Assembly (NCBI GenBank): GCA_029975475.1
Contig: JARKPB010000008.1
Location: 310,001 to 374,000 of the forward strand
DNA length: 64,000 nucleotides
Reading direction: 5' to 3'
Origin: Anaerolineaceae bacterium
GTDB taxonomy: Bacteria; Chloroflexota; Anaerolineae; Anaerolineales; Anaerolineaceae
Shown: piece by piece, positions 1 through 64,000 of the stretch
How the letters are laid out: each line of letters begins with the position of its first letter
Numbering within the stretch: the first letter of the stretch is position 1
Translations under genes and position numbers: made by a program
Notes under the pieces: generated by a model
What the model was told of the DNA's origin: nothing
The model's input: only the letters and a program-made list of their open reading frames with translations
The model's database searches: none

Positions 1-863
1 CCGTTGACAACCAGCTGAGCGGCGTCCTGCCAGGTGAGGGAGGCGGCGTCACTGTTGGTGTATTCCAGGATCTTCTTGAAGTTATCGAGGGCTTTGGTAA
101 CTTCCGCGTCGTTCCAGGCCAGCGTGCCGTCCCACAGAGCGTTGTACTTTTCGGGGCCGAGGGTCCCCAGCAGCACGGTCTCGAAGAGATGCATCACAGT
201 CCACTGCTCGCCCAGAGCCAGCGGGGTTTCAACGCCGGCGGCTTTGAGGGCGTCCATGGCTTTGAACCATTCATCAATGGTGGTCGGAACAGCGATCTTG
301 TTGGCTTCGAGGATCGCGGGGTTGTACCACAGCACGTTGGCGCGGTGGATATTAACCGGCACGGAATAGATGTTGCCGTTCGCCGAGATCAAGGGGATCA
401 GGGTTTCGGGCATGACCTTCAACCAGCCTTCCTGTTCAAACAGGAAGTTCAGGGGTTCGAGTTGATTGGCTTTGACGTAGGTGCCGATCAGTTCCTGGCC
501 GGCGTGTCCCTGCCAGCTGTCGGGCGGATCGCCAGCCTGCAGGCGGGTGGCGAGCACCGAGCGGGCGTTGGTGCCAGCGCCGCCGGCGACCGCGGCGTTG
601 ATGAACTCAATGTCGGGGTACTTCTTGTTGAAGACCACGATCATCGCGTCCAACCCGGCCGCTTCACCGCCGCCAGTCCACCAGGAAAACACTTCCACCT
701 GTTTCTTGGCAGCCGGAGCTTCTGTGGCAGCCGGGGCTTCGGTCTGCGGGGCTGCGGGCGCTTCGGTAGCAGGTGCAGGAGCAGCCTGGCCGCAAGCGGT
801 CAGCAGGATCGAAAAGACGACCAGCAGCGCCAGCACACTCATGGCTAACTTCTTGCTTTTCAT
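1..863 (-). CDS. ABC transporter sugar-type solute-binding lipoprotein (C-terminus beyond window)
   Basis: Extracytoplasmic binding protein of a carbohydrate-type (CUT1-like) ABC importer. It would capture a solute outside the membrane and deliver it to permeases that are not in this window. The gene runs off the left edge, so only about 287 N-terminal residues are visible. Residues 1-24 form a lipoprotein signal ending in the lipobox LTAC (Cys24). An Ala/Pro/Thr/Glu-rich spacer follows to about residue 52, then the binding fold starts with VEVFSWWTGGGEAAG and later shows the family's VPVNIHRANVLWYNP segment. AAGGAG lies 7 nt before the chosen ATG. The substrate cannot be read from the sequence. 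The gene is divergent from the regulator at 1028, with a promoter candidate between them. Confidence 0.9.
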   Translation of the reverse strand, partial: MKSKKLAMSVLALLVVFSILLTACGQAAPAPATEAPAAPQTEAPAATEAPAAKKQVEVFSWWTGGGEAAGLDAMIVVFNKKYPDIEFINAAVAGGAGTNARSVLATRLQAGDPPDSWQGHAGQELIGTYVKANQLEPLNFLFEQEGWLKVMPETLIPLISANGNIYSVPVNIHRANVLWYNPAILEANKIAVPTTIDEWFKAMDALKAAGVETPLALGEQWTVMHLFETVLLGTLGPEKYNALWDGTLAWNDAEVTKALDNFKKILEYTNSDAASLTWQDAAQLVVN

Positions 864-945
864 TGCTTTTCTCCTTAAGATATTTGGGGTTCGGAAGATG
901 AAATACCGCATCGGTAAGACAGGCCTACCAATTTCGGTTAAAATC

Positions 946-973
946 ATTATAGCGATGCGTTCTTGCGGGACAA
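946..973 (-). promoter_or_regulatory. Sigma70-type promoter for the binding-protein gene
   Basis: On the minus strand TTGTCC (973-968) and TATAAT (951-946) are separated by 16 nt. Transcription would start near 939 and leave an untranslated leader of about 75 nt before the ATG at 863. Read by eye only. Confidence 0.45.
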
Positions 974-1027
974 TTCCTATTCGGTCATGATGCGGACATC
1001 AGGCGGACATTCTTTTTCGGGAGGGAT

Positions 1028-2245
1028 ATGGTAACTCTGGACAGGCAGAGTTTTGGCGAATTCATCAAGGTCATCCTGGATGACCTTTTTGATACCGCCG
1101 CGTTGGAAACCAATCCGCTGATCGAAAAAGTGCTGCTGCCGCCTCCACCTACGTTTCGCGGCAGCCGCGGAGAATATGCCCGCAGCCGCATTTTGGAGGC
1201 AATCGAGCACCTTCGCCCGCCGCGCGGAGAGCCGAATCTGGCCTCGCCGGAATGGCGCCCTTACCTGATCCTCTCCGGCCGTTACGTGGAAGGTGTATCG
1301 CTGACCGAACTGGCTGAGCGGCTGGCGATCAGCCCGCGTCAGCTGCGCCGCGACCACCATAAAGCCCTCGACGCTTTGATCAATCTGTGCTGGGAACTGG
1401 AAAATGCCGGCCAGCCGCAGCATCCGGCGGAGCATCTCGCTGAACCGCCGTCGTTTGAGTTAAGCAACGAACTGCTTGACCTGGCCGAAACCTTAAAAGG
1501 TGTGCAAACTCTGCTGGCAGGAAAATTAGCCGATGCCGGGATTGACGTGACGATTGGCGGCCTGGAACGCCTGCTGGTGATCAGCGACCGCATTGTTTTG
1601 CGGCAGATATTTCTGAACATGCTAAACGCCGCCAGCGGTTTCAGCGGTGGCAAGCAGCTGTATGTGGACGTTCAGCGGGAGGAGACTGGCCGGGCTGTGA
1701 TCAACCTGCGGGTGCCGGTCAACCCCGACTGGCAAATGGGATCTCTCGCCGAGGAATGCGACACCGCCTCGATGAATTACTGGCTTCAAGCCATCCAGGC
1801 CAGTCTGGAAAGCGAATTATTCACGTATCCGACGGGGAAAGTTTTCAACTGGCGGGTTCTGCTGCCTCTGGCGCAGCAGAAAGTGATCCTGGTGGTGGAT
1901 GATCAGGAAGCGGCCATCACCATGTTTCGCCGCTACCTGACTCAGACAGGGTATCATCTGGTTGGAGCTACCAGCGCGGACCAGGCGCTTAGCCTGGCGG
2001 AAGCGCTCAACCCTCAGGTCATCACGCTGGATGTGATGATGCCCGGGCAGGACGGCTGGGAATTGCTGCAGCGCCTGCGCCTGAACAGTCACACCCGGCA
2101 TATTCCGATCCTGGTCTGTTCAGCCTGGGCTGACCGGGATCTCTCTCTTTCGCTCGGCGCCGCCGGGTTCTTGAAAAAGCCGATCACCCAGCGGATGTTA
2201 CTGGATGCGCTTATGCAGCTGGATCATCCGGCTGAGGTTCGTTGA
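1028..2245 (+). CDS. HTH protein with degenerate ATPase-like middle and C-terminal receiver domain
   Basis: Predicted signalling or transcription regulator of 405 residues with an unusual domain order. Residues about 85-118 contain a helix-turn-helix (VSLTELAERLAISPRQLRRD). Residues about 145-285 resemble a decayed histidine-kinase ATPase region (N-box-like LRQIFLNMLNAA, but no clear G boxes). Residues 284-400 are a response-regulator receiver with acidic VVDDQ, phospho-acceptor Asp335 in LDVMMPGQDG and Lys384 in FLKKPI. Most response regulators carry the receiver first, so having it last is atypical. GGGAGGG precedes the ATG. The 3' end overlaps the convergent hybrid kinase by 35 nt, and that kinase is the obvious candidate partner. 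DNA binding and phosphorylation are inferred. Confidence 0.8.
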   Translation: MVTLDRQSFGEFIKVILDDLFDTAALETNPLIEKVLLPPPPTFRGSRGEYARSRILEAIEHLRPPRGEPNLASPEWRPYLILSGRYVEGVSLTELAERLAISPRQLRRDHHKALDALINLCWELENAGQPQHPAEHLAEPPSFELSNELLDLAETLKGVQTLLAGKLADAGIDVTIGGLERLLVISDRIVLRQIFLNMLNAASGFSGGKQLYVDVQREETGRAVINLRVPVNPDWQMGSLAEECDTASMNYWLQAIQASLESELFTYPTGKVFNWRVLLPLAQQKVILVVDDQEAAITMFRRYLTQTGYHLVGATSADQALSLAEALNPQVITLDVMMPGQDGWELLQRLRLNSHTRHIPILVCSAWADRDLSLSLGAAGFLKKPITQRMLLDALMQLDHPAEVR

Positions 2246-4496
2246 CGCTTTGATGGTCGTGTTTCGCGTCTAAGAGAGGGGAATAATTGGTGCTCAATCC
2301 CTGCAGGGTCGCGTTGACCAGTTCCACGATCTCGCCGCGGCTGAAGGGCCGCTGGATATCCAGGTTGAAGCGGGAATATCCGCTTTCAGGCAGGGTGGGC
2401 GGTAAATCAAAAGCGGAAATGATCACAACCGGGATTTGTTTTAAGCGGCTGTCGCGCTGGATTTGGTTCAGCAAGGTTAAGCCGTTAATATCTCCCAGAT
2501 CCAGATCCAGCAGGATCGCGTCAATTCGCGCGGATTTTAACAGATTCACCGCTTCCAGCCCGCTTTGCGCGGTGAGGAAATTAAGTTCGCGGTGCCCGAG
2601 TCCGTTTCTGTTCGGGCTGCCGCTGGCCTGAAGCGCCTGCATCACAAAGCGCGCCATCGCCGGGTCATCATCCACCACCAGGATGTTTTCCACTTCCCGC
2701 CCCAGGCGTTTCATCACCTCTTCCAGCCTCTCGCGGGTGACCGGTTTGACCAGATATTCAAGCACCCCTTCCGGTAAAGACTGTCCCCCGCCGCTGCGGT
2801 CGGGCAGCGGAAGGGTCAGGATGGGCAGAATATAAGGCGGCCTGGCCATAAAACTGCGCACCGCTTCGAGATCAGCCAGGGCCGCGTCCACAATGACCGC
2901 GCGCGGATACATCTGGCAGACCGTGGTGGCCAGTTTATCAGGTTCGGTCAGGATGGTCAGGTTAAACTGCCTGACCTGCTCCGAAAAAAAAGACGCGGCC
3001 AGCGGATCGCGGGCGAGAATGAGCAGCAGCGGGTATTTTTCTTCCAGGGCTGGCAGGTTTGGGATCTCGCCGGAATCACGGGAGACGACCCGCACCTCAT
3101 CCAGCGCCTGATGGAACGGCAGGGTGAAATAAAAGGTGGAACCCTGGCCCAATTTGGAGGAGACGCCTATTTCTCCGCCGTGCAGCTCGATAAAACGGCG
3201 GGCGATGGAAAGGCCCAGACCGGTGCCTTCAGCCCGCTGCCAGTTGGGCTGACCGGCCTGCCGGAATTCCGTGAACACTTTCGCGGCGTCTTCTTCCGAT
3301 ATCCCTGTGCCGGTGTCAATCACTTCAATTAGTGCCATTTCTTCGTTCTTGCGCCTGGCTCTCAGGGTAATCCCGCCGCGGCTGGTGAAGCGCAGGGCAT
3401 TGGTCACCAGGTTGAGCAGCACCTGCCGCACACGGGTGCGATCTACAAATAAAGCCGGCAGCCCTTCCTCAACCTCCACAGCCATTTTCAATCCCTTTTT
3501 TTCCACTGTGGCGCGGTTCATGATCTCAATTTCATTAAAAACTTCTTGAACGGTCAACTTTTCGCGGTAGAGTTCCATCTGCCGGGCGTCAATTTTCCCC
3601 ATCGCCAGCACGTCGTTAATCAGGCTCATCAAATGGGTGCTGGAATTGTAAATCTCGCGAATATCTTCATACAAACCTTTTGGCCAGCGCTTCAATTCCG
3701 CGTAGGTTTCGGGCGAATTCACCATCAGATCTGAAAAACCAATAATAAAGTTTAACGGACTGCGCAGTTCGTGGCTGATGGCGAGGGCAAAGCGATCCCG
3801 TTCGATCCGCGCCTCTTCCGCCTGTGTGCGGGCATATTCCAGCATGCGGTTAAGCCGGTCGAGCTGGTAATTGGCTTTATTGACTTCATTTAGAAGTTTG
3901 CTGATTTCCGCGCGGTGTTCGCGCACCTCTTCAAGCCGCTGAACCGCTTCGCGGTAGTGGTATGAAGCCGCATCCATCGACGAAATCAGGTTATCCGATA
4001 ATCCCCATCCCAGAATGGTAGCTGCCAGGGTGAGTAAGACCAGATAAATGGGGTAATCCGGCGGGAGGGCGGGCAGCCAGGGAAGATTTGCCCAGCCAAG
4101 GAACAGGGCAATCAGGGCGGCGTTTAGCAGGAAGGTTCCCCGCAGCCCGACCATCACCTCGGCAAACATGGGCAGCAAGGCGCTTAACAGCAGGATCTCG
4201 GGGCGCTGATACAGATAGTAACCCAGCAGGATGGCTGCCAACAGGCACAGATACCAGATCACCACGCTGGTAAAGAAAAAGCGCCTCATCACCACCAGGC
4301 TGACCGCCGTGGCAGCCAGCATGATCAGGGTAATAATCCACAGGCTCGGGCTAAAAGTTCGCGGCCACCCCAGAGTAACGATGATATGGAAGCAGAAGTA
4401 GGTGAACAGGGTGGTTAAGATGACCCTGCGGGATGTGTTTTGATAAAACTCCTGATCCGCGCTGTTCCTGCGCAGCCATTTTCGGGCGGTTTGCAT
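2211..4496 (-). CDS. Membrane hybrid sensor histidine kinase with two receiver domains
   Basis: Sensor kinase of 761 residues. Residues about 23-165 hold roughly six membrane helices with little periplasmic sequence, so sensing is probably within or near the membrane. A coiled coil (175-235) leads to a HisKA domain with His242 in ISHELRSPL. The HATPase domain follows with an N box (VLLNLVTNALRF, about 359-370), DTGTGI (394-399) and GTGLGLSIA (about 424). The first receiver (about 488-600) is probably a pseudo-receiver because its acidic pair is missing. The second (604-735) has VVDDD and a probable acceptor Asp664 in LLDLDLGD, but the usual C-terminal Lys is Arg (QRPF). It is convergent with the regulator at 1028. 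A TAACAT element lies 6 nt before the ATG, hinting at a leaderless mRNA. Confidence 0.93.
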   Translation of the reverse strand: MQTARKWLRRNSADQEFYQNTSRRVILTTLFTYFCFHIIVTLGWPRTFSPSLWIITLIMLAATAVSLVVMRRFFFTSVVIWYLCLLAAILLGYYLYQRPEILLLSALLPMFAEVMVGLRGTFLLNAALIALFLGWANLPWLPALPPDYPIYLVLLTLAATILGWGLSDNLISSMDAASYHYREAVQRLEEVREHRAEISKLLNEVNKANYQLDRLNRMLEYARTQAEEARIERDRFALAISHELRSPLNFIIGFSDLMVNSPETYAELKRWPKGLYEDIREIYNSSTHLMSLINDVLAMGKIDARQMELYREKLTVQEVFNEIEIMNRATVEKKGLKMAVEVEEGLPALFVDRTRVRQVLLNLVTNALRFTSRGGITLRARRKNEEMALIEVIDTGTGISEEDAAKVFTEFRQAGQPNWQRAEGTGLGLSIARRFIELHGGEIGVSSKLGQGSTFYFTLPFHQALDEVRVVSRDSGEIPNLPALEEKYPLLLILARDPLAASFFSEQVRQFNLTILTEPDKLATTVCQMYPRAVIVDAALADLEAVRSFMARPPYILPILTLPLPDRSGGGQSLPEGVLEYLVKPVTRERLEEVMKRLGREVENILVVDDDPAMARFVMQALQASGSPNRNGLGHRELNFLTAQSGLEAVNLLKSARIDAILLDLDLGDINGLTLLNQIQRDSRLKQIPVVIISAFDLPPTLPESGYSRFNLDIQRPFSRGEIVELVNATLQGLSTNYSPLLDAKHDHQSVNEPQPDDPAA

Positions 4497-4599
4497 ACGG
4501 TTATGTTATCACAATTCGTTTTTCCAAAGGGTTTACATCCGCTTCCGGGTCCGGACGGCGATGTTATAATGACCTGTTGCATTGAAATCGTCCTTAATA

Positions 4600-4617
4600 A
4601 AACATTTGTGCTATAAT
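4600..4617 (+). promoter_or_regulatory. LexA/SOS-box-like element abutting the uvrA -10 box
   Basis: AAACATTTGTGC (4600-4611) sits directly in front of TATAAT (4612-4617). Ten of its twelve positions fit the Bacillus-type GAAC-N4-GTTC LexA box (first half AAAC, second half GTGC). The same core, AAAACATTTGT, recurs upstream of uvrB at 46910. A repressor bound here would cover the -10 region. LexA binding is inferred from the motif and from the identity of the genes. Confidence 0.6.
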
Positions 4618-4649
4618 TGGGTCACTCCCGATGGATGGAAGGTACGTAA

Positions 4650-7559
4650 ATGAACCCGAACAATATTAGAGTCGTCGGAGCGCGCGAACACAACCTGAAA
4701 AATATCACGGTCGAGATCCCGCGGGATAAACTGGTGGTCATAACCGGCCTTTCCGGCTCTGGGAAGTCATCGCTCGCTTTTGACACCATCTTTGCCGAAG
4801 GGCAGCGGCGGTATGTGGAATCGTTATCCGCATACGCCCGTCAATTCCTGGGTCAAATGAACAAACCGGATGTGGATTACATTGAAGGATTGTCGCCGGC
4901 GGTTTCGATTGACCAGAAAGCGACCTCTCACAATCCCCGCTCAACGGTTGGCACGGTTACCGAGGTGTACGATTATCTGCGCCTCCTGTTTGCCAGGGTT
5001 GGCGTACCTCACTGCCCGATTTGCGGTCGGGAAGTCGAAAAACAATCCGCGCAGGAAATTGTGGATGCCGTCATGGCGCTGCCGCATGGGAGTAAATTGC
5101 TTATCCTGGCGCCGGTGGTTCGCGCGCGGAAGGGCACGTATCAGGCGGTCTTTGATGAGGTGCGCAAAGCGGGTTTTCTGCGCGTGCGGGTGGATGGGAC
5201 GGTCTATTCGCTGGATGATGAAATCAATCTGGACCGCTACAAGATCCACACGATTGAAGCGGTGGTTGACCGGATTGTGATCAACCCGGGTGAAGAGGAA
5301 CAGGACGTCAACGCTTTTCGGTCTCGCCTGACCGATTCGGTGGAAACCGCTTTGAAAGTCGGCGAGGGTTATATCACCGTGCAGAATTTGTCTGTCGACC
5401 CGCCGGCGGATCTGTTCTTCTCTGAACACCTGGCCTGCCCTGAACACAATATCAGCCTGCCAGAAATTGAACCGCGCACCTTTTCTTTTAACACCCCTCA
5501 CGGAGCCTGTCCGGATTGTCAGGGACTGGGAAGCCGGCTGGAGATTGACCCGGATTTATTAATCCCAGACCCGGAACGTTCGCTTTGCGACGGCGCGATT
5601 GTGGCGCTGGAGTGGAACGGGCCGCGCGATCAGGGCGGTTATTACTGGCAGATGGTCGAAGCGGTCGCGAAAAAGCACCACATCAATTTGGAAGCACCGG
5701 TTTCTACCATTCCGCCCGAAAAACTTAACCTGATTCTGTACGGTACCAACGGTGAGGAAATCACGCTCACTGTCCACGGAAAAAATGAGCGCACCAGCAC
5801 CTTTACCACTTCGTTCGAGGGCGTCATTCCCAATCTGGAGCGGCGCTACCGCGAAACCAATTCGGAATATATTCGCCAGAAGATTACCGAGTTCATGAAC
5901 GACCGTCCCTGTCCGACCTGCAAAGGTACCCGGCTGCGCCCGGAAGCGCTGGCGGTCACCGTGGACGATTACAACATTGTCGAAGTCACCGATTGGCCTG
6001 TTCTGCGCACCCTTGAATGGGTTCAGCGCCTGTTTGGGGAGGGCTCGCCGCTCTCAAAACGAGAACGCGCCATCGCGGAACGGGTCTTGAAAGAAATTAT
6101 TGACCGCCTGGGTTTTCTGGTAAACGTCGGGCTGGATTACCTCACCCTGCGGCGTTCCGCCGGCACGCTTTCCGGCGGAGAGGCGCAGCGGATCCGCCTG
6201 GCCACGCAAATTGGTTCGCGGCTGATGGGCGTCCTGTACGTTCTGGATGAACCCAGCATTGGCCTGCATCCGCGGGATAATAACCGCCTGCTGGAAACGC
6301 TTAAGCGCCTGCGCGATTTAGGTAACACCGTGCTGGTGGTTGAACATGACGATGAGACCATTCGCTCTGCTGACTGGATCCTTGATCTGGGACCAGGGGC
6401 GGGAGAACACGGCGGTAAGATTGTGGCTGAGGGCACGGTTGACGACATCCTCAAGAATCCGCATTCGCTTACCGGCGCCTACCTTTCCGGGCGCAAACAG
6501 GTGCCCATTCCTAAAAAGCGCCGTCCCGGCAACGGCAAGTGGATCCGCCTGGTTGGCGCCCGGGCGAATAATCTGAAGAACTTAACGGTTGAGTTCCCTC
6601 TGGGACGGATGGTGTGCATCACGGGCGTTTCGGGGTCGGGCAAATCCACTTTGATGATCGATGTGCTCTACGCCATCCTGGCGAATAAACTGAACGGCGC
6701 GCGCACAACTCCCGGCGAATATGAACGGATTGAAGGGCTGGAACATCTGGATAAGGTGATCAACATTGACCAGTCCCCAATTGGCCGCACCCCGCGGTCT
6801 AATCCCGGGACCTACACCGGCATGTTTGATGAGATCCGTTCGCTGTTCACAGAACTTCCCGAATCCAAGATGCGGGGATACAAAGCGGGGCGATTCTCGT
6901 TCAATGTGCACGGCGGGCGCTGCGAAGCCTGTCAGGGTCAGGGGCAGCTGCGGATTGAGATGCAGTTCCTGCCGGATGTCTATGTCCCCTGCGATGTCTG
7001 CCACGGGGCGCGTTTCAACCGCGAGACGCTCCAGGTGAAGTTCAAAGGGCTTTCGATTGCGGATGTCCTGGACACGACAGTCGAGGGAGGGCTGGAACTT
7101 TTCGCCAGCTTCCCATCCATCGTGAATAAATTAAGCACCCTGAATGACGTCGGCCTGGGATATATCCGCATTGGCCAGCCAGCGACAACCCTGTCGGGCG
7201 GCGAAGCCCAGCGGGTGAAACTGGCTAGAGAGCTCTCCCGCCGCGCGACCGGCCGAACCCTGTATGTGCTGGATGAGCCCAGCGTTGGCCTGCACGCGGC
7301 CGATGTTCACCGCTTGATTGAGGTTTTGCAGCGCCTGGTGGATGCGGGCAACAGTGTATTAATCATCGAACATAACCTGGATATTATCAAAGTCGCGGAC
7401 TATCTGATTGACCTGGGCCCGGAAGGGGGCGACCGCGGCGGCCAGCTGGTGGCGGCAGGCACCCCGGAGGATATTTGCGCTGTGCCCGAGTCTTACACCG
7501 GTCAATTCTTGCGCGAATATTTATCCCGCGGCACGCCCAATCGGCTGCCGGGCGTGTAG
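4650..7559 (+). CDS. uvrA: Excinuclease ABC subunit UvrA
   Basis: ATPase that finds DNA damage in nucleotide excision repair and loads UvrB. It has 969 residues, within the usual range. Two ABC modules are visible: Walker [13 protein letters not shown] near residue 32 and [10 protein letters not shown] near residue 660, each with an ABC signature ([18 protein letters not shown]) and a Walker B ([20 protein letters not shown]). Zinc-finger cysteine pairs appear in CPICG, CPDC, CPTC and [15 protein letters not shown] lies about 8 nt upstream of the ATG. The SOS-like box at 4600 suggests damage induction. A strong hairpin follows the stop codon. Confidence 0.99.
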
Positions 7560-7575
7560 AGACTAATATCCGCTT

Positions 7576-7600
7576 GAGACCGCCGCGATGGCGGTCTCTT
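7576..7600 (+). terminator. Rho-independent terminator after uvrA
   Basis: A perfect 9-bp stem GAGACCGCC/GGCGGTCTC (7576-7584 and 7590-7598) with a 5-nt loop is followed by a short T run. Confidence 0.75.
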
Positions 7601-7687
7601 TGATGAAGAATGGGTGACTTTCGGCCGTATTCGCTGCCGCTCGATTTATGGTAGGATGAAAGAAAACACGCAGGCAAAGAGGGAACC

Positions 7688-9034
7688 ATGCTGGAGATTC
7701 AAGATTCAGAAATATTACCGCTCTCGATGGAAACGAACTTCTGGACCTGGTCTGCCCAGGGGAAAGTCAACCCCATTCCGGTGAAACGCGCAAAAGGCGT
7801 GTATTTCTGGGATGTGAACGACAAACGCTATCTGGATTTTAATTCGATGGTGATGTGCTGCAATATTGGGCACGGTGATGAACGCGTCATCCAGGCGATC
7901 ATTGACCAGGCGCGGGAACTGCCGTTTGCCGGCCCGGGAATGGCAACCCGCCCCCGGGCAGCTCTGGGACAGATCCTTAAGCAAGTGCTGCCCAAAGGAC
8001 TGGACCGCTTCCTATACACACTGGGCGGCGCGGACGCCAACGAAAATGCGATAAAACTGGCGCGCGCCTGCACCGGGCGAAGCAAGATCTTAACCCGCTA
8101 CCGGTCGTACCACGGCGCTTCGTACGGGGCGATCGCGGCGACCGGCGATCCGCGCCGCACCGCCTGGGAGCCGACGGTGATGCCCGGAGTGGTGCATTTT
8201 CTTGATCCGTACCGCTACCGCTCAACCTTCCATAAACATAACCCCGATATCAGCGAAGCGGATTTTGTTGAAGATTATCTCAATCACCTGGAAGAGATAA
8301 TTCAATACGAGCGCCCGGAAACGATCGCCGCGATCATGATGGAATCGGTCACCGGGACAAACGGCATCCTGATCCCGCCGGATGGTTACCTGCAGGGCGT
8401 GCGTGCGTTATGCGACCGATACGGAATATTAATGATCGCGGATGAGGTCATGAGCGGATTCGGCCGCACCGGCAAATGGTTCGCGGTGGACCACTGGAAG
8501 GTCCGACCGGATATTCTCACGATGGCCAAAGGATTGACTTCAGGGTACGCCCCGCTTGGCGCTGTCGCCATGACGCAGGCGGTCGCGGACACGTTTAAGG
8601 ATCGGCCGTATGAGGGCGGATTGACCTGGAATGGACATCCAATCTCGCTGGCCGCGGCGGTCGCCAACATTCAGGTGATGCAGCAGGATAAATTAATTGA
8701 AAATGCGGCTTTGATGGGTGAGGTGATGGAAGACATGCTGATGGAGTTAAAAGACCGCCATCCATCCGTGGGCGAGGTGCGCTCGATCGGCCTGTTCGGC
8801 GTCATTGAATGTGTGCGCGATCGGAAAACAAAGGAACCGATGGCTCCGTTTAACGGCAATTCGGCCGAGATGAGCGCGTTGAAACAACGCCTGCTCGAGA
8901 AAGGTGTGTTTTTATACACCCACTGGCACACGATTCTGATTATTCCGCCGTTGATCATCACTCCCGAGCAGCTGGCGGAGGGATTTGCTGCGCTGGATGA
9001 CGCCCTGCGCATCACTGACGCTGCCGCCCGGTAA
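7688..9034 (+). CDS. Class III PLP-dependent aminotransferase
   Basis: Cytosolic pyridoxal-phosphate enzyme of the class III (omega-aminotransferase) family, 448 residues, the usual length. The cofactor Lys is expected at 281 in DILTMAKGLTSGYAPLG and the ring-nitrogen Asp at 252 in LMIADEVMSGFGRTG. The SYHGASYGA stretch near residue 140 is also typical. The sequence resembles taurine/beta-alanine/putrescine-type enzymes, but the amino donor cannot be decided from it. AAAGAGGGA gives a ribosome binding site. It stands alone between the uvrA terminator and the trxB promoter, and no metabolic neighbour points to a pathway. Confidence 0.9.
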   Translation: MLEIQDSEILPLSMETNFWTWSAQGKVNPIPVKRAKGVYFWDVNDKRYLDFNSMVMCCNIGHGDERVIQAIIDQARELPFAGPGMATRPRAALGQILKQVLPKGLDRFLYTLGGADANENAIKLARACTGRSKILTRYRSYHGASYGAIAATGDPRRTAWEPTVMPGVVHFLDPYRYRSTFHKHNPDISEADFVEDYLNHLEEIIQYERPETIAAIMMESVTGTNGILIPPDGYLQGVRALCDRYGILMIADEVMSGFGRTGKWFAVDHWKVRPDILTMAKGLTSGYAPLGAVAMTQAVADTFKDRPYEGGLTWNGHPISLAAAVANIQVMQQDKLIENAALMGEVMEDMLMELKDRHPSVGEVRSIGLFGVIECVRDRKTKEPMAPFNGNSAEMSALKQRLLEKGVFLYTHWHTILIIPPLIITPEQLAEGFAALDDALRITDAAAR

Positions 9035-9039
9035 TTTGG

Positions 9040-9068
9040 TGTAACCTTTTCGTTGAGAGGGCATCCAA
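9040..9068 (+). promoter_or_regulatory. ECF-sigma-like promoter of trxB
   Basis: TGTAACC (9040-9046), 15 nt, then CATCCAA (9062-9068). The -35 half and the spacer length are identical to those of the two promoters at 10373 and 10942. The -10 half differs from their CGTCTAA at two positions. The trxB ATG follows at 9099, about 30 nt downstream. Confidence 0.6.
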
Positions 9069-9098
9069 AGATTGGCATCTTAACACAGGAGCTTATCG

Positions 9099-10070
9099 AT
9101 GGAATTAAATTTGAACGCAATGCGCGCCAGTTCCGCGCCCGCTGAAAAACAGGAAGCGGTCAAACTGCTGGTGCTTGGATCGGGACCGGCCGGTTTATCC
9201 GCCGCGCTGTACGCTGCTCGCGCGGAATTGAATCCTGTTGTCCTGGCGGGTCTTCAACTTGGCGGTCAGGCTGCCCTGACCCATACGATTGAAAATTATC
9301 CGGGTTTTCCAGACGGCGTCGGCGGTCCGCAGCTCGGGGAATTGTTCCAAAAACAGGCCGAGCGGTTTGGGGCGCGGGTCGAATATGAAACCGCCGAGTC
9401 GGTTGATTTAAGCCAGCGGCCGTTTCAGGTTAAAACCTATGGTAAAACCTACCTGGCGGACGCGCTGGTGATCGCGACCGGAGCCAGCCCGAATCATTTG
9501 AATGTGCCGGGAGAGGCTGAGCTGACCGGGCGCGGCGTATCGTACTGCGCGACCTGCGACGGCTGGTTTTTCAAGGATAAGCGCGTAGTGGTGGTTGGCG
9601 GGGGAGACAGCGCGCTGGAAGAATCACTCTTCCTGACCCGTTATGCGTCTGAAATCACCATTATCCACCGCCGCGATCAGCTCAGGGCGGGCGCGATCTT
9701 GCAGCGGCGTGCCAAAGAAAACCCCAAAATCCAGTTTATCTGGAACAGCGTGGTCACCGAAGTGCTCGGCAGCGACGCTGTTCAGGGGGTGCGGATCAAG
9801 GACGTCCAGACTGGCGAGGAAAGAATCTACCCGACGGATGGGCTGTTTATCTTTATCGGCCACACACCCAACACACAGATTTTTTCCGGTCAGCTGGATA
9901 TGGATGAACGCGGTTATATCCGCTCAAACATGCTCATGGAAACCAGCGTCCCCGGCGTGTATGTGGCCGGAGAAGTGACCGATTCCACCTTCCGCCAGGT
10001 GGTTACCTCGGCTGGCATGGGCGCCGCCGCGGCGATCCGGGCGACCCACTTCCTGGAAGAACACAGTTAA
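9099..10070 (+). CDS. trxB: Thioredoxin-disulfide reductase
   Basis: FAD/NADPH enzyme that re-reduces thioredoxin in the cytosol; 323 residues, normal for the low-molecular-weight type. The FAD Rossmann motif GSGPAG is near residue 27, the family loop ENYPGFP near 65, the redox pair is Cys150 and Cys153 in SYCATCDG, the NADPH motif GGGDSALEE follows near 168, and the C-terminal GVYVAGEVTD block is present. The start has ACAGGAG 8 nt upstream, and the first 20 residues precede the conserved core. The likely substrate is the thioredoxin-domain protein encoded nearby at 10406, which shares the same promoter type. Confidence 0.97.
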   Translation: MELNLNAMRASSAPAEKQEAVKLLVLGSGPAGLSAALYAARAELNPVVLAGLQLGGQAALTHTIENYPGFPDGVGGPQLGELFQKQAERFGARVEYETAESVDLSQRPFQVKTYGKTYLADALVIATGASPNHLNVPGEAELTGRGVSYCATCDGWFFKDKRVVVVGGGDSALEESLFLTRYASEITIIHRRDQLRAGAILQRRAKENPKIQFIWNSVVTEVLGSDAVQGVRIKDVQTGEERIYPTDGLFIFIGHTPNTQIFSGQLDMDERGYIRSNMLMETSVPGVYVAGEVTDSTFRQVVTSAGMGAAAAIRATHFLEEHS

Positions 10071-10090
10071 AACACTGTGGCAAACAATTA

Positions 10091-10123
10091 AAACAGCCGC
10101 TTCTCAGTGAAGCGGCTGTTTTT
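10091..10123 (+). terminator. Rho-independent terminator after trxB
   Basis: A 13-bp stem (AAACAGCCGCTTC/GAAGCGGCTGTTT) with a 5-nt loop and adjacent T residues. The flanking A and T tracts could let it work for the minus-strand gene ending at 10139 too. Confidence 0.85.
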
Positions 10124-10138
10124 GTGATTAGTAGAGTC

Positions 10139-10342
10139 TCAGGCTTTATTGGTTCGGATTTTAAAAAGGCTGTAAAGCGGGCACCAGCCGATCAGGCCGG
10201 TGAGCAAAGGGACAAAGCCCAGGAATTTAAACACGGTACCCGCGGTTCCGGTCACGATTCCGCCCCAGCCAAGCACCAGCAATAACAGGCCTGCGGCGAC
10301 GCGAATTGCCCGATCGGCAACAGATTCATTAACAAATTTCAT
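10139..10342 (-). CDS. DUF2892 (YgaP-type) small membrane protein
   Basis: A 67-residue inner-membrane protein of the DUF2892 family, the domain found at the C-terminus of YgaP-type rhodaneses. Two hydrophobic segments (about 15-30 and 38-53) flank the glycine-rich turn, and the family's end motif GWCPLYSLFKI is present with its single Cys at 54. The start MKFVNESVADRAIRV is typical and AGGAG precedes it. It has its own ECF-like promoter at 10373. It is closely related to the C-terminal half of the upstream fusion protein, so the pair may act together. The biochemical role of the domain is not established. Confidence 0.85.
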   Translation of the reverse strand: MKFVNESVADRAIRVAAGLLLLVLGWGGIVTGTAGTVFKFLGFVPLLTGLIGWCPLYSLFKIRTNKA

Positions 10343-10372
10343 GATTAATCTCCTTTTTATTCATTCTACAGA

Positions 10373-10401
10373 TTAGACGCGCTGCCAGCGAGAAGGTTAC
10401 A
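10373..10401 (-). promoter_or_regulatory. ECF-sigma-like promoter of the DUF2892 gene
   Basis: On the minus strand TGTAACC (10401-10395), a 15-nt spacer and CGTCTAA (10379-10373), about 30 nt before the ATG. It matches the promoter at 10942 in both boxes and in spacing. Confidence 0.65.
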
Positions 10402-10405
10402 TCTC

Positions 10406-10924
10406 TCACGGAATTCGCAGGAGTGTTTTGACGCGCGGGGCGACCGCCCGGTAAATTGGACAGCGGTCGTACACACCGCTGAAGGTGATTGCAGCGCCGA
10501 GGATCACCAACCACCAGACCGGGCCAAACCCCAGCCCGAGAACCGTCAGGGCAGCGCCGCTGAACAGGCGCAGGACCCGATCCTGAGGGGCGATACCGGG
10601 CTTTGGCGGCTGCTCTCCCGCGGCAAGGGCGGCGAAAAAGGTCTGCAGTTGAGTCGCGTTCAAAGCGCCGGTGATGCGTTGAACTTCACCTTCTTTCGTA
10701 TAGGCAATGAGCGTGGGGATCCCTTTTACCTGAAGAGAACGGACCAGATCGATCTCTTCATCAGCGTTGACGCGGATCAGCCGCACCCGGTCGGCGTACT
10801 GGGCAGAGTTTTTTTCCAGCAGCGGCGCCATGCGCCGGCAGGGCGCGCACCAGGGCGCCCAAAATTCCACCACCAGCGGACGCGGATCGCTGGCAAGGGT
10901 TTCATTAAGAAAATCCAGGTTCAT
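10406..10924 (-). CDS. Thioredoxin domain fused to a DUF2892 membrane domain
   Basis: A 172-residue fusion. Residues 1-105 are a thioredoxin fold with the active site FWAPWCAPCRRMAP (CAPC instead of the common CGPC) and the cis-proline turn KGIPTL. No signal peptide precedes it, so the redox domain is predicted to be cytosolic. Residues about 115-172 are a DUF2892 domain with two membrane helices and the characteristic DRCPIYRA motif. The product would tether a thioredoxin to the inner face of the membrane. trxB next door is the natural electron donor. AGGAGTGACTG precedes the ATG. It carries the same promoter type as trxB and the stand-alone DUF2892 gene. Confidence 0.9.
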   Translation of the reverse strand: MNLDFLNETLASDPRPLVVEFWAPWCAPCRRMAPLLEKNSAQYADRVRLIRVNADEEIDLVRSLQVKGIPTLIAYTKEGEVQRITGALNATQLQTFFAALAAGEQPPKPGIAPQDRVLRLFSGAALTVLGLGFGPVWWLVILGAAITFSGVYDRCPIYRAVAPRVKTLLRIP

Positions 10925-10941
10925 CAGTCACTCCTGTTTCT

Positions 10942-10970
10942 TTAGACGGCAGCGCAGGGAAAAGGTTACA
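10942..10970 (-). promoter_or_regulatory. ECF-sigma-like promoter of the thioredoxin-DUF2892 gene
   Basis: On the minus strand TGTAACC (10970-10964), a 15-nt spacer and CGTCTAA (10948-10942). The ATG is 18 nt further on, which leaves a short leader containing AGGAG. This is one of three copies of the same arrangement within 2 kb. Confidence 0.65.
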
Positions 10971-11275
10971 TTCCTCTTTCGCGGATTTTCTGCTGACGAG
11001 CTGCATGGTTTTCCCTGTTTCCTGACGCGATCTGGTCTGGCGGGCGCGGCGGTGATCCCGCGTGTCTTATCCTGGCCCGATTGACCGCCGCAGCCATTCT
11101 ATGCGCGCGGCCGCCTCTGGACGTTCAGGCGGGTCGTCTGACTGTCCCTTTCTGTCTCCGTCTACCCCCTTCTCTGCAGCGGAAGAACGGCTGGCCGCGG
11201 CACGCCCGGCGGATATCGGCTGGCGGTATAACCGCGGCAGTTCGATTGGTCACTGGCAAAATGAGCCGCAGTTGG
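10971..11275. other. Intergenic stretch with no supported gene
   Basis: About 300 nt between the divergent thioredoxin-fusion promoter and lipB. Short open frames occur on both strands, but none has a ribosome binding site, a recognisable motif or protein-like composition. No hairpin with a T run was seen. Confidence 0.5.
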
Positions 11276-11281
11276 TAAAAT
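11276..11281 (+). promoter_or_regulatory. -10 element of a probably leaderless lipB transcript
   Basis: TAAAAT ends 6 nt before the lipB ATG at 11288, so transcription would start at or next to the A of the start codon. No purine-rich ribosome binding site precedes the ATG. No good -35 box was found. Confidence 0.4.
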
Positions 11282-11287
11282 GATAGG

Positions 11288-12037
11288 ATGGAAGCACAGG
11301 AAAAACCCGTCTGCCAGGCGCGCTGGCTGGGTTTGATCGATTACGATCAGGCCTGGGAGCTGCAAAACCGCCTGGCGGCGCAAATCGCCGCCGGGAAACT
11401 GCCGCCAACTTTTTTACTGCTTGAACATCCCCCGGTCTACACGCTTGGGCGCCGCGGCGGTTGGGAGCACTTGCTTTGGGACCCGGCAGAATGCGCCCGG
11501 CGCGGCATCACCGTGCGGGAAGTAGACCGCGGCGGGGATATCACCTATCACGGTCCGGGACAGCTGGTCGGGTATCCCTTGCTGCCTCTGGCCCGGTCTG
11601 GCTGGCAGGCCGACTCACCCCGTCTGCCGCAGGCGGATTTTGTCGGCTATCTGCGCAAACTGGAGGCGGTGATCATCGGCGCGCTGGCGCAGCTGGGACT
11701 GGCGAGCGGGCAGCGTGAAGGTTATACCGGGGTGTGGGTGCCGGCCGGGGTGATGGCGAAATGCCGCGCCTGCCGCCCGGATGACCGCCCGCAGCCGGCG
11801 AAGATTGCTTCGATTGGCGTCAAGGTGGACGCCCACGGGGTCACGCGCCACGGCTTTGCCTTAAACGTCAATCCAAATATGGACCACTGGCAGGGGATCG
11901 TGGCCTGCGGCATTGACGGAGTGCGCATGACCTCTCTGGCTGAACTGCTCTCTCCCTGCCCGGATATGGCGCAGGTTCGCCAGGCGGTCTTACAGGAATT
12001 TGCCGTCCAGTTTCATGTTCTGATTGAATCGGTTTAA
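11288..12037 (+). CDS. lipB: Octanoyltransferase (lipoate biosynthesis)
   Basis: Transfers octanoyl groups from acyl carrier protein to lipoyl domains, the first step of lipoate synthesis. It has 249 residues. Diagnostic blocks are LLEHPPVYTLGRR, the RGGDITYHGPGQLVGYPL signature near residue 82, catalytic Lys172 in KIASIGVKV and the thioester-forming Cys207 in VACGIDG. Residues 155-171 form a charged, Cys- and Pro-containing insertion (KCRACRPDDRPQPA) that I do not recognise as standard. No lipA is adjacent. The ATG has a -10 box just upstream rather than a ribosome binding site. Confidence 0.96.
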   Translation: MEAQEKPVCQARWLGLIDYDQAWELQNRLAAQIAAGKLPPTFLLLEHPPVYTLGRRGGWEHLLWDPAECARRGITVREVDRGGDITYHGPGQLVGYPLLPLARSGWQADSPRLPQADFVGYLRKLEAVIIGALAQLGLASGQREGYTGVWVPAGVMAKCRACRPDDRPQPAKIASIGVKVDAHGVTRHGFALNVNPNMDHWQGIVACGIDGVRMTSLAELLSPCPDMAQVRQAVLQEFAVQFHVLIESV

Positions 12038-12062
12038 GCGCGCAGGCGCTGATCACCAGCGT

Positions 12063-13595
12063 TTAGAAACGGCCTTCTCCAAGAATCTGACGGACCGTTT
12101 TCCGCGCGCCGGTCATGACATGCACCACCCCGCCGCCGTTTTCGCTTTGAGAGCCAATAAACCATAAATTTTCAATCGGGGTTTTATGCTTCAGGGGCCG
12201 GTTGCTCATCACTGGCGGCATGCCGCCAAAAGAATGGTGGCGCATGTGGGTTCGTTTGCGAAAGTCTTCCGGTGTCAGCACCAGGCGGGTGAGGGTGTGT
12301 TGGCGTAAGCCCGGCACGTACGCTTCCGCTTCAGCGACCAGTAAATCTGCCAGCCGCTCCCCGTCTGTTTGCCAGCTGCCGCGCGCCAGCGTATCGGGAG
12401 CCACGGTGTAGATCGTGACCGCCCATTTCCCTTCAGGTGCCAGCGAGGGTGAATGGTGAGAAGGCACGTAAATCAAGAATCCGTCTTTTCCTTCATGATA
12501 ATCACCGCTGCGTAAACGCTTCACTGCGGCTTCCAGATCGGTGGTGTGGTAGTAATAGCAGAGGCTGGCGGGCATATACGGCGCCGGGTCAAAATCAATC
12601 CCCAGCTGGACCATCAGGACGGATTCCATCAGGCGGTTCTGTTCAATGATGGCATTCCAGTCTTCCGGCAGGTGCTCTTTGCCCACCAGGTCGTGGAAAA
12701 CCTCTCTGGCAGCCCCGGATGCCAGGATCACATCCGCGGATTCGCGGGTTCCGTCTGCCAGTTCTACGCCAACGGCTTTTCCCTCTTCGATCAGGATCTT
12801 TTTTACCTCCCGCCCGGTCAACACCTGCCCGCCGGAAGCAGTCAGCGCGCCCATCACCGCGTCCACCAGCGATTGACAGCCGTTTTGAATATAGCTGTAG
12901 CCAACTTCAGCGCCGCGAAGACCAGGTTGGCGCGGGATGCGCTTATCAAAGGCGGTTTCGAGGTGGATGGTGGGCACCCCCAGACCCGGGAATTCGCTGG
13001 GCGCGGTGACGAAATCCGCCACGATACCGAGAAAGAAGGTCTTAATCGCCGCGGACTTGAAATAATGGTCCATGACCTGCTGCCCGTTCCAATCTTTTTT
13101 ATCTCGCAGCGGCAGAAAAGCCAGCAGCAGGCGCAGCTTCCAGTACAGCGCGGAAAGACCGGTGGCATATTCCAGCCGCCGCGCGCAGGTGAAGAGCCGC
13201 ATGACCTGATCGTAAAAACGGTAATAAGCGGTCAGCCCTTGTTTTTCTTCAGGAAACAGCTCGATCAACCGCTGCAGCCGCCAGCGGGGGCCTTGATAGC
13301 TGGCTGGTTTCCTCAGGCTAAATTCTTTCATAACCAGCCCGCGGTCTTCATGCAGGGCGGTTACCCGCTCGCTGACCCCCAGTTCTTCTAAAATCTGGCG
13401 CCCCGGGTCGCCCGGTAGAAAACCGTCCAGAAGCAGCGGGCCAATATCCCAGCCGAAGCCGTCCTTGCGAACCGTGGCGGTCACACCCCCGGGTGTGGGA
13501 AACTGCTCGTAGACGGTCACATTGTGACCGGCCCTGGCGAGATAAGCCCCGGCGGTCAAACCGGCCATTCCAGAACCGATGATGAGGCACTTCAT
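12063..13595 (-). CDS. Phytoene-desaturase-like FAD-dependent oxidoreductase
   Basis: A 510-residue flavoprotein of the CrtI/CrtN-like family. The N-terminus is the dinucleotide-binding IIGSGMAGLTAGAYLARAGH with the acidic VYEQ that follows, then the GWDIGP loop common to carotenoid desaturases and related retinol-saturase-like enzymes. The C-terminal FAD-contact region (LWFIGSQSENGGGVVHVMTG) is also present. The substrate cannot be assigned, and no phytoene synthase or other carotenoid gene is nearby. GGGAGGG precedes the ATG. It follows the transporter gene at 13619 by only 23 nt on the same strand, so co-transcription is likely. Confidence 0.85.
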   Translation of the reverse strand: MKCLIIGSGMAGLTAGAYLARAGHNVTVYEQFPTPGGVTATVRKDGFGWDIGPLLLDGFLPGDPGRQILEELGVSERVTALHEDRGLVMKEFSLRKPASYQGPRWRLQRLIELFPEEKQGLTAYYRFYDQVMRLFTCARRLEYATGLSALYWKLRLLLAFLPLRDKKDWNGQQVMDHYFKSAAIKTFFLGIVADFVTAPSEFPGLGVPTIHLETAFDKRIPRQPGLRGAEVGYSYIQNGCQSLVDAVMGALTASGGQVLTGREVKKILIEEGKAVGVELADGTRESADVILASGAAREVFHDLVGKEHLPEDWNAIIEQNRLMESVLMVQLGIDFDPAPYMPASLCYYYHTTDLEAAVKRLRSGDYHEGKDGFLIYVPSHHSPSLAPEGKWAVTIYTVAPDTLARGSWQTDGERLADLLVAEAEAYVPGLRQHTLTRLVLTPEDFRKRTHMRHHSFGGMPPVMSNRPLKHKTPIENLWFIGSQSENGGGVVHVMTGARKTVRQILGEGRF

Positions 13596-13618
13596 ACGAC
13601 CCTCCCTGTCAGGTTTCC

Positions 13619-14986
13619 TCAGGAGTGCTGTCTTAACGCTTTTTCCTCTGCCAGTTCCTTAACCAGCGCTGCGTGAGATTTTCGCGTGATCGGGTAGCGG
13701 ATCAGCAGCGGCAGGCTGATCAGAATGATCACCGATGGAATAATGGCGAAGAAGAGGCGGATGCCGAACAACGCCCGCGCGGTTTGTTCCACATTGGGCA
13801 CGTAACCAAATAAATCCAGCGCCCAGCCGCTGACGGCGACCCCCAGTGCGGAGGTAAACTTGGTGAGAAACGCCCATAAGCCATAGTAAATACCTTCGCG
13901 GCGCTCTCCGGTCATTTTTTCATCATATTCGACCACATCCGGGAGCATACTCCACGGGCAGACCCATTGGGCAGAGAAGCCCATGCCGGCGACCGCGGCT
14001 ATCACGTAGATCAAAAAAGATGGGCCGGGAGCCAGGAAAAAGCTGCCAATCACCGCCAGAGACGCGATTCCCAGGCCAAGGGCGTACGCTGGACCCTTGT
14101 TGATTCGGTCCGAGACCTTTTTGGCGGGGATGAGAAAAATGCCGATGGTCAGCAGCATCACCAGCAGGACGAAAGAGACCTGATCGCCCATGCCAAGCTG
14201 ATACTGGATGAAATAAGGGACCAGCGCGGTCAGCACGGTAAAGCTAAACGAGGAAAGAATAAAGGCGATCATCAGAATGATAAACGGCCGGTTGCGGAAA
14301 GGAATCAGAAAAGCTTTTGCCGGGGGAAGTTTGGAAGGTTCTCCAGCTTCGGCGGGGTCTTCTCGAATGGTCAGTGTGGTAACCAGAGTGGTGGTGAGCG
14401 CGATGGCTCCAAACACCGCGCCGGTCGCGCTCCACGCGGCCTGCAGGTTCATACCCGCCCCCTGGAAAATACCCGCCAGGATCGTTGTAACCGCTGCCCC
14501 CAGGATATACCCGAAGACGCTGAACATGTTGCGAATCGAGGTCAGGCTTGCCCGTTCACTGTAATCCCGGGTCAGTTCGGGCGTCAGGGCGTAATAGGGG
14601 GTGGTGGTCATGGTGTGGAAGGTGTCGATCAAGAAAAAGGTGCCCAGGACCGCGAAAAAAGCGCCCGCGCCGCTCAGACCGGTTGGAAGGGAGAACATTA
14701 CCCAGGCGGCGATTCCAAGCGGCAGAGCGCCGAGCAGCATGAAGATGCGTCTGCGGCCAAAGCGCGAACGCGTGCGGTCGGAAATGTATCCAAAGAGGGG
14801 GTCATTAAGGGCATCCCAGGTCAATTTACCAACCAGCAGGGCTGATCCGGCGATGGCGGGATTAATCCCGGCGACATCGGTGTAATAAAACAGGAGGAAA
14901 AACTGCATGGCTGAGGTGATCAGGGCGAATCCGAGATCCGCCAAACCGTAGCGAATCTTAAATCCAAGCGGCAACTTTTTCTGCAT
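13619..14986 (-). CDS. GPH-type MFS transporter (glycoside/pentoside/hexuronide symporter family)
   Basis: Twelve-helix inner-membrane transporter of 455 residues in the glycoside-pentoside-hexuronide:cation symporter branch. Features include KIRYGLADLGFALITS at the start, DPLFGYISDRTRSRFGRRR after helix 2, and the TPYYALTPELTRDYSERASL loop. The start is the ATG at 14986 with AGAGG 5 nt upstream. The reading frame stays open farther upstream but would run into the preceding gene's coding sequence and lacks the family N-terminus. Cargo is unknown. It lies directly upstream of the CrtI-like oxidoreductase, so the pair could handle a common compound; this is a guess from position. Confidence 0.88.
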   Translation of the reverse strand: MQKKLPLGFKIRYGLADLGFALITSAMQFFLLFYYTDVAGINPAIAGSALLVGKLTWDALNDPLFGYISDRTRSRFGRRRIFMLLGALPLGIAAWVMFSLPTGLSGAGAFFAVLGTFFLIDTFHTMTTTPYYALTPELTRDYSERASLTSIRNMFSVFGYILGAAVTTILAGIFQGAGMNLQAAWSATGAVFGAIALTTTLVTTLTIREDPAEAGEPSKLPPAKAFLIPFRNRPFIILMIAFILSSFSFTVLTALVPYFIQYQLGMGDQVSFVLLVMLLTIGIFLIPAKKVSDRINKGPAYALGLGIASLAVIGSFFLAPGPSFLIYVIAAVAGMGFSAQWVCPWSMLPDVVEYDEKMTGERREGIYYGLWAFLTKFTSALGVAVSGWALDLFGYVPNVEQTARALFGIRLFFAIIPSVIILISLPLLIRYPITRKSHAALVKELAEEKALRQHS

Positions 14987-15060
14987 GGCGACCTCTTTTA
15001 TTGATGGAAAAAACTTAAAAACCTGACAGGCCTGGCGCTGGTATAACGCGGTGGGAAATA

Positions 15061-16167
15061 TTACAGGCGGATGACGACCCCGCAAAAATCGCAGGTGATG
15101 CTGTCCTGCCCGCGCAGCACCGGGCGGGTGATGGCTCCGCCGCATGAAGGGCACTGGGTGGGCGCGCTGCGGGCTTTTTCCAGCGCGGCGGCGTCAACCG
15201 GAACCGCCCGGTTCTGGTCCAACTCTCCGCTGCGGGCGCGGTTAATCAGCGCCGCCCATTCGCTGCTGTCCATCCCGTCCAGGTGCAGGGTGATCTCCGG
15301 AAAAGGCGCGCCAGATGCCAGCTGAAGCTCCAGAAAGTCCTGATTTTTTAAGATGCCCTGTTTGCTCGCCACTGTCTTTTCAACCAAAGCCAGGGGCACT
15401 TCCCAGAGTAGTTTTTGAACTTTTTCGCGCTCGGTGGCGATGAAGAGCACCTTTTTGGTGGCGATTTCCTCACGTTGTTCAAACAATAAACGCTGGTCGG
15501 TTAAAAAGGCCACCCCTTCGGGATCCGTTTTGTCTTTTTTCCCGCTGCGAACCCAGTAGGCTTTGACCGCGGCGAGGCCGGCCTCAGCCGGCGTCAGGCG
15601 AAAGGTCGCCTGGGCCAGGAGGGTAATCATACGTTCTACGCGGTCAACTTCCTTCCCGATCTGCCAGACCTCGCCTGCGAAGGCATCGTACAGCCCCCGG
15701 ACGGTTTTCTCGGCCGCGGCTGCGGCGGATTTTAACCCTTCCACCCGGGTTTTCACGGCTGGCAGCTGCGCCAGGGCGGCTTCCGGGGTAGAAGCCAGGG
15801 AACTGACCTGAGCAAAAGCGCTTTGAACTTGAGGCAATTCAGCCATCAAGGGGCTGGACTGGCGGGCGGCCTCGCTTTCCGCTTTTTGGCGGATTTCCCT
15901 CCAGCGCTGTGATAACCCCTGAACACGGCTTTCCAGGGTTTGGTCGAAGACATATCCCCGGCTGCGCAGTTCTGCGATTCGCGCGGGAAATTTTGCCAGT
16001 TTGCCGTCCAGGTCTTCCAGCTCATCCTTAATACTGGCCAGGCGGGCGGACTTTTGCAGAGCATCCAACTCCATATTTAGCCGGGAAAGCTGGCTGCGCA
16101 GTTGTTCAGCCGCGTTCTGTCCGCCAGTACCTTTCGGAGCGCCGGCTGCTGTGTTTTTTAACGACAT
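15061..16167 (-). CDS. Coiled-coil, PH/GRAM-like and zinc-ribbon protein of unknown function
   Basis: Cytosolic-looking protein of 368 residues with three parts. Residues about 18-190 are helical and coiled-coil-like, with long runs of Ala, Glu, Gln and Lys. Residues about 200-310 resemble a PH/GRAM-type beta domain (GVAFLTDQRLLFEQ). The C-terminus is a four-cysteine zinc ribbon: CPSC (339, 342) and CDFC (359, 362). No signal peptide or membrane helix is seen. AAGGAGG precedes the ATG. It sits between rsmI and the GPH transporter on the same strand, and neither neighbour suggests a job. I do not recognise a named family for the whole protein. Confidence 0.75.
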   Translation of the reverse strand: MSLKNTAAGAPKGTGGQNAAEQLRSQLSRLNMELDALQKSARLASIKDELEDLDGKLAKFPARIAELRSRGYVFDQTLESRVQGLSQRWREIRQKAESEAARQSSPLMAELPQVQSAFAQVSSLASTPEAALAQLPAVKTRVEGLKSAAAAAEKTVRGLYDAFAGEVWQIGKEVDRVERMITLLAQATFRLTPAEAGLAAVKAYWVRSGKKDKTDPEGVAFLTDQRLLFEQREEIATKKVLFIATEREKVQKLLWEVPLALVEKTVASKQGILKNQDFLELQLASGAPFPEITLHLDGMDSSEWAALINRARSGELDQNRAVPVDAAALEKARSAPTQCPSCGGAITRPVLRGQDSITCDFCGVVIRL

Positions 16168-16240
16168 GATAACCTCCTTGCATCGGTGAGCAGGTTGGTA
16201 TCAGTATAGCAAGAATCGGATGGGAAACAAAATCAAATGA

Positions 16241-16927
16241 CTAACGAAGCGGGGCTGGATGGACAACAAGCACAAATTCAGCTTTGCGGTCTTTCACTTT
16301 TTGGCGGATCTCTCCGACCGGCCCGCGGTAGATTGTCTCAGCGGGCAGGGTCAGGTCGCAGGCCAGGGTTACCCGGCGGCCTTTTCCGAACACGCTGGCC
16401 ACATCCTCCAGCGCGCTTCCAAGCCGGTACGGAGTATCCATGATAACGACAGGGACATTCAGGCTTTTCACCCGGTTAAGTTCCGCGCGGCGTTTTTCTG
16501 GCTCGCGGGGTAGAAAGCCCGCGAAGTAGAATGGCTGCGGTTTAAAGTCCAGAACCGACAGGGCAGCCATCAAAGAGGAAGGTCCCGGGATCGGGATGAC
16601 CTGGAACCCGGCCTGGCTGACCATTTCTACCAGGGCAGCCCCCGGGTCGGCGAAGACCGGGGTGCCGCAATCTGAAATTAAAGCCAGGCTTTTCCCCGCT
16701 GCCAGGCGCCCGAGGATCAGGGTGAGTTTCTCCTGCTCGTTGTGCTCGTTGAGCGTGATTAATTCCTGGGGGGTAATCTCCAGCCTTTTTAACAGCGTGC
16801 TGCCTTCGCGGTATTCTTCACACACCACCGCATCAGCGCTGCGTAAAATCTCCAGCGCGCGCAGGGTAATATCCTGGTAATTACCGATCGGGGTGGCGAC
16901 GATATACAGTTTTCCCGCTGCGCTCAT
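16241..16927 (-). CDS. rsmI: RsmI-like SAM-dependent methyltransferase (short form)
   Basis: Member of the tetrapyrrole-methylase fold family closest to RsmI, which 2'-O-methylates C1402 of 16S rRNA. The N-terminus GKLYIVATPIGNYQDITLRALEIL and the SAM loop SDCGTPVFADPG fit RsmI, as does IPGPSSLMAALS. Two things differ. It has 228 residues where RsmI usually has about 280, so the small C-terminal extension is missing. The strongly conserved AEDTR motif reads CEEYR here. It could be RsmI or a paralogue with another target. The start overlaps the metal permease stop by 4 nt. Confidence 0.8.
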   Translation of the reverse strand: MSAAGKLYIVATPIGNYQDITLRALEILRSADAVVCEEYREGSTLLKRLEITPQELITLNEHNEQEKLTLILGRLAAGKSLALISDCGTPVFADPGAALVEMVSQAGFQVIPIPGPSSLMAALSVLDFKPQPFYFAGFLPREPEKRRAELNRVKSLNVPVVIMDTPYRLGSALEDVASVFGKGRRVTLACDLTLPAETIYRGPVGEIRQKVKDRKAEFVLVVHPAPLR

Positions 16928-17775
16928 GCCTGCCTCTTACGCAGAATCCGCTGCCAGAGCAGTCCTTTGCGCGGTGAGAAGAAAAATGCCAGCAGGAAGA
17001 AAGCGGTCGCGGTCAGGACGATGGCTGAACCGCTGGCGATGTTGAGATAATAGGATAGATACAGGCCGATGATGCTGCTGACCGCGCCAACGGCAGCGGA
17101 GAGGATCATCATCGCCGGCAGCCGCCGGGTTAGCAGATAGGCGGTCGCCGCCGGGGTGACCAGCATGGCAGCCACCAGGCCGATGCCCACCGTCTGAAGC
17201 GATACAACAATGGTCAGGGCGAGCAGCAGCAGCATTAAAGTGCGCAGCGCTTCCGCCGGCAGCCGCAGGGTTTTCGCCAGGATGGGGTCAAAGGAAATCA
17301 CCAGAAAAGGGCGGAAAAAAAGCAGGATGACCAGCAGGACCAGGAAAGCAATCCCGGCGGTCAGGGCGAGGTTTGAGCTGCTCACTCCAAGCACATTCCC
17401 AAAAAGGATATGGCTGAGATCCGCCGCGTAGGTGCGAATGCTGCTGATCAGGGCTACGCCCAGCGAAAGCGCGGCCGCGAACAGGATGCCTATCGCGGTG
17501 TCTTCCTTCAACGCGCCGCCTTTGGTCAGAAAACCGATCAGCAGGGCGACGGCGAAGGCGGCCGCCAGGGCACCGAGCAGCAGGTTGCCCCCCAGCAGAT
17601 AAGCGACCGCCACGCCAGGCAGAATGGCATGCGCGAGCGCGTCTCCCAGGAATGCCATCCCGCGCAGGACCACGTAACAACCGATCACGGCGCAAACCAC
17701 CCCGACCAGAACCGCGGCGGCCAGGCCGCGCTGCATAAAGGCGTAAGAAAGGGGTGTGATCAGCCAGTCCATCAA
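16924..17775 (-). CDS. Metal ABC transporter permease (ZnuB/MntB family)
   Basis: Membrane component of a Zn/Mn/Fe-type ABC importer, 283 residues, with about eight membrane helices. Family blocks are MQRGLAAAVLVGVVCAVIGCYVVLRGMAFLGDALAHAILPG near the N-terminus and PAATAYLLTRRL near residue 210. It overlaps the ATPase gene by 4 nt, so the two are translationally coupled. No metal-binding protein gene (ZnuA/MntC type) lies next to it, so the importer is incomplete here. Which metal it carries cannot be decided. Confidence 0.93.
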   Translation of the reverse strand: MMDWLITPLSYAFMQRGLAAAVLVGVVCAVIGCYVVLRGMAFLGDALAHAILPGVAVAYLLGGNLLLGALAAAFAVALLIGFLTKGGALKEDTAIGILFAAALSLGVALISSIRTYAADLSHILFGNVLGVSSSNLALTAGIAFLVLLVILLFFRPFLVISFDPILAKTLRLPAEALRTLMLLLLALTIVVSLQTVGIGLVAAMLVTPAATAYLLTRRLPAMMILSAAVGAVSSIIGLYLSYYLNIASGSAIVLTATAFFLLAFFFSPRKGLLWQRILRKRQA

Positions 17776-18569
17776 TGGCTGTGCTCCTCGTCATTTCCGC
17801 AGCATTGATCGACCACGACCGCCCCTTCGAGATTTAAGAGCTGTCCGCTGAAGGCCGCTTTAAGGTTCTGGCTGGTGAAGACCTCCTGCGGGCTGCCAAA
17901 TGCGATCATCTTGCGGTTTAACAATAAGACCTGGTTAAACTCACTCGCGGCCATGTTAAGATCATGGGTGCTGACCAGGACGGTCACCCCGGCGGATTTT
18001 AGGTCGGAGAGCAGGCGCAGGGTTGTCTCTTGAGTGGAGACGTCCACACCGGTAAAAGGTTCGTCCATTAATAAGATGTGCGGTTCCTGAGCCAGCGCCC
18101 GGGCCAGGAAGACGCGCTGCTGCTGGCCGCCCGATAATTCACCAATTGGCCGTGTTCGCAGGGCGGCGATGCCCATCTGTTCCATACTCTGCAGGACGAT
18201 GGCTTTGTCCGTTTTATCCGGCTGGCGCAGCCAGCCAAATTTACCATAGCGACCCATCATGACCACATCACTGACCGTGACCGGAAAACGCCAGTCCACC
18301 TCTTCACGCTGCGGTATGTACGCCACACAGTCCTGGTGATGTCCAAGCGGCTGACCGTGAATAAAGATTTTGCCGTGTTGAACGGGCAGCAGACCAACCA
18401 GCGCTTTAAAGAGGGTGGATTTACCCGCGCCGTTGGGACCCACGATTGCGACCTGGTCACCGTGGGCAATCTGTATGCTGATATGGTCTACAGCGGTTTT
18501 CCCGTTGTAGCTGATGGTCACCTCTTCCAGATCGAGGCGGGCGGGCGTTTCAGCGATCGTTGTGCTCAT
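17772..18569 (-). CDS. Metal ABC transporter ATP-binding protein (ZnuC/MntA family)
   Basis: Cytosolic ATPase of the metal importer, 265 residues. Walker A is GPNGAGKSTL, the signature is LSGGQQQRV, Walker B is ILLMDEPFTGVD, and the switch His is in VSTHDLN. The tail ends in DQCCGNDEEHSH, a Cys/acidic/His cluster that could bind a metal ion. It is the first gene of a minus-strand operon with the permease and is divergent from the ZIP transporter at 18699. The 129-nt gap between them holds a conspicuous inverted repeat. Confidence 0.94.
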   Translation of the reverse strand: MSTTIAETPARLDLEEVTISYNGKTAVDHISIQIAHGDQVAIVGPNGAGKSTLFKALVGLLPVQHGKIFIHGQPLGHHQDCVAYIPQREEVDWRFPVTVSDVVMMGRYGKFGWLRQPDKTDKAIVLQSMEQMGIAALRTRPIGELSGGQQQRVFLARALAQEPHILLMDEPFTGVDVSTQETTLRLLSDLKSAGVTVLVSTHDLNMAASEFNQVLLLNRKMIAFGSPQEVFTSQNLKAAFSGQLLNLEGAVVVDQCCGNDEEHSH

Positions 18570-18610
18570 CGTGCGATTGTATCAATTGTACCGCAGCCGA
18601 TGATGTTAAG

Positions 18611-18653
18611 AGAACCCGGTTTCTAAATTAAGGTGCCAGACGAAACCGGTTCT
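18611..18653. promoter_or_regulatory. Inverted repeat between divergent metal-transport genes; candidate operator
   Basis: GAACCCGGTTTC (18612-18623) and GAAACCGGTTCT (18642-18653) form an inverted repeat with one mismatch in the inner 11 positions, separated by 18 nt. Each arm is itself nearly palindromic around CCGG. The location between an ABC metal importer and a ZIP transporter suggests a metalloregulator site (Zur, Fur, MntR or DtxR type). None of those consensus sequences is an obvious match. Confidence 0.45.
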
Positions 18654-18698
18654 ATGTTATAGTTACAACCGATAAAATACTGCCAGAGGAGATAAAGG

Positions 18699-19517
18699 AT
18701 GGATCTTGTCTCTTTTCTAAAAACCCTTTCTCCTGTCGTACAGGCCCTGCTGGCCACCCTTTTTACTTGGGGCGTTACCGCGCTGGGTGCGGCCGGCGTA
18801 TTCCTCAAGAAGAACTTAAGCAAGCGTCTGCTGGACGGGATGCTTGGTTTTGCCAGCGGCGTGATGATCGCCGCCAGTTATTTTTCACTGCTCGCCCCGG
18901 CAGTGGATTTATCCGCTGGGATGGGCATTCCAGCCTGGCTGCCTCCCACGGTCGGCTTTTTAATGGGCGGGGCATTTCTATACTGCGTGGACCGCTTGCT
19001 GCCTCACCTTCATGTAAATATGCCGGAAGACGCTCCGGAAGGGATTCACACAACCTGGAAACGCTCGGTGCTTCTGGTTCTGGCCATCACGCTGCATAAT
19101 TTTCCAGAAGGGCTGGCGGTCGGGGTGGCTTTTGGGGCGGCAGCGGCCGGGCTGCCGGAAGCAACTGTTGCATCCGCTGTGGCTTTAGCGCTTGGGATCG
19201 GTTTGCAAAACTTCCCCGAAGGTCTGGCCGTGGCTGCCCCGCTGCGGCGCGCGGGTCTTTCCAGGATGCGCGCTTTTCAGGTGGGACAGGCGTCCGGACT
19301 GGTTGAACCGATCGCGGGTGTGCTGGGAGCGTTGGCGGTCAGCCACATGCGCCCGCTGCTACCGTATGCCCTGGGGTTCGCCGCGGGAGCGATGATCTAT
19401 GTTGTGGTGGAAGAATTAATCCCGGAGGCGCATCACAGCGAAAGCGGAGATGTCGCAACCATCAGTGTGATGCTCGGTTTCGCTCTGATGATGTTCCTGG
19501 ATGTCGCTCTGGGATAA
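18699..19517 (+). CDS. ZIP-family metal transporter
   Basis: Inner-membrane divalent cation transporter of 272 residues with about eight helices. The metal-site motifs of the family are visible: HNFPEGLAVG (His133, Asn134, Glu137) in helix 4 and QNFPEGLAV in helix 5. The loop between helices 3 and 4 contains HLHVNMPED. Similar proteins include ZupT, which imports zinc and other divalent ions. AGAGGAG precedes the ATG by 9 nt. It shares the putative operator region at 18611 with the ABC metal importer. Its 3' end overlaps or touches murJ, suggesting one transcript. Confidence 0.92.
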   Translation: MDLVSFLKTLSPVVQALLATLFTWGVTALGAAGVFLKKNLSKRLLDGMLGFASGVMIAASYFSLLAPAVDLSAGMGIPAWLPPTVGFLMGGAFLYCVDRLLPHLHVNMPEDAPEGIHTTWKRSVLLVLAITLHNFPEGLAVGVAFGAAAAGLPEATVASAVALALGIGLQNFPEGLAVAAPLRRAGLSRMRAFQVGQASGLVEPIAGVLGALAVSHMRPLLPYALGFAAGAMIYVVVEELIPEAHHSESGDVATISVMLGFALMMFLDVALG

Positions 19518-21048
19518 ATTTATGAAGTTATCAAAATTAACCAAAGCATCGCTCATTGTCGCGGTTTTCTTTGCCCTTGATAAGGGGCTGGCGATCATCC
19601 GTCAGTTAATCATTGCCCGTCAGTTTGGGCCAACCCCAGCGCTGGACGCGTTTAACGTCGCCAATAATCTGCCTGATTTACTCTTCGCGCTGATCTCCGG
19701 CGGGGCGATGGCTGTCGCTGTCATTCCGGTTCTCACCGAGAAGATTACCCTGCAGGGCCGATCATCTGCCTGGGAACTGTTCAGCCGCATTGCCAATCTC
19801 GCCTTTCTGGTAACGGCCGCGCTGGCAATCTTGATCGCGATATTCTCCAACCAGCTGGTTCGCTGGGAGGTTGGGATCGCCCCGGGTTTTGATGAGCCGC
19901 AGCAGAATCTGGTGGCCTCTCTGATGCGATTAAATCTCATCGCCACGTTGATCTTTTCCATCTCGGGCCTGGTGATGGCCGGGCTGCAGTCCAACCAGCA
20001 CTTTTTACTGCCCGCCATGTCTCCCCTTCTTTATAATGTTGGCCAGATCTTTGGGGCGGTGATTCTCGCCCCGGAAAAGGGCTATCAAATTGGCGGTCTG
20101 ACTCTGCCGGCTTTTGGCCTTGGAGTAACCGGGTTGGTCTACGGGGTGATTATCGGGGCTGTGCTCCATCTGGCGATCCAGATCCCGGCTCTGATTCGCT
20201 ATCAATTCGTCTGGCGGCCGATCATCGGCCTGGGAAATGCTGACCTGCGCCGGGTCCTTCGCCTGCTTGGCCCGCGCCTGCTGACCATGCTGGCGATTCA
20301 GTTAACCTTTATCGTGCGCGACAACCTCGCTTCCCGCCTTGAATCCGGGGCGATTTCTTCCCTGACCTACGGCTGGATGATCCAGCAAGTGCCGGAGACC
20401 ATCATCGGCACCGCTCTGGCGGTTGCGCTGCTGCCCACGCTTTCGGAGCAGATTGCCCGCGGGGATGAAGAATCTTTCCGCGCGACCATGGAAAAGGCAG
20501 CCCGCATTCTCTTCGCTCTGACCTTACCGGTGGCTGCGGTGATGGCGCTCGGAATCGGCCCGCTGTTGGAATTCGCCTTCCCGGGTTTTGGGGATACTCT
20601 GTTGTGGGTGACCCGCGGTTACTTGATTGGCCTGTTCGGCCACAGTTTGAAAGAATTAACCGCCCGGTCTTTTTACGCCCGTCAGAACGCGGTCGTCCCC
20701 CTGCTGACCGCGTTTGCCAACACAATTCTGTATATCGGTATTGGAATAGGCTTCTACCGGGTCTGGGGAGCATTTGGCATCAGTCTGACCGACTCGGTGG
20801 TGTTTACCGCCGAAGCGGTTTTGCTGTTAATCCTGCTGAACCGCCGGCTGCATTATCCGGTCCGCCTGGAACGAATTCCCTGGCGCGCCGTGCTTTCCGT
20901 ACTGTCTGGCGGAGGCGCCGCCCTGGCAGGGTTGTATCTCGGGGCGAACCTGCACCCGGCCATCACCGGCAGCCTGGCGCTTGGTTTTGGCGCGGTTGCT
21001 GCCGTTCCGTGGATTTTGCCGGAAATCCGCTCCCTCCTGCGGTTGTAG
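19501..21048 (+). CDS. murJ: MurJ/MviN-family lipid flippase
   Basis: Polytopic membrane protein of 515 residues (about 14 helices) that flips lipid-linked precursors, canonically lipid II for peptidoglycan. Family blocks include the N-terminal DKGLAIIRQLIIARQFGPTPALDAFNVA and the following LISGGAMAVAVIPVL. Two starts are possible: the ATG at 19501, which overlaps the ZIP gene by 17 nt, or the ATG at 19522 just after its stop. The second gives a more typical N-terminus, but neither has a good ribosome binding site. Because genes for a polysaccharide cluster follow, a role in exporting another lipid-linked glycan is a fair alternative. Confidence 0.92.
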   Translation: MSLWDKFMKLSKLTKASLIVAVFFALDKGLAIIRQLIIARQFGPTPALDAFNVANNLPDLLFALISGGAMAVAVIPVLTEKITLQGRSSAWELFSRIANLAFLVTAALAILIAIFSNQLVRWEVGIAPGFDEPQQNLVASLMRLNLIATLIFSISGLVMAGLQSNQHFLLPAMSPLLYNVGQIFGAVILAPEKGYQIGGLTLPAFGLGVTGLVYGVIIGAVLHLAIQIPALIRYQFVWRPIIGLGNADLRRVLRLLGPRLLTMLAIQLTFIVRDNLASRLESGAISSLTYGWMIQQVPETIIGTALAVALLPTLSEQIARGDEESFRATMEKAARILFALTLPVAAVMALGIGPLLEFAFPGFGDTLLWVTRGYLIGLFGHSLKELTARSFYARQNAVVPLLTAFANTILYIGIGIGFYRVWGAFGISLTDSVVFTAEAVLLLILLNRRLHYPVRLERIPWRAVLSVLSGGGAALAGLYLGANLHPAITGSLALGFGAVAAVPWILPEIRSLLRL

Positions 21049-21124
21049 CTGGAATAAATATTGCATCCATAAATCTGATGCCGAATTCATTATATAATTA
21101 TTGCAATTCGTTCAGAGAGGTGTG

Positions 21125-21823
21125 ATGTTAAAACGGCTGTGGGTCATTCTGGGGGTCTTGGTTGTCCTGCTGGCAGGCTGTTCGATCCTGCCGGAATCGC
21201 CGACAATCGTGCCGGCGGCTCCAGAAGCCAGAGTGGTTGATAATCCTTTAAGCACGCTGGTTACCTGTCCGACAATTGTCTGCCCGACCTGCCCGGCGCT
21301 TCCCAATATCACGATTACCCCGACGGTCACCCAGACCGCAACCGCCACCGTCACGATTACCCCCACTGCAACGCGCACAGCCACGATTACTCAAACCGCG
21401 ACCCGCACCCGCACCGCAACCCCCACCCCCACCCGAACCCCCGCGCCTTTCAGTATTCAAGCCAATACGCCCTTATTCACCCGCAATTTTGCCCGATCGG
21501 AATCCGGCTGCAACTGGATCGGCGCAGCCGGCCAGGTATTTGACAAGGATGGAAAACCGCTGACGCAGCTGGTTGTCGTCATCACCGGCCCTTATAATGG
21601 GAAAAACCTGAATCTGGTTGGCATGACCGGAATGGATTCCGGTAAGCCGTACGGTCCGGGCGCTTTTGAACTGGTGATTGGCAACAAGCCGGTCAACACG
21701 GTCAATCAGTTAAAAATACAGGTCTTTGACCTGGCGGGAAATGCGCTTTCAGAGCCGGTGGAATTTTCTACCCTGGCGGACTGCTCCAAGAACCTGATCA
21801 TCATCAATTTCAAGAAAAAGTAG
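21125..21823 (+). CDS. Lipoprotein with Thr/Pro-rich spacer
   Basis: Exported lipoprotein of 232 residues. The signal ends in the lipobox LAGC (Cys19 by this start). A spacer of alternating Thr, Ala, Pro and Arg residues (about 65-108) follows, and a C-terminal domain of roughly 120 residues has two Cys (in SGCNW and ADCSK) that could form a disulfide. The C-terminal part reads like a small beta domain (VVVITGPYNGKNLNLVG). AGAGAGG lies 7 nt before the ATG; an upstream in-frame start would lack the signal peptide. It sits between murJ and the Wzz-like gene, so a cell-surface role is likely, but the function is unknown. Confidence 0.85.
   Translation: MLKRLWVILGVLVVLLAGCSILPESPTIVPAAPEARVVDNPLSTLVTCPTIVCPTCPALPNITITPTVTQTATATVTITPTATRTATITQTATRTRTATPTPTRTPAPFSIQANTPLFTRNFARSESGCNWIGAAGQVFDKDGKPLTQLVVVITGPYNGKNLNLVGMTGMDSGKPYGPGAFELVIGNKPVNTVNQLKIQVFDLAGNALSEPVEFSTLADCSKNLIIINFKKK
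21310..21450 (+). repeat. Low-complexity ACC/ACG-rich tract coding a Thr/Pro spacer
   Basis: Degenerate 6-nt periodicity of ACN codons alternating with GCN, CCN and CGN. It encodes the Thr-rich linker of the lipoprotein and may vary in length between strains. Confidence 0.7.
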
Positions 21824-21935
21824 CCAATCTGCTCAAACCTTATCATACCGGGAAGGCGGTTGTATTTTTAGACGACCAATCTGCCCGCCTGCATTATAAT
21901 GCTGTAGTTGATCTAAAATTCCACAGGAAAGGTGT

Positions 21936-22724
21936 ATGCAGGCTGATCTGATTGGCTTGGATAAACTAATCGAGCGCTGGTGGCTTGGGCTGGCTGGTCT
22001 GGTAATTGGCGCGTTAATCGGGGTGGGGGTTCATACTTTCGTGCCAGTGGTATATGAAGCCAGCTCGGAAATCTCGGTTAATCTGGATTTTACCCGCACC
22101 GGCCCGCTGACCGATGTCGAACAGGATCAGGCTCTGGCGCTGATTGGCGATCTGCTGCGGTCTACCGAGCTGCGCGAGCGGGTTGTCTCCGCCGCTGCTG
22201 AGGAGGGTATTCAGCTCACCGCAGTGACATTTGATCAAGCATCTTCTGCAGACCGGTTTGGTTTTCGCTGGACATTAAGAGTGCGCGATCCGGATGCCCG
22301 CCGGGCGGAAAGGCTGGCGGATCTGTGGGCTTCGCAAGGGATGCTTTATCTTAGCGGCGCGTCCCAGGCGGCTTTTCGCGCGCAGCAAATTCGCAACTAT
22401 CTGTCGAGCCTGGAGTTTTGTTTTCAGCAGTTTTCCGCCGTGCCTACCGGCAGCGCGGCCTGTCCTTTTCAATCGCTGGAGGAGATACGCAGGGAAATTG
22501 ATCGTGCCCAGCCGTTGTATCAAGAAGAAATGCAAAAAGCCCGGGGTGTAATGCCCTACACCGACATTGTCTGGAGCCGAAAAGCAGAAGGAAGCTCCCG
22601 GGTGGCTGTCTTTTCTCGCGGCGCGCTGGCGTTTAGCGGCGGCATTCTTGGGCTGTTGATTGGCCTGCTCCTCGCCCGCACCCTCGAATTCCCGCTCTGG
22701 TCGAGGAAGCATCGTGCCCGCTAA
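21936..22724 (+). CDS. Wzz-like polysaccharide co-polymerase (chain-length determinant family)
   Basis: Inner-membrane protein of 262 residues with one helix at each end (about 17-38 and 232-252) and a soluble segment between them, the layout of chain-length regulators. The first helix is followed by VYEASSEISV, matching the family's post-helix strand. The middle part has LRERVVSAAAEEGI and RVRDPDARRAERLADLWASQG, typical of the helical arm. No C-terminal kinase domain is attached. Its last 11 nt overlap the O-antigen-ligase-like gene, so the two are coupled. CAGGAAAGG lies just before the ATG. Confidence 0.82.
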   Translation: MQADLIGLDKLIERWWLGLAGLVIGALIGVGVHTFVPVVYEASSEISVNLDFTRTGPLTDVEQDQALALIGDLLRSTELRERVVSAAAEEGIQLTAVTFDQASSADRFGFRWTLRVRDPDARRAERLADLWASQGMLYLSGASQAAFRAQQIRNYLSSLEFCFQQFSAVPTGSAACPFQSLEEIRREIDRAQPLYQEEMQKARGVMPYTDIVWSRKAEGSSRVAVFSRGALAFSGGILGLLIGLLLARTLEFPLWSRKHRAR

Positions 22725-24189
22725 AGTTGTCCGGTTTATCAACCGCTGGTCCTGGTGGTTGTTAATCGCCGCTCTGCCGTTCACCAGTTTCCCGCTGGTG
22801 GCAAAACTGACCGGTTCTTCCTCGGTGGCGGGGCTCTCGCTGCCTTTCCTTGGTGTATTGGCGCTTCTCTTCCTCGCGCCGCTGCTGTACCGCCGGCGGC
22901 GCCTTTTCCCGCTGGCCGCTCCCCTGGCAGGTTTTGTCCTGGTTTTTCTCCTCTCCATGGGACTGTCCATCTTTTTGGTCCCGCCCATGTTCAAAGGCAT
23001 CAGCGCGCTGCGAAATCAGCTCGAAGCCCTGGTAACCCTCGGGATCGGTCTGGCATTTTACCTGGTCACGGTTTTTTGGTTGGACAGCGAAGAAAAATTT
23101 CGCCGCACGCTTCAGATCGTCCACATCAGCGGAGCGCTGATCATCGTCTGGAGTCTGACACAGGCAGTGGTCTGGCGGACCATGCCGCTGAACCTCTTCC
23201 CGGTCTGGATTCAGGATATTCAGGGGTTTTTTGCCCTCGGTCGTTTGTACTGGGGGCGGGCGGTTGGCTTTGCCCTTGAACCCTCCTGGCTGGCGCATCA
23301 GCTGAATATGCTCTACCTGCCTGTCTGGCTGGCCTGCACGGTCCAAAACTACAGCGTATTTCAGCGGCGCATCTGGAAATTTTCTGCTGAGAATTTTCTT
23401 CTGGCTGGCGGAGCGCTGGTTTTTTTTCTGACATTCTCCAGGGTGGGCTGGCTGGCTTTTCTGCTGATGCTTGCCTATCTTTTCCTGTTATTAAATTACC
23501 GACTGGCGGGTTGGCTGCAAACGCGCCTGTTTCGCGGCCGTGCCGGGTCAAATCCGGCTCAAATGCACCGCCTGACCCGCTGGTTGATCTGGGGCGGGAT
23601 GCTGGTCGTTTATTTGAGTCTGCTGGCCGGGGCATTGTTTGCCTTCAGCCGCTTTGACCGCCGTATGGCTGACTTATTGTATTTTGATCCCTCCCAGGAT
23701 TACGCCGTGCTGCGTTACGCTGACCGCCTGCGCTTTAGCGAGCGCTTGATTTACTGGGATGCGGGTTTGCGCCTGTTTGATGCCCATCCTTTGCTCGGGG
23801 TTGGTCCGGGAAATGCGGGTTTTTATTTGCCAGGCAATCTAACCGGATTTGGCTATTTCACCGTTGAAGTGCGCGATATCCTGTACCGCAGTAATCAATT
23901 ACTTAACATCAAGAGTATGTGGATTCGCTTGCTGGCCGAAACAGGCATCCTGGGTTTTGGCTGCTTTCTGATCTGGTTTGGGCTTAGCTGGCGCGTCAGC
24001 GCCCGGCTGTCTCGAATGAAAGATCCGCTCATTGGAACGATTGGGTTAATCTCGTGTTTCGCGTTGATTGGTTTCGTGATCGAGGGTTTCAGTATTGATT
24101 CCTATGCCTTGCCGTATCTCTGGATATCCTCTGGTTTTGGCGCGGCGGCAATTTTAATGGTGGAGAAAAAGAATGACGCTGATCAATAA
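22714..24189 (+). CDS. O-antigen ligase/polymerase-like membrane protein (Wzy_C type)
   Basis: Polytopic membrane protein of about 491 residues with roughly 11 helices, of the O-antigen ligase/polymerase superfamily. The large periplasmic loop contains FSERLIYWDAGLRLFDAHPLLGVGPGN, the family hallmark, followed by NLTGFGYFTVEVRD. The start is taken as the GTG at 22714 with GAGGA 7 nt upstream; a TTG 54 nt earlier is in frame but has no ribosome binding site. Together with the Wzz-like gene it suggests polymerisation or attachment of an exported polysaccharide. No glycosyltransferase genes are in view. Confidence 0.88.
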   Translation: MPAKVVRFINRWSWWLLIAALPFTSFPLVAKLTGSSSVAGLSLPFLGVLALLFLAPLLYRRRRLFPLAAPLAGFVLVFLLSMGLSIFLVPPMFKGISALRNQLEALVTLGIGLAFYLVTVFWLDSEEKFRRTLQIVHISGALIIVWSLTQAVVWRTMPLNLFPVWIQDIQGFFALGRLYWGRAVGFALEPSWLAHQLNMLYLPVWLACTVQNYSVFQRRIWKFSAENFLLAGGALVFFLTFSRVGWLAFLLMLAYLFLLLNYRLAGWLQTRLFRGRAGSNPAQMHRLTRWLIWGGMLVVYLSLLAGALFAFSRFDRRMADLLYFDPSQDYAVLRYADRLRFSERLIYWDAGLRLFDAHPLLGVGPGNAGFYLPGNLTGFGYFTVEVRDILYRSNQLLNIKSMWIRLLAETGILGFGCFLIWFGLSWRVSARLSRMKDPLIGTIGLISCFALIGFVIEGFSIDSYALPYLWISSGFGAAAILMVEKKNDADQ

Positions 24190-26167
24190 AAGCTTACTGG
24201 GCAAGACCCTGCTGGTGGCCAGCCTGGTGCTGGGTCTATCGGCCTGCACGCTCGCTTCGGGGATCAAACCCGGGTTTTTACCGCCGATCCCATCCCCAAC
24301 GCCCACCGCGGCGGTGGCGCAACCGTCTCAGACTGCCGAAGCGGTTGATCGGGATGAAATTTCCAGGGCAGAGGCCAATCTGGTTCAGCTTGAATCCGCC
24401 AATGTGCCGGAAAGCCGTTTGGAAGTGATCGCCGAAAAATACACCGGTAAATCTATTCCATCACCTTATTATCCCGATTCCAACGCGCCTTATTCAATTG
24501 GGGCGCGAAAAAGTTTCTACGTGGGCAATCAGGATACCAATGAAACCTTTCAGGTATACGCCAGGCTGGTCTATCGTACCGATCACGCCTATTTTTGGGT
24601 GGAAGAGAATGTCGCTTTTGACCAGGCGGCAGCCGAGCGGTTAATCAACACATTTGAGGAAAAAATCTATCCCACCAACCGAAAATTCTTTGGCAGCGAA
24701 TGGACGCCTGGAATTGATGGCGATGAGCATATTTACATTTTATATGTTCGGGACATTGGTTCGCAAGTGGCCGGTGTGTTCTCTTCGGGAGATTCGGTTC
24801 ACCCGGATGCGTCAAAATATTCCAACGCGCACGAGATCTTTGTCTTGAATGCGCGCACGATTGGCCTGGATGAAGATTTTACCTACGGCGTCCTGGCGCA
24901 TGAATTTCAGCACATGATCCACTGGGCGAATGACCGAAACGAAGATTCCTGGATTGAAGAGGGATTTTCTGAACTGGCTTCTTACCTAAACGGGTATTCA
25001 ATTGGCGGTCATGATTATTCTTTTGTGGTCAATCCGGATATTCAATTAAATTACTGGCCCTCCGAAGCATCCGAGCGCAGCGCCCATTACGGCGCATCCT
25101 TCCTGTTCGTGGCTTACTTTCTTGAGCGCTTTGGTGTGGAAGCCACTCAGGCGTTGGTCGCCAACCCATTAAACGGTTTGGTAAACGTGGATGATACCCT
25201 GGCAGCTCTGAAGATTACCGACCGCCAGACGGGAGAACCGATCACCGCAAATGAATTTTTTCGCGATTGGACTTTAACGAATTTCCTGATGGACTCCGCG
25301 CTAGCCGACGGCCGGTACGCTTACAATGGGTATACCAGCGTTCCCCGTGTGCGGGTCAGCGAGTCCGTCACCGCCTGTCCAATCGGCTGGCAGAGCCGGC
25401 AGGTCGCTCAATACGGGGCGGATTATATCCAAATCGCCTGCCCGGGCAGTTTTATGCTGGAAGTGCACGGCAGCGCTTTCATCCCGCTCTGGCCTGCTGA
25501 GGCGAAATCCGGACGTTATGTTTTCTGGTCAAATAAAGGGGATGATTCGAATATGACGTTGAGCCGCAGCTTTGATTTCCGCTCGGTCAAAGGGCCGATT
25601 ACCCTGCGGTATCAAACCTGGTACGATATTGAGACCGATTATGATTATGTCTATTTACTTGTAAAGGTCGAAGGAGGAGGTTGGACCGTCCTGCGCCCGC
25701 CGGCCTGCACAACCAAGGACCTCAGCGGCAACAACCTTGCCTGCGGTTATAACGGCCAGAGCGGGGGATGGATCGAGCAGCAGGTTGACCTTTCTGCCTT
25801 CGCCGGCAAGCAGGTTACCCTCCAGTTTGAGTACGTCACCGACCCTGCGGTTAACGGCGAGGGGCTGCTGCTGGATGATGTCAGCATCCCTGAAATCGGT
25901 TATCAGGAAGATTTTGAAAACGGGGCAGGCGGCTGGGTAGGGGAGGGGTTTGTCCGGGTCGAGCGCAATATTCCGCAGCACTATCTGGTGACCTTAATCG
26001 AACGTGGTAAAGCCTTCAATGTTCGGCGCTACGCGATTCGCGACGGGGAAACGCTGCGCCTTGCCATTCAAAACGGCGGAGATGTCAGCGACACCGTCCT
26101 GGTAATCAGCGGGGTCACCCGTCACACGAGCCAGCCCGCGAATTATGAGTTCCAAATCCAGAAGTAA
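24173..26167 (+). CDS. Secreted zinc metalloprotease lipoprotein (M6-like) with C-terminal beta-sandwich
   Basis: Predicted surface metalloprotease of 664 residues. A lipoprotein signal ends in LSAC (Cys25), followed by a Pro/Thr spacer. The catalytic region has HEFQHMIHW (His243, Glu244, His247) and WIEEGFSELAS (Glu262 or Glu263 as third ligand), as in M6/immune-inhibitor-A-like peptidases. The region from about 450 to 600 resembles a MAM/carbohydrate-binding-type beta sandwich with YDIETDYDYVYLLVKV and LLLDDVSIPEIGY. It overlaps the O-antigen-ligase-like gene by 17 nt, so it is part of that operon. Substrate unknown; processing of surface proteins is a guess. A hairpin follows the stop codon. 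Confidence 0.88.
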   Translation: MTLINKSLLGKTLLVASLVLGLSACTLASGIKPGFLPPIPSPTPTAAVAQPSQTAEAVDRDEISRAEANLVQLESANVPESRLEVIAEKYTGKSIPSPYYPDSNAPYSIGARKSFYVGNQDTNETFQVYARLVYRTDHAYFWVEENVAFDQAAAERLINTFEEKIYPTNRKFFGSEWTPGIDGDEHIYILYVRDIGSQVAGVFSSGDSVHPDASKYSNAHEIFVLNARTIGLDEDFTYGVLAHEFQHMIHWANDRNEDSWIEEGFSELASYLNGYSIGGHDYSFVVNPDIQLNYWPSEASERSAHYGASFLFVAYFLERFGVEATQALVANPLNGLVNVDDTLAALKITDRQTGEPITANEFFRDWTLTNFLMDSALADGRYAYNGYTSVPRVRVSESVTACPIGWQSRQVAQYGADYIQIACPGSFMLEVHGSAFIPLWPAEAKSGRYVFWSNKGDDSNMTLSRSFDFRSVKGPITLRYQTWYDIETDYDYVYLLVKVEGGGWTVLRPPACTTKDLSGNNLACGYNGQSGGWIEQQVDLSAFAGKQVTLQFEYVTDPAVNGEGLLLDDVSIPEIGYQEDFENGAGGWVGEGFVRVERNIPQHYLVTLIERGKAFNVRRYAIRDGETLRLAIQNGGDVSDTVLVISGVTRHTSQPANYEFQIQK

Positions 26168-26172
26168 AGTAT

Positions 26173-26200
26173 CAACCGCCCCGCTTGAGCGGGGCGGTTG
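26173..26200. terminator. Bidirectional-looking terminator hairpin
   Basis: Perfect 12-bp stem CAACCGCCCCGC/GCGGGGCGGTTG with a TTGA loop between the convergent protease and YtxH-like genes. A T-rich stretch follows from 26208, a few nt beyond the stem. Confidence 0.65.
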
Positions 26201-26215
26201 GCGGTCTGTTTTCTT

Positions 26216-26425
26216 TCAATCTTTTCTTAAGGCGGTCAATTCCGCTTCCAGTTCCTGACGCCTGGCGTCCATGGCTTCATAAACTTCCCGGCGAATTTTT
26301 TCGCCGGCATCAATGATCTTCTGGCGGGTCTCTTCGCCTGTGCCCGGGGCTAAAATCAGGGCAATTAAGCCGCCGACCAACCCACCCAGCATCGCTCCCA
26401 GGATGAAATTCGCAAACTTAGACAT
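26216..26425 (-). CDS. Small YtxH-like membrane protein
   Basis: 69-residue protein starting MSKFANFILGAMLGGLVGGLIALILAPGTGEETRQ, one glycine-rich helix followed by a charged amphipathic helix (GEKIRREVYEAMDARRQELEAELTAL). This is the layout of the YtxH/gas-vesicle-like family seen in many bacteria. The ATG at 26425 has GGAGG 6 nt upstream; earlier in-frame starts are not supported. It lies between the protease terminator and the PAP2 gene on the minus strand. Function not established; a stress-related envelope role is only suggested by the family. Confidence 0.8.
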   Translation of the reverse strand: MSKFANFILGAMLGGLVGGLIALILAPGTGEETRQKIIDAGEKIRREVYEAMDARRQELEAELTALRKD

Positions 26426-26445
26426 GCCTGCCTCCTTCTGATACT

Positions 26446-27438
26446 TTATTTTACCGGATGTTTGGCAATTTTTAACTTCAGGAACAAGAGCGGAGCTGCC
26501 CAGGTAACCCACAGACCAATCAATGTGTAGCGTAAGAAACGGAGCAAATAGGATGTCAGGTCAGGATTGCGGGGAAAAACCGCGCCCAGGCCAAACCAGA
26601 GCAGAATTACGCCAAAAGCGCCGACAAAATACCGCAGGACTTTTTCGACGGGTGAACCGCTGGCATTGAACAGACCATGTTTATTGGTGAACAGGAAGAA
26701 ACCGGCTGCCAGTCCAAAAATCGTCCCCCCCAGGGTAAAACCGCCGGAAATATCCAGCGGATCCGGCGCATCCAGACCGTTGCGGGTTGCGTTTGCCAGC
26801 CATTCGGAGGGCATGCTGAAAACGCTTGCCTGGGCGATGCCAACCCAGGCGATGGAACCCGTGATCACCACCGCGGCGAGCAGAGAGGTGAGCACCTGGA
26901 TTACCAGACTCTGACGCTGGAACCATCCGGCCAGCGGTTTCTCCAGCCAGAGGAACAGCGCCACCAGCAGAAATCCGATGATCCAGCCTACCAACACATC
27001 GCGGGTAAAGTGAACCCCCAGATAAATGCGGGAGAGCCCCACCAGGAGAATCAGTGCTGCTGAGACCCAGACCGCCCAGCGTTTTCTCAGGCTGACTCCG
27101 AAGAGGCCAAAAACGGCGGCGCTGTTTTGTGCGTGGCCGGAAGGCACCCCGAAAGAAGTTTCAGACGAATAGGGCAAAACCCTGGCATCAAACCAGTAGG
27201 GCCTGGGACTGAGGAAGATGATTTTGAGCAGCGAATTGAACCAGCCGGTTAGCATCAGCATGACGCCAATGCGCAGCCCGAGGATCGAATCAATACACCA
27301 GTACAACGCCGGGATGACCAGCAGAAAAAAGTTTTCGGTACCCAGAAAAGTAAAAAATTTCATCGGCAGCAGCAGCCAGCTGCCGAGGGCTTGAAACAGA
27401 AGAGAGATTTCAACTTCAAATTGCAGCAAAGAATCCAT
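26446..27438 (-). CDS. PAP2-family membrane phosphatase
   Basis: Membrane phosphatase of 330 residues of the type-2 phosphatidic acid phosphatase superfamily. All three catalytic motifs are present: KIIFLSPRP, PSGHAQNSA and SRIYLGVHFTRDVLVGW. The extra C-terminal membrane segments (to eight or more helices in total) exceed the minimal six-helix enzyme. Substrates in this family include undecaprenyl pyrophosphate and phosphatidic acid; recycling of the lipid carrier used by the polysaccharide cluster upstream is possible. The ATG at 27438 has GAGGAGG upstream. It is divergent from the transglutaminase gene. Confidence 0.9.
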   Translation of the reverse strand: MDSLLQFEVEISLLFQALGSWLLLPMKFFTFLGTENFFLLVIPALYWCIDSILGLRIGVMLMLTGWFNSLLKIIFLSPRPYWFDARVLPYSSETSFGVPSGHAQNSAAVFGLFGVSLRKRWAVWVSAALILLVGLSRIYLGVHFTRDVLVGWIIGFLLVALFLWLEKPLAGWFQRQSLVIQVLTSLLAAVVITGSIAWVGIAQASVFSMPSEWLANATRNGLDAPDPLDISGGFTLGGTIFGLAAGFFLFTNKHGLFNASGSPVEKVLRYFVGAFGVILLWFGLGAVFPRNPDLTSYLLRFLRYTLIGLWVTWAAPLLFLKLKIAKHPVK

Positions 27439-27472
27439 GCCTGACCTCCTCGAGAAATGCGACGGGTGAACA

Positions 27473-27502
27473 TTGACGCCCCGAGCAGTTTTATTGTACA
27501 CT
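27473..27502 (+). promoter_or_regulatory. Promoter of a probably leaderless transglutaminase-gene transcript
   Basis: TTGACG (27473-27478), 18 nt, TACACT (27497-27502); the ATG at 27509 coincides with the expected +1. No ribosome binding site lies between the -10 box and the ATG. Confidence 0.45.
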
Positions 27503-27508
27503 GAAACG

Positions 27509-29878
27509 ATGAAGGAAACTCGTTCACCGTGGTGGGATTTACCGGCCGCGTTGATTTTTTTAACCGCTGTCTGGCTGGCATCCACCCGGTTGCAGGTGAC
27601 GAACTGGACCGACCGGCTGGAGATCGTTGCCAACCTCTCCTTAATTGGCGGTATCCTGGGACTGGCATTGGGCTACAGCCGCTATCGCAAGGGCTGGGTC
27701 TGGTTTTTCTCGATCATTTTCACCCTTTTCTTTGTCACTCAGCAGCTTTCGCTGACTTCAGCGCTGTTCACATCCGCCCGCGAACGATTGTTGATCCTGG
27801 GTCCCCGGTTCTTATTTGCCCTGTCTCAGCTGTTTAACGGCAAGCCAGTTGAAGATTCGATCCTCTTCCTGGCGGCGGTCGCGTTGATTTGCTGGCTTCT
27901 GGGGCTGGTGGGCGCGGTTATCCTGGTGCGGCGCGGTCAGGCGCTGGCGGCGCTGGGGCTGGCAGCCGCAGGGGTGATCACGGTGGAATATTTTGAACCG
28001 GGGAATCTCCATCCATTTCTATCCGCCGGATTTTTCATCGCCGCGTTGCTGCTCATCGCGCGCCTGTACTATCTGCGCGCGCGCCAACGCTGGCAGGAAA
28101 ACGGCCTGCAGGTGGACGCTGAACTGGGGTTTGACCTGACGCGCGGCGCGCTGGCGGTCGGGATCATTCTCGTGTTTCTCGCCTGGAACGTTCCCTGGTT
28201 TCTAAAAGTGATTCAACCCGGCAGCGCGGAACAGATCCGCCTGCAGCAGGGAATGAACAGTTTTCAGCGCACCTTCAATAATCTCGTCGCTCCTCTGCGC
28301 AATACCGAGCCGCGTCCTTTCTACTATGACGACCGGCTGGAGCTTGGATACGGCGCGAAGTTGGGCGACAGGCTGCTGTATACCATTCAGACCTCCGTTC
28401 CGCCTGATCAGGGTTTGCGGTATTACTGGCGGGTTCGTTTTTATGACCTCTACCGGGACGGCTCCTGGCGGAATGCCAATTTCTCCCGCCGCATGATCCA
28501 GCCGTACGCCAAATTGCTGGCTGAATCGAACGATACCGGGCGCCGGCGGGTGAACCTGACCGTTCAGGTGTTCAACCCCAGCAGCGATCAGATCATAATC
28601 CCCAATTCGCCGGTGGCCGTCAGCCTTAAAGTTACCTCTGATTACCTTCAAAATGGTTTGCAGGAAGTGGATGTGATCCGCATCACGCCTGATGAAGCCA
28701 TGAACGTTGGCGCGATCTATCTGGTGCAGTCGCAGATATCATCACCCACCGTTCAGGAATTACGCGCGGCGGGCAGCGATTACCCCGAATGGGTGATCAC
28801 AACCTACTTACAGGTGCCGGCGGATCTGAGCGAAAGAATGAACGACCTCGCGCTGGAGCTTACCCGCGACCTGGAAACGCCTTATGATAAAGCCGTCGCT
28901 GTCACCCGGTATTTGCGCGAGAATATCACCTATCAATCCGAAATCGAACCTTTCCCTGACGATGTTGAACCGATTGATTACTTTCTTTTTGAAACCAGGA
29001 AAGGGTTTTGTAACTACTACGCCACGGCTGAGGTTTTGCTCCTGAGGGCGGCTGGAGTCCCTGCCCGTCTGGCGGTGGGTTATGCCCAGGGAGAACTGCA
29101 GGGCGAGCGCACTTTCTCGGTGCGCGAACGCGACAGTCACGCCTGGCCGGAGGTGTATTTCCCCGGCATCGGCTGGATCGAGTTTGAACCAACTGCTGCC
29201 CAGCAAGAAACAGCCTTTGCTGATGAAACCGCACCGCCGATTCCATCCGAAGCCCAGGCGAACCCGGATGAATTGCGTTCCATTCCGCTGCCGATCATTG
29301 ATGATGAACCGTTTAACCGCGCGGAAGCGGAAGAAGAGCGCCTGGATCGTCTGCTCGCCGAAAAACAGCAGCAGCAGCGCCTTCAGACCTGGCTGATCCT
29401 GTCCGGTGCTTTTGCTGCCCTGGCCGCGTTCATCCTTTGGCTGCGCAGACGCACTGTTGTGCGGCAGCGAATTTCCACGTGGATGAACAGCGTGGAAACC
29501 GCGCTAGAGAAGCGCGGGATACGAATACCGCGCTGGTTGAAATACGGTTTTCGGCGCCGCTATCCCCGCCGGCTGGATCAGGCTTTCGCAAACGTGGGCT
29601 GGTCGCTCGCATTGCTGGGTGAAAAACCAAACCCCGGGCAAACCCCGGCGCGTCAGGCCGGGTTACTGGTAAAATTATTGCCGACCGCGGCGGTGGAAAT
29701 CCGAATGCTTGAAGCGGAATACACAAAAGGCACCTACAGCCTGCAGTCCGCGGATGAGGCGGCCGCCCTGAAAGCTGGCCGCCGGTTAAAATGGAAAGCG
29801 ATCATCGCCTGGGTGGAAAGAAAAATTCTGGGACGGACCGCGCTGCACGAAGAAATCCGGCATCGAGGAAAGGCATGA
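27509..29878 (+). CDS. TgpA-like membrane protein with transglutaminase-core domain
   Basis: 789-residue protein with N-terminal membrane helices (about residues 10-230), an extracytoplasmic transglutaminase-like domain, another helix near 630 ([18 protein letters not shown]) and a C-terminal cytosolic part resembling DUF4129. The catalytic triad is visible: Cys501 in [11 protein letters not shown], His544 in [10 protein letters not shown] and an acidic residue at 560 in EFEPT, where relatives usually have Asp. Related proteins cleave or crosslink cell-envelope proteins. It overlaps the adenylate cyclase gene by 4 nt (ATGA), so the pair is co-translated. Confidence 0.88.
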
Positions 29879-31599
29879 CGACTGATAATCTGGCTACATC
29901 CACCTTCGCTTCAATTGACCAGTACCTGCACCACCTGATCGAACTATCCGCCAATATGCGCACGACTTTGCAGCAGATTCGTCTGGCTGCGCTGCCTTCG
30001 AGCATTTATGAAGGGGTCAACGCCATATCGCTCGGGCTGGGGCAGATCCGCAAGCAGGTCTCTTCTCTGGAAGAAGAACGCCGCAGCCTGAAAGCTTACT
30101 CACAAATCGGCCAGGTGGTCAACAGTTCCCTCGATCTGGATGTTGTCTTAAAGATTGTGATGGATACGATCATCCGCCTGACCGGAGCAGAACGTTGTTT
30201 TCTGATGCTGCGGAATGAACAGGGGGAACTCTCGGTGAAGATTGCCCGCAACTGGGAACAGGAAACGATGGATGAATCGGAATCAACCATCAGTAAAACC
30301 ATCATTTACCGCGTTGCCAATACCGGTCAGCCGGTATTGACAACCAATGCCCAGGAAGATCCTCGGTTTGGCAGCCAGCAGAGCATCATCGCCAATAATT
30401 TGCGTTCGATACTGTGCGTCCCGCTGACGGTTAAATCAGAGACCACCGGTGTCATCTATACCGATAACCGCATCCGCAGCGGCCTGTTTACCCAGAAAGA
30501 CCTGGAATTACTCTCCGCTTTTGCCAACCAGGCAGCCGTCGCGATTGAAAATGCCCGATTGTTTGCTTCTGTGCGGCGAACGCTGGTGGAAGTGACCGAA
30601 TTAAAGAATTTAATGGATAATGTGTTTTCCTCGATCGCCAGCGGGGTAATTACAGCCGATCTCGAGGAACGGATCATGCTCTGCAACAAAGCAGCCGCCA
30701 GTATTCTTGGGCGCGCCACCCAGGAAATGATTGGATCGGATATTAACAGCTCGCTGGATACTTTCGCCAGCGAGCTGGAACCGCATCTGAATCACGTCCG
30801 TGAAACCGATCAACCTGTGATCGGGCTGGAACTCAGCCCGCGCCTGGCACAAAGGGGACAGGTGGACTTAAGGCTGAGTTTGACCCCGCTAAAAGATGTC
30901 TCTCAAAACACGCAGGGTGTGGCGATCGTGATGGAAGACCTGACAGAAAAAAAGCGCCTGGAAGCGCAGCGGCGGTTATTCGAGCGCATGGTCGCGCCAG
31001 AGGTCATTGAGCTGCTCAATCCGGATCAACTGGCGCTGGGCGGAAAACGGGAGACGATCACAATCCTGTTCGCTGACCTGCGCAGTTTTACCAGCTTTAG
31101 CGAGGCGACCGAGCCGGAAGAGCTGGTAGGTGTCTTAAACCGCTACCTGGCAGCCGCTGCAGATGAGATCCTTCTTGAGGGCGGCACGATTGATAAATTT
31201 ATGGGTGACGCGGTCATGTCCTGGTTCAATGCGCCCATGCGCCAGCCCGATCATACCCTGCGCGCGGTTCGGGCTGCGCTGAGCCTGCGCGCAAAGGTCC
31301 TGTCTTTACACCAGGAAATGCCTGAAGATCACCGCTTGACCTTTGGAGTCGGCATCCATGTCGGTGACGCTGTTCTGGGGCTGGTGGGTACCGAAAAACG
31401 CATGGAATACACAGCCGTTGGCGATTCGGTAAACACGGCCAAACGCATTCAGGAAAACGCTGCCCCAGGACAGATCCTGATTTCCGCCGCAGCGCATGCG
31501 CTGGTTGAGGGCTGCGTGGTCTCGCGCCAGATCGAACCCATTTTTGCCAAAGGCAAGCGTGAGCCGCTGCATGTATTTGAGATTTTGGCTTTGCGCTAA
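29875..31599 (+). CDS. Adenylate cyclase (class III) with GAF and PAS sensor domains
   Basis: Cytosolic signalling enzyme of 574 residues. After a helical N-terminus, residues about 85-245 are a GAF domain, about 250-355 a PAS domain, and about 375-570 a class III nucleotide cyclase. The metal-binding Asp residues appear in FADLRSFTS and FMGDAVMSW. Lys in IDKFMGD and Asp in [15 protein letters not shown] are the residues expected for ATP rather than GTP, so cAMP is the likely product. No heme- or cyclic-nucleotide-specific motif was identified in the GAF domain. GAGGAAAGGC precedes the ATG, which overlaps the transglutaminase stop codon. Confidence 0.9.
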
Positions 31600-32606
31600 A
31601 ACTCTGTAACCCCTTCAGAAATTATCGATAACCGCGCTTCTGCCAGTCCGGGAAGCGCATAGGCGGGATAGAGAGGCCGGGTGCCCTCCAGTTTGATCGA
31701 CGCGCCTGCCAGACCCATCATGGCGGCGCGCAGCGGATCGTAGCTGCGGGTGTACTCAACCAGAAATCCCCCGCAGACGGCATCTGGATACCCGCTTGGA
31801 TCCGCGATCCGCGCGGGATAGGGCGGCACGCGCCAGCTCCGTTTTCCAGGTCCATCGACCAGCAGAACGCTGAAATCATCCTGAAAGATCAACGCCAGTT
31901 CAATCCCCTGGCGGAAAAGATGGTCAATCATCTCTGCTAATTCATAACTTCGCCCGGAAAACAATCCGCGCAGGCTGTTTTCACCGCAGGCAAAAATGGT
32001 CACCCCGTGCAGAATCCCGGTGAGGTCATCAAAAAAGGCGGGGACCATATAGCGCTCCCCGGCTCTGAGCAGGATGGTCGTGATGTGCCCCTTGCGCAGC
32101 GCATCCGGGATCAATGAATGGGTCAGAAAATCAGCGGGCGCAATGTAAGCTGCCCGCGCTTCCAGATAGGACCCCGGCAGGTCCGATGGACGCAGTGTTA
32201 AAGGTCCCGGGTTGATTCGGCTGTCTATCCCGGCGGGAGGTGGTGTGTAACCCAGCAAAGATTTTGGGAAAGGATAATCGATTTTGGAAAAATAATTAAG
32301 CGGGTTATCGTGGTCAGCGCGTTTGGGTGTTTTCCAGGCGGTGAAACAGCGCAGGTCCACATTTTCTTCCACTTTCTTGATCCCGTCCAGGTTAAAACCG
32401 AATTTCCGAAAGCTTTCTAGCTGTTCAAACGGAAAATCAGCCGGGATTCTGCCTGCCAGACCGGCCGCGGCGTGCCACAGCGCCATCGCGCCGGCAGCGT
32501 ACAAAGGAGCCCCTCCGGCAAAGTCGACAGCCGGAGGGCCGATGAGCGGGAGGACTGTTTCGCGGGTGATTTGACCGATGATGATGTGTTGTAAGGGAGA
32601 CTCCAT
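31596..32606 (-). CDS. PfkB-family carbohydrate-kinase-like protein (divergent)
   Basis: 336-residue protein related to the ribokinase/PfkB family. The N-terminal DFAGGAPLYAAGAMALW matches the sugar-binding glycine region. The C-terminal PDAVCGGFLVEYTRSYDPLRAAMMGLAGASIKLEG matches the anion-hole and adenine-site segment, where most members have GAGDAFCGGF. Here the first glycines are replaced, leaving the catalytic Asp in PDAV. Activity is therefore uncertain. It could be a sugar kinase with altered specificity or an inactive relative. Its 3' end overlaps the convergent cyclase by 4 nt. It is the last gene of a three-gene operon with two small membrane proteins. Confidence 0.65.
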   Translation of the reverse strand: MESPLQHIIIGQITRETVLPLIGPPAVDFAGGAPLYAAGAMALWHAAAGLAGRIPADFPFEQLESFRKFGFNLDGIKKVEENVDLRCFTAWKTPKRADHDNPLNYFSKIDYPFPKSLLGYTPPPAGIDSRINPGPLTLRPSDLPGSYLEARAAYIAPADFLTHSLIPDALRKGHITTILLRAGERYMVPAFFDDLTGILHGVTIFACGENSLRGLFSGRSYELAEMIDHLFRQGIELALIFQDDFSVLLVDGPGKRSWRVPPYPARIADPSGYPDAVCGGFLVEYTRSYDPLRAAMMGLAGASIKLEGTRPLYPAYALPGLAEARLSIISEGVTEF

Positions 32607-32627
32607 ACAGTCCCGGGAGGCGAGCGA

Positions 32628-32831
32628 TTACCGGCGCGCGGCCAGGTCAGCGATGGATTTCACCACGCTTAAAATTCCTATGCCAACTTTGACACCGTCG
32701 CCCGCGGATAATTTTGGATTGTTTTCTTGCGCCCTCTGGATGAATACATAAGCAGAGAAGATGCCTGCCAGGGCTCCCAGTAATGCGCCCAGGATGATCG
32801 TTTTTGTTTTCCACTGCTGATTGCTTTCCAT
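32628..32831 (-). CDS. Small single-helix membrane protein
   Basis: 67-residue protein with one hydrophobic helix near the N-terminus (TIILGALLGALAGIFSAYVFI) and a second mildly hydrophobic stretch (VKVGIGILSVVKSIADLA). It overlaps the preceding gene's stop by one nucleotide (TAATG), so translation is coupled. The composition resembles YtxH-type proteins, but I do not assign a family. It is part of the operon ending in the PfkB-like gene. Confidence 0.65.
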   Translation of the reverse strand: MESNQQWKTKTIILGALLGALAGIFSAYVFIQRAQENNPKLSAGDGVKVGIGILSVVKSIADLAARR

Positions 32832-33277
32832 TAATCCCTCACAATCTTTGAACGAGACGTTTGCGCTTTGAGCGCGCGCCAGAAGGCGCGGGCCGCGGAA
32901 GCGGCTCTTTCAATCTCAATAACCGGACGAGCCGTAGAATCGGCCGCCTGTTGAATATATTGTCCCACAATCTGGACAGCCCCGCGGATGTTTTTTCCCA
33001 GAGCGGGCAGTCCGCGGTACATTTTTGAGACCAGGCGGATGGAGAATACCAGCAGGGCAAGTTGGATCAGACCAGCGGCCATCCAACCCGCCACGAGGTA
33101 AATTACCGCGACGCTGGCACCTTTACTGACCGTCTCGCCGCCCTGAAAGGCGGAAAGGGTAACCAGGCTGATGATTGCCAGAAGCAGCAGGCCGGTCAGA
33201 CCCAGCGGCAGCCAGATCTGAAGCAGCATGTCGCGGCGGTGGTTTTGCTGGGGGTCGCGTTTCTCGGACGGTTCCAT
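32831..33277 (-). CDS. Membrane protein of unknown function, two helices
   Basis: 148 residues. A charged N-terminus (about 1-20) is followed by two membrane helices (about 22-46 and 55-82) and a soluble, partly amphipathic C-terminal helix region. No catalytic motif or signal peptide is recognised. It heads the minus-strand operon that continues with the 67-residue membrane protein and the PfkB-like protein. Coding potential is supported by tight coupling to the next gene. Function unknown. Confidence 0.65.
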   Translation of the reverse strand: MEPSEKRDPQQNHRRDMLLQIWLPLGLTGLLLLAIISLVTLSAFQGGETVSKGASVAVIYLVAGWMAAGLIQLALLVFSIRLVSKMYRGLPALGKNIRGAVQIVGQYIQQAADSTARPVIEIERAASAARAFWRALKAQTSRSKIVRD

Positions 33278-33369
33278 GTGTCAATTGTAGCATGAATTTT
33301 CGCCAGGCTTCGTCCTGGAAAAATCTTTCTGTAAAACCATGAAAACTGTATGAATATAAAAAATTATTG

Positions 33370-33375
33370 TATAAT
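33370..33375 (+). promoter_or_regulatory. -10 box of the recX leader promoter
   Basis: Perfect TATAAT preceded by TG. The -35 region is AT-rich without a clear consensus. The expected start near 33382 leaves about 310 nt before recX. Confidence 0.5.
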
Positions 33376-33381
33376 CAACTT

Positions 33382-33691
33382 ATCGTGGATCCATTTTGGC
33401 CGCGGGTTTGGTTATTTAGGAAGTAAGTTTAACCTCCGCAAGGAGTTTGGAAGATTTGCCGACGGAATGTAAGTTGAGGCAGGGTACTTTTCAGATATTT
33501 TTTCAGCCTGGTTAACAGGTTCATTCGAAAAGGAATCCAGAATTTGATCGCATCAAATGCGAAAGCCCGACGAACAGTATAGTCCTCGGTAAACCCCCTG
33601 GACCGGGTAAATTTTATTTTCCCGCTCCTGACTTCCTGATCTTAACCATGACAGCCGCGGCTGCACAGTGCAGTTGCGGTTGTTTGCTTTT
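33382..33691 (+). ncRNA. Candidate structured leader RNA or small RNA upstream of recX
   Basis: This 310-nt stretch has no supported open reading frame but contains compact dyads. CTCC-GCAA-GGAG (33434-33445) is closed by a GNRA tetraloop and extended by AA/TT around a bulged C. ATTTGAT-CGC-ATCAAAT (33542-33558) is followed by GCGAAAGC. A strong -10 box lies just upstream. It is not recognisable as tmRNA, RNase P, SRP RNA or a riboswitch class whose conserved core I know; a divergent 6S RNA or a leader regulating recX-rny are possibilities. Structure is inferred by eye. Confidence 0.35.
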
Positions 33692-34348
33692 ATGGCAAGG
33701 ACGATCACTGCTCTCAAGGTTCAAAAGCGCAATCCTAACCGGGTAAACATCTACCTGGATGGGGAATTCGCTTTTGGCCTGTCCCGCCTGGTGGCTGCCT
33801 GGTTGAAAGTCGGGCAGGAACTCGGCGATGAAAAAATCGCCGCTCTCCAGCGTCAGGACACCATCGAAGCAGCTTTTCTGCGGGCGCTGCGGTACCTGAG
33901 TTACCGGCCCCGCTCGGCGGCTGAGGTGGAGAAAAAACTAACCGATTCCGGAACATCTCCCGAAGTGGTTGAGCGGGTGATGGAGCAGCTGCGCGAAAAA
34001 GGGTACGTCAACGACGCGGAATTTGCCCGCCAGTGGGTTGAAAACCGATCCGTCTTTCGACCCCGCGCGCACCGCGCGCTGGCGATCGAGTTACGGAAAA
34101 AAGGGGTTGATGGTGAAGCGATACAGGCAGCCTTGCAGGAGGCCGGTGATGAAGTTGAACTGGCGCGCGCCGCGGCGCGTAAGTATCTTCGCCGTTTAAC
34201 TAAGGAAGACCGTGATGGTTTTACCAGGCGCTTAAGCGGATACCTGGCGCGGCGCGGTTTTTCCTATCCGGTCTGTGCCGCGGTTATCCGCGAACTCTGG
34301 TCAGACAATGCGTCCCTGCAAGGCCAGGAATCAATTATGGACAAATGA
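33692..34348 (+). CDS. recX: Regulatory protein RecX
   Basis: Modulator of RecA filament activity, 218 residues. The three-helix RecX repeats are visible: FLRALRYLSYRPRSAAEVEKKL, followed by EKGYVNDAEFARQWVENR and a third repeat with DDEVELARAAARKYL-like sequence near residue 160. The N-terminal extension ITALKVQKRNPNRVNIYLDGEFAFGLS is typical of Gram-positive and related RecX proteins. The ATG at 33692 lacks a clear ribosome binding site; an upstream TTG is in frame but unsupported. recA is not in the window. It is followed 10 nt later by rny. Confidence 0.92.
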   Translation: MARTITALKVQKRNPNRVNIYLDGEFAFGLSRLVAAWLKVGQELGDEKIAALQRQDTIEAAFLRALRYLSYRPRSAAEVEKKLTDSGTSPEVVERVMEQLREKGYVNDAEFARQWVENRSVFRPRAHRALAIELRKKGVDGEAIQAALQEAGDEVELARAAARKYLRRLTKEDRDGFTRRLSGYLARRGFSYPVCAAVIRELWSDNASLQGQESIMDK

Positions 34349-34358
34349 GGGAGATGCT

Positions 34359-35882
34359 ATGGGAAATGGATTCTTATTTATCATCATTGGTCTGGCGCTG
34401 GGAATCATCGTGGCGTTTGTGCTTTCCCGCTTAATGATCAATCAGTTCAAGAAAGAAGAAGCGCAAAAAGCAGATAACCTTCTCACGCAGGCTGCTGAAA
34501 AAGCCAAATCAATGGAACTTGAGGCAAGGTCAAAGGCGCTTAAGATTTTGCAGGATGCTGAAAATGAAAACCGCGCCCGGAGAATTGAACTTGCCAGAGA
34601 AGATGAACGACTGGGCAAGCGGCGGGCGGAGCTGGACAACCGTGTGGAACGGATTGAGCAGCGCGAACAGCAGCTGAATAAACGCCAGTCTGCGCTGGAC
34701 CGCCGGGCATCAGAAGTTGAAAAAATGTATGCCCAGCAGCTGGCTGAGCTGCAGCGCGTCAGCGAACTGCCGATGGAAGAAGCCCGCCGCCTGGTGCTGG
34801 AAGAGGCGGAGAAGGAAGCGCGCGGCGATATGGCGCGAATCATTCGGCAGATCGAGGCAGAAGCGCGAGCGGAAGGCGACAAACGCGCCCGCGAGCTGAT
34901 CGCGGATGCCATTCAGCGTGTGGCGTCGGATCACGTCGCGCAGGTATCTTCTTCGGTTGTGCCTCTGCCCAATGAAGAGATGAAAGGCCGAATCGTCGGG
35001 CGCAACGGTCGAAACATCCGCGCTTTTGAACAGGCAGCCGGGGTTGATGTGATCGTGGATGACACCCCCGAAGCGGTCACAATTTCCTGCTTTGACCCGG
35101 TGCGCCGTGAAGTGGCCCGCCGCGCGCTGGAACGCTTGATTTTAGACGGCCGCATCCACCCGGCTCACATCGAGAAAATCCTGAACGAAGAACAGCGCGA
35201 AGTCGAAAAAGATATCGCCGAATCCGGCGAACAGGCGGCTTTTGATGCGGGTGTGGCCGGTCTGCATCCAGAAATCACCAAAATGCTCGGCCGCCTGAAA
35301 TACCGGACATCCTACGGTCAAAATCAACTCGCTCACGCCGTGGAAGTTGCCAAACTGTCCTCGCTGCTTGCGGCTGAGCTCGGCGCCAATGTGGAAGTGG
35401 CGAAAGCGGCCGGTTTGCTGCACGACCTGGGCAAGGCGATGGATCACAACACGGATGGCACCCACGCCATGCTGGGAGCTGAATTTGCCAAACGCTACGG
35501 CGTTAATCCGCGGGTGGTGAACGCGATCGCCTCGCACCACCATGAAGTGGAACAGGAATCTGTCGAAGCGGTGATCGCCGAAGCGGCGGATGCCATTTCC
35601 GGCGCGAGGCCTGGCGCCAGGCGCGAAGATCTGGAACAGTATATTAAGCGGCTGCGCGCACTGGAGGATATCGCCAATTCGCACAGCGGCGTCAGTCAGA
35701 GTTACGCCATCCAGGCTGGGCGGGAAGTTCGCATCATCGTTCGCCCTGAAGAAATTGACGACCTGGCGGCTGCCCGCCTGGCGCGCGACATCGCCAGAAA
35801 AATCGAGGAAACCATGCAATACCCGGGTCAGATTAAAGTTACGGTGATCCGTGAGACCCGCGCGACCGATTATGCCAAGTAA
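34359..35882 (+). CDS. rny: Ribonuclease Y
   Basis: Membrane-anchored endoribonuclease that initiates mRNA decay, 507 residues. An N-terminal helix (LFIIIGLALGIIVAFVLS) is followed by a long coiled coil (about 30-190), a KH domain with the GRNGRNIRAFEQAAGVD motif near residue 216, and an HD domain with AGLLHDLGKAMDH near residue 355. The C-terminal end EIDDLAAARLARDIARKIEETMQYPGQIKVTVIRE is characteristic. The ATG has GAGGGAG upstream; an earlier in-frame start inside recX is not supported. The last 13 nt overlap the convergent metallo-hydrolase gene. Confidence 0.98.
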   Translation: MGNGFLFIIIGLALGIIVAFVLSRLMINQFKKEEAQKADNLLTQAAEKAKSMELEARSKALKILQDAENENRARRIELAREDERLGKRRAELDNRVERIEQREQQLNKRQSALDRRASEVEKMYAQQLAELQRVSELPMEEARRLVLEEAEKEARGDMARIIRQIEAEARAEGDKRARELIADAIQRVASDHVAQVSSSVVPLPNEEMKGRIVGRNGRNIRAFEQAAGVDVIVDDTPEAVTISCFDPVRREVARRALERLILDGRIHPAHIEKILNEEQREVEKDIAESGEQAAFDAGVAGLHPEITKMLGRLKYRTSYGQNQLAHAVEVAKLSSLLAAELGANVEVAKAAGLLHDLGKAMDHNTDGTHAMLGAEFAKRYGVNPRVVNAIASHHHEVEQESVEAVIAEAADAISGARPGARREDLEQYIKRLRALEDIANSHSGVSQSYAIQAGREVRIIVRPEEIDDLAAARLARDIARKIEETMQYPGQIKVTVIRETRATDYAK

Positions 35883-36502
35883 GGATTGGTTTCCATTTCT
35901 CTGCCAACCGTGGTGACCGGTCCGTGACCGCTGAAGAGGCGGGTTTCTGGCGGCAGGGTGAGCACCTGCATCTGGATGGAGTGCATTAATTCGCGGCTGG
36001 AACCGCCCGGCAGGTCAGTTCGTCCGATATTGCCCTGAAAAATCAAGTCGCCGCAAAAGATGATCTTATCCGGCGCGTAATGGAATATGACATGCCCCCG
36101 CGAATGACCGGGGGTATGTTTGACTTCCAGTTTCTCTGACCCGAGGGTCAGCTGCTGCTGGTTATAGAAGTGGATGGTCGGCAGGGCCGGGGGGGTATAC
36201 TTCAGCCCAAAGAGTTCGCTGCCGCCGCCCTGACGCCAGAGCGGCAAATCCGCTGGATGCAGGCCGACCGCAGCGGCTGGAAAACGGGCGGTTAATTCTC
36301 CAACCCCGTAGATGTGGTCAAAATGCGCATGGGTGAGCAGGATCATTTGCAGGCTTAATTGCTGCTTCTCAATCGCGTCAATCACTTCGATCGTGTCAAA
36401 ACTCGGATCAATGACAGCGCACTGGTCGCTGGCTGAATCCCGCAGCAGGTAGGTGTTGTTTTGAAGCGGACCCAGAACAAAGGTAATGATTTCCAGCCCC
36501 AT
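35870..36502 (-). CDS. MBL-fold metallo-hydrolase (glyoxalase II-like)
   Basis: Cytosolic metallo-beta-lactamase-fold hydrolase of 210 residues. The zinc motif THAHFDH (His58, His60, Asp62, His63) is intact, with further ligands in TPGHSRGH and a late SGHGPVT. The short length and the LRDSASDQCAVIDPS start match the GloB-like hydrolases of unknown substrate. GGAGGAAAG precedes the ATG. It is the last gene of the minus-strand operon that begins with the ArsR-DUF2087 regulator. Confidence 0.9.
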   Translation of the reverse strand: MGLEIITFVLGPLQNNTYLLRDSASDQCAVIDPSFDTIEVIDAIEKQQLSLQMILLTHAHFDHIYGVGELTARFPAAAVGLHPADLPLWRQGGGSELFGLKYTPPALPTIHFYNQQQLTLGSEKLEVKHTPGHSRGHVIFHYAPDKIIFCGDLIFQGNIGRTDLPGGSSRELMHSIQMQVLTLPPETRLFSGHGPVTTVGREMETNPYLA

Positions 36503-36512
36503 CTTTCCTCCA

Positions 36513-37676
36513 TCAAGCGGGTAACTTTGCGGTTTCGGAAGCCGCTGGCTGGTCAGCTTTCCGTAAGCGCGGCAGTAAGAACAGGTTTGCCAGGATCATG
36601 ATCGCAATACAAATCATCGTGACCGAGTAAATTGAAGAAGGCGATTGCCTGTACAGTAATCCCGCCAGGACCGGCGCCAGGATAATTGAAGCCGCGTTGG
36701 CTGTTTCAATCATGCCAAAGGCCAGGCCGACTTCAGCCGCGCGCACCAGCGGACGGGTGTTTGCCAGCGCCATGGAACGGCACAGGCGGTAGCCTCCCAG
36801 GCAGAAATAGCCAATGCCAAACCAGGCCGGACTGCCCCCTTTCCACATGGCGAAAGCGAAAACTCCCACCAGCAGCTGACCGGCCAGAAATCCGCGGATG
36901 GGGTTCAGGTTGCCCAGGATAAGGGTGACCAGGGCGTTCCCCAGGTTGCCAATTGCGGCGAGGATGCCGATCCACTGGGTATCAACCTGATGAATGTTTT
37001 GCAGGTAGTTTGGGGTAAGCGGCTGAGGCAGGTAAAGGGCGAACATGGTAAAGAAGATCAATCCAACCAGGGAAAGGAAGCGCTGGTTCTTCCACAGGCT
37101 GCGGTTGTGCTGTTCTTCCTGGTGGTGGTCTTTTTCGGCGACTGGCTTTACCTGAAAAATAATGGCAGTCGAGACAATGAACACGACCGCGCCGATAACG
37201 AAGGTGTTTTTCAGCCCAAAATGCTTGCCAATATAGCCGCCCGCGATCGGTCCAAGAATCGCTCCGAAGTTGTAAATCGCGGAAATCAGGGTTAACGCTC
37301 GCCCCACGGTCAGGCTGCCGCGGGCCGAGGTGATATAGGTGTTCATCGGGGCGATCACAAAGGAGGTCATGCCGTAGAGAAATAAGCCGATGGTAAAGGA
37401 TGGCAGGCTTCCGGAGAGCGCCATCACCCAGGCGGCCGAGCTGCCCAGGATCCAGGAAGCCCACATCACCGGTCTCGAGCCGATCCGATCGGTCAGATAA
37501 CCAGCGGGTATTTGCAGCACCGCCATGGCAATCCCCATCGCTCCCAGGATCGTGCCGATCAAGACCGGGCTGGCTCCCAGTTCCTGGAGGTAAAGCGGTT
37601 GAAAGATTAAGAAAAAGCCTTCGCCAATCCCCCAGAAGAACAGGGAGACGGCGACCAAAGTAAGGTTGCGATTCAC
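36513..37676 (-). CDS. MFS transporter
   Basis: Twelve-helix major facilitator of 387 residues. The cytosolic loop after helix 2 reads GYLTDRIGSRPVMW, matching the MFS signature, and a related loop follows helix 8. The family resembles drug/sugar exporters, but the substrate is not evident. The start codon overlaps the stop of the upstream hydrolase gene (ATGA, 4 nt). The C-terminal tail is short and hydrophilic. It is part of the operon with M24 peptidase, hydrolase and metallo-hydrolase, so it might export or import a peptide or ester handled by them; this is inference. Confidence 0.9.
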   Translation of the reverse strand: MNRNLTLVAVSLFFWGIGEGFFLIFQPLYLQELGASPVLIGTILGAMGIAMAVLQIPAGYLTDRIGSRPVMWASWILGSSAAWVMALSGSLPSFTIGLFLYGMTSFVIAPMNTYITSARGSLTVGRALTLISAIYNFGAILGPIAGGYIGKHFGLKNTFVIGAVVFIVSTAIIFQVKPVAEKDHHQEEQHNRSLWKNQRFLSLVGLIFFTMFALYLPQPLTPNYLQNIHQVDTQWIGILAAIGNLGNALVTLILGNLNPIRGFLAGQLLVGVFAFAMWKGGSPAWFGIGYFCLGGYRLCRSMALANTRPLVRAAEVGLAFGMIETANAASIILAPVLAGLLYRQSPSSIYSVTMICIAIMILANLFLLPRLRKADQPAASETAKLPA

Positions 37677-38437
37677 AGCGCGTCTACCGTTTGATGGATA
37701 AAATCTGCCGTTGCTTGAAAGGCGAGCTGGCGGTCAGGTTCTCGCGGGATGACATGCCCGCTGTCCACCACCCAGAAAAATTTCTTGTCCTGGCTGCCCA
37801 GCGCAGCGTAAATCGCTTCTGCGTTTTCCGGAAGGACCCCGCGGTCGTTCCTCGAGTGGATAATTAAAGCCGGAATATTGACCGCTGGCAGACATTGACG
37901 CAGAAATGCCAGACAATCATTTAATTCGGCGATCGCGGCGGTCGGATAGGCGGGATATTCGGCGTGGTCAAGCGCGGCTTGCGGGTTATGCCAGTCGGGT
38001 GCTCCCTTCGAAACCTCAGGCATCAACCAGGCGAGCGAGCGGGCGAATTTTAGCCGGGGATCCGCGGGCAGGTGGTGGGGGGCGGAGAGCGAAATCACCC
38101 CGGCGGCGGGAAGGTAGGAAGCTCCGATCAATGCGAGCGCGCCGCCAAGCGAAAGGCCGGCCAGGAACTGGATGTCGGTTGCGCCGCGAAGCAGGTTCCA
38201 TCCGTCTTCCACCGCTGCCAGCCAGTCCTGCCAGCGGGTGCGGGTCAGGTCTCGCAGCTGGGTGGCGTGGCCGGCCAGCCGCGGGGCGAGGATTGTGTAT
38301 CCGCGGCGGTTTAAATCCTCTCCCATCCAGCGCATTTCTTTCGGCGTTCCGGTAAAACCGTGAATTAACAGACAGCCAACCCGTCCGCCGGGCAGGAAAA
38401 AGGGTTCAGCATCGGACATGGTGCGAGGTAGTTTCAT
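37673..38437 (-). CDS. Alpha/beta hydrolase (carboxylesterase-like)
   Basis: Serine hydrolase of 254 residues resembling Est30-type carboxylesterases and monoacylglycerol lipases. The oxyanion region is LLIHGFTGTPKEM, the nucleophile is Ser96 in GLSLGG, the acid is Asp in IIHSRNDRGV and the His is in VVDSGHVIPRE. No signal peptide is present, so it is cytosolic. GGTGAAACA precedes the ATG, which is a weak ribosome binding site. It lies between the M24 peptidase and the MFS gene in one operon. Confidence 0.9.
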   Translation of the reverse strand: MKLPRTMSDAEPFFLPGGRVGCLLIHGFTGTPKEMRWMGEDLNRRGYTILAPRLAGHATQLRDLTRTRWQDWLAAVEDGWNLLRGATDIQFLAGLSLGGALALIGASYLPAAGVISLSAPHHLPADPRLKFARSLAWLMPEVSKGAPDWHNPQAALDHAEYPAYPTAAIAELNDCLAFLRQCLPAVNIPALIIHSRNDRGVLPENAEAIYAALGSQDKKFFWVVDSGHVIPREPDRQLAFQATADFIHQTVDAL

Positions 38438-38446
38438 TGTTTCACC

Positions 38447-39547
38447 TTATGAGGCGACCACCGTCAGGTCGCGGGATAAGTCAGTCAGCGATTCGCAGCC
38501 GGTTTCGGTGATCACCACGTCGTCCTCAATTCGTACTCCGCCCCGGGCGGTGTAAATCCCTGGTTCAACCGTGTAAACCATCCCGGGCTGAAGGATGGAA
38601 GCATTTTCAGCGAAGATGTAAGGGTCCTCATGGGTTTCCATACCCAGGCCGTGTCCGGTTCGGTGGGTAAAGAAGGGGCCGTAACCGGCCGAGCGAATCA
38701 CTTCGCGGGCGGCGTCATCAACCGCTCCGGCGGGGATTCCCGGCCGACCCGCTTCCCGCCCGGCCAGATTGGCCGCCTGAACAGTCTGATAGATCGTTTT
38801 TAATTCCGGCGAAATTTCCCCAATGGCGAAGGTGCGGGTAATATCCGAGCAGTAGTCTCCGTGATAAGCCCCCCAGTCAATCACCAGCATTTCGCCGGGA
38901 GAAAGTCTGCGCGCGCCTGGGTTGGCGTGCGGATTGCCGCTGTTCGCGCCGCAGGCGACAATTGGATCGAAAGCCAGGCCGTTTGCGCCAGAGCGAAAGA
39001 GCTGCAGGGTGAGTTCAGCAGCGACTTCCTGTTCGGTCATCCCGGTTTTTAAGATCGGCAGGGTGTTTAAGAGCGCGTTTTGCGCGATGAGAGCCGCCTG
39101 ACGCATGGCTGCCAGCTCATCCGCATCCTTCTGGATCCGTAACTGGGCCAGAACGCCGCCGGCCGAAACGATTTGCAAGCCAGGCGCGGCCTCTTGCAGG
39201 AAAGCAGTTTCAAGGTAGCGGAATCGCGTGGGTTCTACCCCCAGTTTTCCAGCACAGCCAATTTTCGCACAGGCAGCGGCGAATACCGCTCCCCAGGTCG
39301 CGGGATTATCGTTAAAGGTCAGCGGTTCCAGCGGAATCGCGGCGCTGTCCGCCTTGGCGGCTTCCAGTTCGGGGAGAATTAGCAGCGGGACGTGATTCCT
39401 GGAAAGGAAGAGGACAGTGGGGCGTTCGCTCAGGTGAAAGTGCAGGCCGGTTAAATACACAAGGCTGGGACCCGGGTTTAATGCCAGGTGTTCCAGCCCG
39501 TGAGTTTCCATGAGGGTGTATAGTTTCTCCAGGCGTTTAGCGGTCAT
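38447..39547 (-). CDS. M24-family Xaa-Pro peptidase
   Basis: Metallopeptidase of 366 residues related to Xaa-Pro dipeptidase/aminopeptidase P. The N-terminal creatinase-like domain (about 1-125) is followed by the pita-bread domain with metal ligands in VIDWGAYHGDYCSDITRTFAIG (two Asp), HRTGHGLGMETHEDPY (His), VYTVEPGIY (Glu) and VRIEDDVVIT (Glu). Cytosolic. The ATG at 39547 follows the ArsR-like gene by 33 nt, suggesting it is under the same promoter at 40197. Confidence 0.93.
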   Translation of the reverse strand: MTAKRLEKLYTLMETHGLEHLALNPGPSLVYLTGLHFHLSERPTVLFLSRNHVPLLILPELEAAKADSAAIPLEPLTFNDNPATWGAVFAAACAKIGCAGKLGVEPTRFRYLETAFLQEAAPGLQIVSAGGVLAQLRIQKDADELAAMRQAALIAQNALLNTLPILKTGMTEQEVAAELTLQLFRSGANGLAFDPIVACGANSGNPHANPGARRLSPGEMLVIDWGAYHGDYCSDITRTFAIGEISPELKTIYQTVQAANLAGREAGRPGIPAGAVDDAAREVIRSAGYGPFFTHRTGHGLGMETHEDPYIFAENASILQPGMVYTVEPGIYTARGGVRIEDDVVITETGCESLTDLSRDLTVVAS

Positions 39548-39580
39548 GGCAGTCTCCTGGAGATGATTATAATCCAGCTT

Positions 39581-40159
39581 TTAAATTCGCCAGTAGCGGC
39601 CGTCTTTGCGGGCCATTAAGTGGTTATCAATCAAGGCGCGCCGAAACCAGGCGGTGTCTTCATGAAAACGCGCCAGAATTTCGTTGACTTCTTTTTCGGT
39701 GTATTCTCTGCCGAATTCGAATTGCGCGGCCAGGTACCGGTTTACCACCTCCTGTTTCTTATGCTGCGCCGGAATTTGCCTGACGCGCCCCTCTGGAGTC
39801 AAAAAGGTCTTTAATACCTTTCGGTCGTAAGCGTCAAGGTCTACCTCTCTGGCGAGCTCGTGGAGCGAATTCTTTTCCAGCAGGACCCGCGCGGTCTGTT
39901 CTAATCTGGCGCTGTTCAGGGTGTAGACGGCGTAATATTGTTCCGCGCGCGCCGAAACCAGCCCGGCATCCTTGAGCCTGGCGAGATGGTGGGAGATGGT
40001 GGATGGGCTCAGGCCGAGGAGATCGGACAGCTGTTCGCCGGTGTAAGCCTGATTGGCTAGCAGGCCGATGATCTTCAGGCGGGTCACATCCGCCATCGCT
40101 TTAAAGAAGAGCAGAAGTTCATCGACTTGTTCGGGGGAAAAAGGGGACGCGCTGTTCAT
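39581..40159 (-). CDS. ArsR-family transcription regulator with DUF2087 domain
   Basis: 192-residue DNA-binding regulator. Residues about 10-90 are an ArsR winged helix with ADVTRLKIIGLLANQAYTGEQLSDLLGLSPSTISHHLARLKDAGLV; the metal-binding Cys pair of metal sensors is absent. The C-terminal half (about 115-192) is a DUF2087 domain with KVLKTFLTPEGRVRQIPAQHKKQ and the FREYTEKEVNEIL-like segment. Its ligand is unknown. It is the first gene of a minus-strand operon (M24 peptidase, esterase, MFS, metallo-hydrolase) and probably controls it and itself through the AT-rich promoter region upstream. Confidence 0.9.
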   Translation of the reverse strand: MNSASPFSPEQVDELLLFFKAMADVTRLKIIGLLANQAYTGEQLSDLLGLSPSTISHHLARLKDAGLVSARAEQYYAVYTLNSARLEQTARVLLEKNSLHELAREVDLDAYDRKVLKTFLTPEGRVRQIPAQHKKQEVVNRYLAAQFEFGREYTEKEVNEILARFHEDTAWFRRALIDNHLMARKDGRYWRI

Positions 40160-40168
40160 TGAATACTT

Positions 40169-40180
40169 TCAAAATAATTT
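40169..40180. promoter_or_regulatory. Imperfect palindrome in the ArsR-DUF2087 leader; candidate operator
   Basis: CAAAATAATTTG matches its own complement at 10 of 12 positions. It lies between the -10 box at 40197 and the regulator's ATG at 40159 in an AT-rich stretch, the usual position for an autoregulatory ArsR site. Confidence 0.35.
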
Positions 40181-40196
40181 GATATTTATAAAATTA

Positions 40197-40224
40197 ATTA
40201 TACGGTTTTCTTTAAATGCGTCAA
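40197..40224 (-). promoter_or_regulatory. Promoter of the ArsR-DUF2087 operon
   Basis: On the minus strand TTGACG (40224-40219), 16 nt, TATAAT (40202-40197). Transcription would start near 40190, about 30 nt before the ATG. Confidence 0.6.
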
Positions 40225-40281
40225 GACTGTCCGCCAAACAGCCGGTCATCAAAATCTTTTCGTCGATTGGTCAGGATGTGG

Positions 40282-40287
40282 TATAAT
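40282..40287 (+). promoter_or_regulatory. -10 box of the tRNA-Ser promoter
   Basis: TATAAT 17 nt before the mature 5' end of the tRNA. A -35 box is not clear. Confidence 0.5.
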
Positions 40288-40304
40288 TTCGCCGCTCGAA
40301 GTTT

Positions 40305-40397
<93 letters not shown>

Positions 40398-40398
40398 G

Positions 40399-40433
40399 CA
40401 GCCCGATTTGTGATGAACGGGCTGTTTTATTTT
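40399..40433 (+). terminator. Rho-independent terminator after tRNA-Ser
   Basis: 7-bp stem CAGCCCG/CGGGCTG (40399-40405 and 40418-40424) followed by TTTTATTTT. Confidence 0.75.
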
Positions 40434-40580
40434 CTTCACGCGGTCTTTCCCTGCCTGCCAGCGAATAGGGCGCTGCGGGTAAAAAGTTACACCTGTCAGG
40501 GCAATATTTGAGTCTATTCACTACGCAAAACTCCCTGTCCTTGATACAATCAGCCGATATTCTTACCGTAGGAGGCGCGC

Positions 40581-41462
40581 ATGCTGGCATTACTGGTGGT
40601 TTCATTGCTGTGGGCTTTTTCTTTTGGACTGATGAAAGGCAACCTGGTGGGAGTTGACGCCAATTTTATTGCCGCGGTTCGCATCGGGATCGCTTCGCTG
40701 GTATTTCTGCCCTTTCTAAAGTTAAAAAATGTTCCCCGTTTGCTGGCGCTTCAACTGATGGGCATTGGCGCGCTGCAGTTTGGCGTCATGTACATTGCCT
40801 ACAATTTTTCCTTTAAGTTTCTGAGCGCCTACGAAGTCGCTCTTTTTACCATCTTTACCCCGATCTATGTAACCATTCTAAATGACGCCCTCACCCGCCG
40901 TTTCCGCCAGCTCAACTTATGGACCGCGCTGCTGGCGGTGATTGGAACAGCGGTGGTGGTGATGAACGGCTGGGTGGAAAACCAGGTCCTGACCGGTTTT
41001 CTGCTGGTTCAAATATCCAACCTGGCATTCGCCGCCGGTCAGGTCGCCTACCGAAAGGTAATGGTCGGGAAACCAGAGGTCAAGGATCAATCGGTCTTCG
41101 GCCTGCTCTACCTGGGCGGTTTTCTCGCCGCTGGCCTGTCATCCGCTGTTTTCACGCCTTTCGATCAACTGGCATTAACCGCCAAACATATTTACACCCT
41201 GGTCTACCTGGGTCTTGTCGCTTCGGGATTGGGATTTTTCCTCTGGAATTTCGGCGCCAGGCGGGTAGAAGCTGGCACGCTGGCGATCTTTAACGATTTG
41301 AAAATTCCTCTTTCGATCACGGTTTCGCTGGTCTTCTTCCGCGAGCAGGCCAATCTGGTTAATCTTGTCCTGGGCGGAGCCATCGTCCTGGCCGCCCTGG
41401 TCGGGCATGAATGGGCGCTGCGGCGCCAAAATCGCTCTGCGGAGGTTTCGCTTGCCGAGTAA
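40581..41462 (+). CDS. DMT/EamA-family transporter
   Basis: Ten-helix membrane transporter of 293 residues with two EamA repeats. The first covers about residues 1-135, with the pre-helix FSFKFLSAYEVALFTIFTPIYV, and the second 145-275, with GFFLWNFGARRVEAGTLAIFNDLKIPLSI. Family members export or import amino acids, carboxylates and other metabolites; the cargo is unknown. GGAGG lies 5 nt before the ATG. Its 3' end overlaps the HAD phosphatase gene, so the two are co-translated. Confidence 0.9.
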   Translation: MLALLVVSLLWAFSFGLMKGNLVGVDANFIAAVRIGIASLVFLPFLKLKNVPRLLALQLMGIGALQFGVMYIAYNFSFKFLSAYEVALFTIFTPIYVTILNDALTRRFRQLNLWTALLAVIGTAVVVMNGWVENQVLTGFLLVQISNLAFAAGQVAYRKVMVGKPEVKDQSVFGLLYLGGFLAAGLSSAVFTPFDQLALTAKHIYTLVYLGLVASGLGFFLWNFGARRVEAGTLAIFNDLKIPLSITVSLVFFREQANLVNLVLGGAIVLAALVGHEWALRRQNRSAEVSLAE

Positions 41463-42165
41463 CCGAATGATCGCGCTGGACATGGACGGCGTGGTCGTTG
41501 ACGGGATGAAGTATCACGTCCGCGCCTGGCAGCTGGTGATTAAACAGCACCTTGACCGTGAAGTCAGCGACCAGCGCATCTACATCACCGAGGGCTATAA
41601 AGGGGAACAGGTAATCTCCGAGCTTTCTGATGAATGGGGGCTCGGGCTTACCCCGCTGCAGCAGCAGCGCATTTTTGAGCGGAAGAAAGACGTCTTTGAG
41701 CGCATTTTCAAAATCGAGGCTGTGCCCGGCGCTCAAGAGGTGGTCAAAGCTCTTTCTAACCTGGGCTATCCGCTGGCTCTGGTTACCGGTACGGAACGGG
41801 CGGTGGCTGAGACGGTGTTATCTGTGCTGGGTCTGCGCGAATTCTTCTCAGTCCTGATCAGCGGTGAAGACACTGAACTGGGCAAACCATTCCCTCATCC
41901 TTACCTGAAAGCCGCCAGCAGTCTTGAGGTGACCCCTGACCACTGCCTGGTGATCGAAAATGCGCCGGCCGGCATCACCGCGGCGCGGACTGCAGGTATG
42001 CCCTGCATTGCTCTGGAAACCTCGCTGGATGCCAGCTATCTAGTTGCGGCGTCTCTGATTGTGAATAACATCCGCGAGGCATACGCCCAAATCTACGCCG
42101 AGCATTTACAATCCGGCGGGCAAGGCCCGTGGCAGTTCCTGGTTCCCGCGGCAGTGGGGAAATAA
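41452..42165 (+). CDS. HAD-superfamily hydrolase (beta-phosphoglucomutase-like)
   Basis: Cytosolic phosphatase/phosphoglucomutase-type HAD enzyme of 237 residues. Motif I is LDMDGVVVDG with the nucleophile Asp, motif II is LVTGTERAV, motif III contains GKPFPHPYLKAA and motif IV is VIENAPAGITAA. The helical cap follows motif I. The start is taken as TTG at 41452 because GGAGG lies 6 nt before it; the ATG at 41467 is 21 nt from that site. It overlaps the end of the DMT transporter gene by 11 nt. Substrate unknown. A strong terminator follows. Confidence 0.85.
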   Translation: MPSNRMIALDMDGVVVDGMKYHVRAWQLVIKQHLDREVSDQRIYITEGYKGEQVISELSDEWGLGLTPLQQQRIFERKKDVFERIFKIEAVPGAQEVVKALSNLGYPLALVTGTERAVAETVLSVLGLREFFSVLISGEDTELGKPFPHPYLKAASSLEVTPDHCLVIENAPAGITAARTAGMPCIALETSLDASYLVAASLIVNNIREAYAQIYAEHLQSGGQGPWQFLVPAAVGK

Positions 42166-42181
42166 ACCCCCAGACTGGTCA

Positions 42182-42210
42182 ACCGGCCTGTCCAACAGGC
42201 CGGTTTTTGT
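42182..42210 (+). terminator. Rho-independent terminator after the HAD gene
   Basis: 9-bp stem ACCGGCCTG/CAGGCCGGT (42182-42190 and 42196-42204) with a TCCAA loop, followed by a T-rich tract. Confidence 0.85.
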
Positions 42211-42229
42211 TTTGGCAGACCGCTCAGGT

Positions 42230-42258
42230 TTGAAGCTTTTCAGGCTTTATGTTAAACT
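42230..42258 (+). promoter_or_regulatory. Promoter before the membrane-anchored protein gene
   Basis: TTGAAG (42230-42235), 17 nt, TAAACT (42253-42258). The expected +1 near 42265 is only 5 nt before the ATG at 42270 and downstream of an earlier ATG at 42249, which favours the later start. Confidence 0.4.
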
Positions 42259-42269
42259 TAACGATTGCC

Positions 42270-42878
42270 ATGTTCAAATATCGCCTGCTGCTGATTTTTC
42301 TGGTTTTCGGAATGCTGGTACTGCCGCTGCCGGTGCTGGCGGAGGGACAACCTCGCGTCGATTCACCCCGGGCGGGAGACGTCCTTCAGGGGCAGGTCAG
42401 GATTAACGGCAGCACCGACCTGCCGGGTTTTCGCGCCTATGAAGTCGAGTTTACGTATGAATCAGCGCAGATAGACAGCTGGTTTCTGATCTATCAATCC
42501 GACCAGCCGGTCCGAAATAATCAGCTCGCCGTCTGGGATACGACCACCATCCGCGATGGCGATTACCGGTTGCGGGTCAGGGTGCGGTTTGAGAGCGGCG
42601 AAACCGCGCAGGTAGTCGTCAGCGGGTTGAAGGTTCGCAATTACAGCCAGGTCAGTGCGGATCAGCCTGCCCGGCAGCCAGAGGAGCCGTCCGCTGAAAC
42701 CGCGCTCGCGCCTACCGCCACCCTTCAACCGGTGTCTGAACCTCTGCCGGAAAACCCGCTGGCGCTTAGCCGGGAAATGATCCGGGCCAGCATGCTGGCC
42801 GGAGCGGCCGCCGCTGTGCTCATCCTGAGCGGGTTCGGTGTTTTACTGGGATTACGCCGTTTGCGGCGCAGAGGTTGA
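42270..42878 (+). CDS. Secreted/membrane-anchored protein with an Ig-like domain and C-terminal helix
   Basis: 202-residue protein. With the ATG at 42270 it begins with a typical signal peptide (MFKYRLLLIFLVFGMLVLPLPVLA). Residues about 30-115 look like an all-beta, Ig/carbohydrate-binding-like domain (GDVLQGQVRINGSTDLPGF, WDTTTIRDGDYRLRVRV). A Pro/Ala/Glu-rich linker and one C-terminal helix (MLAGAAAAVLILSGFGVLLGL) followed by arginines anchor it. It is surface exposed, with function unknown. It precedes pth by one nucleotide and may be co-transcribed with pth-mfd. Confidence 0.75.
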   Translation: MFKYRLLLIFLVFGMLVLPLPVLAEGQPRVDSPRAGDVLQGQVRINGSTDLPGFRAYEVEFTYESAQIDSWFLIYQSDQPVRNNQLAVWDTTTIRDGDYRLRVRVRFESGETAQVVVSGLKVRNYSQVSADQPARQPEEPSAETALAPTATLQPVSEPLPENPLALSREMIRASMLAGAAAAVLILSGFGVLLGLRRLRRRG

Positions 42879-42879
42879 T

Positions 42880-43530
42880 ATGGGTCTTGAAGAATTATTT
42901 GCACGGTTGCGCGCAACCAGAGAAACGGCCGACCAGCAGGATTCTCCCGGAGAAGCTTACTTAATCGTTGGACTGGGCAATCCAGGGCGGGAATACCGGG
43001 ATACCCGGCATAACGTTGGTTTTATGGTGGTTGACCGACTGTCAAAAGACATAAATATTCCACTCACCAGGGTTCAGGCCAGTGCCGTGACTGGCAGCGG
43101 CGTGTACAGCGGCAAGCGGGTGATTCTTGCCAAGCCGCAGACGTATATGAATTTGTCCGGTCAGTCAGTGGGTCCTTTGATGAAGTTTTATAAGATCCCG
43201 ACCGATCGGCTGCTGGTGATCCATGATGACCTGGATTTACCGCTGGGAGTGTTGCGCATGCGCCCGGATGGGGGGTCAGGCGGGCAAAAGGGGGTCGCCT
43301 CCATTATCCAGCGGCTGGGCAGTCAGGATTTCCCTCGCCTCAGGGTTGGAATCGGCCGGCCAAAAGGGGCAAAGGATGCCGCTGACTATGTACTGGATGG
43401 ATTCTCGCGCGGGGAACAGGAAACCGCCGATCGCGTGCTCGCTCGCGCGGCAGAGGCCGTAAAAACCTTCATTGGATCCGGGCTTGAAACAGCCATGAAC
43501 CAGTTCAACGGTGGCCTGCCAGAGGCTTGA
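42880..43530 (+). CDS. pth: Peptidyl-tRNA hydrolase
   Basis: Cytosolic enzyme that releases peptidyl groups from stalled tRNAs. It has 216 residues, slightly longer than usual because about 24 residues precede the conserved core. Motifs are LIVGLGNPGREYRDTRHNVGF (catalytic His44), PQTYMNLSGQSV, VIHDDLDLPLG and GGSGGQKGVASI. GAGGTTGAT lies just before the ATG. The stop codon overlaps the mfd start (TGATG). Confidence 0.97.
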   Translation: MGLEELFARLRATRETADQQDSPGEAYLIVGLGNPGREYRDTRHNVGFMVVDRLSKDINIPLTRVQASAVTGSGVYSGKRVILAKPQTYMNLSGQSVGPLMKFYKIPTDRLLVIHDDLDLPLGVLRMRPDGGSGGQKGVASIIQRLGSQDFPRLRVGIGRPKGAKDAADYVLDGFSRGEQETADRVLARAAEAVKTFIGSGLETAMNQFNGGLPEA

Positions 43531-46500
43531 TGATCCAGGCGATTCGCGAACTGACCGCTTACCAGCAGCTGCTGGAATCCATCAGGCAGCAGACGCCGCG
43601 GTCCGGCCTGGGACTGCCCAGATCCGCCCGGATCCCCGTCCTCGCCGCACTGGCAGCAGATTGTCAGCGTCCTGTCCTTCTGATCACCCATCGAGCGGAT
43701 CTGGCTTTGAAATATCTCGAGGAGTTGGGTTACTGGCAGGAGGACGGACGCCGGCTGCTGTTCCCCGAGCCAACGCCGCTCTTTTATGAGCCCGCCGCCT
43801 GGGGGACCGCGGTGCGCCGCGAGCGCGTTCAGGCGCTGACGGTTCTGGCCGCCTACCATATCCCCGGGGCAAAGCGCGAGGAAACCCAGCCCTTGCTGGT
43901 TACCACCCCGCGGGCGTTAATGACCCGGACGCTGCCGCGGCGCGATTTTCTCAAGGTATCCAGAATCTTGCGGGTCGGGCAGAGTTATCAGCCGGATGCC
44001 CTGGCGCGCGCCTGGGTTGAAATGGGTTATGAGCCGGCCGAAATCGTGGTCGAGCCGGGGCAATTCTCGCGCCGGGGCGGGATCCTGGATATTTGGCCTC
44101 CGGCGCAGACCGATCCGGTCAGGCTGGACTTTTTTGGGGATGAACTGGAGACTCTGCGCCAGTTTGATCCAGCCAGCCAGCGGACCGCGCGGACGCTGGA
44201 GTCGCTGCTGGTAACCCCTGCCCGAGAGGTGCTGCCGGGTAAAGCCGAGCATGTGTCTGGCCTGACCCGCGAACTGGAAGAGTTTTACCTTCCCCTGGTT
44301 TACCCTGCGCCGGCCAGTTTGCTGGATTATCTTCCCCGTCCCGGCCTGGTCGTGGTGGACGACCTGGACCTTGCCCGCAGCGCAGCCAGCGAGTTGGAAG
44401 AGCAGGCGGTGAAGCTGCGCCAGGAAAATATCCGCGAGGGCATTTTACCGGCGGATTTTCCGATCCCATATCTGACCTGGTCAGAAATTGAAGATTCGCT
44501 CCACCACCTAAACGCGCTGGAGCTGGGGCGCAGCACCGCGGAAGAGGACAGCCCCCTCGCGCATAGCTTTCAGCCGGTACCCCGCTTTGGCGGCAGGCTA
44601 AAACCAATGTATGAAGAAATCAACCGCGTGCTCGCTTCCGGAAACCGCGCGGTGATCGTTTCCCGTCAGGTGCAGCGGCTTCGCGAGCTGTGGAGAGAGC
44701 AGGCCAGCCTGGACGACCTGGAAGCCGCGCCGGTTTTTCAGGAAGGATCGCTCGGAGAAGGCTGGATCCTCACCGGCGACACGGGTCAGCAAACCTTTTT
44801 GCTGACCGATAGCGAGATCTTCGGCTGGGACCGTCCGCAGCCGCGCGCCAGAGTCCGCCAGCAGGTAGAAGCGCCCGAGGCCGTTTACGGTGATCTGCGG
44901 CCCGGCGACATGGTTGTCCATGTGGATTATGGAATTGGGCGCTACGCCGGATTGGTTCAGCGCGTTCTGGAAGGCGCTGAGCGCGAATTTCTGCTGGTTG
45001 AATATGAAAACGGCGACCAGGTGTATGTTCCCATCCATCAGGCGGATCGAATCAGCCGCTATATTGGACCCGAAGGAGAAAAACCTCCGCTTACCCGTCT
45101 GGGCGGGGGCGAGTGGGCTCTGACAAAGCAAAAGGTTCGCGAGGCTGTCCTGGAGGTAGCCCAGGATCTGCTGGAGTTGTACGCCCGCCGTCAGACCATT
45201 AAAGGATACGCGTACAAAGCGGATACGCCCTGGCAGGCGGAACTGGAAGCCAGTTTCCCTTACATTGAAACTGAGGATCAATTAAAAGCAATCCGTGAAG
45301 TCAAACAGGACATGGAGGGCAGCCGACCGATGGACCGCCTGCTGTGCGGTGATGTGGGCTACGGGAAAACGGAAGTTGCCTTGCGGGCTGCCTTTAAGGC
45401 GGTGATGGACAACCGGCAGGTCGCTGTCCTTGTCCCGACCACCGTTCTGGCGCAGCAGCATTATGAAACCTTTCGTCAGCGGCTGGCTGCCTATCCCGTT
45501 GAAGTCGAGATGTTGTCGCGCTTTCGTACGCCCCGCGAACAGAATGAAATCTTGCGCCGCCTGGCAGCCGGGAGCGTGGACATCGTAATCGGCACCCACC
45601 GCTTGCTTACCCCGGATGTGGAATTTAAAGACCTCGGTCTGGTTGTTATTGATGAAGAACAACGCTTCGGGGTAACTCACAAGGAACATTTTAAGAAACT
45701 GCGCACCGAGATTGATGTTCTTACCCTGACGGCGACACCCATTCCCCGCACGCTGTACATGGCTCTGACCGGGGCGCGCGACATTTCGATCATCAACACC
45801 CCGCCGGCGGAACGGCTGCCCATTGTTACCCATATCGGACCGTATTCACCCCGTCTGGTCCGTCAGGCAATTGTGCGTGAATTGGAGCGCGGCGGGCAGG
45901 TTTTCTTTGTCCATAACCGCGTCCAGACCATCCGCGGCATGGAAAGTCATCTCCGCCGACTGGTGCCTGAGGCGCGCATCGGTGTCGCCCACGGGCAAAT
46001 GCCCGAGCAAGACCTGTCGCTGGTGATGCGCCGCTTTACCGCGGGTGAAATTGACGTGCTGCTGTGCACCTCTATTATTGAATCCGGGCTGGATATCCCC
46101 GACGCGAACACGCTGATTGTCGACCGGGCGGATGCTTTCGGCCTGGCGCAGCTCTATCAGCTTCGCGGACGGGTTGGGCGCGGCGCGCAGCGGGCGCATG
46201 CGTATTTCTTCCGCCACCGCCATAAAGCGCCAACCCCGGAAGGTCAGGAACGTCTGGAAGTGATCGCGGAAAATACCCAGCTGGGCGCTGGATACTCAAT
46301 CGCGATGCGCGACCTGGAAATGCGCGGAGCGGGCGAATTTTTAGGGACCAAGCAGCACGGTTACATCGCGGCGGTGGGATTTCACCTCTATACCCGCCTG
46401 CTGTCGCAGGCAGTCCGTCAGATCCGGCAAATTCAGAACCTGCCCGTGGCAGGCCCGCAGTTAGGTGAGGTTCGCGAGTTGGGCCCGCTGGTGCTGGTGG

Positions 46501-46904
46501 AACTTCCGCTCTCCATTGGGATCCCGGCCGATTATGTCAGCGATGCCAATATGCGCCTGAAACTGTACCGCCGGATTGCCGATCTGGAGAGTGAGGATGA
46601 ATTGGAAGCGCTGGGCGAGGAGTTTGTGGATCGGTTTGGGCCGCTGCCTGAAATGGTGCGCAATCTTTTCTATCAAATGAAAGTGAAATTGCTCGCGGTT
46701 CGCGCCGGCTTGGTCAGCGTGACCCTGGAAGGAGAGCAAATTGTCCTGCGCTATCCAACAATGCCGGACGGCGCCCAACCCAGAAAACTGGTCTCGCCGC
46801 AGCATGATGTTCGCGCCGGGAAAAACGCCTTCTGGATGCCGCTGGGTTCCGGCGATGGATGGAAAGCGCGCCTGGTGGATGTGCTCGAGAAACTGGTTGG
46901 ATAG
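43530..46904 (+). CDS. mfd: Transcription-repair coupling factor Mfd
   Basis: DNA translocase of 1124 residues that removes stalled RNA polymerase and recruits UvrA. The N-terminal part resembles UvrB (VTTPRALMTRTLPRRDFL, GQFSRRGGILDIWPP). An RNA-polymerase-interacting CarD-like domain follows (GDMVVHVDYGIGRYAGL). The helicase core has Walker A GDVGYGKTEVALRA, Walker B VIDEEQRFGV and motif VI QLRGRVGRG. A C-terminal TRCF domain ends the protein. The ATG overlaps the pth stop codon; a TTG directly before it is an alternative. uvrB follows after a short gap with its own SOS-like box, so the two may also be separately controlled. Confidence 0.98.
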   Translation: MIQAIRELTAYQQLLESIRQQTPRSGLGLPRSARIPVLAALAADCQRPVLLITHRADLALKYLEELGYWQEDGRRLLFPEPTPLFYEPAAWGTAVRRERVQALTVLAAYHIPGAKREETQPLLVTTPRALMTRTLPRRDFLKVSRILRVGQSYQPDALARAWVEMGYEPAEIVVEPGQFSRRGGILDIWPPAQTDPVRLDFFGDELETLRQFDPASQRTARTLESLLVTPAREVLPGKAEHVSGLTRELEEFYLPLVYPAPASLLDYLPRPGLVVVDDLDLARSAASELEEQAVKLRQENIREGILPADFPIPYLTWSEIEDSLHHLNALELGRSTAEEDSPLAHSFQPVPRFGGRLKPMYEEINRVLASGNRAVIVSRQVQRLRELWREQASLDDLEAAPVFQEGSLGEGWILTGDTGQQTFLLTDSEIFGWDRPQPRARVRQQVEAPEAVYGDLRPGDMVVHVDYGIGRYAGLVQRVLEGAEREFLLVEYENGDQVYVPIHQADRISRYIGPEGEKPPLTRLGGGEWALTKQKVREAVLEVAQDLLELYARRQTIKGYAYKADTPWQAELEASFPYIETEDQLKAIREVKQDMEGSRPMDRLLCGDVGYGKTEVALRAAFKAVMDNRQVAVLVPTTVLAQQHYETFRQRLAAYPVEVEMLSRFRTPREQNEILRRLAAGSVDIVIGTHRLLTPDVEFKDLGLVVIDEEQRFGVTHKEHFKKLRTEIDVLTLTATPIPRTLYMALTGARDISIINTPPAERLPIVTHIGPYSPRLVRQAIVRELERGGQVFFVHNRVQTIRGMESHLRRLVPEARIGVAHGQMPEQDLSLVMRRFTAGEIDVLLCTSIIESGLDIPDANTLIVDRADAFGLAQLYQLRGRVGRGAQRAHAYFFRHRHKAPTPEGQERLEVIAENTQLGAGYSIAMRDLEMRGAGEFLGTKQHGYIAAVGFHLYTRLLSQAVRQIRQIQNLPVAGPQLGEVRELGPLVLVELPLSIGIPADYVSDANMRLKLYRRIADLESEDELEALGEEFVDRFGPLPEMVRNLFYQMKVKLLAVRAGLVSVTLEGEQIVLRYPTMPDGAQPRKLVSPQHDVRAGKNAFWMPLGSGDGWKARLVDVLEKLVG

Positions 46905-46910
46905 AAAACA

Positions 46911-46922
46911 AAACATTTGTTC
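46911..46922 (+). promoter_or_regulatory. LexA/SOS-box-like element upstream of uvrB
   Basis: AAACATTTGTTC, 11 of 12 positions fitting GAAC-N4-GTTC, 7 nt after the mfd stop codon. It shares AAAACATTTGT with the element before uvrA. A TAGAAT -10 candidate lies at 46943-46948. Confidence 0.6.
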
Positions 46923-46970
46923 CAATTAATGGCTGAATATGTTAGAATGCAATCATGAATGCGAGGAAGA

Positions 46971-49022
46971 ATGCCGTTTAATCTGAATGCCCCGTATCAA
47001 CCCACCGGCGATCAACCGCTCGCCATCCAGCAGCTGGTGGACGGCGTGCGCAGCGGAATGCGCAACCAGGTGCTGCTTGGCGCAACCGGGACGGGCAAGA
47101 CCTTCACCATGGCCAATATCATCCAGCAGCTGCAAATGCCGGCCCTGGTGATGGCGCATAACAAAACACTCGCCGCCCAGCTGTATGCCGAGTTCAAAGA
47201 ATTCTTCCCGGACAACGCGGTGGAATATTTTGTGTCCTATTATGACTATTACCAGCCCGAAGCGTATGTGCCCCAGCGGGATTTATATATTGAAAAAGAG
47301 ACTCAGATCAACGATGAAATTGACCGCCTGCGCCTGGCGGCGACCGCGTCCTTGATGTCTCGCAAAGATGTGATCATTGTGGCCTCGGTTTCCTGCATTT
47401 ACGGTCTGGGTTCGCCGGATGCATACGGGAAAGTTGTGATCAACCTGGAAACCGGCTCAATTTACCGGCGGAATGCGCTGCTGCGGCAGCTGATCGAAAG
47501 CCAGTATCAACGCAATGATATGGAATTACGCCCGGGGGTGTTTCGCGTGCGCGGCGAAACACTGGAAATCTTCCCGGCCTATGAGGAGAAGCGCGCCTAT
47601 AAAATCTCTTTCTTTGGCGATGAAGTCGAGCGAATCCTTACCATCAATCCGCTGACCGGCGAGATTTATGATGAACCCCAAACCATCGACATCTACCCGG
47701 CGAAACATTATATTACCCAGGAAGACCGTCTGAAACAGGCGATTGCGGATATTGAAAGCGAACTGGAAAATCAGCTGAGGGTGTTGAAGTCGCAGAATCG
47801 TCTGCTGGAAGCCCAGCGGATTGAACAGCGAACGCGGTACGACCTGGAAATGCTGAAAGAAGTGGGGTATTGTTCCGGGATTGAAAATTATTCCCGCCAT
47901 CTGGACCAGCGGCCCGCCGGGTCGCCGCCGTGGACTTTGATTGACTATTTGCCCAGTGATTACCTCTTATTTATTGATGAATCTCACATGACCGTGCCGC
48001 AGATTCGCGGTATGTACAACGGCGACAGGGCGCGCAAGTCTGTGCTGGTGGAATACGGCTTCCGCCTGCCTTCGGCGCTGGATAACCGTCCGCTGAAGTT
48101 TGAGGAATTCGAGCAGCACATGGGGTATACCATCTTTACCTCCGCCACCCCTGGCCCGTATGAGATGGAACGGGCCGATCAGGTGGTGGAACAGATCATC
48201 CGCCCGACCGGTCTGGTGGATCCTGAGGTGGAGGTCCGGCCGACGCGCGGGCAGATTGACGATCTGGTGGCTGAGATCAACCACCGCGTTCAAAACGGGC
48301 AGCGCGCGCTGGTGACCACCCTGACCAAACGGATGGCGGAAGACCTGGCTGATTATCTGATGGAACTGGGCGTCAAGGTGCAGTATTTGCACAGCGAAGT
48401 GGACACGCTGGACCGCATCGGGATCTTAAGGGATCTGCGCATGGGGGTGTTTGATGTTGTTGTCGGGATTAATCTGCTGCGCGAGGGGCTGGATTTACCG
48501 GAAGTGTCGCTGGTGGCGATCCTGGACGCGGATAAACAGGGATTTCTCCGTTCGGCGACTGCGTTAATTCAAACCATCGGCCGGGCTGCCCGCCATGTTG
48601 AGGGCAAGGTGATCATGTACGCGGATCAAGTCACCGAGGCGATGCGAACCGCGATCGACGAAACCAACCGCCGCCGGGCGATTCAGATTCAATACAACCA
48701 GGAACACGGGATCGAGCCGTTAAGCATTGTGAAGGGAATTCACGATCTGAGTTCGCGGTTAACCCTCAACGCGGCGGTAGCTGAAGAACGCGGGGAGTAC
48801 CGCACCTCCGGTCAGGCAGCGGCCGGTATACCCCGAACGGAGCTTCAGCGCATGATCGTTGAAGTGGAAAGCCAGATGAAAAAGGCAGCCAAAGACCTGG
48901 AATTTGAGCGGGCAGCGGTTTTACGCGATCAGCTGTATGAACTGCGCGCGATTCTGGCGGAAGACAGCAAGCTGCCGCCCTGGCAAAAAGCCCGTCTGCT
49001 GGCGGGCGAAATTGACGCATAA
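46971..49022 (+). CDS. uvrB: Excinuclease ABC subunit UvrB
   Basis: Damage-verifying helicase of nucleotide excision repair, 683 residues. Walker A is [12 protein letters not shown], the damage-binding hairpin [16 protein letters not shown] is intact, and helicase motifs include [14 protein letters not shown] and [13 protein letters not shown]. The C-terminal UVR domain ([32 protein letters not shown]) that contacts UvrC is present. The ATG at 46971 gives the usual [16 protein letters not shown] start; an in-frame ATG at 46959 would add four residues and lies close to the predicted transcription start. The SOS-like box upstream suggests damage induction. Confidence 0.98.
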
Positions 49023-49070
49023 GCGGTATCAGTACCAGCCGCGGGGCGGGGTCTGGGCAGTTGTCAACCT

Positions 49071-49361
49071 TTAGCGGGTATGGGCAACTTCGAAGGAATC
49101 GAATTCTCCGGAGGCGGGTTCCCAGTCAACATTAACTCGACTGACGAATGAGCCCCGCGGACCGGTGCGAAGTTTTTCCAGCAGGTATTCAAGGGCTGCC
49201 TGCGGACCTTCCGCCACAACTTCAACTTCCCCATTCCACGTGTTGCGAACCCATCCAGTCAGGTCGAGGCGAAGCGCCTGGTCGAGGACAAAGGCGCGGA
49301 AGCCGACGCCCTGGACGCGTCCTTGAATGACAGCATGCAGACGTTTGTCTTCACGGTTCAT
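49071..49361 (-). CDS. acyP: Acylphosphatase
   Basis: Small cytosolic enzyme of 96 residues that hydrolyses acyl phosphates. The catalytic residues are Arg22 in GRVQGVGFRAF and Asn40 in GWVRNTWNGEVEVVAEG. The rest matches the ferredoxin-like fold of the family. Its start overlaps the end of the MA-like peptidase gene by 11 nt. Confidence 0.95.
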   Translation of the reverse strand: MNREDKRLHAVIQGRVQGVGFRAFVLDQALRLDLTGWVRNTWNGEVEVVAEGPQAALEYLLEKLRTGPRGSFVSRVNVDWEPASGEFDSFEVAHTR

Positions 49362-50556
49362 TGACGCTTTCCTTTTTTTGTAACAGGTGGGCGAGCAGGA
49401 TCAGGATGAGGCCGGGCAGCAGCACGCTTGCCGTGAGAATGATATACGGGAGGAGCGTGTTCAACGCAGCCGTCAGCGGCTCATATCCCAGTACTGCGCG
49501 GCGCCACTCGAGATCAAGGCGGCCGAGATCGCTGCCGTATGTCTGGTAAACAGCGTCTTCGCACCCGATTCCGTTGCGGTAAGCCGCCAGCAGGATTTGC
49601 AGGCTGTCCTTTCCGCGGGTAGACATCAGATATTGGACAAATGAACCAGACTGCGCATAGGCAAGGTAAGCGGCCGGCGCGTCCTCAGGAAATTGCGCGC
49701 ACAGGCTTTCCATTGGTAGAAGCGTGTTTGCCTGGCTGGCGGATATCAACACGCGCTCAAAATCCGGGTTGGGGTTTAATTCCGCGGAGGTGGCGATTCC
49801 TTCCAGCAGCCACTGGGGGGTGTTCGTGTAAGCACTGCCCAGCATCTGGTACAGCAATATGTGCATGATCTCATGCGGCAGCTGGCGGCGCATTTCCAGC
49901 TGCGCGTCCGGCCCGGGGGGAATGGAGACGAAAATGGTCGCGCTTTCCGGACTGGTGTGCCCGGCGATATTCTGGATTTTGCTGATGGCGAGCCCGCTTT
50001 GCAGATCGCTGGCGCTGGCATAAACCACGATCTTTAACGGCGGTAGGCTGGCGGATGGAAAGGTTTCCAGATTGCGCCGGCGGCCTTCCAGGGTGGTGTT
50101 GACAACCGCCTGTCCAAAGGTCAGGTCTCCATCATACCAGTAAGCCTGAACATCGTTCCCGTTCAATGTTTGCCAGTTAAAGCGCGTATCGCGGTATTCC
50201 AGGCTGAACGGCTGGGTGGTTTCGCTTCCCCCTGAGGCAAACTGAAAGGTGATGGTGTACGTCAGCCTTGTGAACGGCGTCAGGGGCATTTTTATCAAAT
50301 CATAGCGCAGCGAAAAACCGCCGTCTGGGCCAATGACCGTGTTGAGGTTGGCGGGGCTGCCTTTTTCGGGAATAAGCGTTAGGGTCAGACTGTCGACTGG
50401 CTGGTCGCTTTCAATCCTGCCGGAAAATTCCAGGTACTCTCCAAAACGGGTGGTAACTGTCAGACTGGTCAGGCGGACCAGGCCAGGTTGAGACTGGCTG
50501 ATGGAAAACAGCCCGTTCAACCACATTACAACAGCCAGCAGCAAAGGTTTAATCAA
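49351..50556 (-). CDS. Membrane-anchored MA-like metallopeptidase
   Basis: 401-residue protein with an N-terminal signal or anchor (about 1-20), a beta-rich extracytoplasmic region (about 25-125), a peptidase-MA-like catalytic domain and a C-terminal helix (about 368-392). The zinc motif HEIMH (His228, Glu229, His232) is followed by WLLEGIA with Glu252 as third ligand. Family members of this type are common in Chloroflexota, but substrates are unknown. It overlaps the acylphosphatase gene by 11 nt. It lies downstream of the HEAT-repeat gene on the same strand. Confidence 0.82.
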   Translation of the reverse strand: MIKPLLLAVVMWLNGLFSISQSQPGLVRLTSLTVTTRFGEYLEFSGRIESDQPVDSLTLTLIPEKGSPANLNTVIGPDGGFSLRYDLIKMPLTPFTRLTYTITFQFASGGSETTQPFSLEYRDTRFNWQTLNGNDVQAYWYDGDLTFGQAVVNTTLEGRRRNLETFPSASLPPLKIVVYASASDLQSGLAISKIQNIAGHTSPESATIFVSIPPGPDAQLEMRRQLPHEIMHILLYQMLGSAYTNTPQWLLEGIATSAELNPNPDFERVLISASQANTLLPMESLCAQFPEDAPAAYLAYAQSGSFVQYLMSTRGKDSLQILLAAYRNGIGCEDAVYQTYGSDLGRLDLEWRRAVLGYEPLTAALNTLLPYIILTASVLLPGLILILLAHLLQKKESVNEP

Positions 50557-50592
50557 ATTCCCCGCCTGAGGTCCCCGCAGAATTTTGCGCGA

Positions 50593-51609
50593 TCATTCCT
50601 CTTGTTCGTGATCTTCCTGATCGATATCAATAAACGAATCGAGTTCGTCTTCATCAACTTCATCGACCGAGAGCATATCCAGTCTGGCCAGGTCGTTGGT
50701 AAAGGATAAATTCTCCAAAGCTTCTTCGAGAAAACTGGCTTCTTCATCATCCGCCGCGTTTTCCTGCATTTCGACCAGCACTTTTTCCACTTCCAGTCCA
50801 CCAATTTGCGAAAGCGACCAGGCAGCGGCCGCCCGAATCTCATCGTTCTCAATTCCCGCTTCCACCATCTCGATCAGCGTTTCGCGGGCGGAGGGGATTG
50901 CCAGCTCGCCGGCCGCTCGCACAGCCTCAAACTGGATCTCTTCGTCGTCGCTGTCCAGGTTTTCCAGCACCAGTTCATGCCAGCGTTCGTCCGCGGAACG
51001 GCCCATAGCGAACAGAGCGCTGATCATCCAGTCGCGTTTGCCCGTGTCATAGGCTTTTTGAATTAACTCGGGCACTTCTGGCAGGCTGGAAAATCCCAGG
51101 GCTTCCAGGGCGCGGCGGCGAACCAGTTCCGGCGCATCGGCAGTGTAAATGGCGCGCACGGTTTCCAGCGCGGACTGCAGCGCTTCCGTGGATATTTCAT
51201 CCAGTTCACCCAGGTAAATGAAATGTCCCAGGGCGGTCACCGCATTGGCGCGAACGGAGGAATCGGGGTCTTTTTCCGCCAGGGCAATCAACCGCGGCAG
51301 GATGCTGACGTTTTCCGAATCCTGATACATGCTGACCGCGATCGACCGCACCCGCGGGTCGCTGTCAGACATCGCTAGCAGGCTGACCGCGTCAAAGGAA
51401 AGCAGCATGTCCATTTCCGCCATCTCGCTCAGGTCTTCCATTAATCCCAGGCGGCGCTCCGGGTTTACCAGCGGCCAGTTTTTTTCCAGGATGGCCAGAT
51501 CGTGAGGATTCAGGTCTGAAAATCGGTTGAGAAAGACCGGCGAGAACGGTTTGCTGTTATCCAGCAGCGCTTCGATGATGGTTTTGAAATCAACGATCTG
51601 TTCAGCCAT
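50593..51609 (-). CDS. HEAT-repeat protein
   Basis: 338-residue, strongly acidic protein built from HEAT-like helical repeats, for example DPRVRSIAVSMYQDSENVSILPRLIALAEKDPDSSVRANAVTALGHF and NDEIRAAAAWSLSQIG. No catalytic motif, signal peptide or membrane helix. Such scaffolds mediate protein contacts or, in related families, phycobilin-lyase activity, for which there is no sign here. AAGGAGG lies upstream of the ATG. It follows rseP on the same strand with a gap of 11 nt, so it is probably co-transcribed. Confidence 0.88.
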   Translation of the reverse strand: MAEQIVDFKTIIEALLDNSKPFSPVFLNRFSDLNPHDLAILEKNWPLVNPERRLGLMEDLSEMAEMDMLLSFDAVSLLAMSDSDPRVRSIAVSMYQDSENVSILPRLIALAEKDPDSSVRANAVTALGHFIYLGELDEISTEALQSALETVRAIYTADAPELVRRRALEALGFSSLPEVPELIQKAYDTGKRDWMISALFAMGRSADERWHELVLENLDSDDEEIQFEAVRAAGELAIPSARETLIEMVEAGIENDEIRAAAAWSLSQIGGLEVEKVLVEMQENAADDEEASFLEEALENLSFTNDLARLDMLSVDEVDEDELDSFIDIDQEDHEQEE

Positions 51610-51620
51610 GACAGACCTCC

Positions 51621-52709
51621 TTAAGGAAGGACGACCGGATTGACGATGTCATTGATGGCCAGGATGAACATTAATGCCAGCAAGGCGGAAAAACCCAGTA
51701 GATTGACCATATTTTCATATTTCGGATTGATCCGGCGGCGGAAAATCAGCTCTGGCAGCAGCAGGATGATGCGCCCCCCGTCCAGGGCGGGAATGGGAAG
51801 CAGGTTGGTGATCCCCAGCGCGATGGACAGGGTGCCCAGGAAGTAGAAGGTAGTCACGTTGGCATTTTGCGGGTTCGCTGCGGTCTGTTCAGCATCTGTG
51901 TCGCGCACCTGTTGAAAGATCGTGTAGATGCCAATCGGGCTGACAAAACGGGCCTGGTCGCGGGGGACCGCTCCCTGGATGAGGCGTACCGGCAGGGTGA
52001 GCAATTCGCGCGACAGATTGAGCATTTGCTGCCCGGCCAGCGGGATGGCTTCGATAAAGCTGGCAGCGGGACGGATGGGATTACCCATAACGATTCCCAG
52101 CGCGCCTTGACCTTCCGGCGGATTTACCCGCGGTGTGGCGCGCACGGTCACGGCTTCTTTACCGCGCAGCAGCGAGATTTCGATTTCACGCCCGAGGTTC
52201 TCTTTTACCAGTGCTGAGAGTTTGGCCATGCTGTCAACCGCCTGGCCGTTAATCGCGGTAACCTGATCGCCCGGTAAAATTCCGGCTGCCGCGGCCGGCG
52301 AGCCGGCTGCGATCTGGATGATTTCTACCCGGGTTGTGTCCGGCAGGCCGGTGCGCATGAATACAAACGCGAACAGAATCGCGCCGATAATGAGATTCAT
52401 GATCGGTCCTCCCAAAAGGACCGCCAGCCGAACCCCTGGTTTCGCGGCCGCCATGCCGCCTTCAACCGTAGGGTCGTTCTCGCCCTTGGGGAGCACAAAA
52501 GCGCCAAATGGTATGGCGTTAAACGAAAACTGCGTTTCGCGGATTTTGAACAGTTTGACCAGGCGTGGAGGAAAGCCAAAACCGAATTCTAAAATCTCGA
52601 TCTTAAACAATTTGGCGATCAAAAAATGCCCGAGTTCGTGGAAGAAAGCCAGGAGTCCCAGGGCGATAATAAACTCTAAAATGGTCAGAAAAACATTACC
52701 GGTAGGCAT
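51621..52709 (-). CDS. rseP: Site-2 protease RseP (M50)
   Basis: Intramembrane zinc protease of 362 residues. The first helix carries HELGH (His24, Glu25, His28), the PDZ domain sits at about residues 115-200 (GDQVTAINGQAVDSMAKL) and the last catalytic motif NLLPIPALDGGRI is near residue 310. Homologues cleave anti-sigma factors or signal peptides in the membrane. That makes it a candidate effector for an ECF sigma pathway such as the one suggested by the promoters near trxB; the link is speculative. AAAGGAAA precedes the ATG. Confidence 0.96.
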   Translation of the reverse strand: MPTGNVFLTILEFIIALGLLAFFHELGHFLIAKLFKIEILEFGFGFPPRLVKLFKIRETQFSFNAIPFGAFVLPKGENDPTVEGGMAAAKPGVRLAVLLGGPIMNLIIGAILFAFVFMRTGLPDTTRVEIIQIAAGSPAAAAGILPGDQVTAINGQAVDSMAKLSALVKENLGREIEISLLRGKEAVTVRATPRVNPPEGQGALGIVMGNPIRPAASFIEAIPLAGQQMLNLSRELLTLPVRLIQGAVPRDQARFVSPIGIYTIFQQVRDTDAEQTAANPQNANVTTFYFLGTLSIALGITNLLPIPALDGGRIILLLPELIFRRRINPKYENMVNLLGFSALLALMFILAINDIVNPVVLP

Positions 52710-52749
52710 GTGAGGGGGTTTCCTTTCTTTACCGATTATATCAATCTTC

Positions 52750-53733
52750 TTATGCCTGAGGGGGCACCAGAAACGCGCCAGAGCCGCAAACCGCTCTGAG
52801 AACCCGCTGTACGCCGGCGACCCTGCGGAGAGCCTGTTCCACCTGATCGGCGCACTCTGGCGCGCAAATCACATGAACATTCGCTCCGGCGTCCAGGGTA
52901 AAAGCGGCTTTCAACCCGTCTTTGCGCAGTTGAGGGATCAATTTCATCAAGGTCAGGGAAGCTGGTTCCCAGTAGAAGAGCGGCGGCCGGGAGGTCATCA
53001 TCACGGCGTGCATCAGGCTGCTGTCATGTTCAATGATCTCCGCCAGCGCGGTGAAATCCCTATCAAGGATTGCCTGGCGGCAAATATCAAGGCGGCGCGG
53101 GGTATCCGCTACCCGGGCGGCCTGCAGCGGGCTGGTATCCGCCAGGGCGTGTCCTTCCGTCGAACCGGTCGGCTTGTGACCGCTGCTCACCACCGCGATA
53201 CAGTCCACCAGCGGCCAGTGCTCCGCTGGCGCCAGGCTGAAGGCGTAAGAGTCCTCGTCGCCAGTGCCCGCCTGCCACTCGACGAATCCGCCCGGGATCG
53301 AGCGGCTGGCGGAACCGGAGCCAAGCCGCGCCAGCCGGGAAAGCGCCGCTTCGGTAAGATTCAGCCCAATCGCTGCCGTCCCAGCCAGCGCCAGCGCCGC
53401 GAAAGCCGCCGCAGAAGAGGCGATCCCGGCGCCTGTGGGAAAGTTATTTTCGCTGGTTACGGCCGCGCGGGTGGCTGAACCAGACAGCGAGCGGATATGA
53501 TCCAGAAAACTGCTGACGCGCTGCAGCCCGGGGCCGTGAATGGGACGCTGGTTGAGGGTAAAGCTGTCCGATTGCAGCTCAGGATCAAAAGTAACCGTGG
53601 TTTTGGCATGCAAACCAGCCAGATTCATGGAAATGCTGCCGTTCTGCGGCAGACGCAGGGACGCATCGCGGTTGCCCCAGTACTTTATAAAGGCGATATT
53701 GGGTGATGCCTGGGCAGTGGCGGACTGGATCAT
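52750..53733 (-). CDS. mvaD: Mevalonate-pathway decarboxylase (MvaD family)
   Basis: GHMP-superfamily enzyme of 327 residues. The N-terminal PNIAFIKYWGNRD block, the ATP-binding FPTGAGIASSAAAFAALA and the SGSASRSIPGGFVEW and TLDAGANVHVIC segments all match MvaD. Classical members convert mevalonate 5-diphosphate to isopentenyl diphosphate. The Chloroflexota homologue from Roseiflexus is known to act on mevalonate 5-phosphate instead, so the substrate here is open. The start is the ATG at 53733 with AAGG 8 nt upstream; a GTG 27 nt earlier is in frame but less likely. No other mevalonate gene is in the window. Confidence 0.9.
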   Translation of the reverse strand: MIQSATAQASPNIAFIKYWGNRDASLRLPQNGSISMNLAGLHAKTTVTFDPELQSDSFTLNQRPIHGPGLQRVSSFLDHIRSLSGSATRAAVTSENNFPTGAGIASSAAAFAALALAGTAAIGLNLTEAALSRLARLGSGSASRSIPGGFVEWQAGTGDEDSYAFSLAPAEHWPLVDCIAVVSSGHKPTGSTEGHALADTSPLQAARVADTPRRLDICRQAILDRDFTALAEIIEHDSSLMHAVMMTSRPPLFYWEPASLTLMKLIPQLRKDGLKAAFTLDAGANVHVICAPECADQVEQALRRVAGVQRVLRAVCGSGAFLVPPQA

Positions 53734-53880
53734 ATTTTTTACCTTGACAAAGTGTATCACGAACCGGCTGGAATTTGCTCAATGTGTAAAAGGCAGCGGG
53801 TATTTCCCTCGATTATCTTCTGAGCAGATAAGGTATGATTAGGATGAACGCAGGTATTCTTTTGACCCTGGAAGGACAGC

Positions 53881-55122
53881 ATGAACCAGATCCACTCCGA
53901 CTCTTCACCGCGCTGGAGTTCTACGACCAAAGTGGTGGTTGCGATCACTCTTGCGGCTTTATTCATTTATCTCCTTTACCGCTTTCAGTACGTCCTCGGG
54001 CCGCTGCTCTTTTCGATATTGCTGGCTTACCTGCTGCATCCGCTGGCTGGTTTCTTACATAACCGGCTGCGCCTCTCCTGGCGCCTGGCGGTGACCTTGC
54101 TGTATCTTTTTTTGCTCCTGGCGATTATCGGCATGATTGCCTGGGGAGGTTTGTCCCTGGTTGAACCGCTGCAAAGCCTGACCGCATTTTTGCAAAAGCT
54201 GGTGGCTGACCTGCCGCGTTTATTAAACGATCTGACGGCTCACCCGGTCATGATTGGTCCGTTCACCTTTGATTTTTCGCGGTTGCAGCTTTCGGACCTC
54301 TGGTCGCAGCTGCAGGGGGTTGTCAGCCCGCTGCTTTCCAATATCGGTTCTTTGCTGGGCAGCATCGCTTCCGGAGCCGCCAACACGATTACCTGGACTT
54401 TCTTTACCATCCTGGTGGCTTATTTCATCACCGCCGAGTCGCGCGGGGCGCGCGCCAATCTGGTCAATCTGCGCATTCCCAAATATCAGGAAGATATCGC
54501 GCGCATTGGCAGGCACCTTGCGCTGGTCTGGAAGAGCTACATCCGCGGCCAGTTGATCGTTATTCTGATCACCCTGGTGGTCTATTCTGCCTTCCTGGCA
54601 GCGCTGGGTGTGCGGTATTTTATTGGTCTGGCTTTACTGGCCGGTCTGGCGCGTTTTGTCCCTTATGTCGGCCCGGCGATTGCCTGGACAGTATACGGGT
54701 TGGTCCCGTACTTTCAAGGTACAACCCTCTTCGGTTTGCAGCCGATCACGTATGCCCTGCTGGTGGTTGCTGTGGCCGTCGTGGTGGATTTTTTAATTGA
54801 TAATTTCGTCAGCCCGAAGGTGCTCGCTGAGACTTTAAACGTCCATCCCGCTGGCGTGTTAATCATGGTGGTAATCGGCGCTCAGTTGATTGGGTTTCTG
54901 GGTCTGCTGCTGGCCGCGCCGATTCTGGCCTCTTTGCGCATTTTCTTTCGTTATATCCTGCGGAAACTGACCGACCAGGACCCGTGGGAAGGATATGAAG
55001 AAGAAGTTCTTGACCAGAAGCCTGATGTCACCTTGCGTGGTATGGTCATCGCTGTCCAGAGCGGTTTCCGAAGAGTGTGGAATTATTTTTCCCGGTGGTT
55101 TTCTCGGGCCAAAAACAGATAA
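53881..55122 (+). CDS. AI-2E/PerM-family membrane transporter
   Basis: Polytopic membrane protein of 413 residues with about eight helices and the family's central soluble loop. Recognisable blocks are FSILLAYLLHPLAGFL near the N-terminus and the C-terminal DNFVSPKVLAETLNVHPAGVLIMVVIGAQLIGFLGLLLAAPILASLRI. The family includes exporters of autoinducer-2 and Na+/H+ antiporters; the substrate here is unknown. GGAAGGACAGC precedes the ATG. It is divergent from the mvaD gene. Confidence 0.92.
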   Translation: MNQIHSDSSPRWSSTTKVVVAITLAALFIYLLYRFQYVLGPLLFSILLAYLLHPLAGFLHNRLRLSWRLAVTLLYLFLLLAIIGMIAWGGLSLVEPLQSLTAFLQKLVADLPRLLNDLTAHPVMIGPFTFDFSRLQLSDLWSQLQGVVSPLLSNIGSLLGSIASGAANTITWTFFTILVAYFITAESRGARANLVNLRIPKYQEDIARIGRHLALVWKSYIRGQLIVILITLVVYSAFLAALGVRYFIGLALLAGLARFVPYVGPAIAWTVYGLVPYFQGTTLFGLQPITYALLVVAVAVVVDFLIDNFVSPKVLAETLNVHPAGVLIMVVIGAQLIGFLGLLLAAPILASLRIFFRYILRKLTDQDPWEGYEEEVLDQKPDVTLRGMVIAVQSGFRRVWNYFSRWFSRAKNR

Positions 55123-55200
55123 ACCATAATTTCTATAAGTGAACAGACTACAAGCGCTGGTATTGGCTGATAAGGATATCGGCAGCCGCGCTATGAAAAA

Positions 55201-55244
55201 CCCTACATGGTGTAAGGGAAAACCTACATGCTTATGTGGTGTAA
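55201..55244 (+). repeat. Paired direct repeats in the upstream region of the nitroreductase-like gene
   Basis: CCCTACATGGTGTAA (55201-55215) is followed by CCTACATG (55223-55230) and TGGTGTAA (55237-55244). The two sequence blocks recur in the same order but with different spacing, at about 50-95 nt before the start codon. Possibly two binding sites for a regulator. Confidence 0.4.
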
Positions 55245-55294
55245 ACGCGCGCCGCCCGGCGTAGAATGGTTGTAATCTGATAATTTAAGGATAA

Positions 55295-56422
55295 ATGATG
55301 AAAAAAACAGAGACCAGAACCAATATGAGCCGCAGGGATTTTCTAAAATGGGGCGCGGCTGGAATCGCCGCCGCTGCGGGCGGTTATGTATTGTACGAGT
55401 ACGCTCCGTGGCTCAGTTATACCAACCAGGCGGATCAGACCTGGTTTATGGATAATCCCGCTGAGGGAAGCGCGAACCCGTTCTACGCGATGGTGCATTC
55501 GGCGACCCTGGCTGCCAACGGGCACAATACCCAGCCGTGGACCTTTCATTTGACCGACGCGGGTATAGACATCGTTCCGGACTTCAGCCGTCGGTTAGCG
55601 GTCGTGGATCCGAATGACCGGGAGTTATGGATCAGCTTGGGGTGCGCGCTGGAGAATTTGCTGCTCGCAGCGCAGGCTGGCGGGTTTACAGCCGCGGTGA
55701 ATTATCCAGATTCGACCGAAACGATCTCCGTCCAGCTGACCGCGGGTGACAAATATGCCAGCCCGCTCTATCAGGCGATTTCCACACGGCAAAATACACG
55801 CTCTGAATATGACGGCCGCTTAATACCCAATGATCAATACGACGCCATACAGGCTTTGCTGCTCGAGCCGGGGGTGATGTTGAAAACCGCTCCCACGCCC
55901 GAAGATATGAAAGTTCTGGATGAATATGTGCGGGAAGGCAACCGGATTCAATATGGAGACCCGGCCTTTCTGGATGAGTTGATTTTCTGGCTGCGATTTA
56001 ATAAAAAAGAAGCCTTAAAGACTATGGACGGCCTGTATTCGCGCTGCTCTGGAAACCCGGAAGTGCCGCGCTGGCTGGGAAAAAGCTTTGTTCAGGGCAC
56101 CAAACCCGAGCAGCAAGCCGATGCGGATTCGAAAAAATTGATGAGCTCGGGCGGAGCCGTGGTCATTTCAACCGAACAGGATGCCCCTTCCGCCTGGGTG
56201 CGGGCCGGCCAGGTGTACCAGCGTCTGGCGCTTCAACTGACTGTGTTTGGGGTCAAATCCGCCTTTCTGAACCAACCCATTGAAGTCGTCTCCCTGCGAT
56301 CTCAATTTCAATCCGCTTTTGGTCTGGGCAGCGCTTTGCCGCAGCTGCTGATGCGCTACGGGTATGCCGATGCTCTGCCGCGCTCGCTGCGCCGCCCGGT
56401 GACGGAAGTAATCAAAGCTTAG
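55295..56422 (+). CDS. Tat-exported nitroreductase-like (Acg family) flavoprotein
   Basis: 375-residue protein with a twin-arginine signal (SRRDFLKWGAAGIAAAAGGYVLY) for folded export. The mature part matches the Acg-type nitroreductase family: MVHSATLAANGHNTQPWTF near residue 75, ELWISLGCALENLLLAAQAGGF near 105, and the QVYQRLALQLTVFGVKSAFLNQPIE block near 310. Two adjacent ATG codons (55295 and 55298) could start it; AAGGA fits either. A flavin cofactor is likely from the family. The usual partners are unknown, so the reaction is not assigned. Confidence 0.85.
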   Translation: MMKKTETRTNMSRRDFLKWGAAGIAAAAGGYVLYEYAPWLSYTNQADQTWFMDNPAEGSANPFYAMVHSATLAANGHNTQPWTFHLTDAGIDIVPDFSRRLAVVDPNDRELWISLGCALENLLLAAQAGGFTAAVNYPDSTETISVQLTAGDKYASPLYQAISTRQNTRSEYDGRLIPNDQYDAIQALLLEPGVMLKTAPTPEDMKVLDEYVREGNRIQYGDPAFLDELIFWLRFNKKEALKTMDGLYSRCSGNPEVPRWLGKSFVQGTKPEQQADADSKKLMSSGGAVVISTEQDAPSAWVRAGQVYQRLALQLTVFGVKSAFLNQPIEVVSLRSQFQSAFGLGSALPQLLMRYGYADALPRSLRRPVTEVIKA

Positions 56423-56942
56423 GAGGCCAACAACCTGCGCAGGGATATGGGCCGTTACACGGTTGTTACAGGAACGCGCTGCGCTGAAAACGCACCTGGC
56501 AGCCTGTTTCGCCGGAGTGTGTGCGTTGCAACAACAACGCGGAATCGACCGGGCGCTGATTGACGCGCTGGCTTTTTTCCCTGCATTTTTGAAGACCTCG
56601 CGCGGCGATTGTCTTCAATTCGTTCCAGAGGATCGGGAAAGCGCTCATTCCCTGCTCGGCGCGTAAACTGACCGGGGTCACCGCGTGTAACAGCGGTCGC
56701 TGCCTGCTGCAGGCTGCGGACGTTCCTCTAATTCTGTTCTTTTACCCAGCGCCGCCGCGTGCCAGCCACCTGCGCTTGATCCTTCATGTGAATCAACTGG
56801 GCGCGGTTGTCGCTGCGGCGGTTTCCGTTTTTTCTTCTCTGCTCGAAAGGTATCTGGCTTTGCTGTACCGGCGCGTCCAGCGGCTGTCAGGGTGTGTGAC
56901 AATCTCCATCCGGAAGAAGAATACGCATCGCTGGTAAGGCGG
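56423..56942. other. Gap without a supported gene; possible decayed coding sequence
   Basis: About 520 nt separate the nitroreductase-like gene and xylB. Plus-strand frames of 67 residues (56463-56666) and about 120 residues (roughly 56580-56937, no start codon) read hydrophobic, protein-like stretches such as LILFFYPAPPRASHLRLIL, but lack ribosome binding sites and motifs. No terminator hairpin was seen. It could be a degraded membrane-protein gene. Confidence 0.3.
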
Positions 56943-58433
56943 TTAATTCCCGCTGGCAGTAAAGGTTGGCCTGAGCGCGGGGTATAACGCCGTATAAAGC
57001 GGATAAGACCTGGCATAGCGCTCTGCTGTTTCCGGATCTGGCCGGGTGATGCCGGTGATCTGGATGGTTTTCTCGCAGGCGTGCTCAACGTCGGGATAAA
57101 AACCTGTCCCGACCGCTGCCAGCAGGGCTGCCCCCAAAGCGGCTCCTTCGGTGGTGTTCACCGTCACCAGTTCGCAGTTAAAAATATCCGCCAGAATTTG
57201 GCGCCAGAGGGATGACCGCGCGCCTCCGCCCGAGATGCGCACCTGCTCGATGGATGCCAGGCCGGAGGATTTCATCAGTTCAAAGGAGTCCTTCAGCCCG
57301 TAAGCCACGCCTTCCAACACCGCGCGGGTGCAGTGCGCCAGGGTGTGTCTGACGGTCAGACCGCAAAAAGCAGCCCTGGCCAGCGGGTCGGGATGCGGCG
57401 TGCGTTCTCCGGTCAGGTACGGCAGGAAGAACAAGCCGTCGGAGCCGGGCGAGATTTTTTCCGCCGGTAGCAGCAGGTCGTCAAAGGATAACCCCGGGGT
57501 GAACGTATCGCGGTACCAGCGCAATGAACCGGCCGCGCTCAGCATGACACCCATCAGGTGCCATTTGTCGGGGACGGCGTGGCAGAAGGCATGCAAACGT
57601 CCCTGAGGCTCAATAATAGGTCCATCCGTGCTGGCAAAGACAACGCCGCTGGTACCCAGCGTCAACGCGATGATGCCCTGCTTCACCGCGCCCACCCCCA
57701 CCGCCTGGGCGGCCTGATCTCCGCCGCCGGCGACCACAGGTGTGCCGGCGGCCAGCCCCGTCTCACGGGCGGCAGCCTCGGTCACATACCCGGTGATTTG
57801 CGGCCCTTCAAACAACTCGGGCATCCAGGCGCGGGGAATCGCGAGCGCTTCTAATACCTCATCCGACCAGGTGCGGTTCCGCAGGTCCATCAACACCGTG
57901 CCGGCCCCATCCGCCTTATCCATCGCGTAGCCGGCGGTGAGCTGGAGGCGCACATAATCTTTTGGCAGGAGCACATGCGCTGCGCGGGCGAACAAATCCG
58001 GCTCATTTTCCCGCACCCAGAGCAATTTTGGCGCGGTAAAACCGGCAAGCGCAAGGTTGCCGGTGATTTGGGTGAACCGCTCTTTACCGATCAAGCGGTG
58101 AATTTCATCGCACTGGGCCTGAGTGCGCTGGTCGTTCCATAAAATCGCCGGACGCAGCGGTTTGCCGCGCTCATCCAGAAGCACCAGGCCGTGCATTTGC
58201 CCGGTCAATCCGACGGCGGCAATTTCATTGTTTGGGATTCCGGTTTTTTCTAAAACCGCCCGAATTGCCTGCCGGGCTCCCTGCCACCATAAATCGGGCT
58301 GCTGCTCGCTCCACAGCGGTCTGGGAGTCTCAAAAGCGTATTCGCTGGCTGCGCTGCCGACCACGCGACCGGCTTCATCAGCGATCAGCGCTTTGGTGGC
58401 GGTGGTGGACACATCCATGCCGAGAAAATACAT
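56943..58433 (-). CDS. xylB: Xylulokinase
   Basis: FGGY-family kinase of 496 residues that phosphorylates D-xylulose to xylulose 5-phosphate, entering the pentose phosphate pathway. The N-terminal GMDVSTTATKALIAD phosphate loop, AAVGLTGQMHGLVLLDERG, the ILWNDQRTQAQ segment, and the ATP-site motifs TLGTSGVVF and ISGGGARSSLWRQILADIF are all present. GGAGGGGTC precedes the ATG. No xylose isomerase is adjacent. Related FGGY kinases with other sugars cannot be fully excluded. Confidence 0.93.
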   Translation of the reverse strand: MYFLGMDVSTTATKALIADEAGRVVGSAASEYAFETPRPLWSEQQPDLWWQGARQAIRAVLEKTGIPNNEIAAVGLTGQMHGLVLLDERGKPLRPAILWNDQRTQAQCDEIHRLIGKERFTQITGNLALAGFTAPKLLWVRENEPDLFARAAHVLLPKDYVRLQLTAGYAMDKADGAGTVLMDLRNRTWSDEVLEALAIPRAWMPELFEGPQITGYVTEAAARETGLAAGTPVVAGGGDQAAQAVGVGAVKQGIIALTLGTSGVVFASTDGPIIEPQGRLHAFCHAVPDKWHLMGVMLSAAGSLRWYRDTFTPGLSFDDLLLPAEKISPGSDGLFFLPYLTGERTPHPDPLARAAFCGLTVRHTLAHCTRAVLEGVAYGLKDSFELMKSSGLASIEQVRISGGGARSSLWRQILADIFNCELVTVNTTEGAALGAALLAAVGTGFYPDVEHACEKTIQITGITRPDPETAERYARSYPLYTALYPALRPTFTASGN

Positions 58434-58899
58434 GACCCCTCCTGATGGAAAATGATGAACGAATCGATAAAACAGATCAACGGTTTACTGATCCAGGCGA
58501 TCATCGCTGTTACCCAGGGCGGCGGCCGTTTTCCGAACAATGAACTGTCTTTTTAAGTTGGCGGCTTTTTCGGGGGAAAAAGAGGCTGGATACTGTTTGG
58601 AGGCAGAACCTTGGGCGTCGATCTGATTTAGTATAGCCTGTTTTCTGGATCGGCGTTAAAACGGGCGGAATTTCTATCTGATTGTTTGATCGCATCTATC
58701 ATCGCGCGTAGACTTTTATCTTGATGATCTTCACTGCGCCCTGGAAGCATGTGTCCAGGAATCATCCAGGTTGATAGCAGAAATCAACTTATTTTCCCGC
58801 TTCAGCCAGAGAAGCAACAGCGCAAAACCCGTATTGCCACTTGTCAGTTCGCGTTTCTTTCTGTATTCCGTTGTACAATCAGGCGCAGGAGATATGGCT
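58434..58899. other. Intergenic region between xylB and rhomboid gene
   Basis: About 465 nt with no supported gene. It holds the divergent upstream regions of xylB and the rhomboid gene, including TACAAT at 58874-58879 as a possible -10 box for the latter. A weak AT-rich hairpin at 58770-58788 was judged unlikely to be a terminator. Confidence 0.4.
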
Positions 58900-59586
58900 A
58901 TGATTCCAATTCGCGATGAAAATCCAACCCGACGCTTCCCGGTGGTCAATTATCTTTTGATCTTGATGAACATGCTGGTCTTCATCTGGCAGCTAAGCCT
59001 GGGACCTCAGGGAGAAAATGCCCTGTACGCGATGGCGTTAATCCCGGCGAAATTTCTCAGCGGGATAAATTTGAGCAATGTCGGGTCGATTTTTACCAGC
59101 ATGTTTATGCATGCCGGACTGGCGCATATCCTTGGAAACATGCTTTATCTGTGGATTTTTGGCGATAACGTGGAAGACGCGCTGGGGCATTTTCGGTATT
59201 TGCTTTTCTATCTGGCAGGGGGCGTGGCGGCTTCGCTGACGCACGTTTTCCTCTACCCGACCTCCACCGTTCCGACTGTGGGCGCCAGCGGCGCGATCGC
59301 GGCTGTGCTGGGCGCTTATTTGCTGCTGTTTCCCAACCGCAGGGTGGTTACGCTGATCCCACTGGGCTTTTTTATTCAATTCGCCCGCATCCCGGCGGTG
59401 GTTGTCCTGGGGTTGTGGTTTGTTCTGCAGTTATTCCAGGGAACGATGGCGCTCGGCATGCAGCAGCTCGGCGGGGTGGCTTTCTGGGCGCATATCGGCG
59501 GTTTTGTCTTTGGCATGGTTTTCGGCCCATTGCTGCGCCGGCCGCAGCCGCCTGTTTCATACTACCAGCACTGGAGCCGCTACTAG
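58900..59586 (+). CDS. Rhomboid-family intramembrane serine protease
   Basis: Membrane protease of 228 residues with six or seven helices. The N-terminus MIPIRDENPTRRFPVVNYLLI is typical of Chloroflexota rhomboids. The catalytic Ser lies in VGASGAIAAVLGAYLLL, the His in AHIGGFVFGMVFG, and the Asn/His cluster in FMHAGLAHILGNMLYLWIFGDNVED. The ATG at 58900 has AGGAG 8 nt upstream; the ATG at 58894 is too close to it. Substrates are unknown. It is a single-gene unit. Confidence 0.93.
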   Translation: MIPIRDENPTRRFPVVNYLLILMNMLVFIWQLSLGPQGENALYAMALIPAKFLSGINLSNVGSIFTSMFMHAGLAHILGNMLYLWIFGDNVEDALGHFRYLLFYLAGGVAASLTHVFLYPTSTVPTVGASGAIAAVLGAYLLLFPNRRVVTLIPLGFFIQFARIPAVVVLGLWFVLQLFQGTMALGMQQLGGVAFWAHIGGFVFGMVFGPLLRRPQPPVSYYQHWSRY

Positions 59587-59721
59587 TCTTTTTTTGCGAA
59601 ATCCCATTTGGGGAATTGATTGATTCACCCCGGCACTTTTGGGTTAGGGGTGTTCGCTTAAATTCTGCAATGCTTCAAGCTGCGCGGGCTCACTGACTTA
59701 ATTAAAAACAAAGGCTCTTGC

Positions 59722-59750
59722 TTGCTTCCACTAAGGTTTTTCGGTAAAAT
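59722..59750 (+). promoter_or_regulatory. Promoter of a probably leaderless arsR transcript
   Basis: TTGCTT (59722-59727), 17 nt, TAAAAT (59745-59750). The ATG at 59757 coincides with the expected +1 and has no ribosome binding site. Confidence 0.55.
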
Positions 59751-59756
59751 ACATTC

Positions 59757-60179
59757 ATGCCGACGAATATATCCTCAGATTGGGCTCCAAAAGCGGCCAG
59801 TTTTTTTGCGCTTATCGGACAGCCGGTTCGGCTGCAACTGCTGGCGATCATGGCCGCGCAGGAGGCCTGTGTGTGTCATTTTGAAGCCGTGCTCGGTTTG
59901 CGGCAGGCGGTGATATCCCAGCACCTGATGCTGCTGCGCCGGGCGGGATTGGTAAAAACCCGCCGTGACGGCCGAAACGTTTTTTACCAGCTGGTCAACC
60001 CGGACCTGATCCCCTGGATCAAATCCGCGCTTGTCCTCAGCGGCGAATCGGAAGAGATGCTTCAGCCGCTGGGAAAACGGCCGGTTGAAGGTTGCCCCTG
60101 CTCGCAATGTAATCCCGGTGTGCCCGAATTTTCCTGCCAGGGATTGCATCCCAAACCATCATCCTCTAATCCCCGATAA
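59757..60179 (+). CDS. arsR: ArsR/SmtB-family metalloregulator
   Basis: 140-residue winged-helix repressor. The metal-sensing ELCVC-type box reads [31 protein letters not shown] (Cys38 and Cys40), the arrangement of As(III)-responsive ArsR proteins. The C-terminus adds a cysteine-rich tail (CPCSQC and a further Cys in EFSCQG) that could provide extra thiolate ligands. It lies directly before the acr3 arsenite exporter, so it probably represses both genes until arsenite binds. The transcript appears leaderless. Confidence 0.92.
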
Positions 60180-60195
60180 AAATATGGAGAACAAA

Positions 60196-61284
60196 ATGGC
60201 TGAACAAAGCGTCACCCGAAAACTGTCCTTCCTTGACCGCTACCTTACGGTGTGGATATTTTTAGCGATGGCGGTCGGTGTGGGGATCGGCTACCTGATT
60301 CCCGACAGCGTGGCCGCTTTCAATCAGGCGGTCTCGGTGGACACAACCAACATCCCGATCGCCATTGGCCTCATATTAATGATGTATCCGCCGCTGGCAA
60401 AGGTGCATTATGATGAACTCGGGAAAGTATTTCGCAATGTGAAAGTGCTGGGTCTTTCGCTGCTGCAAAACTGGATCATCGGCCCGGTGTTCATGTTCGG
60501 CCTGGCGGTGATCTTCCTGCGCAATTACCCTGAATATATGGCCGGTTTGATCATGATCGGCCTCGCCCGCTGTATCGCCATGGTGATAGTCTGGAACGAA
60601 CTGGCAAAAGGCGACACCGATTACGCTGCCGGTCTGGTCGCATTTAATTCCATCTTCCAGGTGCTGTTTTTTAGCGTTTATGCGTATGTATTTATCACTG
60701 TGCTGCCAGGGTGGCTTGGGCTGCAAAGTCAGGTGGTTAACGTCAAGATCGGGGATATTGCCGAATCGGTTTTCATCTACCTCGGGATCCCGTTCATCGC
60801 CGGTTTCATCACCAATCGGGTTTTAACCCGGGTAAAAGGAAAAGACTGGTATTACCGCGTCTTTATCCCCAAAATCAGCCCGATCACGCTGATTGCCTTG
60901 CTTTTTACCATCCTGGTCATGTTCTCATTGAAAGGCAATTTAATCGTCAGCATTCCCCTGGATGTTGTCCGCGTTGCCATCCCGCTGTTGATCTATTTTG
61001 TCGGTATGTTTTTGGTCAGTTTCCTGCTGGGCAGGCTGGTCGGCGCCAATTACAAACAAAACACCACCCTGTCCTTTACTGCGGCGAGCAACAATTTTGA
61101 ACTCGCCATCGCGGTTGCAGTGGCCGTTTTTGGCCTGAGTTCCGGTCAGGCATTCGCCGCGGTGATTGGTCCGCTGGTTGAAGTTCCGGTGATGATTGGC
61201 CTGGTGAATGTGGCCTTCTGGCTCCAGAAACGTTTTTATAAAGACCAGCTGGAACAGGGAATTCCGAAGGCGGAAATCTGTTAG
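60196..61284 (+). CDS. acr3: Arsenite efflux transporter of the ACR3 family
   Basis: Ten-helix membrane exporter of 362 residues that expels arsenite, and sometimes antimonite. Family blocks are [57 protein letters not shown] with the conserved Cys, and [23 protein letters not shown] near the end. The start is the ATG at 60196 with GGAGA 6 nt upstream; the ATG at 60184 is an alternative. It follows arsR by 17 nt, forming an arsenic-resistance operon without arsenate reductase. A terminator follows. Confidence 0.97.
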
Positions 61285-61304
61285 TCCATGCTGCATCTGA
61301 TGTG

Positions 61305-61342
61305 CAGGCGGCTTTCTGGGATCAGAAGCCGCCTGTGTTTTT
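61305..61342 (+). terminator. Rho-independent terminator after acr3
   Basis: CAGGCGGCTTTCTG pairs with CAGAAGCCGCCTG apart from one bulged T, with a GGAT loop and a following run of T residues. Confidence 0.85.
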
Positions 61343-61346
61343 CATA

Positions 61347-61375
61347 TTGACTTCATAAAATATTGGTAATATAAT
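61347..61375 (+). promoter_or_regulatory. Strong sigma70-type promoter of the osmC-like gene
   Basis: TTGACT (61347-61352), 17 nt, TATAAT (61370-61375). About 40 nt of AT-rich leader with AAAAGGAG precede the ATG at 61423. Confidence 0.75.
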
Positions 61376-61422
61376 CCTAGCAATGGATATAAATACTAAT
61401 ATAATAGGAAAAGGAGTTTATT

Positions 61423-61857
61423 ATGGCTGTAAAAACTGTACAGGTTGAAGCCACTCAGCTGGATGGTTTCAAGATCGAAGCTCGTTCTCGACAGCATGTC
61501 AGTATTGTGGATCAGACCCAGGCGGGCGGCGGGATGGATGCCGGCCCTTCGCCGCTGGAATATTTGTTTGTGTCCCTGGCTGGCTGCATCATCACGATCG
61601 GTCATATTATTGCCAAGCAGCGCCGGCTGCCAGTCCGCAATATTTCGGTAAAGGTAGAAGGCGAGCTGGATACCGATGTGCTGATGGGTAAAAGTACCGC
61701 GGTTCGTCCTGGTTTTACTGCCATCCGCGTCCACACAAAGATTGATGCGGATATGACGCAGGAGGAAAAAGAAGCCTATCTTAAAGAAATTGACGCGCGC
61801 TGCCCGATCTCGGATAATATCCACAACCTTTCTCCGATTGAGTTTGTGGTGGAATAA
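61423..61857 (+). CDS. OsmC-family protein
   Basis: Cytosolic protein of 144 residues in the OsmC/Ohr superfamily. The two conserved cysteines are Cys55 in SLAGCIITIG and Cys127 in DARCPISDNI; family members with both reduce organic hydroperoxides. The sequence is closer to the general OsmC group than to Ohr, so peroxidase activity is likely but not certain. AAGGAG precedes the ATG and a strong promoter lies upstream. The HTH-cupin-NifX gene follows 18 nt later and may be co-transcribed. Confidence 0.92.
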   Translation: MAVKTVQVEATQLDGFKIEARSRQHVSIVDQTQAGGGMDAGPSPLEYLFVSLAGCIITIGHIIAKQRRLPVRNISVKVEGELDTDVLMGKSTAVRPGFTAIRVHTKIDADMTQEEKEAYLKEIDARCPISDNIHNLSPIEFVVE

Positions 61858-61875
61858 CCCGGGGGTTACTTTGGT

Positions 61876-62910
61876 ATGGTAAAAACTGCGCCGGTGGATC
61901 AGCAGGATCTGTCGATCTCGGTGGGGCAAAGGCTGCGGGAGATACGCACCCGGCTTCGCATTCCTTTACGCGAACTCGCGGACGCCTGCGGTTTAAATAT
62001 CAACACCCTCAGTTTGATCGAAAACGAGCGAACTTCACCTTCGGTCAGCACGCTTCAGCAAATCGCCGCGGCACTGGATGTGCCGGTGACCGCGTTTTTT
62101 GAAACGGGCAAAATTGCCCGGCCAGTTGTAGCCCAGCAGGCGCAATCGCGGTCTGAACGCTGGATTGGGACCACGCAGATGTTCAACCTGACGGAAAATT
62201 TGTCGGGCGGCAGTCTGCAGGCTTTTGTCGCGCGGTTGAAACCAGGCATGGGCAGCGGGGACCGAATGATCGTTCACACCGGTTATGAGTTGGTTTACTG
62301 CCTGAGCGGAAAAATCCGTTACCAGATACAGGATGAAGCATACATCCTGACCGCGGGTGATTCGCTCGCCTTTGAAGCGCGCCTGCCGCATTGCTGGGAA
62401 AACGTTGGAAGGGAAGATACGGAAGTGATCCTGGTATTTTCTTCCATCGACCAGCGGGAAAACACCGGCTGCGAGCACTTTGCGCCAGGTATTTTGAAAA
62501 AGGAGACAAAAATGAAAATCGCGATCATCACGGATGATGGCAAAACTATCAGCCAGCATTTCGGCCGTGCCCAGCATTATCTGATTATCACCCTGGAAGA
62601 TGGTAAAGAGGTATCCCGGGAAATGAAAGATAAACTTGGCCACGGTCAGTTTCATGGAGAACATGAGGATCATGAACAGCACGGCGGGGCTCACGGTCAC
62701 GATGGCGCCGCTCACAACAAACATATCCAGATGGCAGAAGCGATCAAGGATTGCAGTCTGCTGATTTGCGGCGGTATGGGCATGGGGGCTTATGAAAGTA
62801 TGCGCCGGCTAAATATCCAGCCGTTGGTCACGGATCTTCGCACGGTGGATGAAGCTGTGCAAGCTTTTCTGGATGGCAAATTGATCGATCATACCGAACG
62901 GTTACACTAA
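61876..62910 (+). CDS. HTH-XRE/cupin regulator fused to a NifX/NifB-like domain
   Basis: 344-residue composite protein. Residues about 15-75 are an XRE-type HTH (LREIRTRLRIPLRELADACGLNINTLSLIENER). Residues about 95-195 are a cupin sensor domain (GSGDRMIVHTGYELVYCLSGKI). Residues 213-335 match the dinitrogenase iron-molybdenum cofactor (NifX/NifB C-terminal) fold, beginning MKIAIITDDGKTISQHFGRAQHYLI with a His-rich stretch (about 256-282) and CSLLICGGMGMGAYESM. The junction GILKKETK-MKIAI contains an intact AAAGGAG 7 nt before the in-frame ATG at 62512. The C-terminal domain may thus also be made alone, or the gene may derive from two. xdhC follows, which fits a molybdenum link. Confidence 0.88.
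   Translation: MVKTAPVDQQDLSISVGQRLREIRTRLRIPLRELADACGLNINTLSLIENERTSPSVSTLQQIAAALDVPVTAFFETGKIARPVVAQQAQSRSERWIGTTQMFNLTENLSGGSLQAFVARLKPGMGSGDRMIVHTGYELVYCLSGKIRYQIQDEAYILTAGDSLAFEARLPHCWENVGREDTEVILVFSSIDQRENTGCEHFAPGILKKETKMKIAIITDDGKTISQHFGRAQHYLIITLEDGKEVSREMKDKLGHGQFHGEHEDHEQHGGAHGHDGAAHNKHIQMAEAIKDCSLLICGGMGMGAYESMRRLNIQPLVTDLRTVDEAVQAFLDGKLIDHTERLH
62505..62514 (+). promoter_or_regulatory. Internal ribosome binding site and start of the NifX-like domain
   Basis: AAAGGAG lies immediately upstream of ATG 62512-62514, which would start a 132-residue protein equal to a free NifX/NifB-type domain. The frame remains open across the junction, so both the fused and the separate product are possible. 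Confidence 0.5.
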
Positions 62911-62986
62911 ACGATCCTGAAGTCAAACGGTATAATCAGCGGTGGAGCTTTTAGCCTGTCCACCGCTGTTACTTACCTGGAGTCAT

Positions 62987-64000
62987 ATGATTACATTGAT
63001 TAATGAAATTTCCGAGTTAATTAAGAAGGGCGATCCATTTTCCCTGGCAACGATTATCCGCCGCAATGGTTCAGCCCCCCGTTCTACCGGCGCGAAAATG
63101 CTGGTGCGTTCAGACGGCAGCATTGCCGGCACGATCGGCGGCGGGGCATTGGAAGCGCAGGTTATTCGTATGGCAGTTGAAGCCCTCGCCAGCCAGCAAT
63201 CTTCGGTACAATCCTTTTCTTTTAGCGGCGTTGATGCGGCTTCGATGGATGCGATTTGCGGTGGTCAGGTAGATGTCCTGATCGAAACCGTCCCGGCGCA
63301 ATCGGAAGACCGGCAGGCGGTCTTCGCCGCTTTGAAACACGCCGTTGAAACTCACCGCAGCGCCTGGCTGCTGACCACCTATAACCCGTCAGATCGAAAA
63401 ACCAGCCACGCGGTCGTCCTTCAGGACGGCCAGGTGGTTGGATCGGCTCCGCAGGAGGTGGATATTTCCCTGGTCCAGGCACAACGCCTGCCGCATTTAT
63501 TGTTGAGCGTTCGCGGGGTCTTAACTCTGATCGAGCCGGCGAATATCAGCGGGTCGGTGTTTATCTTTGGCGCCGGACATGTCTCGCAAAGTTTAGCCCA
63601 GTTTACCAAAGCGGTGGGTTTCTGGACGATGGTGCTGGACGACCGCTCGGAATTTGCCAACCGCGAGCGCTTTCCGGATGCGGATGAGATCCGGGTTCTG
63701 TCGGATATGCAAGATATCAGCAGCGTTCCGATTGATGAAGACAGTTATGTTGTTATTGTCACCCGCGGCCATTTAGACGATCTGGTCGTGCTGGCACAGG
63801 TCTTAAGAACTCCGGCTGCTTATATTGGTATGATTGGCAGCCGCAGAAAAGTCGCCTTAATTTTTGATGACCTGCGAAAGCGCGGTTTTAGTGAAGAAGC
63901 GCTGCAACGCGTGCGCGCGCCTATTGGCCTTTCTATTGCGGCGGAAACACCCGAAGAGATCGGGATCAGTATCACTGCCCAATTGATCCAGGAAAGGGCA
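62987..64000 (+). CDS. xdhC: XdhC/CoxI-family maturation factor (C-terminus beyond window)
   Basis: Partial gene of at least 338 residues, running off the right edge. The N-terminal domain has the diagnostic RRNGSAPRSTGAKMLV and GTIGGGALEAQVI motifs, plus DAICGGQVDVLIE. The C-terminal Rossmann-type XdhC domain starts near residue 190 with VFIFGAGHVSQSLAQF, followed by VIVTRGHLDDLVVL and IGMIGSRRKVALIF. XdhC proteins insert or sulfurate the molybdenum cofactor in xanthine-dehydrogenase-type enzymes. The promoter region upstream carries GGAGTCAT before the ATG. The enzyme it serves is not in the window. Confidence 0.93.
   Translation, partial: MITLINEISELIKKGDPFSLATIIRRNGSAPRSTGAKMLVRSDGSIAGTIGGGALEAQVIRMAVEALASQQSSVQSFSFSGVDAASMDAICGGQVDVLIETVPAQSEDRQAVFAALKHAVETHRSAWLLTTYNPSDRKTSHAVVLQDGQVVGSAPQEVDISLVQAQRLPHLLLSVRGVLTLIEPANISGSVFIFGAGHVSQSLAQFTKAVGFWTMVLDDRSEFANRERFPDADEIRVLSDMQDISSVPIDEDSYVVIVTRGHLDDLVVLAQVLRTPAAYIGMIGSRRKVALIFDDLRKRGFSEEALQRVRAPIGLSIAAETPEEIGISITAQLIQERA

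Follow-up and report, generated by a model that had tools for sequence, protein, structure and literature searches.

The question raised by this locus is whether one gene can encode a DNA-binding regulator and, from within the same reading frame, a separate metal-cofactor protein. The window (the whole 64-kb stretch of DNA that was analysed) contains an ORF on the plus strand (61876-62910, ATG to TAA) that encodes 344 aa and has no internal stops. The encoded domains are, in order, an XRE-type helix-turn-helix (HTH), a cupin and a Nitro_FeMo-Co (NifX/ORP-like) domain, all scoring above the curated Pfam cut-offs, and the window genome has a single copy of this fusion gene. The original prediction held that an HTH-cupin regulator runs without a stop into a NifX-type domain with its own ribosome-binding site and ATG, that two genes had lost the stop between them, and that the one gene may have two products. 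The features of the locus are as follows.

61347..61375, plus strand: sigma-70-type promoter of the OsmC-fusion operon, TTGACT-N17-TATAAT (11/12 consensus matches, best in the region)
61353..61409 (61353-61368 plus, 61367-61382 plus, 61394-61409 minus): three degenerate copies of the candidate operator TACTATAATNTTRGTA, the sole matches in the window at up to 3 mismatches
61423..61857, plus strand: OsmC-like protein, first gene of a probable operon (Pfam OsmC, 2.6e-19)
61876..62910, plus strand: full-length XRE-HTH/cupin/NifX-like fusion, 344 aa (36 fused genomes overall)
61933..62091, plus strand: XRE-type HTH domain, residues 20-72 (Pfam HTH_3, 2.7e-11; helices in the model)
62227..62439, plus strand: cupin domain, residues 118-188 (Pfam Cupin_2, 5.3e-15; invariant H134, E138 and H172, HxxxE...H)
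62500..62505, plus strand: internal Shine-Dalgarno (SD) sequence AAGGAG, 6 nt before the in-frame ATG 62512-62514 (residue 213)
62512..62910, plus strand: NifX/ORP-like domain, predicted free 132-aa protein from ATG 62512 (residue 213) (Pfam Nitro_FeMo-Co, 2.6e-16)

The N-terminal part belongs to the XRE-cupin proteins, having an XRE HTH and a Cupin_2 domain (both above the Pfam cut-off) and the HTH-cupin regulator 1y9q as its best fold match. The top fold matches of the HTH-cupin model also include HppE, an Fe-dependent HTH-cupin enzyme, whereas the window protein is a predicted regulator. A search of solved structures with the HTH-cupin part gave no match at 1e-8. H134, E138 and H172 of the cupin are unchanged in all aligned fusions, and their HxxxE...H arrangement resembles the 2-His-1-Glu iron site of HppE. 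The Nitro_FeMo-Co (PF02579) match spans residues 221-332 and scores 60.1 against a gathering cut-off of 26.3, and a search of solved structures with this part gave weak matches to small NifB/NifX proteins and to the ORP protein 2wfb. The window protein scores below the cut-off of the PuuR equivalog NF007408 (74.5 bits; cut-off 211) and below those of the NCBIfam equivalogs for NifX, NifB and MrpORP (29.8, 29.9 and 35.8 bits; cut-offs 112, 343.65 and 450). H228, H283 and C293 of the NifX-type domain are fixed in the 36 fused and 57 other relatives, which include Ignavibacteria and Bacteroidetes, while H256 and H273 are kept in nearly all of them. The His-rich loop described earlier in this domain does exist, but beyond a few fixed His residues it is variable, and it is modelled with low confidence; the predicted structure of the full-length fusion has a pTM of 0.40.

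The junction between regulator and NifX-type domain reads TTG AAA AAG GAG ACA AAA ATG AAA ATC and is open in frame, and ATG 62512 encodes the first residue of the domain, just as had been predicted. A matching anti-SD is present in the window genome, since its 16S rRNA terminates in GGATCACCTCCTTTC, and AAGGAG at 62500-62505 is therefore a good ribosome-binding site here. The open fusion occurs in 36 genomes of about 21 genera (the window genome, 33 others of its family and 2 of the sister family), with the fused relatives 48-62% identical to the window protein. Among 147 family genomes, 34 (window genome included) were checked base by base at the junction and proved to be open there.

The codons of the junction suggest strong selection on the internal SD, which makes it probable that the gene has two products, as first proposed. 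The comparison of codon usage drew on a codon alignment of the first 17 fusions (15 genera with Glu at the site). Where Glu is present it is always encoded by GAG (15/15; gene background 33%) and the site Lys is always encoded by AAG (14/14; background 39%). Only 3 of 206 conserved columns are fully codon-uniform, and the Lys and Glu of the SD are two of those three; AAG GAG are the junction codons in 26/34 fusions. Codons were also resampled synonymously, from those that the same gene uses (300 draws). Anti-SD pairing of the 34 fusions averages -8.37 kcal/mol compared with -3.81 kcal/mol after resampling (sd 0.43, minimum -4.90 of 300), and sites at or below -6 kcal/mol number 32/34 compared with 8 on average and at most 16 after synonymous resampling; the fusions compared are kin, not independent draws, so the codon and pairing figures overstate the effect and are not strict probabilities. 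The SD is weaker in two of the 34 (AAGGAT in G036 and AAGGAA in G377). The start Met of the NifX-type domain is present in 36/36 fusions, and none of the other conserved Met codons of the fusion protein is preceded by a comparable SD.

The internal SD is stronger than that of the first start in 13/16 genes (the main start codons are predictions) and in the fusions exceeds what is typical for long ORFs of the window (median -5.05); the window gene itself has about equal values for the internal and the first start (-9.3 and -8.9). RNA around the internal start is slightly less structured than in synonymous versions (mean z +0.67), which gives slight support to internal initiation. In G029 the motif AAAGGAG is shifted by one base and out of frame (the peptide reads K-GAF instead of KE), further fusions have CAGGAG or, in another register, AGGAGG at the junction, and the SD is likewise kept in G445. 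Because these genes keep an SD while register or amino acids differ, the constraint acts on the DNA rather than on the peptide. The gene thus combines an open frame with an internal SD and start that are conserved beyond the constraint on the protein, as in-frame dual coding entails. The finding that junction indels are all multiples of three was rejected as evidence for the long protein since it is circular, the fusions being defined by the open frame.

Both gene structures are found among the relatives, and the close relatives do not all carry a stop. In genomes from elsewhere in the class (G195, G098 and G046), HTH-cupin and NifX are encoded by neighbouring but distinct genes, with a stop, about 30 nt, AGGAG or GAGGA, and ATG at the junction. 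These two-gene relatives agree with the proposed loss of a stop, as do two genomes in which the stop lies inside the SD: G008 has CCA TAG GAG AAT ATG ATG, where the stop forms part of the SD, and G443 has GAA TAA GGA GTA ACC ATG, where it falls within TAAGGAG. A one-stop split is harmless only if the internal start functions. Other split genes are in differing frames (G446, G376 and the second copy of G452). The SD used by the split forms is the same one as in the fusions. A tree of 45 regulator-NifX pairs requires five changes between the fused and split states, at least three of which are forced by well-supported branches, although their directions are not certain. Splits are nested among fusions in this tree: G397 and G398 pair with fused G029, and G008 and G446 lie inside a mostly fused group. 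In G003 the HTH-cupin is lost except for its last ~40 residues, and the NifX frame is intact behind AAGGAG and ATG. The G003 remnant (L066, about 2770-3300 of the reversed locus) lacks an HTH part and sits behind an unrelated probable lipoprotein gene.

These states bear on two other explanations of the open frame. An error of sequencing or assembly could have deleted a stop, since the assemblies are drafts and some relatives (G008 and G443) do have the stop, but 36 genomes are open, some of them in very few contigs (2 each in G029 and G395), which rules out this explanation and leaves it a negligible probability. Alternatively, only the full-length fusion might be made, with the SD and ATG representing a fossil of the two-gene form or an SD-like pause that aids domain folding. 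The KKE-MK peptide could indeed be under mild selection; however, a fossil would not persist at synonymous positions across proteins this divergent, nor would it explain an SD kept in G029, G445 and the CAG-GAG variants despite a change of amino acid or register. Where the NifX part is gone (G034), the SD has decayed to AAGGAA and the ATG to CTA, and the split forms together with the G003 remnant imply that the start is in use. Production of the full-length protein alone is thus rather improbable, and the conserved internal ribosome-binding site very probably also yields the NifX-like domain as a separate small protein.

The promoter region carries a further shared element. The upstream regions have GTACTATAATNTTRGTA in common, an inverted repeat (TACTA N6 TRGTA) around the -10 box, and the candidate operator is found within 2 mismatches before 38/45 loci, two-gene outgroups included. 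An exact search of the 147 genomes gave 29 distinct sites compared with 4 matches to a reversed control. HTH-cupin genes, whether fused or single and whether or not OsmC is present, follow 24 of the 29, and single sites precede a lone nifX (G002), a separated NifX2-MinD operon (G001) and a PNPOx gene (G002) of the type found after the fusion in other genomes. Another lone nifX (G394) also has a perfect operator core, at -118. In the window, 3 matches at up to 3 mismatches are found, all within 61353-61409, where 0.39 are expected. These copies have 2-3 mismatches, a level at which the window genome (G000) has 5 matches compared with 8 for the control, so they are credible because of their position alone; relatives have copies with 0-2 mismatches at the same place. 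Two of the 29 exact sites have neither an HTH-cupin nor a NifX gene alongside (L142, G381:C87; L145, G036:C143), the latter being near a contig end, after a phosphate-type ABC transporter. At L140 (G010:C3:132288), a perfect 18-bp palindrome, GTACTATAATTATAGTAC, precedes an HTH-cupin gene that stands alone and is followed by an Mrp/NBP35-type gene.

From its conservation over the -10 box at the gene's own and related operons, we infer that the palindrome is a candidate operator of the XRE-cupin regulator, and its position makes a repressor plausible. The palindrome contains TATAAT, and TTG-type -35 boxes lie 16-17 nt upstream of this -10 in many genomes, so it could instead be merely a strong promoter element. 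This is unlikely, since the conserved stretch is an inverted repeat that covers 16-17 bp and reaches beyond the -10 in both directions, the palindrome is nearly exclusive to regulator and nifX-type genes genome-wide, and it follows the nifX and NifX2-MinD genes upon relocation.

Comparative sequence evidence supports the fusion, a selected internal start, and a shared operator with its targets. The favoured reading, which we hold to be likely, is that a one-frame gene encodes an XRE-cupin-NifX autoregulator plus a free NifX-like protein. Translation from 61876 would give an XRE-cupin DNA-binding regulator tethered to a NifX/ORP-like metal-cofactor domain, and translation from the embedded SD and ATG 62512 would give the free 132-aa domain, just as the two-gene form makes it from a nifX-like gene of its own. 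The regulator would bind the palindrome that overlaps the -10 box of the operon to which it belongs (OsmC-regulator-NifX); some relatives would also have it on the palindromes of separate nifX or NifX-MinD ATPase operons. It would shut these operons off according to the metal or Fe-S cofactor state, with the free NifX-like domain serving as the working carrier. That translation does start internally, that the regulator represses rather than activates and that it senses a cofactor are what we infer from the sequences compared. A possible but doubtful extension is that the free NifX outnumbers the tethered, identical domain, because the internal start is usually stronger, and that the two compete for the cofactor or a partner ATPase. 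Repression of the cofactor operon might then be set by how much carrier is loaded relative to empty, not by the metal itself.

XRE-cupin transcription factors (PuuR, PsdR, ErfA and PauR) repress neighbouring genes in Pseudomonas (PMC7901475). The window protein shares their XRE HTH and cupin, and its candidate operator is likewise at the gene's own promoter, but it has in addition an internal start and, as its third domain, a NifX/ORP-like one. The third domain is of the same Pfam family (Nitro_FeMo-Co) as NifX, ORP and MrpORP, the last of which is a fusion with an ORP domain (PMC6345978); in the window it is instead fused to a DNA-binding regulator and has the His/Cys set H228, H256, H283 and C293. 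MinD-ferredoxin ATPases next to relatives of the fusion resemble Orp3/Orp4, and these ATPases together with NifX recall the Desulfovibrio ORP complex (PMC6345978). Expression of the Desulfovibrio orp genes depends on a sigma-54 activator (PMC3897727), whereas the window system has an XRE-cupin protein. Known cases in which an in-frame internal start releases a C-terminal part are Cas11 (cas8/cas10), the short forms of CheA and CcmM, and SsaQ (PMC11899642, PMC11005335). The window gene would likewise give a long protein and its free C-terminal part, but it encodes a transcription factor, exists naturally in fused and split states, and has relatives with the stop inside the SD. A literature search, which took in few subscription journals, returned no description of an XRE-cupin-NifX fusion or its operator, and none of a comparable gene that occurs naturally both fused and split.

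The relatives form an evolutionary series from a bacterial gene pair to a dual-coding gene and back. As the stop can sit in the SD, a single base change may fuse or split the proteins with the downstream product retained. A gene caller that assigns one protein per frame would report the long protein and miss the second product. The locus also connects a regulator, a 16-bp candidate operator and a small regulon with a NifX/ORP-like metal-cofactor system that is poorly understood.

Two recurrent gene neighbourhoods bear on the signal. OsmC is directly upstream of the regulator in at least eight relatives as well (G020, G021, G011, G036, G008, G377, G445 and G452). In the other setting the downstream genes encode a second NifX, two MinD-type ATPases with 4Fe-4S domains, an FeS_assembly_P protein and a radical SAM or CGGC-domain protein, accompanied by a divergent PadR and a glycine-rich small protein. 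The signal had been proposed to be molybdenum or another metal; a molybdenum sensor would govern xdhC and molybdo-hydroxylase maturation. An aldehyde-oxidoreductase-type xdhC does directly follow the fusion in the window, an FmdE-family gene is nearby, and ORP proteins are reported to have Mo-Cu clusters, according to titles cited in PMC6345978. However, xdhC adjoins the fusion only in the window genome (about 20 neighbourhoods examined) and the recurrent partners are Fe-S/ORP-like, so the link was rejected as a general feature and a molybdenum sensor is very unlikely. Given these partners (OsmC, the second NifX, the MinD/ferredoxin ATPases, FeS_assembly_P and radical SAM proteins), a cofactor of Fe-S or another metal is no less probable than molybdenum.

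The XdhC in the window matches NF045664, the type for aldehyde-oxidoreductase maturation, with 390 bits and occupies 62987-64000 and beyond (L063 5943-7028); its start is probably ATG 62987, not GTG 62942. Directly upstream of the OsmC-fusion promoter, an ArsR-type regulator and then an ACR3 arsenite efflux gene form an arsenic-resistance pair (59757-61284). Just beyond the window, on the opposite strand (L063 7121-10539), are genes for a TauE-type transporter, the FmdE-family protein, a large permease, a small thioredoxin-like protein and a second ArsR, a neighbourhood of the metal/metalloid type.
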